Assembly: GCA_002086835.1 (NCBI GenBank)
Contig: MVIG01000022.1
Location: 1-64,000 of the forward strand
From: Mycolicibacterium porcinum
GTDB lineage: Bacteria > Actinomycetota > Actinomycetes > Mycobacteriales > Mycobacteriaceae
Length of the DNA: 64,000 nucleotides
Reading direction: 5' to 3'
Shown: positions 1-64,000 of the stretch, in pieces
Position numbering within the stretch: position 1 is the first letter of the stretch
Layout: the number at the start of each line of letters is the position of its first letter
Notes under the pieces: generated by a model
What the model was told of the DNA's origin: nothing
Database searches by the model: none
Seen by the model: the letters and a program-made list of their open reading frames with translations, nothing else
Made by a program: the position numbers and the translations under genes

Positions 1-446
1 ACCCACCACCCCCGCCGCCCTACGGCGGGTACCCCATGCAGCCGGCCGCGCGCGCCCCGGCCAACGGGCTGGGCGTCGCGGCGCTCGTGCTCGCGATCTT
101 CGGCTTGCTGCTCGTCTGGTCGGTGATCGGCGGGCTGATGTTCGGCATCACCGCGGTGATCCTCGGAGTCCTCGCCCGCGGGCGATGCCGGCGAGGTGAG
201 GCCACCAACTCCGGCGTCGCCGTCTCCGGGATCGCGCTCGGCATCATCGCCTGCGTGTTGTCGCTGGTGTTCGTCGGCATCTGGACCTACTTCGGCGCAC
301 GGTGGTTCGACGACGTCGGCGGCCGGGACTATATGAGCTGCCTGCAGCAAGCCGGTGACGACACCGCAGCCCAGCAGCGGTGTGAGCGAGAGTTCGAGCG
401 GCGGGTCGAGGATTCGTTCGGCGTGACGCCGACCCCTACCCGCTGA
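1..446 (+). CDS. DUF4190-like membrane protein, 5' end cut by window
   Basis: The reading frame is open from base 3, and its first codons give a run of prolines (PPPPPPYGGYP), so the true start lies before the window. After this proline-rich cytoplasmic head come two hydrophobic segments at about bases 80-170 and 220-290, with a short basic loop (RGRCRRGE) between them. A polar tail with two cysteines follows. Pro/Tyr/Gly-rich heads with paired membrane helices are typical of actinobacterial DUF4190 proteins, whose function is unknown. It ends 6 bases before the convergent tesB stop. Confidence 0.7.
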   Translation, partial: PPPPPPYGGYPMQPAARAPANGLGVAALVLAIFGLLLVWSVIGGLMFGITAVILGVLARGRCRRGEATNSGVAVSGIALGIIACVLSLVFVGIWTYFGARWFDDVGGRDYMSCLQQAGDDTAAQQRCEREFERRVEDSFGVTPTPTR

Positions 447-452
447 GCCGCA

Positions 453-1355
453 TCACGGCTTGGCGGCGCCCGGGAAGTACTTGACGATGCCCTCTTGCAC
501 CACCGTCGCCAACAGCTGGCCCGATGCGTCGAAGAAGTGCCCGGTGCCCAGCCCCCGGGATTCGGCGGCCACCGGCGAGGTCGTGGAGTACAGCACCCAC
601 TCGTCGAATTTGATCGGCCGGTGGAACCACACCGAGTGATTCATCGTCACCGCGAAGATCCGGTCGAAACCCCACGACAATCCGTGCGTGGTGATGATCG
701 AATCGAGCACCGTGGTGTCCGAGGAGTACACCAGGGCCGCGCCGTGCAGCACCGGATCATCGGGCATCGGACCTTCGGTCTTGAGCCACACCCGGTTGTG
801 GTCGAGCTTGCCGCCCTTGTCCCGCATCACCCAGGCCGGATCGTTGGTGTAGCGCCATTCGATCGGCCGTAAGGCCTCGACGAACAACGGCACCGTCTTC
901 TCGTAGCCTTTCAACAGCTCATCGATCTTGGGCAACGTGTCCGGACGGGGAACCTCGGGCGCGGGCACGCTGTGCTCCAGCCCCCGGCCGGCGTTCATGT
1001 AGGACAGCATCACCGTGGTCAGCAGGTTGCCGTCCTGCATGACATCGACCCGCCGGTTCGCGAACCGCCGTTCGTCACGCAGCCGCACGACATGGAACTC
1101 CAGATCCTTCTCCGGATCGCCACCGGCGATGAAGTGCGCGTTCAACGCGCTCGGAGAAAGTTTGTGCTCCAGCGTGCGGCCACCTGCGACGAACGCCTGA
1201 GCGATCATCTGCCCACCGAAAGTGCGCACCGGGTTCTTGCTCGGATGCGCACCGATGAACAGCTCATCGTCGACGCGGTTCAGATCGAGAACAGCCAGCA
1301 GCTCCTCGAAATCCGGGTGTGTCAAGGAATGCCTTTCGAGATCTTTTGCCGGCAC
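453..1355 (-). CDS. tesB: Acyl-CoA thioesterase II (TesB family)
   Basis: Hydrolyses acyl-CoA to free fatty acid and CoA in the cytoplasm. The 300-residue protein is a double hot-dog TesB, the usual size. The family's Asp/Thr/Gln active site is recognisable in YSSDTTVLDS, TMNHSVWFHRP and VVQEG. The N-terminal hot-dog contains RTFGGQMIAQA. The GTG at 1355 has no strong ribosome site. A TTG at 1325 (protein starting MTHPDFEELL) has AAAGG at good spacing and is a real alternative. It lies 21 bases after pyk on the same strand, as the tesB/pykA pair does in M. tuberculosis. Confidence 0.93.
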   Translation of the reverse strand: MPAKDLERHSLTHPDFEELLAVLDLNRVDDELFIGAHPSKNPVRTFGGQMIAQAFVAGGRTLEHKLSPSALNAHFIAGGDPEKDLEFHVVRLRDERRFANRRVDVMQDGNLLTTVMLSYMNAGRGLEHSVPAPEVPRPDTLPKIDELLKGYEKTVPLFVEALRPIEWRYTNDPAWVMRDKGGKLDHNRVWLKTEGPMPDDPVLHGAALVYSSDTTVLDSIITTHGLSWGFDRIFAVTMNHSVWFHRPIKFDEWVLYSTTSPVAAESRGLGTGHFFDASGQLLATVVQEGIVKYFPGAAKP

Positions 1356-1376
1356 CCCGTGGCTGACGACCTACCG

Positions 1377-2795
1377 CTAGACGTCGTCCTCCCCGATGCG
1401 GTGCACGTGGATCAGATTCGTGGAGCCTACTGTGCCCGGCGGAGCGCCCGCCACGATGACCACCAGCTCACCGCGCTTGTAGCGGCCCAGCTCGAGCAGC
1501 GACTTGTCGACCTGACGGATCATGTCGTCGGTGTTCGACATCTGCGGCACGATGAACGTCTCGGTGCCCCAGGTCAGCGCCAGCTGGCTGCGCACCTCGG
1601 GCAGCGCCGTGAACGCGAGCACCGGCAGCGGGGTGTGCAGCCGGGCCAAACGGCGCACAGTGTCACCGGACTGTGTGAAGGCGACCAGTGCCTTGGCATC
1701 CAGCCGCTCGCCGATGTCGCGGGCCGCATACGAGATCACGCCGCGCTTGGTGCGCGGAGTGTGGGTCAGCGGCGGCACCGTGACCGAGTTGTCCTCGACC
1801 GCCTTGATGATGCGGGCCATCGTCTTGACGGCCTCCAGCGGGTACTTGCCGACGGAGGTCTCGCCGGAGAGCATCACCGCGTCGGCCCCGTCGAGCACAG
1901 CGTTGGCGACGTCGGAGGCCTCAGCCCGGGTGGGCCGGGAGCTTTCGATCATCGACTCCAGCATCTGAGTGGCGACGATGACGGGTTTGGCGTTCTCCCT
2001 TGCCATCTGGATGGCGCGCTTCTGCACGAGCGGCACTTCTTCCAGCGGCAGTTCGACGCCGAGGTCACCGCGCGCCACCATGATCGCGTCGAATGCGAGC
2101 ACGATGGCCTCGAGGTTCTCGACCGCCTCGGGCTTCTCCAGCTTGGCGATCACCGGGACCCGGCGTCCGACCCGGTCCATCACTTCGTGGACCAACTCGA
2201 CGTCGGCGGGTGACCGGACGAACGACAGCGCGACCAGGTCCACGCCCAGCCGCAGCGCGAACTCGAGGTCTTCGATGTCCTTTTCGGACAGCGCCGGGGC
2301 GGTGACGTTCATGCCGGGCAGCGACATGCCCTTGTTGTTGCTGACCGGGCCACCCTCGGTGACCGTGCAGACCACGTCGTTGCCGTCGATCTCATCGACC
2401 TTCAGGCCGACGTTGCCGTCGTCGACGAGAACCCGGTCGCCGGGACGGGCATCCTGGGCCAGCCGCTTGTAGGTGGTCGACACCCGGTCGTGGGTGCCCG
2501 CACATTCATCGACGGTGATGCGTACCGATTCACCGGCCGCCCAGTAAGTCGGCCCCTCGGCGAAGCGGCCCAACCGGATCTTGGGACCCTGCAGGTCGGC
2601 CAGCACGCCCACGGCGCGCCCGGTGGCATCCGATGCTGCCCGGACCCGCTTGTAGGCGGCTTCATGGTCGGTGTAGTCACCGTGGCTGAAGTTCAGCCGT
2701 GCGACATCCATCCCGGCCTCCACGAGGGCCCGCACCGTCTCATCCGTGCTGGTAGCGGGGCCAAGCGTACAAACGATCTTTCCGCGTCTGCTCAC
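1377..2795 (-). CDS. pyk: Pyruvate kinase
   Basis: Converts phosphoenolpyruvate and ADP to pyruvate and ATP, the last step of glycolysis. At 472 residues it is full length and opens with the typical RRGKIVCTLGPATS. The catalytic region VIAKLEKPEAVENLEAI and the metal-binding MVARGDLGVELP are intact, followed by the alpha/beta C-terminal domain. The start is GTG. A TATGCT -10 element ends 8 bases upstream, so the mRNA may be leaderless. It follows gltD by 27 bases but probably has this promoter of its own. Confidence 0.97.
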   Translation of the reverse strand: MSRRGKIVCTLGPATSTDETVRALVEAGMDVARLNFSHGDYTDHEAAYKRVRAASDATGRAVGVLADLQGPKIRLGRFAEGPTYWAAGESVRITVDECAGTHDRVSTTYKRLAQDARPGDRVLVDDGNVGLKVDEIDGNDVVCTVTEGGPVSNNKGMSLPGMNVTAPALSEKDIEDLEFALRLGVDLVALSFVRSPADVELVHEVMDRVGRRVPVIAKLEKPEAVENLEAIVLAFDAIMVARGDLGVELPLEEVPLVQKRAIQMARENAKPVIVATQMLESMIESSRPTRAEASDVANAVLDGADAVMLSGETSVGKYPLEAVKTMARIIKAVEDNSVTVPPLTHTPRTKRGVISYAARDIGERLDAKALVAFTQSGDTVRRLARLHTPLPVLAFTALPEVRSQLALTWGTETFIVPQMSNTDDMIRQVDKSLLELGRYKRGELVVIVAGAPPGTVGSTNLIHVHRIGEDDV

Positions 2796-2803
2796 GTCAT
2801 GTC

Positions 2804-2809
2804 AGCATA
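2804..2809 (-). promoter_or_regulatory. Putative -10 element of pyk (TATGCT)
   Basis: On the minus strand TATGCT fits the mycobacterial TAnnnT pattern and ends 8 bases before the pyk GTG. That spacing places the transcript start at or next to the start codon. No clear -35 is seen. This is inferred from pattern alone. Confidence 0.4.
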
Positions 2810-2822
2810 GTCGTTAATCGAT

Positions 2823-4317
2823 TCAGATGACGGTCAGAGGCAGTGTGCCGGGCCTCACGGGAGACGGTAGATCCGACTCACCCATCAGGTATGCGTCCAC
2901 CGCATGCGCCGCGCTGCGGCCCTCGGCAATCGCCCACACCACCAGCGAGGCGCCCCGGTGCGCGTCACCGCAGACGAACACCCCGGGAGCGTCGGTCTGC
3001 CAGTCCGAACCGCAGGACACGGTGCCGCGCCGGGTCAGCGTGAGGTTCAATCCGTCCAGCAAGGCCATGTGCTCGACACCCTCGAACCCGATCGCCAGCA
3101 GCGCCAGGTCGCAGGGAATCTGCAGTGACTCACCCACCGGCGTGATCTCCCGGCGCCCGTCGGCATCCCGGGTCACCCGGACTTCGGCGATCTCGATGGC
3201 GCGGACATGACCGTTGTCGTCGCCGACGAATCGCTGCACGGCCACCTCGAAGCGCCGGGCACCGCCCTCGGCGTGCGCCGGGGAGGTCCGCAGCACCAGC
3301 GGCCAGGTGGGCCACGGAGAGAGGTCATCATCGCGGGTCTCGGGTGGCTCGGCGTTGTAATCGAGCTGCGTCACCGAGGCGGCTCCCTGGCGATGGGCGG
3401 TGCCCAGACAGTCGGCGCCGGTGTCACCGCCACCGATGATCACCACATGCTTGCCTGCCGCCGAGATCGGCGTGGACGAGTCACCCTCGCATTCCCGGTT
3501 GGCCGGCACCAGATGCTCCATGGCCAGGTGCACACCGTCGAGTTCGCGGCCGGGCACGTCATTGTCTCGGCCCCGCAGCGCACCGACGGCCAGCACCACC
3601 GCCTGATGGCGCTGCCGCAGCTGCTCGACGGTCAGATCCACACCGACCTCGCATTCGGTGACGAATCGCGTGCCCTCGGCCCGCATCTGGGCCAGGCGCT
3701 GATTGAGCACCGACTTCTCGAGCTTGTACTCGGGGATGCCGTAGCGCAGCAATCCGCCCACCCGGTCGTCGCGCTCGTAGACGGTGACCTCATGACCGGC
3801 GCGGGTGAGTTGTTGCGCGGCAGCCAAACCCGCCGGCCCAGAACCGACGACCGCGACGCTCTTACCCGTCGAGATCGCTGCCGGCTGAGGTTCGACGGTG
3901 CCGTTCAGCCAGGCGTGATCGGCGATCGTCTGCTCGATCCTCTTGATCGTGACGCTGCCGCCGGTCTGCTCCTCGGAGATCGACAGCACGCAGGCCGACT
4001 CGCACGGCGCCGGGCACAACCGCCCGGTGAACTCCGGGAAGTTGTTCGTGGCGTGCAGGCGGTCACTGGCGGCATCCCAGCGGCCACGCCGCACCAGGTC
4101 ATTCCATTCCGGGATCAGGTTGCCCAACGGGCAGCCCGCTTTACCGGAGTGGCAGAACGGAATCCCGCAATCCATGCAGCGACGTGCCTGCTGTGACACC
4201 TCGCCGGCCCGCTCGTTGGGATCCTCGCGCTCGTACACCTCGCGCCAGTCCCCCACCCGCTCCTCGACGGGCCGCTTGGCGGCCTCGATCTTGGGCACTC
4301 GAAGAAATCCGGTCGGA

Positions 4318-4325
<8 letters not shown>
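2823..4325 (-). CDS. gltD: Glutamate synthase, small subunit
   Basis: The beta subunit of NADPH-glutamate synthase passes electrons from NADPH through FAD and iron-sulfur centres to GltB. The N-terminal cysteine clusters CMDCGIPFC and [10 protein letters not shown] are present. The FAD site [15 protein letters not shown] and the NADPH site [13 protein letters not shown] follow. I chose the GTG at 4325, protein start [11 protein letters not shown], because GGAGG lies just upstream and it overlaps the gltB stop by 8 bases, as expected for coupled subunits. This gives 500 residues. The open frame continues upstream inside gltB but is not translated sense there. Confidence 0.96.
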
Positions 4326-8886
<4,561 letters not shown>

Positions 8887-8948
8887 TTGATCGCACCTCC
8901 GCAAGTCCGGAACATCCTGGTCCCGGGACTGCACCGGCCCGAATTTTC

Positions 8949-8954
8949 AGTGTA
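8949..8954 (-). promoter_or_regulatory. Putative -10 element of gltB (TACACT)
   Basis: TACACT on the minus strand, in the context CTGATACACTGAAA, matches the mycobacterial -10 consensus in the 85-base gap upstream of gltB. It would give a leader of about 55 bases carrying the GGAGGTG ribosome site. No convincing -35 is visible. Confidence 0.4.
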
Positions 8955-8971
8955 TCAGCGCAGGTGGGCCA

Positions 8972-9385
8972 CTACTGAGCGGTTAATGTCGGGACCAGCG
9001 GAAACCCCGGTAGGTTCCGCACCACGGTCCAGACCACCAACGCCGCGACCATCGTCACGACCGCCGAGATCGGGAACAGCGTCTTACCGAGCCGCCACCG
9101 CACCAGCATCCACACCACCAGCGCGGGCAGGCCGACCAGGGCAAATACGTTGTCGACGATCGCCGCGCCCACGTCGCCGTGAAGCAGATCGTGGGTCATC
9201 CGCAGACCGCCACACGCCGGGCAGTTCCAGCCGGTGAGGGCTTTGAACGGGCACCCAGGGAACAGGAACCCCGGCCGGTGCGGGTCGGCCAATCCGGTGT
9301 AGGCCAGGGCACCGACGGTGAGCCCACCGGCAGCCACCAGCGAGAGCCGACCCGCCGTCGTGGCGGCAGGGCCGCTACGTTCCAT
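8972..9385 (-). CDS. DUF2752 membrane protein
   Basis: A 137-residue protein with about three hydrophobic helices. The hallmark of DUF2752 is visible: PGCPFKALTGWNCPACGGLR, with a Cys-x2-Cys pair near the membrane, followed by a histidine (THDLLHGD). Function is unknown. The equivalent M. tuberculosis gene sits in the same place between pykA and lgt. It overlaps the upstream TM2 gene by 11 bases and is probably cotranscribed with it. Confidence 0.88.
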   Translation of the reverse strand: MERSGPAATTAGRLSLVAAGGLTVGALAYTGLADPHRPGFLFPGCPFKALTGWNCPACGGLRMTHDLLHGDVGAAIVDNVFALVGLPALVVWMLVRWRLGKTLFPISAVVTMVAALVVWTVVRNLPGFPLVPTLTAQ

Positions 9386-9773
9386 CGCGCAGCGGACGCC
9401 CGTAGGGGTCGCGGACCTTGTCCGTGAGGATCAGGATGGCGTCGATGATCCCCCAGATGATGGCGCCGATGCCGCAGGTGACCAGGCCGACGATCAGCTG
9501 GGCCACACCCAGCCCGGTCTGGCCGAGGTAGATGCGACCGATCCCGACCAAACCGAACAGCCCGATCAACTGCAGCAGACCGGCGACCACCTTGGACTTG
9601 TCGGAGAACGGTTCCCCGGTGATCGGATGGCGGCCGTAGGGCGCGCTCGGATCTCCGTACGGCGGCGGATACGGCGCGTAACCGGGCGGTGGCGGCGGAT
9701 AGCCCGCAGGCGGTGGGAAGCCGGCCGGCGGCGGGCCGTTCAACGGGTCTGGGGACTGAGACGGATCAGTCAT
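9375..9773 (-). CDS. TM2-domain membrane protein with proline-rich head
   Basis: The first 50 residues or so are rich in Pro, Tyr and Gly (PPPPPGYAPYPPPYG). A TM2 domain follows: a helix with GLLQLIGLFGLVGIGRIYLGQTG, a turn, then a second helix ending in the DAILILT motif. At 132 residues it fits this family, whose molecular role is not established. The start is ATG at 9773, 27 bases after lgt on the same strand. Confidence 0.88.
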   Translation of the reverse strand: MTDPSQSPDPLNGPPPAGFPPPAGYPPPPPGYAPYPPPYGDPSAPYGRHPITGEPFSDKSKVVAGLLQLIGLFGLVGIGRIYLGQTGLGVAQLIVGLVTCGIGAIIWGIIDAILILTDKVRDPYGRPLRDGT

Positions 9774-9800
9774 ACAGCCAGGATGCCAGACCGCGAGTGG

Positions 9801-12491
9801 TTAGCGGTTCCGACGGAACCAGCGCCGCACCCGGCCGCCCTGCTTCGTCGGTTCGGGTTGCTCGGTGACCACCGGTGATTCGGCCTTGGTCTCGTCAACA
9901 GGCTTCATGTCGCCGTCGGTGTCACCGGCGGCTTCGGCATCGTCGGCGTCGGATTCATCCGCTGCATCATCGGTTTCCGCTTCGTCAGCATCGGGCGCGT
10001 CCACCCCTTCTGCGGCTTCTTCGTCGACCTCGGTCTCGGGCTCAGCGTCGTCGTCTACCAGTGCTTCAGCCTCATCGGCGCTGTCTTCGACGTCGGTGGG
10101 CTCGACCTCGGTATCGATCGAGTCGTCGTCGCCTTCGTCCTCTGACCCGGCCTCAACCTCATCGACCGGCTGTTCCGCCTCTTCGGATTTGGCGTCCTCA
10201 GTCTCGGGCTCGTCGGTCGATTCTTCGGCCGCGGCTGTGTCCGCTGCCTCGTCGGAGTCGTCGGTCGTCTCGTCTTCGGCGTCCGCGGCTGCTTCGTCGA
10301 CCTCGGTATCGATCGAGTCGTCGTCGCCTTCGTCCTCTGACCCGGCCTCAACCTCATCGACCGGCTGTTCCGCCTCTTCGGATTTGGCGTCCTCAGTCTC
10401 GGGCTCGTCGGTCGATTCTTCGGCCGCGGCTGTGTCCGCTGCCTCGTCGGAGTCGTCGGTCGTCTCGTCTTCGGCGTCCGCGGCTGCTTCGTCGACCTCG
10501 GTCTCAGCCTCAGCCTCTCTGCCGTCTTCTACGGACTCTGCGGGCTCCTCATCGGCCACGTCCGTGGCTTCAGCAGCCCGGGTCGACTCATCGTCGCCTT
10601 CGGTTTCAGCCTCGGCCTGCGCGCCGGTCTCGGAGGGCTCCGGTTCAGACTCTTCGTCCTCGTCCTCTCCGGCAACCGCTGCGACAGATTCGGCGTCCTC
10701 GACTTCGGTTTCGGCCGCGGTGTCGTCGGCCAGTTCCTTGGCGGCGACGTCATCCGCTGCCTCATCGGAGACGGCGGCTGCTTCGTCTACCTCAGCCTCA
10801 AGCTCGGCCTCGGTGCCGTCTTCGACGGACTCCGCTGCGGGCTCCTCATCGGCCACGTCCGTAGCTTCAGCAGCCTCGGTCGACTCATCGTCGCCTTCGG
10901 TTTCAGCCTCGGCCTCCGCAACGGCCTCCTCGGTGACTTCGGCCTCGGTCTCGGAAGGCTCCGGTTCAGACTCTTCGTCGCCTTCGTCGTCGGCTACCGC
11001 CGCGACAGATTCAGCGTCCTCGCCCTCGGTTTCGTCCTCGTCGACCGACTCTTCGGTGACGTCGGACTCGGTTTCCTCGGCCGCGGGCTCGTCCGCCGGT
11101 TCTTCGGCGGCGGGTGTGTCCGCTGCCTCATCGGAGTCATCGGCTGCTTCATCGACCTCAGCCTCAAGGTCGCCCTCGGTGCCGTCTTCGACCGACTCTG
11201 CTGCGGGTTCCTCGTCGGCCACGTCCGTAGCTTCGGCAGCATCGGTCGACTCATCGTCGCCTTCGGTTTCAGCCTCGTCCTCGTCGACCAACTCTTCCGT
11301 GAGGTCGGACTCGGCCTCTACTGCCTCGGCATCGGGTTCCTCGTCGGCTACATCCTCAGCTTCAGCCTCGGCGTCCTCGACCTCGGTTTCAGCCTCGTCC
11401 TCAGGCCCGTCCTCGTCTTCGGGCTCCTTGGCGATCGCCTTCAGTTCGATCGCCGCGGCCGCCTCGGCGCCGTCGTCCTCACTGGCGCCGACCTCGTCCG
11501 GATGCATGTGGTCGGCATCCTCGTCATCGTCCTGCCCGGCCGCTGCCGCGGCCGCAACAACACCGGTGGTCGCCGCCGCGGCGACGAGCTCCTTGCCGAG
11601 CTCGTCGGCCGTCGACTCGTCCTCGTCGGTCTTGCCCGCCAAGGTCGCCGGGTCTTCCCGTCCCTTGGTCGCCAGCATGATGTAGACGACGGCGCCGATG
11701 AATACGAACGTCGAGGTGAAGGTGTTGACGCGGATACCGGCGAATTCGGTCGCCGGGTCGCTGCGCATCAATTCGACCAGGAAGCGGCCCGCGCAATAGC
11801 CGGCCACGTAAAGCGCGAACAGCCGGCCGTGGCCGAGCTTGAACCTCCGGTCGGCCCAGATCAGTAGCGCGAAAACCAGTAGGTTCCACAGCAATTCATA
11901 GAGGAAGGTGGGATGGACCACCCGCTCGACCTCACCCGTCGAGATGCCGTTGAGTTGGTCCGGCTGTCCGAGGGAGTTGACGCGCTTGTAGATCTCCAGG
12001 CCCCACGGCAGCGTGGTGTCGCCGCCGTAGAGCTCTTGGTTGAAGTAGTTTCCGAGCCGGCCGATGGCCTGGGCCAGAATGATTCCGGGTGCGATCGCGT
12101 CGCCGAAAGCCGGCAGCGGTATTCCCCGCGAGCGGCAGCCGATCCAGGCTCCGACGCCGCCGAGTGCGACGGCGCCCCAGATGCCGAGGCCGCCCTGCCA
12201 GACCTGAAAGGCTGCACCGAGCCCCTTGCCGCCCGGCCCGAAATAGGTGGGCCAGTCCGTCATGACGTGGTAGAGCCGGCCGCCCACGAGGCCGAAAGGC
12301 ACGGCCCACAAAGCGATGTCATAGATGACGCCGGCCTGTCCGCCTCGCGCCTGCCAGCGCCGGTCGCCGATGACCAGTGCCGCGATGATGCCCACGATGA
12401 TGCAGAGCGCATACGCGCGGATCGGCACCGGCCCCAGATGCCAGACGCCCTGTGACGGGCTGGGCAAATACGCGAGCACGGTAGTGGTCAA
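9801..12491 (-). CDS. lgt: Prolipoprotein diacylglyceryl transferase with giant acidic tail
   Basis: Transfers diacylglycerol from phosphatidylglycerol to the lipobox cysteine of prolipoproteins, in the plasma membrane. Residues 1 to about 280 form the multi-helix core with the family signature GRLGNYFNQELYGG (144-157) and GRFLVELMRSDPATEF. Residues from about 282 to 896 are almost wholly Asp, Glu, Ala, Ser, Thr and Val, then end in a basic tip (GGRVRRWFRRNR). The usual bacterial enzyme is near 280 residues, and M. tuberculosis Lgt also has a tail, but a much shorter one. The start appears to be TTG overlapping the trpA stop by 4 bases, with AGAGGA upstream. A GTG four codons later is possible. 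Confidence 0.93.
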   Translation of the reverse strand: MTTTVLAYLPSPSQGVWHLGPVPIRAYALCIIVGIIAALVIGDRRWQARGGQAGVIYDIALWAVPFGLVGGRLYHVMTDWPTYFGPGGKGLGAAFQVWQGGLGIWGAVALGGVGAWIGCRSRGIPLPAFGDAIAPGIILAQAIGRLGNYFNQELYGGDTTLPWGLEIYKRVNSLGQPDQLNGISTGEVERVVHPTFLYELLWNLLVFALLIWADRRFKLGHGRLFALYVAGYCAGRFLVELMRSDPATEFAGIRVNTFTSTFVFIGAVVYIMLATKGREDPATLAGKTDEDESTADELGKELVAAAATTGVVAAAAAAGQDDDEDADHMHPDEVGASEDDGAEAAAAIELKAIAKEPEDEDGPEDEAETEVEDAEAEAEDVADEEPDAEAVEAESDLTEELVDEDEAETEGDDESTDAAEATDVADEEPAAESVEDGTEGDLEAEVDEAADDSDEAADTPAAEEPADEPAAEETESDVTEESVDEDETEGEDAESVAAVADDEGDEESEPEPSETEAEVTEEAVAEAEAETEGDDESTEAAEATDVADEEPAAESVEDGTEAELEAEVDEAAAVSDEAADDVAAKELADDTAAETEVEDAESVAAVAGEDEDEESEPEPSETGAQAEAETEGDDESTRAAEATDVADEEPAESVEDGREAEAETEVDEAAADAEDETTDDSDEAADTAAAEESTDEPETEDAKSEEAEQPVDEVEAGSEDEGDDDSIDTEVDEAAADAEDETTDDSDEAADTAAAEESTDEPETEDAKSEEAEQPVDEVEAGSEDEGDDDSIDTEVEPTDVEDSADEAEALVDDDAEPETEVDEEAAEGVDAPDADEAETDDAADESDADDAEAAGDTDGDMKPVDETKAESPVVTEQPEPTKQGGRVRRWFRRNR
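10104..10493 (-). repeat. Perfect 195-bp tandem duplication inside lgt tail
   Basis: Bases 10104-10298 and 10299-10493 are identical by direct comparison, giving two identical 65-residue acidic blocks in frame. Looser copies of another block are spread over 10580-11300. For example, CGACTCATCGTCGCCTTCGG recurs at 10584, 10881 and 11247. The repeat preserves the frame. Complete identity suggests a recent slippage or recombination event. Confidence 0.95.
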
Positions 12492-13272
12492 GCTGAAATC
12501 CTCTGCCTAACGCCGTTGGCCAGTTCTTCGGTGAGGCGACGCACCGCGTCCAACCCCTCACCCAGGGCCGACACCAGGGCCGACCCGACGATGACTCCGT
12601 CTGCGTACGCGCCGATCTCGGCGGCCTGTGCACCTGAGCGCACGCCCAAGCCCACCCCGACGGGGATATCGGAGACGTCCTTGACGCGGCGCACCAACTC
12701 CGGCGCCGCGTTCGACACCACATCGCGCGCCCCGGTGACACCCATCGTCGACGCGGCGTAGACGAAACCGCGTGAGGCGTTCACCGTCGCCGCGAGCCGC
12801 TCCGGCGTCGAGGACGGGGCGACCAGGAAGATCCGGTCCAGATTGTGTTCCTCGGATGCGGCGATCCAGTCGACGGCTTCCTCGGGGATCAGGTCCGGGG
12901 TGATCAGACCGTAGCCGCCGGCGGAGGCCAGGTCGCGGGCGAATGTGTCAACGCCCTTGCGCAGCACCGGGTTCCAGTAGGTCATCACCACCGCGCGACC
13001 GCCGGCGTTGCTGATCGCCTCGACCGCGGCCAGGGTGTCGCGCACCCGCACACCGCCGGCGAGTGCTGCCTCGGTGGCAGCCGCGATCGTCGGTCCGTCC
13101 ATTCCAGGATCCGAGTACGGCACCCCGACTTCCACGAGGTCGCAACCGGATTCGACCATCGCCGTCATCGCCGCGATAGAGGTCTGCACGTCGGGGAACC
13201 CAGTGGGCAGGTAGCCGATGAGTGCAGCACGGCCCTCGGCGCGGCAGCCGTCGAACAACTCCGCCAGCCGGC

Positions 13273-13276
<4 letters not shown>
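12488..13276 (-). CDS. trpA: Tryptophan synthase, alpha subunit
   Basis: Cleaves indole-3-glycerol phosphate to indole and glyceraldehyde 3-phosphate, and passes the indole to TrpB. The 262-residue TIM barrel shows the catalytic region [19 protein letters not shown] (Glu and Asp) and the phosphate-binding [13 protein letters not shown] chose the ATG at 13276 ([12 protein letters not shown]), which overlaps the trpB stop as ATGA. Longer readings enter trpB in the wrong frame. It overlaps the lgt start downstream. Confidence 0.97.
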
Positions 13277-14538
<1,262 letters not shown>

Positions 14539-14575
14539 CAAAGTGTCTTTTCGTGCAAGCGGCTCATTGACTGGT

Positions 14576-15394
14576 TCAGCGAGCCGGTTTCGGGCAGGAC
14601 GGGTGGGTACCGGCGGTGACCAGATCGGCGACCGCGCTGCGGGGATCCCCGCTGGTCACCAGGCCTTCACCGACCAGCACGGCATCTGCACCCGCGCCGG
14701 CGTACGCCAGCAGGTCAGCGGTTCCGCGGACCCCGGACTCGGCGACGCGGATGACGTCGCTGGGCAGCCCCGGCGCGATGCGCGCGAAGCAGTCGCGATC
14801 GACTTCCAGGGTCTTGAGGTCGCGTGCGTTGACACCGATCAACTTGGCCCCGGCCTGCAACGCCCGGTCGGCCTCCTCTTCGGTGTGCACCTCGACGAGC
14901 GCGGTCATCCCGAGGGATTCGGTGCGCTCCAGCAGCGATTCCAGCACCGGCTGCTCGAGGGCCGCCACGATGAGCAGCAACAGGTCTGCGCCGTGAGCCC
15001 GAGCCTCATGGATCTGGTACGGCTTGACGATAAAGTCCTTGCGCAACACCGGAATTGACACCGCAGCCCGCACCGCGTCCAGATCGGCGAGTGAGCCGTT
15101 GAACCGGCGCTGCTCGGTGAGCACGCTGATGATCCGCGCGCCGCCGGCCTGATATGCCTGCGCCAACTGCGCCGGGTCGGCGATGTTGGCCAGCTCGCCC
15201 CGCGACGGGCTCGCCCGCTTCACTTCGGCGATCACGGCAATTCCCGGTTCCCGCAACGCAGCCATCACGTTGAGCGGCGGAGGTGCGTCCTGGGCCCGCG
15301 CCTTGATATCAGCCAAGCTGATAACGGCCTCGCGGGCGGCAACGTCGGCGCGGACTCCCTCGATAATGGAGTCGAGCACTGTGGCCGAACTCAT
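14576..15394 (-). CDS. trpC: Indole-3-glycerol phosphate synthase
   Basis: Closes the indole ring from carboxyphenylaminodeoxyribulose phosphate. The 272-residue TIM barrel shows the catalytic [21 protein letters not shown] and [10 protein letters not shown]. The ATG at 15394 ([10 protein letters not shown]) has AGGAA upstream and gives the same length as I recall for M. tuberculosis TrpC. No trpF follows it, and the missing isomerase step is expected from PriA in the his operon of this window. Confidence 0.97.
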
Positions 15395-15477
15395 CGCCCG
15401 TCGGTTCCTTTCTGGTGCCTCCGGGCCGGTCCCGGTTGCCCTCCCTGGAAGGGTAGCCGTCGCCACACCTTCACCAT

Positions 15478-16086
15478 TCACCGGCCCTTATTGTCTGGAT
15501 CGCCGCCGTCGCCGGTCGGATCCTGTCCCTCGTCCAGCGCATCCCAGAGCATCCGCTCCGACATCGGCTCGCCGCTGTCGTCACTCTTGGCCGCCTCACG
15601 CCGGGCCGCCGGCGCCGCGTATCGCCCTGCAACGCTGCGCTTGGTGCCGTTGGCCGACCGCATGAGCATCACGGCGCCGGCCAGCGCACACACCGCGGCC
15701 ACCAGGGTCAGGACCGCACCCCCATAGGAGCGACTGGTCGCGGTCAACTGCGCGAGCGGAACTTCTGCCAGGTCAGCGGCCCGCACAGCGACGTCCTTGA
15801 TCACCCACAGGCTGATCGCCAGGTAGCCCATGCCTGCGCTGGCCACGGCGATCAGCAGCGCCAGCAATCGCAGCGCCCAGCCGTGCACCGCCAGCGCAGC
15901 CACCGCGGCGGCCAGCACGAGCAACGCCAGCGGGATCAACGCCGTGGACCAGGATGCGCCCGTGAGCGTCGTGGTTTTGGGCTGGCCGAGCCCGTCGGCC
16001 GAACTCACCTCGACCCAGGTCATGCGCGATGCGACCCACAGCGCGACCGCGGCGAGGACGAACGACGCCTGCGCTGCCCGCGTCAC
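15478..16086 (-). CDS. Trp-operon-associated membrane protein (TIGR02234-like)
   Basis: A 202-residue protein with four hydrophobic helices in residues 1-150 or so, including [21 protein letters not shown] and [19 protein letters not shown], then a charged cytoplasmic tail ([16 protein letters not shown]). The family is found between trpE and trpC across actinobacteria, and its role is unknown. The GTG at 16086 overlaps the trpE stop by 4 bases (GTGA), which indicates translational coupling. A gap of 83 bases before trpC shows no clear promoter. Confidence 0.88.
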
Positions 16087-17642
16087 GGCTCGGCCAATGT
16101 GTCGGCGGCTGCGATCGCGTTCAGCACGGCTTTGGCCTTGTTTGCCGACTCGTTGTACTCGTAGGGGCCGTTGGAATCGGCCACGACTCCCCCGCCCGCC
16201 TGCACGTAGGCGGTGCCGTCGCGCATCAGAGCGGTACGGATGGCGATGGCGAAGTCGGCGTTGCCCGCGAAATCGAGGTACCCCAGTACCCCGCCGTACA
16301 GGCCCCGCCGGGTCGTCTCGACCTCCTCGATCAGCTCCATCGCCCGGACCTTCGGCGCCCCCGACAGAGTGCCCGCCGGGAAGCATGCCGTCACCGCGTC
16401 CAGCGCGGTCTTCCCCTCGGCCAGCTCGCCGGTCACCGTGGACACCAGGTGCATGACGTGGCTGTAACGCTCGATGTGGCTGTAGTCCTCGACCCGGACC
16501 GTGCCCGGACGGCAGACTCGGCCCAGGTCGTTGCGGCCGAGATCGACCAGCATCAGGTGCTCGGCACGTTCCTTGTCGTCGGCCAGCAGTTCCTTCTCCA
16601 ACAGCACGTCTTCTTCCTCGGTGCTGCCACGCCAGCGGGTTCCGGCGATCGGGTGCGTCGTGGCTCGTCCGTCCTTCACGGTGACCAGCGCTTCGGGGCT
16701 GGAGCCGACCACCGAAAAGTCAAGCCCACCATCGGCATCGGGGACATTGAGCAGATACATGTACGGGCTGGGGTTGGTCACCCGCAGCATCCGGTACACG
16801 TCGAGAGGATCGGCGGCGGTGTCCATCTCGAACCGCTGTGACGGCACCACCTGGAATGCCTCGCCGGCCTCGATGTCGCCAACCAGCTTCTCCACGATCG
16901 CCGTGTATTCCTCCATCGTGCGCTGCGCGCGGTGCTCGGGAGCGGGCCGGCTGAAGGTGGCGACCGTCGACGACAGCGGCTGGCCGAGGGCGGCGGTCAT
17001 CACGTCCAGCCGGGCCACCGCATCGTCATAGGCCTCGTCGACGCGCTCGTCGGTGCCGTTCCAGTTCACCGCGTTGGCGATCAGCGTGATGGTGCCCTCG
17101 TGATGGTCGACGGCGGCGATGTCGGTGGCCAGCAGCAGCACCATGTCCGGCAGGCCGAGGTCGTCGACGGCCAGCTCGGGGAGCCGCTCCAGCCGGCGCA
17201 CCATGTCATAGGCGAAGTACCCGACCAAGCCCGACGACAGCGGCGGCAGGTCCGGCACCGCCTCGGTCTGCAACAGATCCAGCGTGGCGCGCAATGCGGC
17301 CAACGGTTCACCGCCGCTGGGCGCATCCTTGGGCGCGGTGCCCAGCCACACCGCTTCGTTGTCGCGAACCGTCAATGCCGACGGCGCACCGGCACCGATG
17401 AACGACCAACGAGACCACGAACGGCCGTTCTCGGCCGATTCCAGCAGGAACGTGCCCGGTCGGTTGGCGGCGAGCTTGCGGTACGCCGACAGCGGCGTCT
17501 CGCTGTCGGCCAGGACCTTGCGGGTCACCGGGACGACCCGGTGCTCGGCGGCAAGCGCCCGGAAATCGTCCCGCGATGTGGTGACCGCAAGCGATGAGCC
17601 GGCGCCCGAGGATCCCGGTGCGTGGGTGGCTGTGGTTTGCAC
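16083..17642 (-). CDS. trpE: Anthranilate synthase component I
   Basis: Makes anthranilate from chorismate with ammonia from a TrpG partner not in this window. At 519 residues it carries the tryptophan-binding LLES motif ([20 protein letters not shown]). The chorismate-binding core includes [55 protein letters not shown] and the final [11 protein letters not shown] chose GTG at 17642 because GGGAGGATTG precedes it. Only 63 bases separate it from divergent bcp, too short for a typical attenuator. Confidence 0.96.
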
Positions 17643-17705
17643 GGGATCAATCCTCCCAGATCGGGGCCACCGTCCTGCCATGCAGACGGCGTAGCGTAGC
17701 CAGCC
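17643..17705. promoter_or_regulatory. Divergent trpE / bcp promoter region
   Basis: These 63 bases must hold the start signals for both the trp operon and bcp. The trpE ribosome site GGGAGG is clear. On the plus strand TAGCGT lies about 10 bases before the bcp ATG and would give a nearly leaderless mRNA. No Trp-codon leader peptide or operator palindrome is seen. Confidence 0.4.
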
Positions 17706-18170
17706 ATGACATCCCTCAAGACGGGTGACACCGTTGCCGAGTTCGAACTGCCGGACCAGACCGGCACGATCCGCAGCCTGACCAGCCTGCTCACCGAGGG
17801 CCCGGTGGTGCTGTTCTTCTATCCGGCGGCGATGACACCGGGATGCACCAAAGAGGCCTGTCACTTCCGCGATCTGGCCGCGGAGTTCGCCGCTGCCGGC
17901 GCGAGCCGGGTCGGCATCAGTACCGACCCGGTCGCCAAGCAGGCCAAGTTCGCCGACATCCAGAACTTCGACTATCCCTTGCTGTCGGATACCGACGGCA
18001 AGGTGGCCGCCCAGTTCGGGGTGAAACGTGGCCTGCTCGGCAAGCTCATGCCGGTCAAGCGGACCACGTTCGTCATCGACACCGATCGCACTGTGCTCGG
18101 GGTCATCTCGAGCGAGATCAGCATGGACACCCACGCCGACAAGGCGCTGGAGCTGCTCAAGGCGCGTTGA
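17706..18170 (+). CDS. bcp: Thioredoxin-dependent peroxiredoxin (Bcp/PrxQ)
   Basis: Reduces hydroperoxides with electrons from thioredoxin. The 154-residue protein has the peroxidatic cysteine in [10 protein letters not shown], and the second cysteine five residues later is the usual PrxQ resolving residue. The thioredoxin fold motifs [13 protein letters not shown] and [11 protein letters not shown] are present. Its 3' end overlaps the convergent leuA stop by 14 bases. M. tuberculosis has bcpB at this same place beside trpE. Confidence 0.95.
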
Positions 18171-19905
18171 CCGCCCGCAGCACCGCCGCCATCGACGCCG
18201 CGAGCACCGAGTCGCTGCGTCCGCACGCCCAACCGGTGCGGCCGGCCGACCGGTATTCGAGGTAACTGACGGCGGTGCTGCCGATCGACTGCTGGGTCAG
18301 GCTCAGCACCTCGATCGGATGGCCGATCTCTTCGAGTGCGGCGCACAACGCGTCCACCGGCCCGATGCCGCGGTGGCTGCTGGCCACGGTGCGCCCGTCA
18401 CACATCAAGGTGAGGTCGGTGACCGCGGCGGCGCCGTCGCCTCCGGCGTGCCAGTCCTTGAGCTGCACGGGCCCGGCCGGGTCGAGATAGGTCGCCTCGA
18501 ACAGGTCGAAGAGTTCGGCCGCGGTGACCTCGGAACCGCTGGAATCGGTGTGCGTCTGAACGTGGCGGGCGAAGTCGATCTGCAAGCGGCGCGGCAGGTC
18601 CAACCCGTAGTCGGTGGCCAGCAGGTAGGCGATGCCGCCCTTGCCGGACTGCGAGTTCACCCGGATCACCGCGTCGTAGGTGCGGCCGATGTCGGCCGGG
18701 TCGATCGGCAGATACGGTACCCGCCAATCGATTTCGTTCTCCGGCTGTCCGGTGGCCGCGGCCCTGGCGCGATGTTCGGCGAAGCCCTTCTTGATCGCGT
18801 CCTGGTGTGTCCCGGAGAACGCCGTGTGCACCATGTCTCCCACATAGGGATGCCGCTCATGGATCGGCATGCGGGTGCAGTGACTGACGGTGCGCGCGAT
18901 CTCGTCGATGTCGGAGAAGTCGATCATCGGATCCACGCCCTGGGCATGCAGATTCAGCGCCAGGGTGGCGATGTCGACATTGCCGGTGCGTTCACCGTTG
19001 CCGAACACGCACCCCTCGACCCGCTGCGCTCCCGCCAACACCGCGAGCTCGGCGCAGGCGATGCCGGTCCCCCGGTCGTTGTGTGGGTGCACCGACAGGA
19101 TGACGCTGTCACGACGGGACACGTTGCGGTGCATGTACTCGATCTGGTCGGCGTACACGTTCGGGGTCGCGATCTCGACGGTGGCCGGCAGGTTGAGGAT
19201 GACCGGACGGTCGGGCGTGGCCTGCCACAGCTCGGTTACCGCGTCACACAGCTCGAGCACGTAGTCCGGCTCGGTGAGGTTGAACACCTCCGGCGAGAAT
19301 TCGAACCGCACATTCGGCATGCCGTCGGTGAATTCGAAGACGTCGCGCGCCCCGGCCAGGATCAGATCCCGCAGTTCGGCACGGTCCTTTCCCAGAACGA
19401 CGTCGCGCCAGGTGGGTGCGGTCGCGGTGTACATGTGGATGACGACGTCGTTGTCGATCCCGCGGACCGAGTCCACGGTGCGCTCGATCAGGTCGCGGCG
19501 GGCCGGAACGAACACGACGATGGTGACGTCGGGTGGGGCGATGTCGGATTCGGCCAGCAGCCGGACGAAGTCGAAGTCGGTCTGCGACGCCGACGGATAG
19601 CCAACCTCGATCTCCTTGTAGCCCATGGCCACCAGCAGCTCGAAGAATCGGCGCTTACGGCCCGGATCCATCGGCTCGGCCAGCGCCTGATTGCCGTCCC
19701 GCAGATCCACCGGAACCCACAGCGGCGCGGTTTCGATCCGGGCTGTCGGCCAATTTCGTTGAACCAGAGGAACTTCGACGCGGTCGTAGACGGACGCGTA
19801 GCGATGAGACGGCATCTGGGAGTGGCGCTGGCGGTTCCAAGCCGGCGCGTTCGCCGGGACGTCCCCGGCCGGGGTGTCGATGGTGGGAAATGCGGAAGTG
19901 GTCAT
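18157..19905 (-). CDS. leuA: 2-isopropylmalate synthase
   Basis: Condenses acetyl-CoA with 2-oxoisovalerate, the first committed step of leucine synthesis. The 582-residue protein has the catalytic start [15 protein letters not shown], the metal ligands in [16 protein letters not shown], and [16 protein letters not shown]-terminal leucine-sensing domain runs from about residue 440. The ATG at 19905 follows a 68-base gap after the leuL stop. In M. tuberculosis leuA lies elsewhere, next to ask, so this may be a second copy or a relocated gene. Expression is probably controlled by the upstream leader. Confidence 0.94.
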
Positions 19906-19931
19906 GAGGGTGCCTTCGGTCGGATTGAGTT

Positions 19932-19972
19932 TCGACCGGCGCGACACAGCCCCACGGCAGGGGGCCGGTCGA
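19932..19972 (-). promoter_or_regulatory. Putative leucine attenuator hairpin
   Basis: Between leuL and leuA, 9-base arms at 19932-19940 and 19964-19972 (TCGACCGGC / GCCGGTCGA) enclose a second stem, CCCC (19950-19953) with GGGG (19960-19963). The end of the leuL reading frame, 19977-19985, can pair instead with 19956-19966, which would break this hairpin. That is the switch expected of an attenuator. No U-rich run follows, so termination could be non-canonical or control could act on translation. Confidence 0.55.
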
Positions 19973-19973
19973 T

Positions 19974-20015
19974 TCAGGCCCCGCCGCGGCGGCTAAGGAG
20001 CAGGACGCGCGTCAT
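19974..20015 (-). CDS. leuL: Leucine leader peptide upstream of leuA
   Basis: A 13-codon frame reads [13 protein letters not shown], then TGA. Three different leucine codons stand in a row (CTG CTC CTT), followed by two arginines. It lies 68 bases before leuA on the same strand. A TATAGT -10 at 20025-20030 would start the transcript about three bases before its ATG, so it would be translated as a leaderless frame. Ribosome stalling at the leucine codons when leucine is short would free the downstream switch. Leucine leaders before leuA are known in other bacteria. The call here is inferred from sequence. Confidence 0.65.
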
Positions 20016-20021
20016 GATGGG

Positions 20022-20058
20022 TAGACTATACACAACTCCTCAGACAAGTAGACAGGTA
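20022..20058. promoter_or_regulatory. Overlapping divergent promoters of leuL-leuA and the GntR gene
   Basis: TATAGT on the minus strand (20030-20025) and TATACA on the plus strand (20027-20032) overlap, so the two transcripts probably compete or share control. Just downstream on the plus strand are two direct repeats, GACAAGTA (20043-20050) and GACAGGTA (20051-20058), within the presumed 5' end of the regulator mRNA. They could be a binding site for the GntR protein itself. Confidence 0.4.
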
Positions 20059-20061
20059 TCG

Positions 20062-20733
20062 ATGGCGTCCCAAGTTCAGCGTCACCCGCTGGCGGCCCAG
20101 ACCGCCCAGCTTCTCCTGACGCGTATTCGCGAAGGTGAATGGCCGCTGGGCCATCGACTTCCGGGCGAGATGACGCTGGCCGCACAGCTCGGCGTAGGTC
20201 GCTCCACCCTGCGTGAAGCGATCCGCGAACTCTCCGGCAAGGGTGTGTTGGAGAGCCGTCAGGGCTCCGGGGTTTTCGTCACCGCGCTGGACGCGGCCGA
20301 AGACTGGGACACCGTCCTGCGTCGCGCGACGATCGTGTCGGTGATCGAAGCTCGCATCGCGATCGAAGCCGAGGCCGCCGCGCTGGCCGCCACCCGGCGC
20401 ACGCCCGCCGATCTACGTGCGATCCGCCGTACCCTGGCGGCCCGCGGTGTGGTGGGACAGTCGGTACCCGACCACGTCGACGCGGACATGGCGTTTCATC
20501 GCACCGTGATCGCCGCGGCCCACAATGAGGTGCTGATCCAGCTGTTCGACGCGTTCCTCCCCCGGCTGCGGCTGGCGATGATCGACATGCTGAAGATCCG
20601 CCCGATCGCCTCTGAACCCTGCGATCACGCTCTGCATCAGCAGCTCGCCGACGCGATCATCGCCCGCGATCCCGAAGCCGCAGCGGCTGCCAGCAGAACC
20701 CATTTGACCTCATTGAAGGAGTCTTTCGCATGA
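20062..20733 (+). CDS. GntR/FadR-family transcriptional regulator
   Basis: A 223-residue repressor-type protein. Residues 1-70 form the winged helix with GEWPLGHRLPGEMTLAAQLGVGRSTLREAIRELSGKGVLESRQGSGVFV, matching GntR. Residues 85-220 are the helical FCD ligand domain, with metal-ligand-like Asp and His residues (DADMAFHRTVI, ALHQQLADAI). The start is ATG at 20062. Its end overlaps the ABC ATPase start as ATGA. Divergent placement to leuA suggests, but does not prove, a link to branched-chain metabolism. Confidence 0.88.
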   Translation: MASQVQRHPLAAQTAQLLLTRIREGEWPLGHRLPGEMTLAAQLGVGRSTLREAIRELSGKGVLESRQGSGVFVTALDAAEDWDTVLRRATIVSVIEARIAIEAEAAALAATRRTPADLRAIRRTLAARGVVGQSVPDHVDADMAFHRTVIAAAHNEVLIQLFDAFLPRLRLAMIDMLKIRPIASEPCDHALHQQLADAIIARDPEAAAAASRTHLTSLKESFA

Positions 20734-21527
20734 CCCCGGTCCTCGACATCGCCGATGTGACCTTCCGCCGTGACGGCAAGCAGATCATCGACGGCATCTC
20801 ACTGACCGTGCAGTCCGGTGAGCACTGGGCACTGTTGGGACCCAACGGTGCCGGCAAGAGCACGCTGCTGGGTTTCTGTGCCGCCGTGACGTTTCCGACG
20901 ACGGGGACCGTGCACGTGCTCGGCGGTCAGATGGGTCGTACCGACCTGGCCGTGCTGCGACGCTCGATCGGTCACGTGAATCCCCGGCATCGCCTGCAGT
21001 ATCCGCTGACGGTGCGCGAGGTGGTGCTCACCGGTATCACGGCCACCATCGACATCGCAGCGCACTGGACGCCGACCCCAGAACAGGTGCGCCGCGCCGA
21101 CGATCTCATCGACACTGTGGGACTCTCAGCCCGCGCCGACGCGATCTGGCCCACCCTGTCCCAGGGCGAGCGGGGCCGTACCCTGATCGCCCGGGCGTTG
21201 ATCGCTGATCCGCAGCTTCTGCTGCTGGACGAGCCGACCACCGGCCTGGATGTCGCGGCCCGCGAACAGCTGCTGGAAACCCTTGACACCCTGGATGACT
21301 CGCATCCAGACATGGCCTCGATCCTGGTCACCCACCACCTCGAGGAACTGCCGACCAGCACCACGCACGCCCTGTTGATCGCCCACGGGCGCACGGTGGC
21401 CAGCGGATCGGCCCACGAGGTGGTCAACACCGAGCACGTCAGCGAGGCGTTCGCTCACCCTGTGGTGGTCGGGTTCCAGGACGGCCGATGGAGCGCGCGA
21501 GCCAAGGCCAGCTCGCGGGTGCTGTAG
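20730..21527 (+). CDS. ABC transporter ATP-binding protein, no permease nearby
   Basis: A 265-residue ATPase with Walker A (GPNGAGKST), Q-loop region, signature LSQGERGR, Walker B (LLLLDEPTTG) and H-loop (VTHHLEELP). Its layout resembles stand-alone ATPases of the YlmA/COG1119 type. No membrane subunit or binding protein is encoded beside it, so the substrate is unknown. It is translationally coupled to the GntR gene by a 4-base overlap and ends 7 bases before the convergent endonuclease gene. Confidence 0.88.
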   Translation: MTPVLDIADVTFRRDGKQIIDGISLTVQSGEHWALLGPNGAGKSTLLGFCAAVTFPTTGTVHVLGGQMGRTDLAVLRRSIGHVNPRHRLQYPLTVREVVLTGITATIDIAAHWTPTPEQVRRADDLIDTVGLSARADAIWPTLSQGERGRTLIARALIADPQLLLLDEPTTGLDVAAREQLLETLDTLDDSHPDMASILVTHHLEELPTSTTHALLIAHGRTVASGSAHEVVNTEHVSEAFAHPVVVGFQDGRWSARAKASSRVL

Positions 21528-21534
21528 CGGGGCT

Positions 21535-22530
21535 TCAGCCTTCGGCTGCGGCGTTACGTCGCCGGCGCGCCTCACGGTGCCGGGTCACGGGTGTGGTGTC
21601 GATGACCCGGTTGACCACGGTGGCCAGGAAACGCGAGGGCTGCAGCGCGGGCGGCACCGTGTCGTGCCGGATCGCGATGTCGGGAAGTGCGGCCAACGCC
21701 TCGTCGACGGCTGCCGTGGCCACGTCGACGATCTCGAACAGCGCATCGGGCTCAGCTTTTTCGATGCTGTCGACTTCCTGGTCCGCGGGCTCGGTGACCT
21801 CGGAGTCGTAGTCGATCATCACCAGCGCCACGGCGTGATAGGCGTCGTCCTCGGTGCCGAGCTTGCCCAGCAGGTCGATGAGCCACTCGGCTTTGTCCGG
21901 TTCGGTGCTCAGGATCGTCGAGCGCAGACCATAGACGAACCCGAGCGCCGACAGCGGGTGGCGCAGGCGCAGATTCTTGGCGTCGCCGTAGCTCTCCTCG
22001 ACGCGGTTGGCGGCGTTCTTGCCGAAGCTGGAATCCATCCGCTTGGTGCTGATCAACAATTCCGGGCCGGTGTCCCAGTCCGACATCACCACGTCGACCT
22101 GCTTCATGTAGTGCTTGCCCAGCACGCTGGCGCTGGACGCGGCAACGCCTTTCATCGACCGCTTCAACCGCTGCTCGATCAGGTGGCGTTCCTTCTGTGG
22201 CAGCGCTTCCAGCAGACTCGCGATCGCGCTGGGCATGATCCGCGGATCCGTTGCCCTGGGCCACACCGCATCCGGATCGAACCCGGCACGGCGCAACTCG
22301 TAGGCCAGCCAGACATCGAGAGCGAGCGCCGGAACCCCGGTGGTCGACGGGGCATCGAGGTACAACGGCACCCCGAGCAGCTTGCGCAGCACCCGGAAAT
22401 CGGGCACGAACGTCAACTCGCCGGCCACCCGCACCCACGGGTTGGTGTGCACGCCTGCCGGTGCCGCGTCGGCCACGATGCGGTCGAAGATGGCCCACGC
22501 GGTGGCTTTGGTCGACGGTTCAGCGGGCAC
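21535..22530 (-). CDS. Putative type II restriction endonuclease (possibly XamI-like)
   Basis: A 331-residue protein overlapping the end of a DNA adenine methyltransferase gene by 11 bases. The region VDVVMSDWDTGPELLISTKRM resembles a PD-(D/E)xK nuclease core, with an acidic residue before a beta strand that ends in lysine, followed by NRVEESYGDAKNLRLRHP. The last step of the motif has Ser-Thr-Lys rather than the usual Glu-x-Lys, so the catalytic set is uncertain. XamI-family enzymes, which cut GTCGAC, are my best guess at a relative, from memory. A homology search is needed. Confidence 0.6.
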   Translation of the reverse strand: MPAEPSTKATAWAIFDRIVADAAPAGVHTNPWVRVAGELTFVPDFRVLRKLLGVPLYLDAPSTTGVPALALDVWLAYELRRAGFDPDAVWPRATDPRIMPSAIASLLEALPQKERHLIEQRLKRSMKGVAASSASVLGKHYMKQVDVVMSDWDTGPELLISTKRMDSSFGKNAANRVEESYGDAKNLRLRHPLSALGFVYGLRSTILSTEPDKAEWLIDLLGKLGTEDDAYHAVALVMIDYDSEVTEPADQEVDSIEKAEPDALFEIVDVATAAVDEALAALPDIAIRHDTVPPALQPSRFLATVVNRVIDTTPVTRHREARRRRNAAAEG

Positions 22531-24139
22531 GCCGAGACCTTACCGTCCGGCGCGTCGACAATGAATCGCGCGCCGTCCGAACAGGTTCCAGAGCGACGTG
22601 CGTATCCAGCCCCAACGCGTCGTCGACGATGCGGGTCGCCTCTAGCAGTTGCCCCCGCTCCAGGAGTGTTCCGGCCCGCCGACGTACCGCCCGCAGCTCG
22701 TCGGCTCGCGCCGCCACCAATTCGGGCGACGGGACCAGCCAGCGGTCGGCCTCACGAGGTTCGATCTTGAGGATCCCGCCGCCATAGGAACGGCCGACGA
22801 TCTCGGCGTGCAGAACCGTCACCGAGTTGAGCGCGGCCAGCCCCAGCAGGTCCCGGCCCAGTGTCCGCAGCCCGTCCCGCAGGTAGACACCGTGAACCGA
22901 GTTGAGGTGATGTGCCTTCGCCCGGTTGCTGATCAACCGAGGAGTGTCGGCATTCATACACGTCAGCAGCAGGTCAGCGGGATTCACCAGCGGCACCAGA
23001 TACCACGGCTGACGCACCCGGCATTTGTAGGCCAGATGCACGCCTGCCGCGTGGCCGGCGTCGATGTAGCGCTGCGCGGCAGCCGACGGTGACTCGGGAC
23101 GGAACAGGTGGATGGACCGGCCGTCCTCCCCCAACCTGGACAGCTGTTCGGCGGTCAGCGTCAGGCCGCGCAGGTGAGCGCTGCCCGGCGGGGACAATGG
23201 CAGCAGGTCGGTACCGCGCAGGCCCAGTTCGCTCACCCGATCCGGAGACAACGCGAAGAAGCCGTTGTTGCCGGTCACCATGCCCAGCGTGGTGTCGCCC
23301 CAGCTCTCCAGCGGGCAGAACTGCCCGCCGGTGTGCAGCCCGTGGAGCGCATCCACCGGCGCGTTTCCGATCAGGCCGCTGACCCATTTGTCGGCGGGAT
23401 CGCGCGGCGACCAACGCCGTTGTGCCAGTTCAGTTGTCAGCGCATAGGCGTTGCGGGCCCGGTGGATGACGGCGTGGTCAGATGGCCCGGCGCCATAGCC
23501 GTCGGCGAGCAACAGCACCACGTCCGCTTCGGCCTCGGGAAACACCTGCTCGTCGAACATGACCAGCTCAACACTGGCGAACCGGTCGAACAGGAACTTC
23601 CGTACGGCTGCCGCGTAGTTGACGCTGAGCAACTCGGCGGGCAGTACCAGGGCCAGGCGGCCGCCCGGCTTGAGGAACAGCGCGGCATGCACGGTGAACG
23701 CGGCCCAGCTCGAGGCCAGCCCAGACAGGGTGACGCCCGCCTTGAGTGCGGCACGGCGCGACTGCGCCCGGGTGGCACCGCGGAACTCCTGGTAGCGGAT
23801 GTAGGGCGGGTTGCCGATCACGGCGGTGTACTCGGCCCGCGGGTCGATCGTGAAGAAGTCAGCCGTCCTGATGCGGGCCGTGCCGCCGGCGGCGGCAACA
23901 CGCTTGCGCGCGGTGGTGGCGCTGGCCGCATGCAGTTCCACCCCGTCGACTCTTGGCAGGTCAGTCCCCAATTCGGCCAACCGGGTGACCGCCGCGACCA
24001 CGAACGCCGCCTCCCCGGCCGCAGGTTCGAAGACCTCATCGTCAGCGGACCGGATTGCCCACCGGGTCAGATACCGCGTGATCTCGGGTGGGGTGAAAAA
24101 CGCACCGCGCGCTTTGCGGGTCGCAGCGGTGTCGGTCAC
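22520..24139 (-). CDS. Eco57I-type N6-adenine DNA methyltransferase
   Basis: Methylates adenine in DNA, here presumably to protect sites of the linked nuclease. The N-terminal RKARGAFFTPPEITRYL is the usual opening of this class. Motif I is VFEPAAGEAAFV, and motif IV is GNPPYIRYQEF (NPPY, typical of N6-adenine enzymes). The C-terminal 250 residues or so form the target-recognition half. GTG at 24139 gives MTDTAATRK and 539 residues. A GTG at 24178 would add 13 residues, and neither has a strong ribosome site. Confidence 0.85.
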   Translation of the reverse strand: MTDTAATRKARGAFFTPPEITRYLTRWAIRSADDEVFEPAAGEAAFVVAAVTRLAELGTDLPRVDGVELHAASATTARKRVAAAGGTARIRTADFFTIDPRAEYTAVIGNPPYIRYQEFRGATRAQSRRAALKAGVTLSGLASSWAAFTVHAALFLKPGGRLALVLPAELLSVNYAAAVRKFLFDRFASVELVMFDEQVFPEAEADVVLLLADGYGAGPSDHAVIHRARNAYALTTELAQRRWSPRDPADKWVSGLIGNAPVDALHGLHTGGQFCPLESWGDTTLGMVTGNNGFFALSPDRVSELGLRGTDLLPLSPPGSAHLRGLTLTAEQLSRLGEDGRSIHLFRPESPSAAAQRYIDAGHAAGVHLAYKCRVRQPWYLVPLVNPADLLLTCMNADTPRLISNRAKAHHLNSVHGVYLRDGLRTLGRDLLGLAALNSVTVLHAEIVGRSYGGGILKIEPREADRWLVPSPELVAARADELRAVRRRAGTLLERGQLLEATRIVDDALGLDTHVALEPVRTARDSLSTRRTVRSRRAR

Positions 24140-24211
24140 CCCGTCATTGTCGCCGACAGCACCGACAACTTCGGACACCGCAACGCGGTGCAGCAGCTTC
24201 GACCCTCGCCC

Positions 24212-24263
24212 AGACTGCAGCCAGGGCCAAGAATCCGTCTGATCCTGTCCCTGAGTGCAGTCT
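24212..24263 (-). terminator. Long inverted repeat after hisI
   Basis: Arms 24212-24226 (AGACTGCAGCCAGGG) and 24249-24263 (CCCTGAGTGCAGTCT) pair at 13 of 15 positions around a 22-base loop. It begins 8 bases beyond the hisI stop and could end the his transcript. There is no T-run. It also marks the junction between the his operon and the restriction-modification genes. Confidence 0.45.
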
Positions 24264-24271
24264 CGATGAAC

Positions 24272-24616
24272 CTACGCTTCAGACAGCAGCACATCCGCGT
24301 CGAAGCACGTGTGCGCCCCGGTGTGGCAGGCCGCGCCGACCTGATCGACCTCCAGCAGCACGGTGTCGCCGTCGCAGTCCAAGCGGACCGAGTGCACATA
24401 CTGCGTGTGCCCGGACGTCAGACCCTTGACCCACTGCTCGCCGCGGGACCGCGAAAAGTAGGTGGCCTCACGGGTTTCCAAGGTGCGGGCCAGCGCGTCG
24501 TCGTCCATCCAGGCGACCATCAGCACCTGACCGGTGGACCGCTCCTGCGCCACCGCGCTGAACAACCCGTCGGCGTTGCGCTTCAGGCGCTTGGCGATGT
24601 CGGGATCGAGAGCCAT
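24272..24616 (-). CDS. hisI: Phosphoribosyl-AMP cyclohydrolase
   Basis: Opens the adenine ring of phosphoribosyl-AMP, step 3 of histidine synthesis. The 114-residue protein is the usual size for a stand-alone HisI. It has the zinc/metal residues in [13 protein letters not shown] and [12 protein letters not shown], and the substrate motif [16 protein letters not shown]. The ATG at 24616 shares one base with the hisF stop (TAATG). It is the last gene of the his operon; hisE is not in this window. Confidence 0.96.
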
Positions 24617-25401
24617 TACCGCACCACGATTCCTTCGGCCGCCATCGCGGCCTTCACCTGGCCGATGGTCATCTCCCCGAAGTGAAAGACGCTGGCGGCC
24701 AGCACCGCGTCGGCGCCGGCCTGCACGGCAGGAGCGAAATCGGCCACCGCACCGGCACCACCACTGGCGATCACCGGGACATGCACCGCGGCGCGGACCG
24801 CACGCAGCATCGGCAGGTCGAAGCCGGCCTTGGTGCCGTCGCGATCCATCGAGTTGAGCAGGATCTCGCCGACCCCGAGCTCGGCGCCCCGCGCGGCCCA
24901 CTCGATAGCGTCGATACCGGTGCCGCGGCGCCCGCCGTGGGTGGTCACTTCCCACCCCGACGCCGTGGGCTGCTCGCCGGCCGGCACGGTACGGGCGTCG
25001 ACGCTGAGCACGATGCACTGCGAACCGAACTGGCGGGCCATCTCGGCCAGCAGTTCGGGCCGCGCGATCGCGGCGGTATTGACTGACACCTTGTCGGCGC
25101 CGGCCCGCAGCAGCACGTCGACGTCCTCGACCGCGCGCACTCCGCCGCCGACGGTCAGCGGGATGAACACCTGCTCGGCGGTGCGCTTGACCACCTCGAG
25201 CATGGTGGACCGGCCCGAGGAGGACGCGGTCACGTCGAGGAAGGTCAGCTCGTCGGCGCCCTCGGCGTCGTAGACGGCCGCGAGTTCGACGGGATCACCC
25301 GCGTCGCGAAGGTTCTCGAAGTTGACGCCCTTGACCACCCGGCCGGCGTCGACGTCGAGGCACGGGATGACCCTCGTCGCGACATCACTGATGGTGCTCA
25401 C
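24616..25401 (-). CDS. hisF: Imidazole glycerol phosphate synthase, cyclase subunit
   Basis: Uses ammonia from HisH to make imidazole glycerol phosphate and AICAR. The 261-residue TIM barrel has the catalytic aspartates in [14 protein letters not shown] and [14 protein letters not shown], and the phosphate-binding GGVRAVEDV and ASGGAG loops. The GTG at 25401 overlaps the impA stop by 4 bases. Confidence 0.97.
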
Positions 25402-26219
25402 AGGTAGTCCTCCGGATTGCCAGCGGATTTCACGATTTCCAGCATGCGTTCATGCACGCCAGGAGCGGCGGCCAGCGCCGATTTCGACTCGGCCGTCCAC
25501 GGATCGCCGGCCAGGTCGGTGACGATGCCGCCGGCAGCCCGCACCAACGCCACCCCGGCCGCGTGGTCCCAGATGTGGTGCCCGAAACTGATGGCCCCGC
25601 CCAGGACTCCGGCGGCGACATAAGCCAGGTCCACGCCGGTCGCGCCGTGCATCCGCACCCGCGAGCACACGCGGCTGAGATTGGACAGCACCTCGACCCG
25701 GTAGCGGCCGGGGAACCGGCCACGGGAATCGATGTTGAAGGTCTGGATGCCGACGATCGAGTCGGTCAACGTCGGTGAACCGAGCGGCGGCAGCGCGGTG
25801 CCGTTGTCTCGCACCGGTCCTCCGGCGAGCGCCGAGTAGCGCTGTCCGGTGAACGGCAGCCAGGTCAGGCCGGCCACCGGCTCGCCGTCGGCCAGCAGCC
25901 CGAGCAGGATGGCCGCCATCGGCGACCCGGCCGCGTAGTTGAACGTGCCGTCGATCGGGTCGAGCACCCACACCAGCGGCGAGTCGATGGGCTCACCGCC
26001 GAATTCCTCGCCATGGACCCCGATTCCGGTGGCCTCGGTCAGCGCCCGCACCACCTGCCGTTCGATCGCGAGATCGACCTCGGTGGCGAAGTCGTTGCCC
26101 TGCTTGCTCACCGCGGAATCGGCGCGGTGGCCGGCGATGAACGGCACCGCTGCCGCGTCGAGAATCTCGGTCGCCGCGTCTACCAGCGCGGCCAACTTCG
26201 ACGGGTCCAGGTCGGCCAC
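25398..26219 (-). CDS. impA: Inositol monophosphatase-family phosphatase
   Basis: A 273-residue Mg-dependent phosphatase with the two family signatures, [15 protein letters not shown] and [15 protein letters not shown], and the Glu of HGEEFGG. ImpA of M. tuberculosis lies at the same place between priA and hisF. Mycobacterial ImpA is linked to inositol phosphate hydrolysis. The setting leaves open some histidinol-phosphatase activity, since that step belongs to this fold in actinobacteria. I chose GTG at 26219, five bases after the priA stop. Confidence 0.9.
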
Positions 26220-26224
26220 CTCGC

Positions 26225-26959
26225 TTATCCGCTGACCGCAGCCAGAGCCTGCGGCAGGGTGAATCGTTCGGCGTACAGCGCCTTTCCGACGATCGCACCC
26301 TCGACGCCGTGGCGGGTCAGAGTCGCGATGGCCCGGAGGTCGTCGAGGCTGGACACTCCGCCCGAGGCGATCACGGGAGCCTCGGTGCGGTCGGCGACAG
26401 ACGCCAGCAGTTCCAGGTTGGGGCCGGTCAGGGTGCCGTCCTTGGTGACGTCGGTGACGACGTAGCGCGAGCACCCTTCGCGGTCAAGGCGATCCAGAAC
26501 CTCCCACAGGTCGCCGCCGTCGGTCTCCCAGCCGCGGCCGCGCAGCCGCCAGCTGTCGTTCTCGAACTGCACGTCCAGCCCGACGGCCACCCGATCGCCG
26601 TACTCGGCGATGGCGCGGCGACACCACTCCGGGCTTTCCAGCGCCGCGGTGCCGATGTTCACCCGCGCGCAGCCGGTGTCCATGGCGGCTTTCAGCGAGT
26701 CGTCATCGCGGATGCCGCCGGACAGTTCGACTTTCACGTCGAGCTTGCCGACCAGGTCGGCCAGCAGCTCGCGGTTACTGCCCCGGCCGAAGGCGGCGTC
26801 CAGGTCCACCAGGTGGATCCACTCGGCGCCGTCCCGCTGCCAGGCCTCGGCGGCCTCCAGAGCCGAACCGTAGTCGGTCTCACTGCCCGCCTTGCCCTGC
26901 ACGAGACGCACCGCTTTGCCGTCCACCACGTCGACGGCCGGCAACAGAATCAAACTCAC
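26225..26959 (-). CDS. priA: Bifunctional HisA/TrpF isomerase PriA
   Basis: Isomerises ProFAR in histidine synthesis and phosphoribosyl anthranilate in tryptophan synthesis. The 244-residue barrel has the catalytic Asp in [15 protein letters not shown] and the second Asp in [15 protein letters not shown]. The active-site loop with Arg and Trp is in [12 protein letters not shown], as in actinobacterial PriA. The dual role rests on family knowledge and on the lack of trpF in the nearby trp operon. GTG start; 4-base overlap with hisH. Confidence 0.95.
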
Positions 26960-27569
26960 AGTCCCTCAACCCAATTCGCGAGCAGCGTCGCACCGGCGTC
27001 GCCACTCTTCTCCGGATGAAATTGCGTGGCCGACAACGCACCGTCCTCGACGGCGGCGATGAACGGCACGTGATGCGTCGCCCAGGTCACCAGCGCGTCC
27101 GGATTACCGGACCACTCCTGCGCGGCGTACGAATGCACGAAATAGAAACGCGTCGCGGCGTCGAGCCCCTTGAACAGGGTGCTGCCGGCTGCCGCATCGA
27201 CGACGTTCCAGCCCATGTGCGGAATCACCGGGGCGTCCAGTCGAGTCACCGCACCGGGCCACTGTCCGCAACCGGTGGATTCCGTGCCGAACTCCACCCC
27301 GCGGGCGAACAGGATCTGCATGCCCACGCAGACGCCCAGCACCGGACGACCATGCTGCAGGCGGTCGGCGATGATCTTCTCGCCACCGATTGCCCGGAGC
27401 CCGGTCATGCAGGCCTCGAACGCACCGACACCGGGCACCACAAGGCCGTCGGCTGCCGCGGCTGCACCCGGATCGGCGGTGACTTCGACATCGGCACCGA
27501 CGCGCTCCAGCGCGCGCTGAGCCGAGCGCAGATTGCCCGATCCGTAATCGAGAACGATGACTTTCTTTG

Positions 27570-27573
<4 letters not shown>
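26956..27573 (-). CDS. hisH: Imidazole glycerol phosphate synthase, glutaminase subunit
   Basis: Releases ammonia from glutamine for HisF. The 205-residue class I amidotransferase has the oxyanion region [11 protein letters not shown], the nucleophile in [11 protein letters not shown], and the His-x-Glu pair in [10 protein letters not shown]. The GTG start overlaps hisB by 4 bases. Confidence 0.97.
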
Positions 27574-30651
<3,078 letters not shown>

Positions 30652-30755
30652 CGCTTCAATTGTCCCTGATCAGTCCAGTTGATAAAAATCCGTCGCCCAC
30701 TGGCGCCGGCACGCCGCGTCGTAGGGTGGTTTCAGCCTGCCGAATGGAGCCTCAG

Positions 30756-31166
30756 ATGTCCGCAAAAGACCACCCCAACAACGCGCCCGGCGTACCGATG
30801 CTGGTGCCGCCCGCGCTGGAGCGGTTCCAGATCAAATACATCAACCCGCTGGTGAAACCATTTTCCAAGCGCTTGCCAGGGTTCACCGTGATCAAGCATC
30901 GAGGCCGCACCTCCGGTACGCCCTACGAGACGATCGTCACCAGTTACCGCAAGGGCAATGTTTTCGCGGTGACCCTCCTGCACGGCAAGACCAACTGGGT
31001 GAAGAACGTGATCGCGGCGGGTGGGGCCGACGTGCACCTGTTCCGCGACGACATCAAGATCACCAATCCCCGCGTGCTACCTGCGGGCACCGACGATCCG
31101 ACCCTCCCCCGGATCCCCCGGAATGCCGCCCGTCGGATGGGCGTCTTCGTCGCAGATATCGTTTGA
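30756..31166 (+). CDS. Deazaflavin (F420)-dependent nitroreductase-family protein
   Basis: A 136-residue Ddn-like split-barrel protein. The FIKYINPLVKPFSKRLPGFTVIKHRGRTSGTPYETIV block, followed by NWVKNVIAAGGADVHL, is characteristic of the F420(H2)-binding family. The substrate is unknown. The start is ATG at 30756, with GGAG nine bases upstream, rather than the in-frame ATG at 30744. It diverges from hisD, as does its M. tuberculosis counterpart, and TAGGGT at 30722-30727 may be its -10 element. Confidence 0.85.
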   Translation: MSAKDHPNNAPGVPMLVPPALERFQIKYINPLVKPFSKRLPGFTVIKHRGRTSGTPYETIVTSYRKGNVFAVTLLHGKTNWVKNVIAAGGADVHLFRDDIKITNPRVLPAGTDDPTLPRIPRNAARRMGVFVADIV

Positions 31167-31187
31167 CACGATCGCCAGACTGCATAC

Positions 31188-31823
31188 ATGACCTGGCAGA
31201 TCTGGCTCGCTTTCCTCGGCGCGTCGATCGCCATCAGTCTGTCCCCCGGAGCCGGGGCGATCCAGTCGATGGCGACCGGCCTGACCCACGGTGTCCGCCG
31301 TGGGTCATGGAGTGTGCTCGGACTCCAGATCGGGCTTCTCGCGCAACTGGTCCTGGTCGCCGTCGGCCTGGGAGCCGTCGTCGCCAAGTCGATGCTTGCT
31401 TTCCACATCGTCAAGTGGATCGGTGTCGCGTACCTGATCTACCTGGCGGTCCAGCAATGGCGCAGCGCCTCGCAGGATCTGCGCGCCCGGATGGGCAGCG
31501 CCGGCGAGCGCGGCCGACTGTCCCTGGTCGCGCGCGGATTCCTGGTGAACACCACCAACCCGAAGGGCTTGGTGTTCCTCGTCGCGGTCCTGCCGCAGTT
31601 CGTGGTTCCGACCGCACCGCTGCTGCCGCAGTATCTGGCGATCGGAGCGACGATGGTCGCCGTCGACGTGGTCGTGATGAGCCTCTACACCGGGCTGGCG
31701 GCACGGCTACTCAACTGGCTGCAGACGCCGCGTCAGCAGACCATGCTCGGCCGGGTGTTCTCCGGGTTGTTCGCCACGGCCGCGGTGGTGCTGTCGTTGG
31801 TGCGTCGCGGCGCGGCCGCCTAG
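31188..31823 (+). CDS. LysE/RhtB-family exporter
   Basis: A 211-residue inner-membrane transporter of about six helices. The family signature SLSPGAGAIQSMATGLTHGVRRG is near the N-terminus, and LVNTTNPKGLVFLVAVLPQF lies mid-protein. Such proteins export amino acids, and the substrate is not predictable here. It follows the F420 protein by 21 bases on the same strand and could share its transcript. Confidence 0.9.
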   Translation: MTWQIWLAFLGASIAISLSPGAGAIQSMATGLTHGVRRGSWSVLGLQIGLLAQLVLVAVGLGAVVAKSMLAFHIVKWIGVAYLIYLAVQQWRSASQDLRARMGSAGERGRLSLVARGFLVNTTNPKGLVFLVAVLPQFVVPTAPLLPQYLAIGATMVAVDVVVMSLYTGLAARLLNWLQTPRQQTMLGRVFSGLFATAAVVLSLVRRGAAA

Positions 31824-31840
31824 GTGTCCTCTGCCGATCA

Positions 31841-31887
31841 CTAAACCGAGGATTTCAGCCACATATTGACCGGAATCCTCGGTCTAG
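31841..31887. terminator. Palindrome between lysE-type gene and nadC
   Basis: Arms CTAAACCGAGGATT (31841-31854) and AATCCTCGGTCTAG (31874-31887) match at 13 of 14 positions around a 19-base loop. It sits between two genes that converge, so it could end transcripts from both sides. There is no U-run on either strand. No gene is seen in the 135-base gap. Confidence 0.5.
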
Positions 31888-31958
31888 TGCTCCATCGCAC
31901 CATGGCGGCACACCACATTGACGCCGGCCCCGGTTCGACGCGAATAACGCTGCGCGGG

Positions 31959-32816
31959 TTACGTGTCCAGACCGATGTCGAGCACCCGCACGGAATGCGT
32001 GAGCGCACCGATCGCCAGATAGTCGACTCCGGTGCCGGCGTAGTCGGCCGCGCTGTCCAGTGTCAGGCCGCCCGACGATTCCAGCAGTGTTTTGGGTGAG
32101 TGTTTGTCCCTGCGCTGTACCGCGATCTGGGTCTGCCAGACCGGGAAGTTGTCCAGCAGCACCAGTTCCACATCGGCTGCGAGCACCTCGTCGAGTTGCT
32201 CGAGGGAATCCACCTCGACCTCGCACGGCAGATCCGGCGCCTCCGCGCGGACCGCCTTGAGTGCGGCCACCACCGACCCGGCCGCGGCGACGTGGTTGTC
32301 CTTGATCAAGGCGGCGTCGCCCAGCCCCATCCGGTGGTTGACCCCGCCGCCGACGCGCACCGCGTACTTCTGCAGGGCACGCAAGCCCGGCAGTGTCTTG
32401 CGGGTGTCGCGGATCTTGGCGTTGGTGCCGGCCACCGCGTCGACCCAGGCAGCTGTCGCGGTGGCGATCCCCGACAGGTGGCACATCAGGTTCAACATGG
32501 TGCGTTCGGCGGTGAGCAGACCGCGGGTCGGCGCCTCGACCGTCAGGATCGACGCCCGGGCGTCCAATCGGGCACCATCCTCGACCCGGTCGAGTACGCG
32601 GTAGCCGTCGGCGCCGAGCAGTTCGTCGAGTACGAGTAGCCCGATGTCGACGCCGGCGACGACGCCCGGTTCGCGGTTGACCACCGAGGCGGTGGTCATG
32701 GCGTCGGCGTCAACGGTGGCGAGCGTGGTGATGTCGGGGCCGTAGCGCAGGTCTTCCTCGAGCGCCCGCGCGATCGTCGCCCGCGCCTCGGCCAGCTCGA
32801 TGTCCGAAAGTGCCAT
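31959..32816 (-). CDS. nadC: Nicotinate-nucleotide pyrophosphorylase
   Basis: Turns quinolinate and PRPP into nicotinate mononucleotide. The 285-residue type II PRTase has ERTMLNLMCHLSGIAT, RDTRKTLPGLR, KYAVRVGGGVNHRMGL, KDNH and the substrate region EVEVDSLEQ. The ATG at 32816 shares a base with the nadB stop (TGATG). It is last in the nadABC operon. Confidence 0.97.
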   Translation of the reverse strand: MALSDIELAEARATIARALEEDLRYGPDITTLATVDADAMTTASVVNREPGVVAGVDIGLLVLDELLGADGYRVLDRVEDGARLDARASILTVEAPTRGLLTAERTMLNLMCHLSGIATATAAWVDAVAGTNAKIRDTRKTLPGLRALQKYAVRVGGGVNHRMGLGDAALIKDNHVAAAGSVVAALKAVRAEAPDLPCEVEVDSLEQLDEVLAADVELVLLDNFPVWQTQIAVQRRDKHSPKTLLESSGGLTLDSAADYAGTGVDYLAIGALTHSVRVLDIGLDT

Positions 32817-34413
32817 CAGCACACCGCCGTCGCGGTGTCGAGGGTGGGCCTGCCGGCTACGGCACGAATCGTCACGGAATGCTCCTGGGCTGGGTCGGTT
32901 TCGGGGTAATCGCCGCGATGGTGACAGCCACGGCTCTCGGTGCGGGCCAGGGCTGCGACGGCAATCGCGCGGGCAGTGACGGTCAGCGCCGCATCCTCGA
33001 AGCTCTGCCGGCTGGTGGGTTGCCCCGGCCTCGCGTCGGTCAGAATCGCATCCAGCCGACACAGTCCATCGGCGTCACGGACCACTGACGCATGCTCGGA
33101 CATGGCGTGCTGCAAGACATCTCGGCCGACGGAATCATGGCGGCGGTCCTGGGGCACCTGCGCACGCACCGATCCCGACGCCATCGCGTGCTCGGCCGCG
33201 AGCCGGCCGGCCCGTCCGCCAACGACCAAACCTTCCAGCAGGCTGTTGGACGCGAGCCGATTGGCCCCGTGCATCCCCGTACGGGCGACTTCCCCGGCCG
33301 CGAAAAGCCCAGGCAGTTCAGTGCGTCCATGCACGTCGGTAGCCACGCCACCGCAGCTGTAATGGGCGCCGGGAACCACCGGGATGGGCTGACGGGTCGG
33401 GTCCACACCGGCCTCCGCACATGCCGCCGCCACTGTGGGAAAACGGTCGGCGAACCGCGTGATGCCCCGGGCATCGAGGTACACACAGGGGTCGCCGGTG
33501 GCGCTCAACCTCGCGTTGACGGCGGCGGCGACCACGTCCCGCGGGGCCAGGTCCCCCATCGGGTGAATCCCTTCGGTAACCGAGTTGCCTTGCGAATCAA
33601 CGAGTACGGCACCCTCACCGCGCAGCGCCTCGGTGATGAGCGGGCGCCGGCCGCCACCGTTCTCGGCGTACAGCATGGTCGGGTGGAACTGGACGAACTC
33701 GATGTCACGGACCGGGACACCGGCCCAGAGCGCCAGGGCGATGCCGTCACCGGTCGACCCACTGGGATTGGTGGTGGCCGCGTATACGTGGCCGAGACCT
33801 CCGGTGGCCAGGACGACCGACGGCGCGTGGATGATGCCCGGGCCGTCCTCGTTGCGCACCAGCACGCCGGTCACCGTGGCGTCGTCGTGCAGGACCTGCA
33901 GTGCCACATGGTCGCGGCGGATGTCGAGGGTGGCCGCCGCGGAATCGAGGGCTCGCTGCACCTCGGCTCCGGTGGCATCACCGCCGGCGTGAATGATCCG
34001 GCGGCGGGTATGTCCGCCCTCGCGGGTCAGGGCCCAGTGCCCGGGGACGGTCTCGTCGAACTGTGCGCCGTCGGCCACCAGATGGGCGACGGCGTCGTAA
34101 CCGGCTGCGACGATGGAGCGCACCGCGTCGGGGTCGCACAGACCGCCACCGGCGGCGACGGTGTCGGCGACGTGGGCCTCGACGGAGTCTTCGGTGTCCG
34201 GCAGTACGACGGCGATACCGCCCTGGGCGTAGAACGTCGCGGTCTCGCGGGCCTTGCTCAACACCACCACACGGCGACCGCGGCGGTGCGCGGCCAGGGC
34301 CGCCACCAGGCCTGCCACGCCCGTACCGACCACGACGACGTCAGCGCGCTGCTGCCACAGCGTCGAACTGCCGCAGGCGAAGCGGCTCGATCCCCGGGCA
34401 CTGCCCGTCGGGG

Positions 34414-34417
<4 letters not shown>
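32816..34417 (-). CDS. nadB: L-aspartate oxidase
   Basis: Flavoenzyme oxidising aspartate to iminoaspartate for quinolinate. The 533-residue protein has the FAD site [17 protein letters not shown], the catalytic region [19 protein letters not shown], the family HPTML and [10 protein letters not shown] segments, and [16 protein letters not shown]. The ATG at 34417 overlaps the nadA stop by 4 bases. Its C-terminal helical part is usual for the succinate-dehydrogenase-like family. Confidence 0.96.
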
Positions 34418-35457
<1,040 letters not shown>

Positions 35458-35480
35458 GCCGACCTCCTCCACTAGGTCAG

Positions 35481-35503
35481 GTTTTCGACTTATAATCGAA
35501 AAC
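35481..35503. promoter_or_regulatory. NrtR operator palindrome with both -10 elements inside
   Basis: Arms GTTTTCGA (35481-35488) and TCGAAAAC (35496-35503) are perfect inverted copies around the seven bases CTTATAA. A plus-strand TATAAT (35491-35496) serves nrtR, which would then be nearly leaderless. On the minus strand TATAAG serves nadA. A bound repressor would block both. NrtR control of nadABC is established in mycobacteria. The site itself is read from this sequence. Confidence 0.8.
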
Positions 35504-36196
35504 ATGCCACATGGTAACACCGCGCACGAAGTGCTCGCCGTCGTGTTCCAGGTTCGCGGCCTCGACACCCGCCAGCCCAACCTCAACGTTCTGCTGTGGC
35601 AGCGGGCACTGGACCCCGAGCAGGGCAAATGGTCGTTGCCCGGCGGCCGGCTCGAAGACGACGAGGATTTGACCAGCTCCGTGCGACGACAGCTGGCCGA
35701 CAAGGTTGACCTGCGCGAACTCGCGCACCTGGAGCAACTGGCAGTGTTCTCGGACCCACGCCGCGTGCCCGGCGTGCGGACCATCGCGTCGACATTCCTG
35801 GGCCTGGTCCCGTCCCCTTCCACCCCGGCCCTGCCGCCGGACACCCGATGGCATCCGGTCAGCGACCTGCCCCCGATGGCCTTCGACCATGCACCGATGG
35901 TCGAGCACGCACGCAATCGCCTGGCCGCCAAGCTGTCGTACACCAACATCGGATTCGCCTTGGCACCAAAAGAATTCGCGCTCTCATCGCTGCGCGACAT
36001 CTACAGCGCCGCACTCGATTATCAAGTCGACGCCACGAACTTGCAGCGGGTTCTGGAACGACGCAAGGTCATCACCCGCACCGGCACCACCGCTCGATCC
36101 GGTCGTAGCGGAGGGCGCCCCGCGGCCCTGTACCGCTTCACCGACTCGCGGTACCGCGTCACCGACGAATTCGCCGCTCTGCGCCCACCCGGGTGA
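35504..36196 (+). CDS. nrtR: Nudix-related NAD biosynthesis repressor NrtR
   Basis: A 230-residue regulator with an N-terminal Nudix-like domain (residues 8-150 or so, [22 protein letters not shown] in place of a full Nudix box) and a C-terminal winged helix ([16 protein letters not shown]... [14 protein letters not shown]). Family members sense ADP-ribose or related NAD products and repress NAD synthesis. The altered Nudix box suggests little hydrolase activity. It begins one base after a perfect palindrome shared with nadA. Confidence 0.93.
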
Positions 36197-36217
36197 GTCG
36201 ACTGGATTCTTAGACCC

Positions 36218-36231
36218 TTCTTAAGTAAGAA
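36218..36231. promoter_or_regulatory. Short palindrome before the lipase gene
   Basis: TTCTTA and TAAGAA are inverted copies around AG, ending 7 bases before the lipase ATG. TTAAGT inside it could be a -10 element. It may be a regulator site or simply an AT-rich promoter. Confidence 0.3.
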
Positions 36232-36238
36232 TGCCCGG

Positions 36239-37570
36239 ATGGACTTGGGCAGTGCGGCCAGCGTCTCGGCAGCCGAATGGATCGGTCGGGCTCCTCACGA
36301 GGACCTCGACCCGGCCGCTCGGCCCGTACTCCCCCAGAGGGATGCGTTCTACGTACCGCCCGCGGGTTTCCAGCACGCCGAACCAGGCACTGTCCTGCGC
36401 AGCCGCGACGTCGAGCTGGCGTTTCTGGGCTTGATCCCGCAGCGCCTGCAGGCCACCCAGCTGCTGTACCGCTCCACCGACCGCAACGGCATCCCCGAAG
36501 CGGCTGCCACCACCGTCATCGTCCCGGCCGACGCCGCGCCGGACTGCCCGGTCGTGTCGTACCAGTGCGCGATCGACGCCATCTCCGGCCGCTGCTTTCC
36601 GTCCTACGCCCTGCGACACCACGCCAAGGCCACCGGTTCCCTGGCCCAGCTGGAGTTCCTGCTGATCTCGGCCGCCCTGGCCGAAGGCTGGGCGGTCTCG
36701 GTTCCCGACCACGAGGGTGTCAACGGCATGTGGGGTGCGCCCTACGAGCCCGGCTACCGCGTCCTGGACGGGTTGCGGGCCGCGATCAACACCGAGCGCC
36801 TGTCGTTGTCGCCGAACGCGCGCATCGGGCTGTGGGGATACTCCGGCGGCGGCCTGGCCAGTGCCTGGGCGGCCGAGATGGCCGGCAGCTACGCGCCCGA
36901 GCTCAACATCGTCGGCGCCGTCCTCGGCTCCCCCGTCGGCGATCTCGGAAACACCTTCCGCAGGCTCAACGGCACCGTGTTCTCGGGCCTGCCTGCGCTC
37001 GTGGTGGCCGCCCTCGCCGACATCTATCCCAACCTCAACCGGGTCATCGCCGAGCACGCCACAACCGAGGGCCGCAAGCTCCTCGACCGGCTGCACCGGA
37101 TGACCACGGTGGAGGCCATCGTGCGAATGTTCCGCACAGACATGGCCGACCTCGTGGATATGCCGCTTGAGGACATCCTCGACGGGCCCGAGGTCAGTGA
37201 GGTGTTCCACGACACCAAACTCGGTGTGGCCGTGCCGGTTCCGCCGGTTCTGATCGTTCAGGCCGTCCACGACGAGATCATCTCGGTTGACGACATCGAC
37301 GAGCTCGCCGACACCTATCTGGCCGGCGGCGCCGACGTGACCTACCACCGCGACATGTTCAGCGAGCACCTGCTGCTGCACCCGTTCTCGGCACCGATGG
37401 CGCTGCGCTGGCTCACCGACCGCTTCGCCGACCGCCCGCTGACCGCCAACCTGGTGCGCTCCAAGTGGCCCACGCTGCTCAACCCCATCACCTACATGGG
37501 CATGGCGCGCCTCGCTGGTATCGCCACCAAGGTGGCACTGGGCCGGACGGTCCGGCGACGCCCGCTCTGA
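36239..37570 (+). CDS. Secretory-lipase family (LIP) alpha/beta hydrolase
   Basis: A 443-residue hydrolase related to Rv1592c of M. tuberculosis and to secretory lipases. The serine nucleophile is in the elbow [12 protein letters not shown]. The late Asp and His are likely in [13 protein letters not shown] and [10 protein letters not shown]. No signal peptide is apparent at the chosen ATG, so export is uncertain. The substrate is probably a lipid ester. It follows nrtR by 42 bases on the same strand. Confidence 0.87.
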
Positions 37571-37599
37571 TCCGCCCCACGCTGGCACAATGGGGCTAG

Positions 37600-38418
37600 A
37601 TGCGTTACATCCGTCAGCCCCCGACGGTGGCCCTGCGCGACAGCGTCGACCACCTGTGGTGCCTTGCGGACGGACCTCGGTATCCCGCCGAGCGCATTCT
37701 GCCCACGGGTACCACCGAACTCGTCATCAACCTCGCCGCTGATACCGTCGCCATCACGAACCATCAAGGCTCACAAAAATTCTCGGGGGCAGTCCTCTCC
37801 GGCCCTTACACCCGACCGTTCGATATCGACGCACGCGAGCACACCGCAATGATGGGCGTGCATTTCAAGCCGGGCGGAGTCCGCGCCGTCCTCGGACTAT
37901 CACCGCACGAACTCCTCGGCACCCACGTCGGTCTCGACACGTTGTGGAACGGCATGGCAGCAGACCTTCGCACCCAGATCTGCGAGGCAGAGTCGGTCGA
38001 GAAACGGTTTGCCATCGTCGAGTTCGCGTTGCTCGCCCGTTCCGGCCGAGGCCTCACACTGACCCGCGAAGTGGCCTATGCGGTGCAGGCGCTCAGCCTG
38101 GCCCACCACTCACCCTCGATCGAATCGCTTGCGCGCGCAGTTGGTTTCAGCCACCGCAGGCTGATCCAGCTGTTCAGCACCCAGGTCGGCATGCCGCCGA
38201 AACGGTTCGCCCGCCTGCAACGGTTCCGGCACACGCACTACGCGGTTGCCACGGCACAGCCACCGCCACATTGGCCCACTTTCGCCGTCGAGCACGGATA
38301 CGCCGACCAGCCGCACATCATCAGGGAGTTCCAGGAGTTCTCCGGCATGACACCCGCCCAGCAACTACGCCGAAGCCGCTACGTCGCGAAGGACAACCAC
38401 ATCGCGCTCGATCGGTAG
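37600..38418 (+). CDS. AraC-family transcriptional regulator
   Basis: A 272-residue protein. The N-terminal half is a cupin-like sensory domain (LPTGTTELVINLA, GVHFKPGGVRAVLG). The C-terminal two helix-turn-helix units include SIESLARAVGFSHRRLIQLFSTQVGMPPKRFARLQRF and FAVEHGYADQPHIIREFQEFSGMTPAQ. It starts 29 bases after the lipase gene and may control it or the VOC gene downstream. The ligand is unknown. Confidence 0.9.
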   Translation: MRYIRQPPTVALRDSVDHLWCLADGPRYPAERILPTGTTELVINLAADTVAITNHQGSQKFSGAVLSGPYTRPFDIDAREHTAMMGVHFKPGGVRAVLGLSPHELLGTHVGLDTLWNGMAADLRTQICEAESVEKRFAIVEFALLARSGRGLTLTREVAYAVQALSLAHHSPSIESLARAVGFSHRRLIQLFSTQVGMPPKRFARLQRFRHTHYAVATAQPPPHWPTFAVEHGYADQPHIIREFQEFSGMTPAQQLRRSRYVAKDNHIALDR

Positions 38419-38466
38419 GTCAAATTTCTTCAATACATCCGCCGCGAAGTTCCGCAGACTGCAGTC

Positions 38467-38877
38467 ATGTCGGGGCACCTCACCTTTCGAACCGGCGCGG
38501 TCCGCTACCAGGTCACCGACGTCGAGCGCGCAGTCGCTTTCTACACCGAATACCTGGGATTCGATGCCGCCATCCGCGGCGGACCCGCATTCGCGTCCGT
38601 CGTCAACGGCAGCCTCACCGTGTTCTTGAGCGGACCCGGCAGTTCGGGCGCACGTCCACTGCCCGACGGCACCCCGCAGACGCCAGGCGGCTACAACCGG
38701 TTCGTGCTCGAGGTCGACGACCTCGACGCGGCCATCAGCGAGTTACGCGGAGTCGACGTCACCTTCCGCAATTCGGTGGAGTCGGGTCCGGGTAGCCGAC
38801 AGATCCAGCTCAACGACCCCGACGGCAACCCCATTGAGCTGTTCGAAGCGGTGGCCGTCAAACGCTCGGTGGGCTGA
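38467..38877 (+). CDS. VOC (glyoxalase/bleomycin-resistance) family protein
   Basis: A 136-residue protein with the paired beta-alpha-beta-beta-beta modules of the VOC fold. YQVTDVERAVAFYTEYLGFD opens the first, and LNDPDGNPIELFEA with the terminal metal-ligand glutamate closes the second. A specific reaction cannot be assigned. It lies 48 bases after the AraC gene and overlaps the convergent DUF2567 gene by 20 bases. Confidence 0.88.
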   Translation: MSGHLTFRTGAVRYQVTDVERAVAFYTEYLGFDAAIRGGPAFASVVNGSLTVFLSGPGSSGARPLPDGTPQTPGGYNRFVLEVDDLDAAISELRGVDVTFRNSVESGPGSRQIQLNDPDGNPIELFEAVAVKRSVG

Positions 38878-39598
38878 CCACCGGCGGGATGACCGGGTAG
38901 GTCGGCGTCTCCACCGGCGGCCACGCCCCCAGATCGTCGCGCACCGTCGAGACCGCGATCAGCGCATAAACCATGGCTGCTGCGGCCGCCGGGAACAGGA
39001 TCGTGCCGGCGATCTGCAACTGCGTGTGCCCGAAAAACACGGACGCGGCTTCCACCACGTACTGGACACGGTGTTCGGGCGTGACCGGCGCTCCGGCGAT
39101 GTCCAGCGAACCGAACCGCCAATGGGCAAGGGCCGCACCGACACCGGCAGCCACCGCAGTGGCCACCGAACACCCGACTGCCAAGGCGGCGACCATCACC
39201 GGCCCGCGATGCGGGGTCCACTGCCACACCGCCACCGCGGCCACCACCGCCATGACGACGAGCAAACCGACGAACATGAACGCCGACGTGAAGAAATGGT
39301 CGGACTCACCACCCAGATAGGCGTGCACCCGCTCACCGCTACGAGTCAACGCCACCACACCGTGGACGCCGGGCGCGAGGAAAGCCCAGAGGGCGCCGAG
39401 CACCGCACCGACTCCTGCCAGAACCGCGATGACCGTCACCACGGCCCGCTCACGCGAAACTCGTGGCGGACCGGGGACATTGGCGGGAGCCGAGCCGGCC
39501 GAGACAATCTGCTCTTCGCCCGAGAGGCTCATCGGTGCTCTCTGCTCTTCGCCCGAGAGGCTCATCGGTGCCCTCTGCTCTTCGCCCGAGAGGCTCAT
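38858..39598 (-). CDS. DUF2567 membrane protein with repeated MSLSGEEQ start
   Basis: A 246-residue protein with four hydrophobic helices (for example [23 protein letters not shown] and [19 protein letters not shown]) matching the mycobacterial DUF2567 protein downstream of bioB. It begins with two copies of [11 protein letters not shown] and then [11 protein letters not shown] at 39598 overlaps the bsaP stop as ATGA. The ATGs at 39565 and 39532 are also possible starts, and the one at 39565 has the best ribosome site (AGGG). Function unknown. Confidence 0.8.
39509..39598 (-). repeat. 33-bp tandem repeat carrying three in-frame start codons
   Basis: Units 39566-39598 and 39533-39565 differ by one base, and a third partial unit covers 39509-39532. 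Each encodes MSLSGEEQ, and the first two continue with RAP. Each unit supplies an ATG and most of the next unit's ribosome site. The first unit also contains the bsaP stop. Confidence 0.9.
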
Positions 39599-39840
39599 CG
39601 CTGCGTATCCAGGTCCGTCGAATCCACCTGCCCATGCCGCGAGCACTTGGCCCACCACCCGGTAGGCCGCACCTGGACGATCATCCGGCGGCCGCACTCG
39701 GCGCAGAACCGCGGCGGCTCCAGGCCGAGCTGGGCCGCCGTGGGCAGCGCTGTTCCATTCGCCGCGTCAGCCTGGACGCCGGTGTAGACGTTGTATAGAC
39801 CGGCACCGACGGGCGCGGGCAGCGCCGGCGTTCCTGCCAT
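39595..39840 (-). CDS. bsaP: Biotin synthase auxiliary protein
   Basis: An 81-residue protein in the position and with the features of Rv1590/BsaP, reported as needed for mycobacterial BioB to convert dethiobiotin to biotin. It carries [21 protein letters not shown], a set of cysteines that could bind metal or an iron-sulfur cluster. ATG at 39840 was chosen. GTG at 39855 would add five residues. It follows bioB by 24 bases and overlaps the DUF2567 gene by 4. Confidence 0.82.
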
Positions 39841-39864
39841 CTCGGAGATCACCACACCCCTGTT

Positions 39865-40890
<1,026 letters not shown>

Positions 40891-40915
40891 TCATGTGGCC
40901 GGTGGTGCCGACACT

Positions 40916-40928
40916 TGAACACCGTTCA
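40916..40928. promoter_or_regulatory. BioQ operator between bioB and bioQ
   Basis: TGAAC-ACC-GTTCA is a 13-base palindrome that matches the published mycobacterial BioQ box (TGAAC-N3-GTTCA). It lies just upstream of TAGGGT (40932-40937), the probable -10 of bioQ, and 44 bases before the bioB start. Occupancy would repress both directions. Confidence 0.88.
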
Positions 40929-40943
40929 GGCTAGGGTAACGGT

Positions 40944-41561
40944 GTGCAACTCCACAAACCCGACGTGGTGGATGCGGCGACGGCCATCCTGGACAACTAC
41001 GGCATCGCCGACCTGACGATGCGGCGCCTGGCTCGTGAGCTCAATGTCAGCCCTGGCGCGCTGTACTGGCACTTCGCCAACAAACAAGAGCTCCTCGGCG
41101 CCGTCGCCGACCACATCCTGGAGCCCGTCCGCATCGAAGGCGCGGACTCAGCATGGCCGGGCCGAATCCATCGCGTCTGTGTGGCGCTGCGGGACGCGCT
41201 GTTGTCGCACACGGACGGAGCCGAGTTGGTGTCGGCGAGCTTCGCCGCCGGACAGTCCCGGATCGTCGGGGAGATCGTGGCGCAACTCGCCGAAGCTGCC
41301 CAGCGTGCCGGCGTGGCAGCGCCGGACGACGAATTGGCCGCCCGCACGGTGCTCTACTACGTGCTGGGCTTCACGGCAGATGAACAATCCCGGCTGCAAT
41401 GGGATGCGGCGGGGGCACTCGCCGATGAACAGTCGGTGCTCAACCACGACACGTCACGGCAATTCGATTTCGGCCTGCAATTGCTGGTGGACGGGCTGGC
41501 TGTGCGTGGCGCGAGCACGCTCAGCTCCGGCCGCGACGTCCCGCAACGCAGCCAGGGCTGA
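40944..41561 (+). CDS. bioQ: TetR-family biotin repressor BioQ
   Basis: A 205-residue TetR protein. The helix-turn-helix is residues 20-45 (IADLTMRRLARELNVSPGALYWHFANKQEL), and the rest is the helical ligand domain. BioQ represses bioF/bioD and bioB in M. smegmatis and does not itself make biotinoyl-AMP. The GTG at 40944 lies where the transcript should begin, 7 bases after a TAGGGT -10, so the mRNA is probably leaderless. It is divergent from bioB. Confidence 0.92.
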   Translation: MQLHKPDVVDAATAILDNYGIADLTMRRLARELNVSPGALYWHFANKQELLGAVADHILEPVRIEGADSAWPGRIHRVCVALRDALLSHTDGAELVSASFAAGQSRIVGEIVAQLAEAAQRAGVAAPDDELAARTVLYYVLGFTADEQSRLQWDAAGALADEQSVLNHDTSRQFDFGLQLLVDGLAVRGASTLSSGRDVPQRSQG

Positions 41562-41573
41562 GCGTTCGAGCGG

Positions 41574-41618
41574 TTTGTGCACGATTTCCAGCGGCAGCCG
41601 CGGAAGATCGTGCACAAA
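41574..41618. terminator. Strong inverted repeat between bioQ and the 2H gene
   Basis: TTTGTGCACGAT (41574-41585) pairs perfectly with ATCGTGCACAAA (41607-41618). The inner TTCC/GGAA pairs extend the stem past one bulged G. The two genes converge here, so it probably ends both transcripts. In either direction the stem's own end supplies a short run of T or A. Confidence 0.6.
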
Positions 41619-41634
41619 TCACGCGGTGAGCCGA

Positions 41635-42144
41635 TCAGCCGATCGGGTGTTCGAGGCGCTTGTCGCCGTCCCAATGTCGCAGCCCGGTCACCTGGCCGAC
41701 GATCTCGGCGGGGCGTCCAGCGACCCGCACGGCGGTGGCCAACCTGGCGGGAGCCACCCGCCGGGCCAGCGTCACATGCGGGGTCCAGTTCCCCGGTTCG
41801 GCGTGCGGCATCGGCGCCGGGTCCATGAACGGTAGGCACAGTCGATACACATCGGCCTGCACCTTGAGCAGCTCGTCTGTCGGGACCAGCAGCCGCGCCA
41901 GTACCCCTGCGGAGCGCCCGAAGATCAGGGTCGCGCCGAGGTGGCACGACAGCGGGAATCGGTCCACCAGCTCGGTCAGCACGGCATCGGCCGCCGCATC
42001 GATGTGCTGCGCGACGATCAGTGTCGCATGGGGTCGGCTGGCCGGTGCCTGACTCGGAATATCCTTGTCGCGCAGCGTGTCCCAGATTCCGCGAACCACT
42101 GCCTCGGTATCGGGATCGAAGACCAGCTCGACGGAGTGGACCAT
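41635..42144 (-). CDS. 2H phosphoesterase (2'-5' RNA ligase-like)
   Basis: A 169-residue protein with the two His-x-Thr motifs that define the 2H family, HATL near residue 39 and HVTL near residue 124. Members hydrolyse or ligate cyclic or 2'-5' phosphodiester bonds. The natural substrate here is not known. One base separates it from the bioD stop, so it is part of the biotin operon, as the corresponding gene is in M. tuberculosis. A link with biotin synthesis is not explained. Confidence 0.83.
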   Translation of the reverse strand: MVHSVELVFDPDTEAVVRGIWDTLRDKDIPSQAPASRPHATLIVAQHIDAAADAVLTELVDRFPLSCHLGATLIFGRSAGVLARLLVPTDELLKVQADVYRLCLPFMDPAPMPHAEPGNWTPHVTLARRVAPARLATAVRVAGRPAEIVGQVTGLRHWDGDKRLEHPIG

Positions 42145-42145
42145 G

Positions 42146-42823
42146 TCAGATCAGGCCGGTCAGCCAGTCTCGGTCGAACGCGTCGGCGCAGATCTTCTCG
42201 AACTCGGCCGCACTGGCGGTTCCTGCCCCCGCCGGCAGCACCGCGCGCACCGGCGCCAGTTGTGCCAGCGATTCCCGGTTGCCCGACTCAGCCACACCGG
42301 GGTTCTCGGGCCACGCGCCGATCACCAGGCCGGCGCAGGTGATGCCCTGCCCAGCAAGTGATTCCAGGGTCAGCGCGGTGTGGTTGAGGGTGCCCAAACC
42401 GGGTGACACCACCACCAGAACGGCAGCGGACAGATCCGCCGCCAGATCGCGAAGCGTCACGCCTCCGGCGCCGAGTTCAACCAGCAGGCCTCCGGCACCT
42501 TCGACCAGGGTCAGTCCGCCAGGGATCTCGGCGCCACGCACCGAATCCACCAACTCCGCCCGGGCCGGCAACGCGAGCCCGGCTCGGTTGGCGGCTGCGA
42601 CCGGCGCCAGCGGCTCCGGATAACGCCATCCCCCATGCAAATTCGTCACGCCGGACAGCCGGTTCACCTCACCGAGGTCGTTGTCGCCGTCGACGGTGCC
42701 GGTCTGTACCGGCTTGCACACCGCGACGTCGAGGCCGGCCAGGCGGGCCGCGCACGCCAGCGCGGCCGTCGTCACGGTCTTCCCGACGCCGGTGTCGGTC
42801 CCGGTGACGACCAGCGTGCTCAC
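42146..42823 (-). CDS. bioD: Dethiobiotin synthetase
   Basis: ATP-dependent closure of the ureido ring of dethiobiotin. The 225-residue protein has the P-loop [12 protein letters not shown], the substrate lysine region VCKPVQTG, and the ATP-site segment [14 protein letters not shown] at 42823 has GGAGG upstream and overlaps the bioF stop by 4 bases. Confidence 0.95.
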
Positions 42824-43968
42824 AACCGGACCTCCGACAGCACCTCGGTCAGCACTTGACGGGCCAGGTCCATCTCGTCCGCGGTCAGTGAGGCCCGCGC
42901 GGTCAAGCGCAGCCGCGAGGTGCCCTCCGGCACCGTCGGCGGACGGAAGCAACCCACCCGCACGCCGCGGTCCAGGCACGCGGCGGCCGCGGCCACCGCC
43001 ACCTCGGGCTCACCGAGGATCACGGAGACGACAGCCGAGTCCGGCACGGTGGCATCCCCGGAGATGCGGGCAAGTTCGGCGGCATGGTCCAGAACGGCTT
43101 GCGCCCGCTGCGGTTCGGCGATCAGTACGCGCAGAGCGGCCCAGGCGGCGCCGACAGCCGCGGGCGCCAACCCGGTGTCGAAGATGAACGGGCGTGCCGC
43201 GTCGATCAGATGGGCGCGAATCGCTTCCTGGCCGAGCACCACGCCACCCTGGCTGCCCAGCGCCTTCGAGAGGGTCGTCGTCATCACCACGTCCGGCGAA
43301 CCGGCCAGGCCCGCCTCGTACAGCAGGCCCTGGCCACCCGGGCCGCGCACTCCCAGCCCATGCGCTTCGTCGACGAGCAGCAGCGCGCCGTGCCGGCGGC
43401 AGACCGCGTGGAGCTCGCGCAGCGGCGCCAACGCGCCGTCGGTGCTGAACACCGATTCGGTCAGCACGACCGCGCGTTCCTCGGTCCGTGCCGACAGTGC
43501 GGCATCGACCGCGTCGACATCGCGATGCGGTGTGACGGTCACCCGGGCCCGCGACAACCGGCACGCGTCGACCAGGGACGCGTGGGTGAGCGCGTCGGAG
43601 ACCAGTAGCGAGCCGGGGCCGGACAACGCGACGACGGCACCGAGGTTGGCGGTGTAGCCGGAGGAGAAGACCAACGCCGACTCGGCGCCGACGAACGCCG
43701 CCAAGGCGGTTTCGAAGCCTTCGTGCAGTTCGGTGTTACCGGTGACCAGCCGAGACCCACCGGCGCCCGCACCCCAGGTCCGCAGCGCCTCGATGCCACC
43801 GTCGAGCACCTCCGGGTGCTGCGACAACCCCAGGTAGTCGTTGGAGGCCAGGTCCAGTTCGGTGGCCACCGCCGGGCGGGTGCGCAGCACGCGACGCAGG
43901 CCGGCCTGTCGGCGCTGCCGCTCGACATCGGCGAGCCAGGCAAGCGGTGAAAGATCCGTGCGCGTCAC
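42820..43968 (-). CDS. bioF: 8-amino-7-oxononanoate synthase
   Basis: PLP enzyme joining pimeloyl-thioester with alanine. The 382-residue protein has [50 protein letters not shown] and the PLP lysine in [16 protein letters not shown] at 43968 with GAGGAG upstream was chosen. The frame extends upstream past the operator but without a ribosome site. Preceded by a BioQ operator. Confidence 0.95.
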
Positions 43969-44018
43969 GTGGTGCTCCTCGGTGGCCGGCAGTTGAACAC
44001 GTCGGCGGTGCCGACCAT

Positions 44019-44031
44019 TGAACACCGTTCA
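44019..44031. promoter_or_regulatory. BioQ operator upstream of bioF
   Basis: The same 13-base palindrome TGAAC-ACC-GTTCA, overlapping the bioA stop codon. On the minus strand it is followed by a segment close to that upstream of bioB (CCTGAACGGTGTTCAA, two bases, GTCGGCACC). A half site TTGAACACG lies at 43993-44001. It would control bioF-bioD-2H separately from bioA. Confidence 0.85.
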
Positions 44032-45327
44032 GGTTAGTGCACGGGCGACACCGACCATGCCTGCGGTGACCTGTTCCACCTCCGCCGGTGTGCAGATGAA
44101 GGGCGGCATGGCGTAGATCAGCTTGCCGAACGGGCGCAGCCAGACGCCGTGCCGCAACGCGGCTAACGTGGCTACCCGCATGTCCACCGGCTCTTTCATC
44201 TCGATCACGCCGATCGCGCCGAGCACCCGGACGTCGGCGACTCCAGGCAGCGCGCGAGCCGGCTCAAGTCCCCTCCGCAGCCCGGCCTCGATCTCGGTCA
44301 CCTGCGCCGGCCAATCCCCGCTGACCAGCAGTTCCACCGCGGCGACGCCGACCGCGCAGGCCAATGCGTTCGCCATGAACGTGGGCCCGTGCATGAGGGC
44401 GCCCGGCTCCCCCTCGCTGATCGTCCGCGCGACCTCTCGCGTGCACAGCGTGGCGGCCAGGGTGATGTAGCCACCGGTCATCGCCTTGCCGACGCACATG
44501 ATGTCCGGACTCACCCCGGCGTGCTCGGCCGCGAACAACTTGCCGGTGCGGCCGAACCCGGTGGCGATCTCGTCGAAGATCAGCAGCACATCGTGGCGAT
44601 CGCAGATCGCGCGCAGGTCCGCGAGGTACCGCGGGTCGTGGAACCGCATTCCCCCGGCACCCTGCACAACGGGTTCGACGATCACGGCGGCGAGCTCATC
44701 GGCGTGCTCGGCCAGCTGCCGCTCGAACGCCTCGCTGTACGCAGGCTCATAGTCGGCGGGCACGGGCGGTGCGAACTCCTGCGCCACGAGTACGTCCGTC
44801 CACAGCGAGTGCATGCCGCCGTCGGGATCGCACACGCTCATCGGGGTGAACGTGTCGCCGTGGTAGCCGCCACGCCAGGTCAGCAGCCGATGCTTGGCAC
44901 CCCTGCCCAGGCTGCGCCAGTACTGCAGCGCCATCTTCACCGCGACCTCGACGGACACCGACCCGGAATCGCTGAAGAACACCGTCTCCAAGCCCTCAGG
45001 GGTGAGTTCGACCAGCAATTGCGCCAGCCGTGCCGCCGGTTCGTGGGTCAGGCCGCCGAACATGACGTGGTTCATGGTGGCGAGCTGATCGGTGATGGCA
45101 CGGTCCAGCACCGGGTGCCCGTGTCCGTGCACCGCGGTCCACCAGGACGCCATCGCATCGATCACCTCGATGCGTGCGCCGTCAGTAGGGTCGATCACAG
45201 TCAGCCACGCGCCTTTGGCACCCACCGCCACGACCGGCGGAAGTGTGTCGGAGCCCATGGCACTGTAGGGGTGCCAGATGTGGGCCGCGTCGATGGCATT
45301 GATCTGCGCTGGGGTCAGCTCAGCCAC
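44029..45327 (-). CDS. bioA: Adenosylmethionine-8-amino-7-oxononanoate aminotransferase
   Basis: Transfers the amino group of SAM to KAPA, giving DAPA. The 432-residue class III aminotransferase has [60 protein letters not shown] and the PLP lysine in [13 protein letters not shown] at 45327 ([12 protein letters not shown]) fits the family length, although longer reading is open upstream. It has no BioQ palindrome of its own; a TCACAG-A-CTGTGA palindrome lies 23 bases upstream. Confidence 0.94.
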
Positions 45328-45418
45328 AGTCGGGCAGCCTAACCCTTTGCTCACAGACTGTGACGCACGCATCCGAAATATGAGCGGCAGGCCGATGTTA
45401 GGTAAATTGGCCTCGACC

Positions 45419-47599
45419 ATGAAAACCCTTGATGCCCCCCGGACGGAGCCCGGCACCGAATCCGGTTCCGTTTCGCGCGCCGTCATGGGTAGCCGTGCAT
45501 CGGGTTTCTACCGCCACGATCTGGACGGACTACGCGGTATCGCGATCGCCCTCGTGGCGATGTTCCACATCTGGTTCGGCCGAGTTTCCGGTGGTGTCGA
45601 CGTTTTCCTGGCGTTGTCCGGATTCTTCTTCGGCGGCAAGATCCTCCGGCTTGCACTCGATCCGGATGCACCCCTGCAGCCGTTCCCCGAAGTGGTCCGG
45701 TTGATCAGGCGCCTGCTTCCCGCACTGGTCGTGGTGCTTGCCGCAGCTGCGGTGCTGACGATCCTCGTGCAGCCCGAGACCCGCTGGGAAACATTTGCTG
45801 ACCAAAGCCTGGCAAGCCTCGGTTACTACCAGAACTGGGAGTTGGCCAACACTGCCGCGAATTACCTCCGCGCCGGTGAGGCGGTCAGTCCGCTGCAACA
45901 CATCTGGTCGATGTCGGTCCAGGGCCAGTTCTATCTGGCGTTCCTCTTGGTGGTCTTCGGGTTCGCTTTCCTCGGCCGTCGGCTGTTCGGAAAGCACCTG
46001 CGCACCGCGTTCATCGTCCTGCTGAGCGCGCTCACCATCGCCTCCTTCGTGTACGCGATCATCGCGCACAACACCGACCAGGCCACCGCCTACTACAACA
46101 GCTTTGCCCGCGGCTGGGAGCTGCTGATCGGCGCACTCGCCGGCGCCCTGGTGCCCGCGGTGCGCTGGCCGATGTGGTTGCGCACCGTCCTGGCCACCGT
46201 CTCGCTGGCCGCGATCCTGACGTGCGGCTGGTGGATCGACGGGGTCAAGGAGTTTCCCGGCCCATGGACGCTGGTGCCGGTCGGCGCCACGGTCATCTTC
46301 ATCCTGACCGCCGCCAACCAGGTCGACGATCCGAGCGCCGGCCAGCGGTTACCGGCGCCCAACCGGATGCTGGCGACCAAGCCGTTCGTCTCGCTGGGCT
46401 CGATGGCGTACTCGCTGTATCTGTGGCACTGGCCGCTACTGATCTTCTGGCTGTCCTACTCGGGCCACGCCCACGCCAATTTCCTCGAGGGCACCATCAT
46501 TCTGCTCGTGTCGGGTGTCCTGGCCTGGCTCACGACGCGCTACATCGAGGAACCGCTGCGCTCGCAGAAGAAGGCAAAGGACCCCGCGCAGACCGCCTCC
46601 CTGCCTGCCGTTCCGCTGCGGGTCCGCCTGCGCAGGCCGACGATCGTCCTGGGCTCCATCGTCGGCCTGCTCGGTGTCGCGCTGACGGCCACCTCGTTCA
46701 CCTGGCGTGAGCACGTCACCGTGCAGCGCGCCAACGGCAAGGAGTTGTCGGGGTTGTCGGCCCGCGACTATCCGGGTGCGCGCGCACTGGTCGATCACGC
46801 CCGGGTGCCGAAACTGCCGATGCGTCCCACTGTGCTCGAGGCCAAGGATGATCTGCCGGCGTCGACCACCGACGGCTGTATCAGCGATTTCGGCAACACC
46901 GACATCATCAACTGCACATACGGCGACAAGGACGCGGCCCGCACCATCGCAGTCGCGGGCGGGTCGCACGCAGAACACTGGATCACCGCGCTGGACCTGC
47001 TGGGTCGCCTGCACAACTTCAAAGTGGTCACCTACCTCAAGATGGGTTGTCCGCTCACCACGGAAGAGACGCCATTGGTGATGGGCGACAACCGCCCGTA
47101 TCCGAAATGTCACGAGTGGAACGAAAAGGTGATGTCCCAGCTCATCACCGATCGCCCCGAATTCGTGTTCACCACCTCGACCCGGCCGTGGAACATCAAA
47201 GACGGCGATGTGATGCCCGGCACCTATATCGGCATCTGGGACACCCTCTCCAAGAACAACATTCCGGTCCTCGCGATGCGTGACACACCGTGGCTCACGC
47301 GAAATGGCGAACCGTACTTCCCATACGACTGCCTGGCCAACGGCGGCGATTCCATCTCGTGCGGCATCGACCGGTCCAAGGTACTCTCCGACCACAACCC
47401 CACACTGGATTTCGTCGGAAGGTTCCCCCTGCTCAAGCCACTCGACATGAGCGACGCAGTGTGCCGCAAGGACTATTGCCGCGCAGTGGAGGGAAATGTG
47501 TTGATCTACCACGATTCTCACCACATCTCGACGACGTACATGCGCACGATGACAGGTGAACTGGGTCGCCAGCTGGCGGCGGCCACCGGTTGGTGGTGA
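45419..47599 (+). CDS. Acyltransferase-3 / SGNH fusion membrane protein (OafA-like)
   Basis: A 726-residue protein. Residues 25-400 or so form the multi-helix acyltransferase-3 domain with [13 protein letters not shown], the FFFGGKI loop and [10 protein letters not shown]. One more helix (about 430) leads to an SGNH-like C-terminal domain with [11 protein letters not shown] and late DSHHIS. Such proteins O-acylate cell-envelope glycans using cytoplasmic acyl donors. The same gene sits before treX in M. tuberculosis (Rv1565c). It ends 4 bases before treX. Confidence 0.9.
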
Positions 47600-47603
47600 G
47601 GCC

Positions 47604-49769
47604 ATGCCGCCGTCCGCAGTACCGCCGTCCCCCGTTCCCACGCCGATGTCGACCGTCTGGCCCGGCGAGCCCTACCCGCTGGGTGCCACCTACGACGGTG
47701 CGGGCACCAACTTCTCGCTGTTCTCCGAAGTCGCCGAACGAGTCGAGCTGTGTCTGATCGCCAAGGACGGCACCGAGCACCGGATCAATCTCGAAGAGGT
47801 CGACGGCTACGTCTGGCACGCTTATCTGCCGACGGTCACGCCGGGCCAGCGGTACGGCTACCGGGTGTACGGCCCATGGGATCCCGGCAGCGGACATCGG
47901 TGCGATCCGAGCAAGCTGCTGCTGGATCCCTACGGCAAGTCGTTCCACGGTGATTTCGATTTCAGCCAGGCGCTGTTCTCCTACGACCTGACGGCCGACC
48001 CGCCCGGCACCGGCACCCCGCCGCAGGTGGACTCTCTGGGCCACACCATGACCAGCGTGGTGATCAACCCGTTCTTCCAATGGGGCTCGGACCGCGCACC
48101 CAAGACCCCGTATCACGACACGGTGATCTACGAGGCCCACGTCAAAGGGATGACCCAGACCCATCCCGGGATCCCCGAGGAACTCCGGGGCACGTACGCG
48201 GGGCTGAGCCACCCCGTGATCATCGACTACCTCCAGTCGTTGAACATCACCGCGATCGAACTCATGCCGGTGCACCAATTCATGCACGACCACCGGCTGT
48301 TGGACCTCGGGCTGCGAAACTACTGGGGCTACAACACAGTCGGCTTCTTCGCGCCACATTTCCAGTACGCGGCCACCCGGCACGCCGGCGGCGCGGTGGC
48401 CGAATTCAAGACGATGGTCAAGGCGTTTCACGACGCGGGCATCGAAGTCATCCTGGACGTGGTCTACAACCACACCGCCGAAGGCAACCACCTCGGCCCG
48501 ACCATCAATTTCCGCGGCATCGACAACGCAGCCTACTACCGACTCCTCGACGGACAGCCCGAGTATTACAAGGATTTCACCGGCACCGGCAACAGCCTCA
48601 ACGCCCGGCATCCACACACGCTGCAGCTGATCATGGACTCACTACGGTACTGGGTCCTCGAGATGCACGTCGACGGGTTCCGATTCGACCTGGCCTCCAC
48701 CCTGGCACGCGAATTCTATGACGTAGACCGGCTTTCGGCGTTCTTCGATCTGGTCCAGCAGGACCCTGTGGTCAGCCAGGTGAAGCTGATCGCCGAGCCC
48801 TGGGACGTCGGTGAGGGCGGCTACCAGGTCGGCAACTTCCCCGGCCTGTGGACCGAGTGGAACGGCAAGTACCGCGACACCGTGCGTGACTACTGGCGCG
48901 GCGAACCCTCGACGCTCGGCGAGTTCGCGTCCCGGCTCACCGGTTCCTCGGACCTCTACGAGGCCACCGGCCGCCGTCCCGGCGCCAGCATCAACTTCGT
49001 CACCTGCCACGACGGGTTCACCCTCAACGATCTGGTGTCCTACAACGAGAAGCACAACGAGGCCAACGGCGAGGACAACCGCGACGGCGAGAGCCACAAC
49101 CGCTCCTGGAACTGCGGTGTCGAGGGACCGACCGACGATCCGGAGATCCTCGCGCTGCGAGCCAAGCAGATGCGCAACATCATGGGGACGCTGATGCTGT
49201 CCCAGGGCACCCCGATGATCGCCCACGGCGACGAGATCGGCCGAACCCAGCTGGGCAACAACAACGTGTACTGCCAGGATTCCGAACTGTCCTGGATGGA
49301 CTGGTCGCTGCTCGAGACCAACGCCGATCACCTCGATTTCACCCGCAAGGTGCTGGCATTCCGCAAGCGCCACCCCGCATTTCGGCGCCGCCGGTTCTTC
49401 GAGGGCAAACCGATCCGCAGCGGGGACCAGGTCCGCGACATCGCCTGGCTCACCCCGGCCGGCACCGAGATGACCCCGGAAGACTGGGGCACCGGTCTGG
49501 GCACGTGTGTCGCCGTGTTCCTCAACGGCGATTCCATCCCAGCTCCCAACGCCCGGGGTGAACGCGTCGTCGACGACACGTTCCTGTTGTGCTTCAACGC
49601 AAATGACCACGCCCAGGACTTCGTCACCCCGAACGGCGACTACGCCGCCGAATGGACCGGGGACCTCGATACCGCCAGCCCGACCGGTGATTCCGACCTG
49701 GTCGTGGCTGCCGGCGAGAAGATCTCACTCCAGGCCCGTTCCCTACTAGTGCTGCGCAAGACGGCCTGA
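47604..49769 (+). CDS. treX: Glycogen debranching enzyme (TreX/GlgX)
   Basis: Hydrolyses alpha-1,6 branches of glycogen to give linear maltodextrins for TreY. The 721-residue GH13 enzyme has a CBM48 head (YPLGATYDGAGTNFSLFSE). The four catalytic regions are visible: DVVYNHTAEG, DGFRFDLAS (Asp nucleophile), LIAEPWDVG (Glu) and NFVTCHDGFTL. ATG at 47604 has GTGAGG upstream, and a second ATG at 47646 is possible. First of the treX-Y-Z run. Confidence 0.95.
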   Translation: MPPSAVPPSPVPTPMSTVWPGEPYPLGATYDGAGTNFSLFSEVAERVELCLIAKDGTEHRINLEEVDGYVWHAYLPTVTPGQRYGYRVYGPWDPGSGHRCDPSKLLLDPYGKSFHGDFDFSQALFSYDLTADPPGTGTPPQVDSLGHTMTSVVINPFFQWGSDRAPKTPYHDTVIYEAHVKGMTQTHPGIPEELRGTYAGLSHPVIIDYLQSLNITAIELMPVHQFMHDHRLLDLGLRNYWGYNTVGFFAPHFQYAATRHAGGAVAEFKTMVKAFHDAGIEVILDVVYNHTAEGNHLGPTINFRGIDNAAYYRLLDGQPEYYKDFTGTGNSLNARHPHTLQLIMDSLRYWVLEMHVDGFRFDLASTLAREFYDVDRLSAFFDLVQQDPVVSQVKLIAEPWDVGEGGYQVGNFPGLWTEWNGKYRDTVRDYWRGEPSTLGEFASRLTGSSDLYEATGRRPGASINFVTCHDGFTLNDLVSYNEKHNEANGEDNRDGESHNRSWNCGVEGPTDDPEILALRAKQMRNIMGTLMLSQGTPMIAHGDEIGRTQLGNNNVYCQDSELSWMDWSLLETNADHLDFTRKVLAFRKRHPAFRRRRFFEGKPIRSGDQVRDIAWLTPAGTEMTPEDWGTGLGTCVAVFLNGDSIPAPNARGERVVDDTFLLCFNANDHAQDFVTPNGDYAAEWTGDLDTASPTGDSDLVVAAGEKISLQARSLLVLRKTA

Positions 49770-49770
49770 T

Positions 49771-52038
49771 ATGCCGCGCCCGGTCCTGTCCACGTATCGG
49801 CTCCAGATGCGCGGGGACTGCTGCACATTCGACGATGCGGTGAATCTGCTCGACTACCTGGACCGGCTGGGCATCTCGCATCTGTACCTGTCACCGATCC
49901 TGACCGCCGCCGACGGGTCCACCCATGGCTACGACGTCACCGATCCCACCACGGTGTCGCGGGCCCTCGGCGGGCCGGAGGGGCTTCGGAAGCTTTCGGA
50001 CGCCGCCCGTAAACGGAACATCGGCTTGGTTGTCGATATCGTGCCGAACCACGTCGGTGTCGCCCACGCCGAACAGAATCGGTGGTGGTGGGATCTGCTG
50101 CGGTATGGCCGGACCTCGGCGTACGCCGACTACTTCGACATCGACTGGGAGCTCGACGGCGGCCGGATCGTCTTGCCGGTTCTGGGTTCCGACGACGACG
50201 TCAACGATCTGGTGGTCGACGGCGACCGGCTGCGACTGGGAGATCTCGCCTTCCCCGTCGCACCGGGAACCGGCAGCGGTACCGGTCGAGAGGTGCACGA
50301 CCGCCAGCACTACCGTCTGACCGGTTGGCGCAACGGGATCTGTGGCTACCGTCGTTTCTTCTCGATCACGTCGCTGGCAGCGCTACGTCAGGAGGACCGC
50401 GCCGTCTTCGACGCGAGCCATGTGGAGGTCAAGCGCTGGTTCGACGAGGGCCTGGTCGACGGGCTGCGCATCGACCATCCGGACGGATTGTCCGACCCTG
50501 CAAGCTATCTGCGATGGTTGCGCGAGATCACCGGTCCCGAAGCCTGGATCGTGGTCGAGAAGATCCTGGCCGCCGACGAAAGCCTCGACGCGTCGCTGCC
50601 CGTCGACGGCACGACCGGATACGATGCGCTGCGCGAGGTGGGCGGACTTTTCATCGCCCCATCCGGACAGAGCACACTCACCGCGGTGAGCGGACGTCCC
50701 GAACCCGAGGCTGAGCGGGCACTGAAGTCTGCGGCCGTCACCGACACCCTCGCCAGCGAACTGGGCCGGCTGTGCCGCGCCATCACGACCGCCACCGCCC
50801 GGAACGACCCCCAGCTTCCCGCGGCAGTTGCGGCACTGATCAGCAGGATCGGCGTGTACCGCAGTGACTATCCGGCACTCGGCGCGATCCTGCCCGTTGC
50901 GATGCAGGAGACATCCGCCGCCGCACCAGAACTCACCGATGCGCTGTCGACCATCGCAGTGGCGCTGTCCGTCAGCGCCGAGGTGGTGGCCCGGTTCAAC
51001 CAGCTGTGCGGGGCCGCCACCGCCAAGGCGGTCGAGGACTGCCTGTTCTACCGCGACACCCGACTGGTGTCGCTCAACGAGGTCGGCGGCGCACCCGAGT
51101 TGTTCGGGGTGTCGACGGCCGAATTCCACCAGCGCACGGCGACGCGGATGCGCGCCTGGCCGACCGCGATGACCACGTTGTCGACCCACGACACCAAGCG
51201 CGGAGAGGATGTCCGCGCCCGCATCGGGCTGTTGTCCCAGGTGCCTGTGACATGGGCAGATTCGGTGGAGCGGTGGACCACGATGTCCGCTCCCCCGGAC
51301 CGGGACACCGCGCTGTTCCTGTGGCAGAACATTTTCGGTGTCTGGCCGGTCGACGGCAACGTCACCGATGCACTGCGAGGCCGGCTGCACGCCTACGCCG
51401 AGAAGGCGATCCGGGAGGCGGCCACCCGAACGTCCTGGCATGACCCGTCGGCCGATTTCGAGAACGACGTGCACGGTTGGCTGGACCGGGTGTTCGACGG
51501 GCCGGTCGCCGCCGAGCTGACCGCGCTGGTGAATCAGCTTGCCGCGCATGCCCACAATGACAGCCTGGGCCAGAAACTCATCCAGCTGACCGCCCCCGGC
51601 ATACCGGACGTCTACCAGGGCACCGAAACCATCGAGGACAGCCTGGTCGATCCGGACAACAGGCGCCCGGTCGACTATGCGGCGCTACGCGAGGCGATGG
51701 CGCGTGGTGACGACGACAAGCTGCGGGTCACCATGGCGGCGCTGGCGTTGCGCCGCGCCCGGCCGAACACGTTCCTGGCCGGCGGCTACACGCCGCTGCC
51801 GGCCAGCGGTAGCGCTGCGACACACCTGGTGTCATATCTGCGTGGCCAGGATGTGGTGGTGGCCGCCTGCCGGTGGACCGTGGAGCTGGCCGAAACCGGC
51901 TGGGCCGACACGGCATTGCCGCTGCCCGACGGCCGGTGGCTGGACCTGCTCAGTGGCCGGCGCTGGTCCGGCCTCGTGCCGTTGACCGAACTTCTGGCCG
52001 ATTCGCCGGTGGCCCTGTTGGAGCGAACCGATGACTGA
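49771..52038 (+). CDS. treY: Maltooligosyl trehalose synthase
   Basis: Turns the reducing-end alpha-1,4 bond of maltodextrins into the alpha,alpha-1,1 bond of trehalose. The 755-residue GH13 protein has STYRLQMRGDCCTFDDA, HGYDVTDPTTV, VVDIVPNHVGV, GLRIDHPDGLSDP (nucleophile) and VVEKILAADE (acid/base). It starts one base after the treX stop and overlaps treZ by 8 bases, so the three enzymes are tightly coupled. Confidence 0.96.
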   Translation: MPRPVLSTYRLQMRGDCCTFDDAVNLLDYLDRLGISHLYLSPILTAADGSTHGYDVTDPTTVSRALGGPEGLRKLSDAARKRNIGLVVDIVPNHVGVAHAEQNRWWWDLLRYGRTSAYADYFDIDWELDGGRIVLPVLGSDDDVNDLVVDGDRLRLGDLAFPVAPGTGSGTGREVHDRQHYRLTGWRNGICGYRRFFSITSLAALRQEDRAVFDASHVEVKRWFDEGLVDGLRIDHPDGLSDPASYLRWLREITGPEAWIVVEKILAADESLDASLPVDGTTGYDALREVGGLFIAPSGQSTLTAVSGRPEPEAERALKSAAVTDTLASELGRLCRAITTATARNDPQLPAAVAALISRIGVYRSDYPALGAILPVAMQETSAAAPELTDALSTIAVALSVSAEVVARFNQLCGAATAKAVEDCLFYRDTRLVSLNEVGGAPELFGVSTAEFHQRTATRMRAWPTAMTTLSTHDTKRGEDVRARIGLLSQVPVTWADSVERWTTMSAPPDRDTALFLWQNIFGVWPVDGNVTDALRGRLHAYAEKAIREAATRTSWHDPSADFENDVHGWLDRVFDGPVAAELTALVNQLAAHAHNDSLGQKLIQLTAPGIPDVYQGTETIEDSLVDPDNRRPVDYAALREAMARGDDDKLRVTMAALALRRARPNTFLAGGYTPLPASGSAATHLVSYLRGQDVVVAACRWTVELAETGWADTALPLPDGRWLDLLSGRRWSGLVPLTELLADSPVALLERTDD

Positions 52039-53764
52039 ATTCACGGTGTGGGCCCCCAATCCGGACCGGGTGCGGGTCGACGTCGACGGAACACTGCACG
52101 AGATGACACGCACCGCCGACGGCTGGTGGCACGCCGACGTCAGCTGCCCCGTCGACGCCCGGTACGGTTTCGTCCTCGACGACGACCCGACGGTACTGCC
52201 GGACCCTCGATCGGCGCGCCAGCCCGACGGTGTACACGGACGCTCACAGCTGTGGCAACCCGCGCAGGATTCGTGGACCGATGCCGATTGGCAGGGCCGA
52301 TCGATCTGCGGCGGGGTGATCTACGAGCTTCACATCGGAACCTTCACTCCCGAAGGCACATTCGACTCCGCCTTCGAGAAACTTGACCACCTCGTGGATC
52401 TCGGCGTGGATTTCGTGGAGTTGATGCCGGTGAACGCCTTCAACGGACCCCATGGCTGGGGTTACGACGGCGTGCTCTGGTACGCGGTGCACGAACCCTA
52501 CGGCGGTCCGGACGGCCTGACCCGCTTCATCGACGCCTGCCACGCACGGGGCCTCGGTGTTCTGATCGACGCGGTGTTCAATCACCTCGGACCGTCGGGC
52601 AATTACCTACCGCGATTCGGCCCGTACCTGTCGACCGGCAGCAATCCCTGGGGCAGTTCGATCAACCTGTCCGATGCCGACGCCGACGAGGTGCGCACCT
52701 ACATCATCGACTGCGCGCTGCGCTGGATGCGTGACTTCCACGCCGACGGATTGCGTCTCGATGCGGTTCACGCCCTGGTGGACACCACCGCGATCCACCT
52801 TCTCGAAGAGTTGGCAGCCGAAACCGACGCGTTGGCAGAGGAACTCGGCCGGCCGCTGTCGCTGATCGCCGAGAGCGACCTCAACGACCCCCGGCTGATC
52901 ACCCCGCGCGACCGTGGCGGCTATGGCCTGACGGCGCAGTGGGACGACGACGTCCACCACGCGATCCACACCGCGGTTTCGGGTGAACGGCAGGGCTACT
53001 ATGCCGATTTCGGATCGCTGGCCACGTTGGCGCAGACGTTGAAGCACGGATACTTCCACGCCGGCACGTATTCGTCGTTCCGGCACCGCAGGCACGGTCG
53101 CCCGTTGGACACCTCCACCATCCCGGGCACGCGGCTGCTGGCCTACACGCTCACCCACGACCAGGTCGGCAACCGGGCCGTCGGCGACCGACCGTCGCAG
53201 CTGCTGACGTTCGGCCAGCTGGCCGTCAAAGCGGCCCTCGCACTCGGATCGCCGTATACAGCCATGCTTTTCATGGGCGAGGAGTGGGGGTCGTCCTCAC
53301 CGTTTCAGTTCTTCAGCTCACATCCCGAGCCGGAACTGGCCCGCGCCACCGCCGAGGGGCGCAAGGCTGAATTCGCCGAGCACGGCTGGGATGCCGACGA
53401 GATCCCGGACCCACAGGATCCGGAGACATTTCTGCGGTCCAAACTGAACTGGAACGAGGTCGCCGACGGTGACCACGCGCGGCTGCACCGGACCTACCGG
53501 GAACTGATCGCGTTGCGGCGCACTGAGCCCGACCTCGCCGATCCATGGCTGGATCACATGACGATCGACTTCGACGAGGAGCAACGCTGGGTCGTCCTGC
53601 ACCGCGGAGCCTTGGCAATCGCCTGCAACCTGGGCACCGAGGCGGTGCCCGTGCCGGTGACCGGCGACCTCGTTGCCGCCTGGGACGTTCCCGATATCGG
53701 TTCCACCGACACCACGTTGCCCGGTCACTCCTTCGCGGTCTTGCGTACAGAGCGGGTTCAGTAG
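52031..53764 (+). CDS. treZ: Maltooligosyl trehalose trehalohydrolase
   Basis: Releases free trehalose from maltooligosyl trehalose. The 577-residue GH13 protein has an N-terminal beta-sandwich (TEFTVWAPNPDRVRV), then YELHIGTFTPEGTFDSAF, DAVFNHLGPSGNY, DGLRLDAVHALVD (Asp), LIAESDLNDPRL (Glu) and LTHDQVGNR. Last gene of the acyltransferase-treX-treY-treZ run. Trehalose feeds osmoprotection and mycolate carriers in this group. Confidence 0.96.
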   Translation: MTEFTVWAPNPDRVRVDVDGTLHEMTRTADGWWHADVSCPVDARYGFVLDDDPTVLPDPRSARQPDGVHGRSQLWQPAQDSWTDADWQGRSICGGVIYELHIGTFTPEGTFDSAFEKLDHLVDLGVDFVELMPVNAFNGPHGWGYDGVLWYAVHEPYGGPDGLTRFIDACHARGLGVLIDAVFNHLGPSGNYLPRFGPYLSTGSNPWGSSINLSDADADEVRTYIIDCALRWMRDFHADGLRLDAVHALVDTTAIHLLEELAAETDALAEELGRPLSLIAESDLNDPRLITPRDRGGYGLTAQWDDDVHHAIHTAVSGERQGYYADFGSLATLAQTLKHGYFHAGTYSSFRHRRHGRPLDTSTIPGTRLLAYTLTHDQVGNRAVGDRPSQLLTFGQLAVKAALALGSPYTAMLFMGEEWGSSSPFQFFSSHPEPELARATAEGRKAEFAEHGWDADEIPDPQDPETFLRSKLNWNEVADGDHARLHRTYRELIALRRTEPDLADPWLDHMTIDFDEEQRWVVLHRGALAIACNLGTEAVPVPVTGDLVAAWDVPDIGSTDTTLPGHSFAVLRTERVQ

Positions 53765-54048
53765 ACCTTCCGCACGGACGTGGTGTCCGCAGCGCCGTCA
53801 CCGGCGCTGCGCTCGCGCTGCTGGCCGCGTCATGGCTGGCCATCGGTCACGCGTGGTCCCTCGTCCTCATGGCCGCCGGGGTCATCGTGCTCGACTTCGC
53901 GGGGCAGGCCGTTCACGTGGCGACAGCCACGACTGCGGTGTACTCGGTCGGCGGCTGGACCGCCTCCAGCATCCTGGGCGCCACGTTCGCGGCGTGCGGG
54001 CTCATCGTCTGGACAATCAGCCGAGCGGTGCACCACACGCCACGATGA
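53765..54048 (+). pseudogene. Remnant of an MFS transporter
   Basis: After treZ, one frame encodes RSAVTGAALALLAASWLAIGHAWSLVLMAAGVIVLDFAGQAVHVA, which fits a middle helix pair of sugar or drug-efflux MFS proteins. It is joined at once to TATTAVYSVGGWTASSILGATFAACGLIVW, which resembles a C-terminal helix further along such proteins. The intervening segment with its conserved loop seems deleted, and the whole N-terminal part is missing. There is no good start codon. It overlaps the convergent DUF2182 gene. Best read as a decayed gene, though a small membrane protein cannot be excluded. Confidence 0.6.
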
Positions 54049-54844
54049 CGGCCACCACTGCCAGCACGGCGGCGAAAAGCCGAAGATGATCAACGCCTCT
54101 CGTCACCAGCTTCTCCCCCGCGACGACGCCGAACAGCACCACCATCAGCCACAGCGCATGCGGGGCGAGCGCCATCGGCACCATCATCGGACCGCACGCG
54201 CCGCTGCACTGCAGTCCGTTCCTCAGGCCCTCCTCGACACAGGCCCGGTCAGCGCGCCACCCGTCGGCGGGCAGTGCCCGGACCCGGTGACAGGCCCGCA
54301 GAAAGAACCGCTTCCTTCGGGTCAGTTCCCAGATCGCCGCCATCACCAGGAGCCCCGAAACCGCCAGGGCACCTCCGGCTTCCGGCCCGATCATCCAGGC
54401 AGCGGTGAGCGCGAGGCCACCGAACGCCGACCACACCGCGAGATAACCGGCGGCGAACAACGCCTGGCCGCGCTGTCGCCGATTCCATTTGCCGTTCAAC
54501 GCGATCGACCGGACCGCAGGCAGTGTGGTCGGCAGCATCATCGCCGACGCCATCAGCAGCCACATCGCCGGCGACGCCGCGAATTCCGGTGCGCCGGAAG
54601 GTGTCGCTGGACAGCCGACTGCCAGCGCGCCCCCACCCGACGCTCCGTGGTGGTGGGCTACGGCGTGCGGCAACGTCGAACAATGCCCCGCCCCGCCGTG
54701 CGACGGCATCGACAGATGCAGAAGCACCAACCCGAGCCAGGCTGCCGCCGAGGCGGCCAGCAGGCTCAGCTCGGGATGCGCCCACCACAGCCTCCGCCAG
54801 GCCGATGGCCGTGCCGCTCGCCTCGCGACCGCGGTCGGCGTCAT
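54017..54844 (-). CDS. DUF2182 membrane protein
   Basis: A 275-residue protein of about six helices. The features of DUF2182 are visible: MWLLMASAMMLPTTLPAV, then RACHRVRALPADGWRADRACVEEGLRNGLQCSGACGPMMVPMALAP, which is rich in Cys and Met near the membrane. A loop has HCSTLPHAVAHHHGASG. These could bind copper or another metal; the family is annotated only as predicted metal-binding. ATG at 54844 overlaps the tyrosinase-like stop as ATGA, indicating an operon. Confidence 0.85.
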   Translation of the reverse strand: MTPTAVARRAARPSAWRRLWWAHPELSLLAASAAAWLGLVLLHLSMPSHGGAGHCSTLPHAVAHHHGASGGGALAVGCPATPSGAPEFAASPAMWLLMASAMMLPTTLPAVRSIALNGKWNRRQRGQALFAAGYLAVWSAFGGLALTAAWMIGPEAGGALAVSGLLVMAAIWELTRRKRFFLRACHRVRALPADGWRADRACVEEGLRNGLQCSGACGPMMVPMALAPHALWLMVVLFGVVAGEKLVTRGVDHLRLFAAVLAVVAVIVACGAPLG

Positions 54845-56334
54845 TGCAGGAAGACGCTCACTCGCCCGATGCGGGCATTCCCCGATTGCTGCGGTGCCGA
54901 CGCCTGGGCGCCCGGCAGTTGGATCGGATGGGCGGCCGGCTCCACGTACTGCGGCACGAAGGTGACGCTGACCTGATCGCTCCACCGGCCCTCGGCACTG
55001 AAACGCCGGTACAGCCCCGTGATATCGAAGGCGAGCCGCATCCCGCCGTGCTCGTTGTCGGGATTGCTGGTTTCCTCGATCCCGAAAAACGCTGCGACGC
55101 CGACGAAATGGTCGTCATCGAGGGAAGGCTCACCGCCACCCACCGTGAGATACACCTTGTAGGTCACCCCAACCGGGGCCGGCGACGTCACGTCCTCGAT
55201 CCGCAGGAACGCGCGGGACGCCGGTGTCGCCTCCTCCGCCAGAGGCCCGATCGGCGGCGCGATGCCGAACGTGACGTTGGTGGTCTCACCGGCGAGTGCG
55301 ACCGCATTGTCGGATGCCCCGACGAGTTCCGGCGGGTTCTCGGGTGCGGGAGCGGTCGGCATGAGAGCCTCCAGTGCAACAGGGGCGGTGATGTCCTCAT
55401 AGCGGTACCCGAGTTGGGTCGTGGTGTCGAGCACCTCTTGTACCGTCTCGCTCAGCGTCGCCCGGTTCTCGTCGTGGAAATGGAACGTCACGCCGCTCAG
55501 CCAGGCTGCCTCCGTGGTGTCGGCACGGTCGGGCATCGTCCGCCAGATCTCCCAGACGCGGTCGATGTTGGCATGGTGCAGCCAGAAGATCGGATCCAGC
55601 GCGGCGGTGTTGAACGACCCCATGAGACCACCGACGCCCACGTGGACTGCGCCATGCGGGGTGCCCTCAAGCGGTCCCATCGCTGAGCCCGGGTCCTCGC
55701 CACCGTGACTGAATCCGGTCCGCCCACCGGCGAACCCGCCGATCCCGGCGAAGTCGATCGGCGCCAGGGCACTCGCCAGGTCGACATCGGAGACCGGCAA
55801 CGACGAACCGTCGTTGAGGTTCCGACCCGGCACCCACAGCGGATTGGGCGTCACACCGTCCGGCAGGGTGGTGTCGAGGAAGGCCTGCGGCAGGCGTCTG
55901 CGGGCCGGATCATCGCTGCTGTAGTTCCAATAGGGCAAAGCCCATGTCGCCTTCGTCTGTTCGTCGACGTCGTCCAGTTCCTGGACGGCCGCCCAGACGA
56001 TCCGTTCGAACCACTGCAGATACATCCGGTGCCACGGCAGGAAGTACCAGCAGAAGTGCTGGCATTGATTGCGGAAGTTGTCGGGATTCACTGTGGTGCC
56101 GTGGATGTCGGACTGGTATTGCCACCCGATCGGGTCCAGCTGATCCGCATCGGTCCGGTCGATCAGCACCTGCACCGCCCTGGCATAGGCGTAGATGGTC
56201 GGGTGCCAGTGATCGATCTGGTCGAGCGTCCAGATGTTGTACCGGACCCGGGTGGCCACCTCGGCGACCGTGCCCTCGAGCCGAGGTGCGGCGGCACCGA
56301 GAGTGGCACCGGAATTGATGAGGTGTTCGGTCAT
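54841..56334 (-). CDS. Tyrosinase-family type-3 copper protein
   Basis: A 497-residue protein. The CuA histidines are probably His78 (SDIHGT), His93 and His102 (CQHFCWYFLPWHRMY, with the usual eight residues between). The CuB set is His227/His231 (TPHGAVHVG) and His253 or 254 (IFWLHHANIDRVW). Residues from about 330 form a beta-rich C-terminal domain, possibly a lid or substrate domain. Such enzymes oxidise phenols or catechols. No signal peptide is seen. ATG at 56334 was chosen; ATG at 56352 is possible. Confidence 0.88.
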   Translation of the reverse strand: MTEHLINSGATLGAAAPRLEGTVAEVATRVRYNIWTLDQIDHWHPTIYAYARAVQVLIDRTDADQLDPIGWQYQSDIHGTTVNPDNFRNQCQHFCWYFLPWHRMYLQWFERIVWAAVQELDDVDEQTKATWALPYWNYSSDDPARRRLPQAFLDTTLPDGVTPNPLWVPGRNLNDGSSLPVSDVDLASALAPIDFAGIGGFAGGRTGFSHGGEDPGSAMGPLEGTPHGAVHVGVGGLMGSFNTAALDPIFWLHHANIDRVWEIWRTMPDRADTTEAAWLSGVTFHFHDENRATLSETVQEVLDTTTQLGYRYEDITAPVALEALMPTAPAPENPPELVGASDNAVALAGETTNVTFGIAPPIGPLAEEATPASRAFLRIEDVTSPAPVGVTYKVYLTVGGGEPSLDDDHFVGVAAFFGIEETSNPDNEHGGMRLAFDITGLYRRFSAEGRWSDQVSVTFVPQYVEPAAHPIQLPGAQASAPQQSGNARIGRVSVFLQ

Positions 56335-56372
56335 GGTTGGGACGTTAGGCATCCGCAGGCCAGGAGGCGCGC

Positions 56373-56433
56373 GTAGATCACTACCTGTATTCGGCACCGA
56401 GGTGGTCGCCGCAATTTTCGAGTAGCCGACTAC
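56373..56433. promoter_or_regulatory. Two GTAG-N4-CTAC palindromes between tyrosinase and M4 genes
   Basis: GTAGATCACTAC (56373-56384) and GTAGCCGACTAC (56422-56433) share eight fixed bases as inverted 4-base arms and start 49 bases apart. They lie in the 136-base divergent promoter region. They may bind one regulator acting on both sides. No regulator gene is adjacent. Confidence 0.45.
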
Positions 56434-56470
56434 GCACGAATTCGCCGCGCCCGGCCCGCATGATCAGGCC

Positions 56471-58135
56471 ATGAACGACAACGGGTTAGAAAGCTTCGCG
56501 CTACACAGTGCGGACAAGTACCAGGGTCCGGCGGTGCAGGCCATCAATGACGAAGCGGTGCGGCCCGACGCCGCCCCCGCCGTCGACGTGGCGACGCTCG
56601 ATCCGGAATCCGCCGCGCGCCGTTATCTGAATCAGATGATCGCCAGCCCCGAGGTGCCGACCATCACCGACAGCAGCGCGGGCCCGGGAACCGAGTACCG
56701 GGCCCTGGGCACCGAGTCCATACCGCTGACGGACTCCACTGTCGTCAAGTTCGCCCAGTACCGTCAGCGCATCCCGATCTACGGCTCACTGGTCACGATC
56801 GAGCTCGACGACGACAACAACATGCTGGCTGTGAATTCGGCGATCGGCAATCCCGACGGCGTCGACGCCGTCGCGACCGTATCGCCTGCCCAGGCTCAGG
56901 ACGTGATCGTCAAGGACGCGGGCAAGGACGCGCTGCCGTTGCCGGAGCCGCCCCGGCTGTACTTCTACTTCGACAGCAGCGCCGACCCCGGCGTGTGGCG
57001 GCTGGTCTACATCGCCAAGAACGTGCAGCGGCACCGCGAGCGCACCTCGGACGGCCACCCGGAGACACTGCCGGAACTCTTCGACTACGTCGTCGACGCC
57101 CATTCCGGCGATCTGGTGGCCAAACTTCCCCGGACCCAGACCATTTCGTGGACCTTGGAAGAACTGGACTCCACCGACGCGCTCGGACAGACCCGGCGGA
57201 TCCGGGCCGAGCGCGACGAGAACGACAACAAGCGCCTGGTAGACCCGACCCGGCGCATCGAGACCTACGATTTCGGCTTCCGCAGGATCGAGGCGCAGTT
57301 CCGTTCCCTGCCGGGTACCGCGCCGATCACCAACCCGCCCGCGCCATGGAGCCCGGCGGCCATCAGCGCGCACGCCAACGCCCAGGAGGTGGCCGACTAC
57401 CTGCTGAACACGCTGCAACGCAACGGGCTCGACAACCAGGGCGGTCCGTTCATCTCGTCCATCAACTGCACGTCGATTCAGGATCCGACGCCCCAGGAAT
57501 GGCGCAACGCCGCCTGGATCGGCACGCAGATGGTCTATGGCCAGCGCAGCGTGAACGGTGAGTTGCGATCGTATGCGGTGGCCGTGGACGTCGTCGCCCA
57601 CGAGATGACGCACGGGCTGACCGACAACACCGCCCGCCTCGAGTACAAGGGCGAATCCGGTGCCCTCAACGAGTCCTACTCGGACATCATGGGGACGATC
57701 ATCGCCAACTCCCAGAAACCCGACATCGACAGCTGGAACTGGGAGATGGGCGAGGAACTCGACGGCACCGGGGTGCCCCTACGCGATCTGAGCGATCCGG
57801 CCCGGCGGGGCCAGCCCGCCCACATGCGCGACTACGTGAACACCACCCGAGACAACGGCGGCGTACACACCAACAGCGGCATCCACAACAAGGCCGCGTA
57901 CAACGTGATCAGCGCGAAGAACAGTCAAGGCCACCTGTTCACCCCGCAGGACGTCGCGACACTGTTCTATCTCGCTCTGACCCTTCACCTTTCGCGAACA
58001 TCAGGATTCAGCGACAGTCGGCGTGCCGTCGAACTCGTGGCCAAGTCCCTGTTCCGCAAGGATCCGCCGGACGTTCTCGACGAGAAGGTCAGCGCCATCA
58101 GTGCTGCGTTCGAGGACGCCGGGATCCAAGCCTGA
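56471..58135 (+). CDS. M4 (thermolysin-family) metallopeptidase
   Basis: A 554-residue zinc peptidase. Residues 50-230 or so look like the FTP/PepSY propeptide region (VVKFAQYRQRIPIYGSLVTIELDDDNNMLAV). The catalytic part has HEMTH at 377-381 (zinc ligands and base), the third zinc ligand Glu401 in NESYSDIMG, and His466 in DNGGVHTNSGIHNKAAY. All catalytic residues are intact. Oddly, there is no N-terminal signal peptide, although M4 enzymes are normally secreted. Divergent from the tyrosinase-like gene and 3 bases from the ilvA stop. Confidence 0.92.
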   Translation: MNDNGLESFALHSADKYQGPAVQAINDEAVRPDAAPAVDVATLDPESAARRYLNQMIASPEVPTITDSSAGPGTEYRALGTESIPLTDSTVVKFAQYRQRIPIYGSLVTIELDDDNNMLAVNSAIGNPDGVDAVATVSPAQAQDVIVKDAGKDALPLPEPPRLYFYFDSSADPGVWRLVYIAKNVQRHRERTSDGHPETLPELFDYVVDAHSGDLVAKLPRTQTISWTLEELDSTDALGQTRRIRAERDENDNKRLVDPTRRIETYDFGFRRIEAQFRSLPGTAPITNPPAPWSPAAISAHANAQEVADYLLNTLQRNGLDNQGGPFISSINCTSIQDPTPQEWRNAAWIGTQMVYGQRSVNGELRSYAVAVDVVAHEMTHGLTDNTARLEYKGESGALNESYSDIMGTIIANSQKPDIDSWNWEMGEELDGTGVPLRDLSDPARRGQPAHMRDYVNTTRDNGGVHTNSGIHNKAAYNVISAKNSQGHLFTPQDVATLFYLALTLHLSRTSGFSDSRRAVELVAKSLFRKDPPDVLDEKVSAISAAFEDAGIQA

Positions 58136-58138
58136 GGC

Positions 58139-59431
58139 TCAGGTCAGATACCGGTACGTCGGGGACCCCGGCTCGAGCAACTCGACATGGATATCGGAAT
58201 CCCGCATCCGGGCCAGCAGACCCTCCAGGTCGGTCGCTGCGCTCAACTCGACGCCGCACAACGCCTCACCGGTCTCCCGGTTGTTGCGCTTGACGTACTC
58301 GAACAGGGTGATGTCGTCGCCCGGCCCGAGGACCTCGTCGAGGAAGCGTCGCAATGCCCCGGGCTCCTGAGGAAAGTCGACCAGGAAATAGTGCTTGAGG
58401 CCCAGATGCACCAGTGACCGTTCGACCACCTCGTTGTACCGGGAGACATCGTTGTTGCCACCGGAGATCAGGCAGACCACGGTCGAACCGGGCTCGATGT
58501 CGGCTTCCAGCAATGCCGTCACCGACAGCGCACCTGCGGGCTCGGCGATGATGCCGTCGTTCTGGTACAGGTCGAGCATCGCGGTACAGACAGCGCCCTC
58601 GTCGACCGTGGTGAGAGCGACCATGTCGCCTGCCGCGGCCAGCGCGGCATAGGGCAGCGCCCCAGCCCGCGCCACCGCCGCGCCGTCGACGAACTGATCG
58701 ACGTGTTCGAGGGTCACCGGTTCTCCCGCCGCGAGGGCGGCGATCATCGACGCGGCCCCCGCGGGCTCCACACCGAGCACCGACGTACCCGAGGCGCGCT
58801 CAGCGAGGTACGTGGTGATACCGGCGATGCAGCCGCCGCCCCCGACGGGGACGATCACCAGGTCCGGCTCTTCATCGAGCTGTTCGAGCAGTTCGGCGGC
58901 GATGGTGCCCTGGCCCGCCATCGTGCGCACGTCGTCATACGGGGGTACCAGAGTGGCTCCGGTACGCGCGACGTCGTCCAGCGCTGCGGCCGCGGCCAGG
59001 TCATATGTCGACCCGACGGCGATCAGCTCGATGAACTCACGGCCGTGGTACCGAATCCGGTCCCGCTTCTGCTTCGGGGTCTTGGCCGGCACGTACACCC
59101 GGCCGTGGGTCCGCATGGACCGACAGGCCATCGCGAAGCCCTGGGCGTGATTACCGGCCGACGAGCACACCACTCCGGCGGCCAGTTCTTCGGCCGAGAG
59201 CTGAGCCATCAGGTTGAAGGCCCCGCGCGCCTTGTAGGAACGCACCGCCTGCAGGTCCTCGCGCTTGAGGTAGACGTTGGCGCCGGTCGCCTCTGAAAGA
59301 CGCTCGTTGAACTGCAGCGGGCTGCGGGTGACCACCCCGGAAATTCGCTCGGCGGCCTCATCGATGTCGGCGGCAGTCAGGGGCGCGGCCAGCGGGGACA
59401 CTCGGGAGCCTTTGCTCAGATCGGCAGTCAC
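58139..59431 (-). CDS. ilvA: Threonine deaminase (biosynthetic)
   Basis: Converts threonine to 2-oxobutyrate, first step of isoleucine synthesis. The 430-residue PLP enzyme has the PLP lysine in DLQAVRSYKARGAFN, SSAGNHAQGFA and the glycine loop PVGGGGCIAG. The C-terminal ACT-like regulatory domain from about residue 345 (KHYFLVDFPQEPGALRRFLDEVL) binds isoleucine. GTG start at 59431. It lies next to treZ-type genes in M. tuberculosis as well; here the tyrosinase locus is inserted between. Confidence 0.96.
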   Translation of the reverse strand: MTADLSKGSRVSPLAAPLTAADIDEAAERISGVVTRSPLQFNERLSEATGANVYLKREDLQAVRSYKARGAFNLMAQLSAEELAAGVVCSSAGNHAQGFAMACRSMRTHGRVYVPAKTPKQKRDRIRYHGREFIELIAVGSTYDLAAAAALDDVARTGATLVPPYDDVRTMAGQGTIAAELLEQLDEEPDLVIVPVGGGGCIAGITTYLAERASGTSVLGVEPAGAASMIAALAAGEPVTLEHVDQFVDGAAVARAGALPYAALAAAGDMVALTTVDEGAVCTAMLDLYQNDGIIAEPAGALSVTALLEADIEPGSTVVCLISGGNNDVSRYNEVVERSLVHLGLKHYFLVDFPQEPGALRRFLDEVLGPGDDITLFEYVKRNNRETGEALCGVELSAATDLEGLLARMRDSDIHVELLEPGSPTYRYLT

Positions 59432-59470
59432 CGTTCAATGGTGCCACTGGCCAGGCGTTTCACCTCAGGT

Positions 59471-59488
59471 GGGTGGGCCGACCCACCC
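59471..59488. promoter_or_regulatory. Short GC-rich hairpin between ilvA and the lipoprotein gene
   Basis: GGGTGGG and CCCACCC pair around CCGA in the 128-base divergent gap, 40 bases upstream of ilvA. It may lie in the ilvA leader or be a protein site. No leader peptide with isoleucine codons was found. Confidence 0.3.
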
Positions 59489-59559
59489 GATCGAGCACCA
59501 AATCGCGAAAATCCGCCATATGCGGTTACTCCGGTCGCGGAACTGGGAAAATAACCGTC

Positions 59560-59988
59560 ATGCGGCACTTCCAGCAGCAGCTGGCGACGTGCACGGTCTT
59601 GGTCACCGCGCTGGCGACGTCCGCATGCACGACACACACCAGCATCCCGGCCGACGCCTACACAGCGCGGGTTGTCATCAACAACGAGCAGCTCCCGGAG
59701 ACGTACTCGGTGGAGTGCACGCAGGTCAACTGGTTCTGGACCATCGAAACGCTGCCGAAAACACCGGGCTTCGCCGCCATCATCCAGACCGGCGGCACCA
59801 TCGCGCCGAAGGTGTTCCGGATCGACGGCCTGGCCGGTTTCACGGGCAGCTCGTATCGCGCGACGTCGGACAGCCAGGCCGGCATCAAGGGCACCACATT
59901 CCACATCAGCGGGACCGCGCTCGGGTCGTTCGCCGACCGTCCCACCAGGCGTGCCGAGGTCCAGTTCCGGATGGACGCCACCTGCTGA
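59560..59988 (+). CDS. LpqH-like (19 kDa antigen family) lipoprotein
   Basis: A 142-residue lipoprotein. The signal peptide MRHFQQQLATCTVLVTALATSAC ends in a lipobox (TSAC) with the modified cysteine at residue 23. Lgt, encoded at the other end of this window, would lipidate it. The mature part has SVECTQVNWFWTIET and ends in MDATC, a likely disulfide as in LpqH relatives. It sits in the envelope. I chose the ATG just before the signal peptide over longer in-frame starts. Confidence 0.85.
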   Translation: MRHFQQQLATCTVLVTALATSACTTHTSIPADAYTARVVINNEQLPETYSVECTQVNWFWTIETLPKTPGFAAIIQTGGTIAPKVFRIDGLAGFTGSSYRATSDSQAGIKGTTFHISGTALGSFADRPTRRAEVQFRMDATC

Positions 59989-60068
59989 CGCCTCTGGACC
60001 GATAAAGCGACACGCCTGATCGAAGGTTTCGGCTGGCCGAAATCAGAGTTGCGAGCTATCGTCAATCT

Positions 60069-60299
60069 ATGACCACCGCCGGGAACTTTCGCAGCGCCAC
60101 CTCCCGGGCCGATCACCAGGTCGACATCGCCGGGGTGCCCTGGCCGACCTACAAGCTGATCGCCCTGGCGATCGGCGCCCTGGTGCTGGTGGTCGTCGGC
60201 CTGGCGACCATGACCGCGGCGCCCGCCGTTCTCTCGGCTGCCGCAGCCACCATCGTGGTGTGGCTGGGGCTGGGCCACATCTCGCCTTCTGATCACTGA
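60069..60299 (+). CDS. Small membrane protein, unknown
   Basis: A 76-residue protein with two hydrophobic helices (LIALAIGALVLVVVGLATM and VLSAAAATIVVWLGLG). A TATCGT -10 seven bases before the ATG suggests a leaderless mRNA. I do not recognise a family beyond similar small mycobacterial proteins. Its 3' end overlaps the convergent SRPBCC gene by 7 bases. Confidence 0.65.
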   Translation: MTTAGNFRSATSRADHQVDIAGVPWPTYKLIALAIGALVLVVVGLATMTAAPAVLSAAAATIVVWLGLGHISPSDH

Positions 60300-60697
60300 C
60301 CTTCCAGCAGCCCCCGCAGCGACTCCAGGTCGGCCGCCACCGCGGCAACATCCGCCTCGAACTGTTCATCGGTCACGCCCGGCCGCTGCCGGACCGTGAA
60401 CACGACTTCACACGCCGTCGCGTCCAGGCCGGCCGGAACCACCCGCATCGGGTTGTACACGGCCTCACCCGAGGGCAGCCGGACCACGTGATCGAGCACG
60501 CCCAGCGCGTTCGTCGCCGTGAACTCGACGGTGACCTCGCCCATTGGCGAATCCGCCACCCATCCTCGCGCGGTCAGGCGCAGCCCACCCTCGGCCAGCC
60601 CTGCCGCCCACGTGGCCAACTGCCGTGGATCGGAGGCGTAGGAGTACACCGCGTCGGGGGCGACGTCGATCCACACGCTGACATGTCTGCTCCGCAT
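60293..60697 (-). CDS. SRPBCC-fold (polyketide-cyclase-like) protein
   Basis: A 134-residue protein beginning MRSRHVSVWIDVAPDAVYSYASDPRQLATWAAGL, a typical START/SRPBCC opening with a beta strand, two short helices and a ligand cavity, ending in a long C-terminal helix. The ligand is unknown. ATG at 60697 chosen; the longer open frame upstream lacks signals. Divergent from the methyltransferase gene by 101 bases. Confidence 0.8.
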   Translation of the reverse strand: MRSRHVSVWIDVAPDAVYSYASDPRQLATWAAGLAEGGLRLTARGWVADSPMGEVTVEFTATNALGVLDHVVRLPSGEAVYNPMRVVPAGLDATACEVVFTVRQRPGVTDEQFEADVAAVAADLESLRGLLEGQ

Positions 60698-60798
60698 GGT
60701 TCTACCGTAGGCCACCTCACCTGCCCACCTGGGATCGCAAGGGCGGTAAACGTTTTCGCCCAGCTGTTCAGCCGGCCGGCGGGTGTACCGTCGGGCTT

Positions 60799-61632
60799 GT
60801 GGGTATCGCGACGACGGGCCTGACCCCCGTAGAGGAAACCGCATTCCTGACTCTGTACGCCAGAGCGCTCGACAGCCGGTGGGCCCGCCCGATCCTCGGC
60901 GACACCATGGCCGACGAGACGGTCGGACAACTGGAGTACGACTTTGCCGGTCTCGGGGTACAGACCAGTGTGGTCTGCCAGTCGGCGCTGCGCGCCAAGA
61001 TGCTCGACGACCGGGTCCGGGCGTTCGTGGCCGACCATCCCGACGCCGTGGTGGTCGATCTCGGCGGGGGCCTCGACAGTGGCGTACACCGAGTCTCACC
61101 GCCGGCCACGGTCGACTGGTACAGCGTGGATCTGCCGGGGATCAGCGAACTGCGCGACCGCGTCATCCCGCCTCTCCCCCAGGCGCACACCGTTGCCGCA
61201 TCGCTGGCCGACCCGGACTGGACCGACCCGATTCCCTCCGACCGCCCCACGATCCTGGTGGCGGACGGGTTGTTCGCGTTCCTCGCCGAGCCGGTGATCG
61301 CGGGCATCTTCAGGAAGATCACCGATCACTTCGAGTCCGGGGATGTCGCGTTCAACGACTACGGCCGCATCGGGTGGATGAGTAGGGCTGCGCTGAAGTT
61401 CTTCCCCGCCAAGATGTTCAAGGACGTCGGAAGCCAGTGGGGCTACCCAGGTTTCAAGGACGCCCACCACCCCGAAACCTGGGCCCCGCGACTGCATCTC
61501 GTCGAGGAAGCCAGCCTGACCGGTCAACCCGAGGTCGACCTCTTCCCCGGCATGCTGCGCATCGCCACGCGCGTCAGCGGCCTCAGTAAGGCCACCGCCC
61601 GTAAGGCGCGCATCCTGCGGTACCGGTTCTGA
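60799..61632 (+). CDS. Leucine-carboxyl-methyltransferase-family (TcmP-like) methyltransferase
   Basis: A 277-residue SAM-dependent enzyme. It has VVVDLGGGLDSGVHRV (SAM site), WYSVDLPGISELRDRVIPP, and ILVADGLFAFL, which match the LCM/TcmP O-methyltransferase group common in mycobacteria. The substrate is unknown. GTG at 60799. Confidence 0.85.
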   Translation: MGIATTGLTPVEETAFLTLYARALDSRWARPILGDTMADETVGQLEYDFAGLGVQTSVVCQSALRAKMLDDRVRAFVADHPDAVVVDLGGGLDSGVHRVSPPATVDWYSVDLPGISELRDRVIPPLPQAHTVAASLADPDWTDPIPSDRPTILVADGLFAFLAEPVIAGIFRKITDHFESGDVAFNDYGRIGWMSRAALKFFPAKMFKDVGSQWGYPGFKDAHHPETWAPRLHLVEEASLTGQPEVDLFPGMLRIATRVSGLSKATARKARILRYRF

Positions 61633-61695
61633 CCGGTGGTCGCCATTACCCATGAGGTAGTCGACCGAACCGGCACCTCACGTCATCGTTGAAGC

Positions 61696-62598
61696 ATGTC
61701 GCTGTCCATCGGGATCATGCTGCCGAGCCGTGAAACCGCGATGACGGGGCGTCACGATGCGCGGGGACTGATCGAATTCGCCCGGATCGCGGAGGAATCG
61801 GGGTTCGACTCGGTGTGGACGGGCGATTCCGTTTTGGCCCGCACCCGCGTTGATCCGCTGACACTGCTCGCCGCGGTGAGTGTCGGCACCTCCCGGGTAG
61901 GGCTCGGCACCGCCGCACTGATCGGCCCGTTGCGCCCACCGTTGCTGACCGCCGCGCAGGCCGCTGCGGTCGACCAGCTCTCGGGTGGACGGCTGATCCT
62001 CGGCCTGGGCTCCGGATCTCCACTGCCGGAGAGCCGTCGTGAATTCGAGGCGCTGGCAATGCCGTTCAGTGGCCGGGCCCGACGCCTCGATGAGGCCGTT
62101 CGGTCGTGGCGGCAGGGGTGGTCGGGCGAAACCGGATTCAGCGGCCTACCGCCCGCCCGCGCGGGCGGGCCGCCGCTGTGGCTGGCCGGCGGAGACTCCG
62201 ACCGGGTGATCACGCGGGTGGCCGAGGATTACGACGGTTGGCTGCCCTACGTCCCCGATGCCGGCGCCTACGCGCGGGCCTGGACGCGCATCGGTGAGTT
62301 GACGTCGCGCCCGATCACACCCGCGCTGTACGCCACGGTGTGCATCGATGCCGACCGCCGGCGCGCCCATGACACACTCGACACCTACACCAGGGCCTAC
62401 TACCGCCAACCGCTCGATGTGATGAGTTCGTTTCAGGCGATCTGTGGTGGATCCGCCAAGGAATGCGCGGACTGGCTGGCCGACTACATCGAGGCCGGGG
62501 CGCGACACCTGGTGCTGCGGATCGGTGTGCTCGATCCGCATCCGCGCATGATCGGCGACGAGCTGCTGCCGCTACTGCGTCAAGCCGGTAGTTCGTGA
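61696..62598 (+). CDS. LLM-class (luciferase-like) oxidoreductase
   Basis: A 300-residue TIM-barrel flavin or F420 oxidoreductase. IEFARIAEESGFDSVWTGDSVL, VGLGTAALIGPLRPPLLTAAQAAAVDQLSGGRLILGLGSG and PPLWLAGGDSDRVI are the family's conserved segments. Whether it uses FMN or F420 cannot be told from sequence. It ends 19 bases inside the convergent MerR gene. Confidence 0.87.
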   Translation: MSLSIGIMLPSRETAMTGRHDARGLIEFARIAEESGFDSVWTGDSVLARTRVDPLTLLAAVSVGTSRVGLGTAALIGPLRPPLLTAAQAAAVDQLSGGRLILGLGSGSPLPESRREFEALAMPFSGRARRLDEAVRSWRQGWSGETGFSGLPPARAGGPPLWLAGGDSDRVITRVAEDYDGWLPYVPDAGAYARAWTRIGELTSRPITPALYATVCIDADRRRAHDTLDTYTRAYYRQPLDVMSSFQAICGGSAKECADWLADYIEAGARHLVLRIGVLDPHPRMIGDELLPLLRQAGSS

Positions 62599-62969
62599 TG
62601 AATCCCGCACGTACACAACTCGATCGACGGGCACGTGCACCGCATCCCCCACTCGATGATGGCCCGCGCCCGAGCCAGTGCCTCCAATTGCTCATCGATC
62701 TCGGCCAGTTTGGTCTGCGCCAGCTCACGAGCCATCGGCCGGCCCGGTGTGTCGTCCTTCAGCAGCAGCCCGATCTCGGTCAACGAGAATCCGGCCGTCT
62801 TACACAACCTGATCACCTCCAGGCGCATCAGGACCGACTCCTGATAGCGACGCTGCCCGCCGACACGCTGCGGCGCGGGTAACAGTCCGACCTGCTCGTA
62901 ATAACGCAGTGCGGTCTGGGCGACGCCGCTCCGCTGCGTGACGTCCCCGATGGTCAGCATCGCGCCCAT
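62580..62969 (-). CDS. MerR-family transcriptional regulator with C-terminal cysteines
   Basis: A 129-residue regulator with the N-terminal winged helix (MLTIGDVTQRSGVAQTALRYYEQVGLLPAPQRVGGQRRY) and a dimer helix at about 85-107. Four cysteines at 111, 113, 119 and 121 (CTCPSIELCTC) could bind metal or an iron-sulfur cluster, so it may sense metal or redox state. ATG at 62969 has GAGGAGG at good spacing. Divergent from the F420/PPOX gene across a perfect palindrome. Confidence 0.9.
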   Translation of the reverse strand: MGAMLTIGDVTQRSGVAQTALRYYEQVGLLPAPQRVGGQRRYQESVLMRLEVIRLCKTAGFSLTEIGLLLKDDTPGRPMARELAQTKLAEIDEQLEALARARAIIEWGMRCTCPSIELCTCGIHHELPA

Positions 62970-62989
62970 CTGTCCTCCTCACCGAGCTT

Positions 62990-63011
62990 GACTTAGAGTC
63001 AACTCTAAGTC
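62990..63011. promoter_or_regulatory. MerR-type operator
   Basis: GACTTAGAGT (62990-62999) and ACTCTAAGTC (63002-63011) are perfect inverted copies around CA. Plus-strand TTGACT (62988-62993) overlaps the left arm and could be a -35. A 19-base spacer, usual for MerR promoters, would put the -10 at TTGACT (63013-63018), which is weak. The layout fits activation of the PPOX gene by DNA twisting, as in ZntR-type sites. Confidence 0.7.
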
Positions 63012-63024
63012 GTTGACTGGCTGC

Positions 63025-63507
63025 ATGCCGCATACCGACACCACTCTTGAGACTCTCGGCCGTTCCCACTACGCGCTGCTGCGCAGCTACCGCCGCGACG
63101 GTACCGCTGTCGACACCCCGATCTGGTTCGTCCTCGACGGCCGAAGCGCGCTGTTCCGCACCAAGATCGGTCCGAAAACCCGCAGGCTCACCAACCGGCC
63201 GGATGTCGAATTGGTGGTCTGCGACTACAAGGGGCGCATCACCGGGAGCACCTGGCTGACCGGCCGGGCCACCGTACTCGGAGGCGACGATGCCCAAGCC
63301 GCCAACCGCGCCCTGCACCGGCGCTACGGATGGCAGTGGAACATCGTGCCGCTACTCAAGATCCCCGGCATCACCAACGTGCACAGCAGCCTTCCGCTGC
63401 GGGAGAAGCTGCGACGGGCCCGTGACCGTGCGTTGTGGCCCGACAGCGCCATCGTCCGGGTGGAGTTGGCCGCTACCCCAGGCAACCAGGACCGAGTAAC
63501 GCCTTGA
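63025..63507 (+). CDS. PPOX-class F420-dependent oxidoreductase
   Basis: A 160-residue split-barrel protein of the Rv2061c-like family: [53 protein letters not shown] and a C-terminal basic helix region. It probably binds F420 or FMN. The substrate is unknown. ATG at 63025 lies 14 bases after the MerR palindrome, so it is the likely target of the MerR protein. Its 3' end overlaps dnaE1 by 35 bases. Confidence 0.85.
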
Positions 63508-64000
63508 GGTCACCCATCAGAGCCGAGGACGGGGTCACCCGTAGCGACTGATCCAGTTCCAGCGTGGTGATCCGCTCGCCGCTGATCAGCCGCAGATGCA
63601 CCTGGGACGTGCCGGGATGATTGGCCAGCACCTGCTTGAGCGCACTCACCTTGTCGATCGTGCACTGGCGGGTGGGCAGGCTGACCGCCAGCGGGCGGTC
63701 GGCCTGGGCGCTGCTGAAGTCGGGCACCACCAGTTCGTGGGCGATCAGCGAGATCCGGTCGTCGCGCGCGGCCACTTTCGCCTTGACCAGTACCACCACG
63801 TCGTCGGCGATCTCGTGGCCGAACAGGGAGTACGTCTGCGGGAAGAACAGCACCTCGATACCACCGGTCAGGTCTTCCAATTGAGCCGAGGCCCAAGGCA
63901 AGCCGTTCTTGTTCACGCGGCGGTTGACCGAGGCCAAGATGCCGCCGACCACCACCTGTGCGTCATTGGCGACGTCGCCGTCGAGAATCGCCGGGATCTG
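63473..64000 (-). CDS. dnaE1: DNA polymerase III alpha subunit, 3' end only
   Basis: Open reading runs in from the right edge ([28 protein letters not shown]), giving the last 175 residues or so. [29 protein letters not shown] is the OB-fold typical of DnaE1, and the rest is the C-terminal tail. The replicative polymerase is essential. The catalytic PHP and palm domains lie outside the window. Confidence 0.95.

Follow-up and report, generated by a model that had tools for sequence, protein, structure and literature searches.

In the 64,000-nucleotide stretch of Mycolicibacterium porcinum DNA analysed here (the window), a tyrosinase gene and a PpoB2 (PF09948) gene form one operon, and a metallopeptidase gene of the thermolysin family lies upstream of them in the opposite direction. 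The genes and the features within and between them are as follows.

54017..54844, minus strand: PpoB2 (DUF2182) membrane copper chaperone candidate, 275 aa; PF09948, 3.8e-28
54841..56334, minus strand: tyrosinase, PpoB1/HcTyr1-type, 497 aa from ATG; Pfam Tyrosinase, 1.4e-33
54919..55332, minus strand: lid-like C-terminal domain of the tyrosinase (DUF7868, residues 335-472) with placeholder candidate F417; Pfam and HcTyr1 alignment
56272..56334, minus strand: remnant of N-terminal LysM repeats, about residues 1-21, recognised by eye from orthologues with LysM
56373..56384, unstranded: palindrome GTAGATCACTAC, 38 nt upstream of the tyrosinase start codon
56422..56433, unstranded: palindrome GTAGCCGACTAC, 37 nt upstream of the M4 start codon
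56471..58135, plus strand: M4 (thermolysin-family) peptidase, 554 aa; Pfam M4, 2.8e-26, and M4_C, 2.2e-39

All three genes are intact at these coordinates. The arrangement given in the original prediction is borne out: the DUF2182 start codon overlaps the tyrosinase stop as ATGA on the minus strand, an overlap also found in M. septicum, an intact M4 gene starts 136 bases away in the opposite direction, and the copper motifs of the tyrosinase and the zinc motifs of the peptidase are present. Pairwise dN/dS between the window and five relatives indicates purifying selection on each gene (tyrosinase 0.07-0.12, M4 0.05-0.11, DUF2182 0.25-0.36), with treZ (0.07-0.10) and ilvA (0.02-0.03, four comparisons) as reference genes. 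Between treZ and ilvA, M. tuberculosis presumably carries a toxin-antitoxin pair.

The tyrosinase also matches the PPO1_DWL profile of Pfam (1.6e-7), and inspection of the alignment by eye gives its copper ligands as H78, C91-x-H93, H102, H227, H231 and H254. A MelC-type system was considered and rejected, as the tyrosinase reaches 50.8 bits with the NCBIfam MelC2 model, whose cut-off is 450. The closest single-sequence PDB match is HcTyr1 (8b74; 1.3e-54 over residues 81-465), and the alignment runs through the C-terminal domain of that enzyme, making the corresponding domain of the window tyrosinase homologous to a known lid. DUF7868 (9.1e-20) coincides with the beta-rich C-terminal domain that had been proposed to begin at about residue 330. 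Residue F417, counted opposite Phe397 of HcTyr1, is invariant in 10 aligned sequences, those of the window and nine relatives. According to the accessible part of PMC11609597, the HcTyr1 lid carries Phe397 as a placeholder, activity rises about 10-fold once the lid is cleaved, and the lid is slowly shed on storage through self-cleavage, with no known protease. The lid and placeholder described there lend support, by homology, to a predicted latency lid in the window enzyme. At the N-terminus, hydropathy reveals no signal peptide, and orthologues carry LysM repeats (two in M. septicum, four in M. houstonense and Nocardia); an open-access literature search on tyrosinases with LysM in mycobacteria returned only titles judged unrelated.

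DUF2182 is now named 'PpoB2, copper chaperone' in Pfam, after the PpoB1-PpoB2 pair of Marinomonas, in which PpoB2 is involved in copper transfer to PpoB1 (PMC2855505, as far as its text was available). The suggestion that DUF2182 could supply copper to the tyrosinase thus finds backing in family membership and in this published function, by analogy. Residues H65, H66, M98, M102, M103, C185, C213, M221 and H229 of PpoB2 are invariant in 10 aligned sequences, the window included. An open-access literature search on DUF2182, alone or with tyrosinase, found nothing.

The peptidase has the features that place a protein in the M4 family, namely an HExxH motif with a downstream Glu and His and the M4 and M4_C domains; the motifs read HEMTH at 377-381, GALNESYSD from 397 and GGVHTNSGI from 463, and the best PDB match is aureolysin. 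The FTP propeptide profile, with a cut-off of 21 bits, scores 17.9 for the window M4 and 29 for the M4 of another genome of the genus, G143. Hydropathy shows no hydrophobic N-terminus of the signal-peptide kind in the M4 proteins of the window, G143, G1169 or R. phaseoli, the last read from its annotated start. Two further M4 relatives at about 36% (L056 and L057) were compared by tblastn only.

The two palindromes are the only GTAG-N4-CTAC sites in the window. Both fall in the gap between the tyrosinase and M4 genes and both are conserved in relatives, upholding the claim of shared promoter repeats. Across 20 loci, 30 such sites occur in 5,449 promoter bases and none in the remaining 541 kb, and one stands upstream of the phenoloxidase-M4 operon of G143. 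The pair, at a spacing of 25-55 bases, is unique in the genome that the window comes from. There the lone pattern also precedes other genes, a CotH-like one among them; since genome-wide it is no commoner than its backwards control (forward 13 against 18, reverse 25 against 24), lone matches away from this locus carry no weight as evidence. We take BlaI as a guess for the regulator, and a literature search on the regulator of this operator found nothing usable.

At E<=1e-60, the M4 is present in 14 of 396 genomes of the genus. In 12 of these it is at least 88% identical, and all 12 adjoin tyrosinase-ppoB2 with the block kept. In G143, a signal-less M4 gene follows by 33 bp an arthropod-type phenoloxidase gene, encoding a hemocyanin/prophenoloxidase-type protein; at phylum scale, Hemocyanin_M gave one match in 346 genomes, below the family cut-off. 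Twelve plasmid records contain a full-length M4 (43.6-48.4% identity), and in 11 of them a tyrosinase lies about 0.5 kb away, followed by DUF2182; these 11 are all Rhizobium, and ten have tyrosinases at least 99% alike. A type-3 copper oxidase is therefore linked in three of six M4 lineages (the window group, G143 and the Rhizobium plasmids), while no type-3 copper gene was found in the stretch read for G1169, where an S8 peptidase is the neighbour, for Azospirillum or for G1022. The expected co-occurrence of the three genes holds for one mycobacterial group (12 genomes) and for 11 plasmids of Rhizobium, among them that of R. leguminosarum A1, which keeps its M4 but has a broken tyrosinase; the other tyrosinase-DUF2182 pairs inspected lack this M4. 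Rarity of co-occurrence thus does not refute the original prediction outright. No M4 lies beside tyrosinase-ppoB2, within the DNA fetched, in M. aquaticum, G087, G033, Nocardia or Micropruina, and in R. ruizarguesonis the pair is kept with the M4 reduced to a 26-aa remnant. The M4 is not required for tyrosinase-ppoB2, because orthologous loci do without it.

A similar association with peptidases is seen across plasmid tyrosinases. A peptidase gene of the M4, S8 or trypsin-like type is found at most 1.5 kb away in 8 of 16 plasmid tyrosinase loci; the partner is trypsin-like in Paracoccus and S8 in Bradyrhizobium. Counted by distance, peptidase genes number 9/60 within 1.5 kb versus 4/139 farther away (p=0.003) and 10/81 versus 3/118 with a 2.5-kb cut (p=0.007), near and far counts alike being lower bounds because the plasmid gene tables are incomplete; with the two lead loci dropped the excess is weaker (7/51 versus 4/123, p=0.016). 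The gap between tyrosinase and peptidase genes can be as short as 4 bp or 27 bp, and in Sinorhizobium americanum an S8 peptidase and a tyrosinase are fused. In two plasmid pairs (Bradyrhizobium and S. meliloti), hydropathy shows a hydrophobic N-terminus on the peptidase and none on the tyrosinase. Having a recognised lid domain is no predictor of a peptidase gene close by. Overall, the genetic linkage of oxidase and protease goes beyond chance, and the M4 link is more than adjacency. It is also new, as judged from open-access literature searches only, since these yielded no matching paper: nothing was found on tyrosinase with M4 in Mycobacterium, on hemocyanin/prophenoloxidase-type tyrosinase in Mycobacterium, or on a latent bacterial tyrosinase activated by an operon-linked metalloprotease.

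The best reading of the locus, which we put slightly short of an even chance, is that of a type-3 copper phenoloxidase made in latent form and a linked protease that activates it. The membrane protein PpoB2, which has conserved His, Met and Cys residues, would deliver copper to the tyrosinase of the overlapping gene, as suggested by the Marinomonas pair, and the C-terminal domain would cover the copper site with F417 as placeholder, as in HcTyr1. The M4 would be made from the same divergent control region, in which one palindromic operator is present once for each gene, and may cut a putative linker at about residues 318-335 to free the active oxidase. With no signal peptide visible on either enzyme, activation would probably occur on cell lysis or damage, much as happens in plant tissue after wounding, and the product may be quinones or a melanin-like polymer. 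The role of the M4 as candidate lid-trimmer is indirectly supported by its repeated linkage to two kinds of oxidase, the common operators and the plasmid peptidase excess. Given the absence of signal peptides, an active general protease inside the cell is awkward for this model, as are the two plasmid pairs with a hydrophobic N-terminus on the peptidase alone, and the orthologues lacking M4, the three M4 lineages in which no type-3 copper gene was found, the M4 loss in one Rhizobium, the self-cleavage of HcTyr1 and the failure of lids to predict peptidases count against it. The tyrosinase linker carries no M4-specific sign, that of M. aquaticum, which has no M4, being similar.

Two other accounts merit consideration. 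The signal-less oxidase and the peptidase may be exoenzymes that share a regulator yet work independently, set free together when cells lyse or are stressed, with neither acting on the other, and clustered because they are needed together. This is quite possible, if on balance improbable. M4 relatives with no copper oxidase adjoin an S8 peptidase, a family-16-like hydrolase or, judged by eye, a DUF1963-like protein, one distant relative stands beside what by eye is an array of peptidases, tyrosinase-ppoB2 occurs without M4 in several genera, and the operator pattern is not confined to this locus. However, the S8-tyrosinase fusion, the 4-bp and 27-bp gaps and the lid homology fit a substrate relation better. 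It is rather unlikely that the tyrosinase activates itself, losing its lid by self-cleavage or to chance proteases, with the M4 a bystander that became fixed in one clade through descent. Self-processing in HcTyr1 (PMC11609597, in the portion available), tyrosinase orthologues lacking M4 and an M4 association that, in the mycobacterial group, is a single event inherited as a block would agree with such a course, whereas the same M4 subfamily recurs on Rhizobium plasmids and next to a copper oxidase of another kind, and the operator is common to both mycobacterial forms.

Returning to a latent oxidase with its linked protease, a broader and still tentative generalization is that bacteria possess phenoloxidase-activation modules, in which two latent oxidase classes (lidded tyrosinase and arthropod-type prophenoloxidase) would each have a dedicated protease of the M4, S8 or trypsin family, sometimes fused; in mycobacteria, one regulator acting at GTAG-N4-CTAC would switch on both. 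Related bacteria pair such oxidases with proteases often enough to make activation worth testing. The gene pairs place a candidate activator beside a candidate substrate, several of them in named organisms amenable to culture and mutation, and the predicted cut position is clear. Additionally, an arthropod-type phenoloxidase gene is reported here in a genome of the genus, under apparently the same operator.

The individual components resemble several known systems. In arthropods, prophenoloxidase is activated by serine proteases, which take off an N-terminal portion. That cascade resembles the present proposal in combining a type-3 copper zymogen with an activating protease, and G143 has a hemocyanin/prophenoloxidase-type protein beside its M4; the proteases here are instead of the M4, S8 or trypsin-like type, and the lid of the tyrosinase is C-terminal. 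Streptomyces MelC1-MelC2 likewise joins a bacterial tyrosinase to a copper-loading partner, although the caddie MelC1 is presumably unrelated to DUF2182. The transglutaminase-activating metalloprotease of Streptomyces mobaraensis is, we assume, an M4 member. The transglutaminase itself is a zymogen matured by the producer's own metalloprotease, according to the part of PMC9047793 available; the use of an own metalloprotease matches the proposal, whereas the substrate is a transglutaminase and is exported. HcTyr1 of Hahella sp. CCB MM4 shares with the window enzyme a tyrosinase domain and a homologous lid with the placeholder Phe aligned; it differs in that the lid comes off during storage with no protease known to act, and no linked protease is mentioned in the text consulted. 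The M. mediterranea tyrosinase is given 44.5% against HcTyr1 in one paper's listing. The tyrosinase-DUF2182 pair is of an already known kind: Marinomonas mediterranea PpoB1-PpoB2, a tyrosinase and COG5486 copper chaperone, is one operon as in the window. To this the window adds the ATGA overlap, a LysM remnant on the enzyme and an opposing M4 gene, whereas no peptidase is mentioned for Marinomonas in the available part of PMC2855505.

The three genes of the proposed copper-oxidase locus are real and complete, as judged from gene coordinates and Pfam domains:

54841-56334, minus strand: tyrosinase, 497 aa, with Pfam Tyrosinase, PPO1_DWL and a C-terminal DUF7868
54017-54844, minus strand: DUF2182 protein (PpoB2), 275 aa, with Pfam PF09948
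plus strand, starting 136 bases from the tyrosinase start: M4 peptidase, 554 aa, with Pfam M4 and M4_C

An ATGA overlap joins the first two, and the copper and zinc motifs, judged by eye, are intact as originally noted. Pairwise dN/dS between the window and five relatives is 0.07-0.12 for the tyrosinase, 0.05-0.11 for M4 (resembling the adjoining treZ) and 0.25-0.36 for DUF2182; all three genes therefore look maintained. Some orthologous tyrosinases (M. septicum, M. houstonense, Nocardia) carry two or four N-terminal LysM repeats, of which a remnant is kept in the window as in several relatives. Such repeats suggest that these enzymes bind cell-wall or chitin-like polymers, an ability that the window's lineage would have lost. 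At 53780-54048 (+) lies an MFS transporter remnant, in which only a stretch resembling the C-terminal end of the M. septicum gene is left; in that species (locus L003) the MFS gene is intact (396 aa; 10218-11408, -) and lies, together with an HxlR regulator (11468-11929, +), between ppoB2 and treZ.

A tyrosinase match at 1e-10 occurs in 6/198 genomes of the genus and a window-type M4 at 1e-60 in 14/396, with M4 identity of at least 88% in 12 of those 14. In all 12, M4 lies opposite tyrosinase-ppoB2 and adjoins ilvA; treZ flanks the other side in 11, and in the remaining one the contig ends before treZ. G436 is counted here through a contig shared with locus L004, and several of the 12 genomes are identical with the named loci L003-L009, M. 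septicum, M. setense, M. peregrinum, M. houstonense and Mycobacterium sp. URHD0025. Together the 12 represent one clade, which we take to be the fortuitum group, and one event. The expected co-occurrence of the three families elsewhere holds in these 12 genomes and on Rhizobium plasmids, but not generally: M4 is absent from the treZ-ilvA site of M. aquaticum and genome G087, though tyrosinase-ppoB2 is present there, and the pair also occurs without M4, within the DNA compared, in genome G033, Nocardia and two Micropruina records. The G033 tyrosinase (L052:8822-10597, -) has N-terminal repeats that look hemopexin-like by eye, with a masked stretch, and adjoins a 1923-aa ORF, RHS/YD-repeat-like by eye, near a large regulator that appears LuxR-type.

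M4 relatives are scarce more widely, being found in 3/298 genomes of the order at 1e-45 and 2/394 of the class at 1e-40, own genome included. Full-length relatives, with identity of about 44% or higher, were found in five further lineages outside the clade. In genome G143, M4 (60%) starts 33 bp after a 712-aa gene that has Hemocyanin_M (9.8e-25) and Hemocyanin_C (3.2e-20) domains and whose predicted product is an arthropod-type phenoloxidase or hemocyanin relative; this gene (L050:10470-12608, -) apparently shares an operon with M4 and two further genes, one of 406 aa and one of 954 aa, the latter encoding an amidohydrolase domain. Rhizobium plasmids (M4 44%) have M4 first, followed by a 130-aa gene, tyrosinase and DUF2182. 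Among the 20 records listed, out of 75 plasmid records with some M4 match, 12 have full-length M4 (43.6-48.4% identity), and a tyrosinase lies about 0.5 kb away in 11 of these 12; ten of those tyrosinases are at least 99% alike and one is broken. The R. leguminosarum A1 plasmid (L066:9187-10784, +) has its tyrosinase broken by a frame change, with M4 and DUF2182 open, and in a R. ruizarguesonis plasmid (L067) it is M4 that has decayed, to only some 26 recognisable codons. No type-3 copper gene was found in the stretches read around M4 of genome G1169 (66%, opposite an S8 subtilisin), Azospirillum (48%, neighbours judged by annotation) or genome G1022 (48%, adjoining a gene resembling DUF1963 by eye). 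A more distant M4 (about 34-36%) in genome G403 lies inside an array of peptidases judged by eye.

A type-3 copper gene thus lies beside M4 in three of six lineages, which is unlikely by chance because only 28/163 genomes of the class have a tyrosinase. A rough estimate, excluding the discovery lineage, is about 1e-6; it assumes that tyrosinases number about 0.3 in every 6000 genes and takes in three genes on either flank, with a rate taken from outside Rhizobiales and lineages counted as found. Since Rhizobium and mycobacterial forms fall in different groups of the M4 tree (support 94/89 and 94/95, below the tool's star), the M4-oxidase link probably arose, or was kept, more than once.

The promoter repeats noticed originally are two GTAG-N4-CTAC copies, the only two in the window, 38 nt upstream of the tyrosinase start codon and 37 nt upstream of that of M4. 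Shuffles predict 0.03 copies; a fairer expectation may be nearer 0.3, because a similar pattern occurs at 31 places in the 7-Mb genome, not above its backwards control. A pair spaced by 25-55 bases is unique in the genome. Across 29 sequences (546,497 bases), all 30 matches fall in promoters of tyrosinase, M4 or phenoloxidase genes, which at 20 loci add up to 5,449 bases, with zero elsewhere; gene ends defined these promoter regions, a number of which were drawn by hand once the sites were known. Three loci (L081, L083, L086) repeat others, and leaving them out gives 26 sites, still with zero outside. One copy precedes the tyrosinase in M. aquaticum, G087, Nocardia and G033, and a single copy, GTAGTGCACTAC, lies upstream of the phenoloxidase-M4 operon of G143. 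One operator on two kinds of copper oxidase, each linked to a single M4 subfamily, is our strongest new observation. In some loci of the group (L007, L009, L085) one site of the pair carries a mismatch, and no operator was found in the scanned stretches of G1169, Micropruina, Rhizobium, Azospirillum, G1022 or G403. In the window's own genome, GTAGTGCACTAC palindromes also precede a CotH-like gene (L125:7157) and a small repeat protein (L123:7610); these may be chance, since the pattern's genome-wide frequency is at control level. In the M4 leader (window 56434-56470), about 74 aligned bases are absent from the window and locus L080 relative to the seven loci L003-L009, and the entire space between the two genes measures 136 bases, compared with 247-302 in those loci.

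The current Pfam name of PF09948, previously DUF2182, is PpoB2, copper chaperone. According to excerpts of PMC2855505, PpoB1 tyrosinase and PpoB2 form one operon in Marinomonas mediterranea, PpoB2 being involved in copper transfer to the tyrosinase. The window's pair is therefore a new member of an already known kind, and the predicted role of DUF2182 as copper supplier, which would apply here by homology, agrees with both the family name and this precedent. H65, H66, M98, M102, M103, C185, C213, M221 and H229 are common to all ten aligned PpoB2 sequences, one from the window and nine from relatives, and a hydropathy scan gives five membrane-segment candidates. R. phaseoli queries matched 16 plasmid records with DUF2182 and 17 with tyrosinase; 15 are shared, ten being near-identical copies, and by coordinates DUF2182 and tyrosinase adjoin in 14 of them. 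The exception is R. leguminosarum 9B, whose listed DUF2182 match lies about 13 kb off, but there an unannotated one found by tblastn adjoins the tyrosinase.

The best solved structure for the window tyrosinase is 8b74 (HcTyr1 of Hahella; 1.3e-54, best stretch residues 81-465, single-sequence search); in a ten-sequence profile search it ranks third (1.4e-66, profile positions 19-460), behind two multi-domain hemocyanins. As described in passages of PMC11609597, the HcTyr1 active site is overlain by a lid with Phe397 as placeholder, seen on AlphaFold2 models; the lid is slowly self-processed during storage, and the cleaved enzyme is about 10-fold more active. Counted along the alignment, F417 of the window tyrosinase lies opposite Phe397 and is invariant across ten aligned tyrosinases. 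By homology, the C-terminal domain would likewise form a lid over the copper site. After tyrosinase and DUF2182, a Burkholderia stagnalis plasmid has a stand-alone DUF7868 gene (L069:9178-9693, +; 1.4e-26), which may provide the lid as a protein of its own.

The window tyrosinase matched 61 plasmid records at 1e-12. The count given here covers 16 annotated loci, roughly one for each lineage, with R. indicum added through a hemocyanin-type query; L138 (unannotated) and L066 and L067 (R. phaseoli lineage) were dropped. Left out too were additional records of Caballeronia, Bradyrhizobium and melA-type Rhizobium, as well as unannotated ones of Sinorhizobium. Eight of the 16 have an annotated peptidase gene within 1.5 kb of the tyrosinase:

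M4: R. phaseoli, S. meliloti
S8: R. indicum, R. leguminosarum 9B, Bradyrhizobium, S. americanum
trypsin-like: Paracoccus, R. rhizogenes, S. americanum

Peptidases make up 9/60 genes within 1.5 kb against 4/139 farther away (p=0.003), 10/81 against 3/118 with a 2.5-kb cut (p=0.007), and 7/51 against 4/123 with the two lead loci removed (p=0.016). The gap between tyrosinase and peptidase genes is 4 bp in Paracoccus and 27 bp in Bradyrhizobium, and the S. meliloti M4 is a different one (31.7% identity over 300 residues, C-terminal cytochrome domain). In S. americanum a tyrosinase (from 546) is fused behind an S8 domain (179-461), a fusion excluded from the neighbour count. A lid domain (DUF7868 or plant-type KFDV) exceeds the family cut-off in 4/7 tested tyrosinases with a nearby peptidase, leaving out R. 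indicum, against 2/8 without one, three more of which have a weak KFDV match; the lid is therefore not predictive of a peptidase in this sample, a point against a strict pairing rule.

From gene order, domains, conserved residues, operators and recurrent linkage, all directly observed, we infer a model in which PpoB2 would load copper into the tyrosinase, the lid would keep it latent and M4 would open the lid. Oxidase and M4 may act after lysis, because a hydropathy scan, for which a single lipoprotein served as positive control, finds no hydrophobic N-terminus on the window's tyrosinase and M4, on the G143 oxidase and its M4 neighbour, or on their R. phaseoli counterparts. The same scan finds one on the R. 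rhizogenes tyrosinase, its trypsin-like neighbour and the S. americanum fusion. Such partners of matching compartment fit the activation model, while the Bradyrhizobium and S. meliloti pairs look mismatched, with a hydrophobic N-terminus on the peptidase and none on the tyrosinase.

M4 as the tyrosinase activator is thus plausible, repeatedly supported by linkage and unproved. A review describes the physiological activation of non-insect polyphenol oxidases as elusive, and the gene pairs described above therefore bring this question within reach of experiment. A precedent is Streptomyces transglutaminase, a bacterial zymogen matured by its producer's metalloprotease, according to excerpts of PMC9047793.
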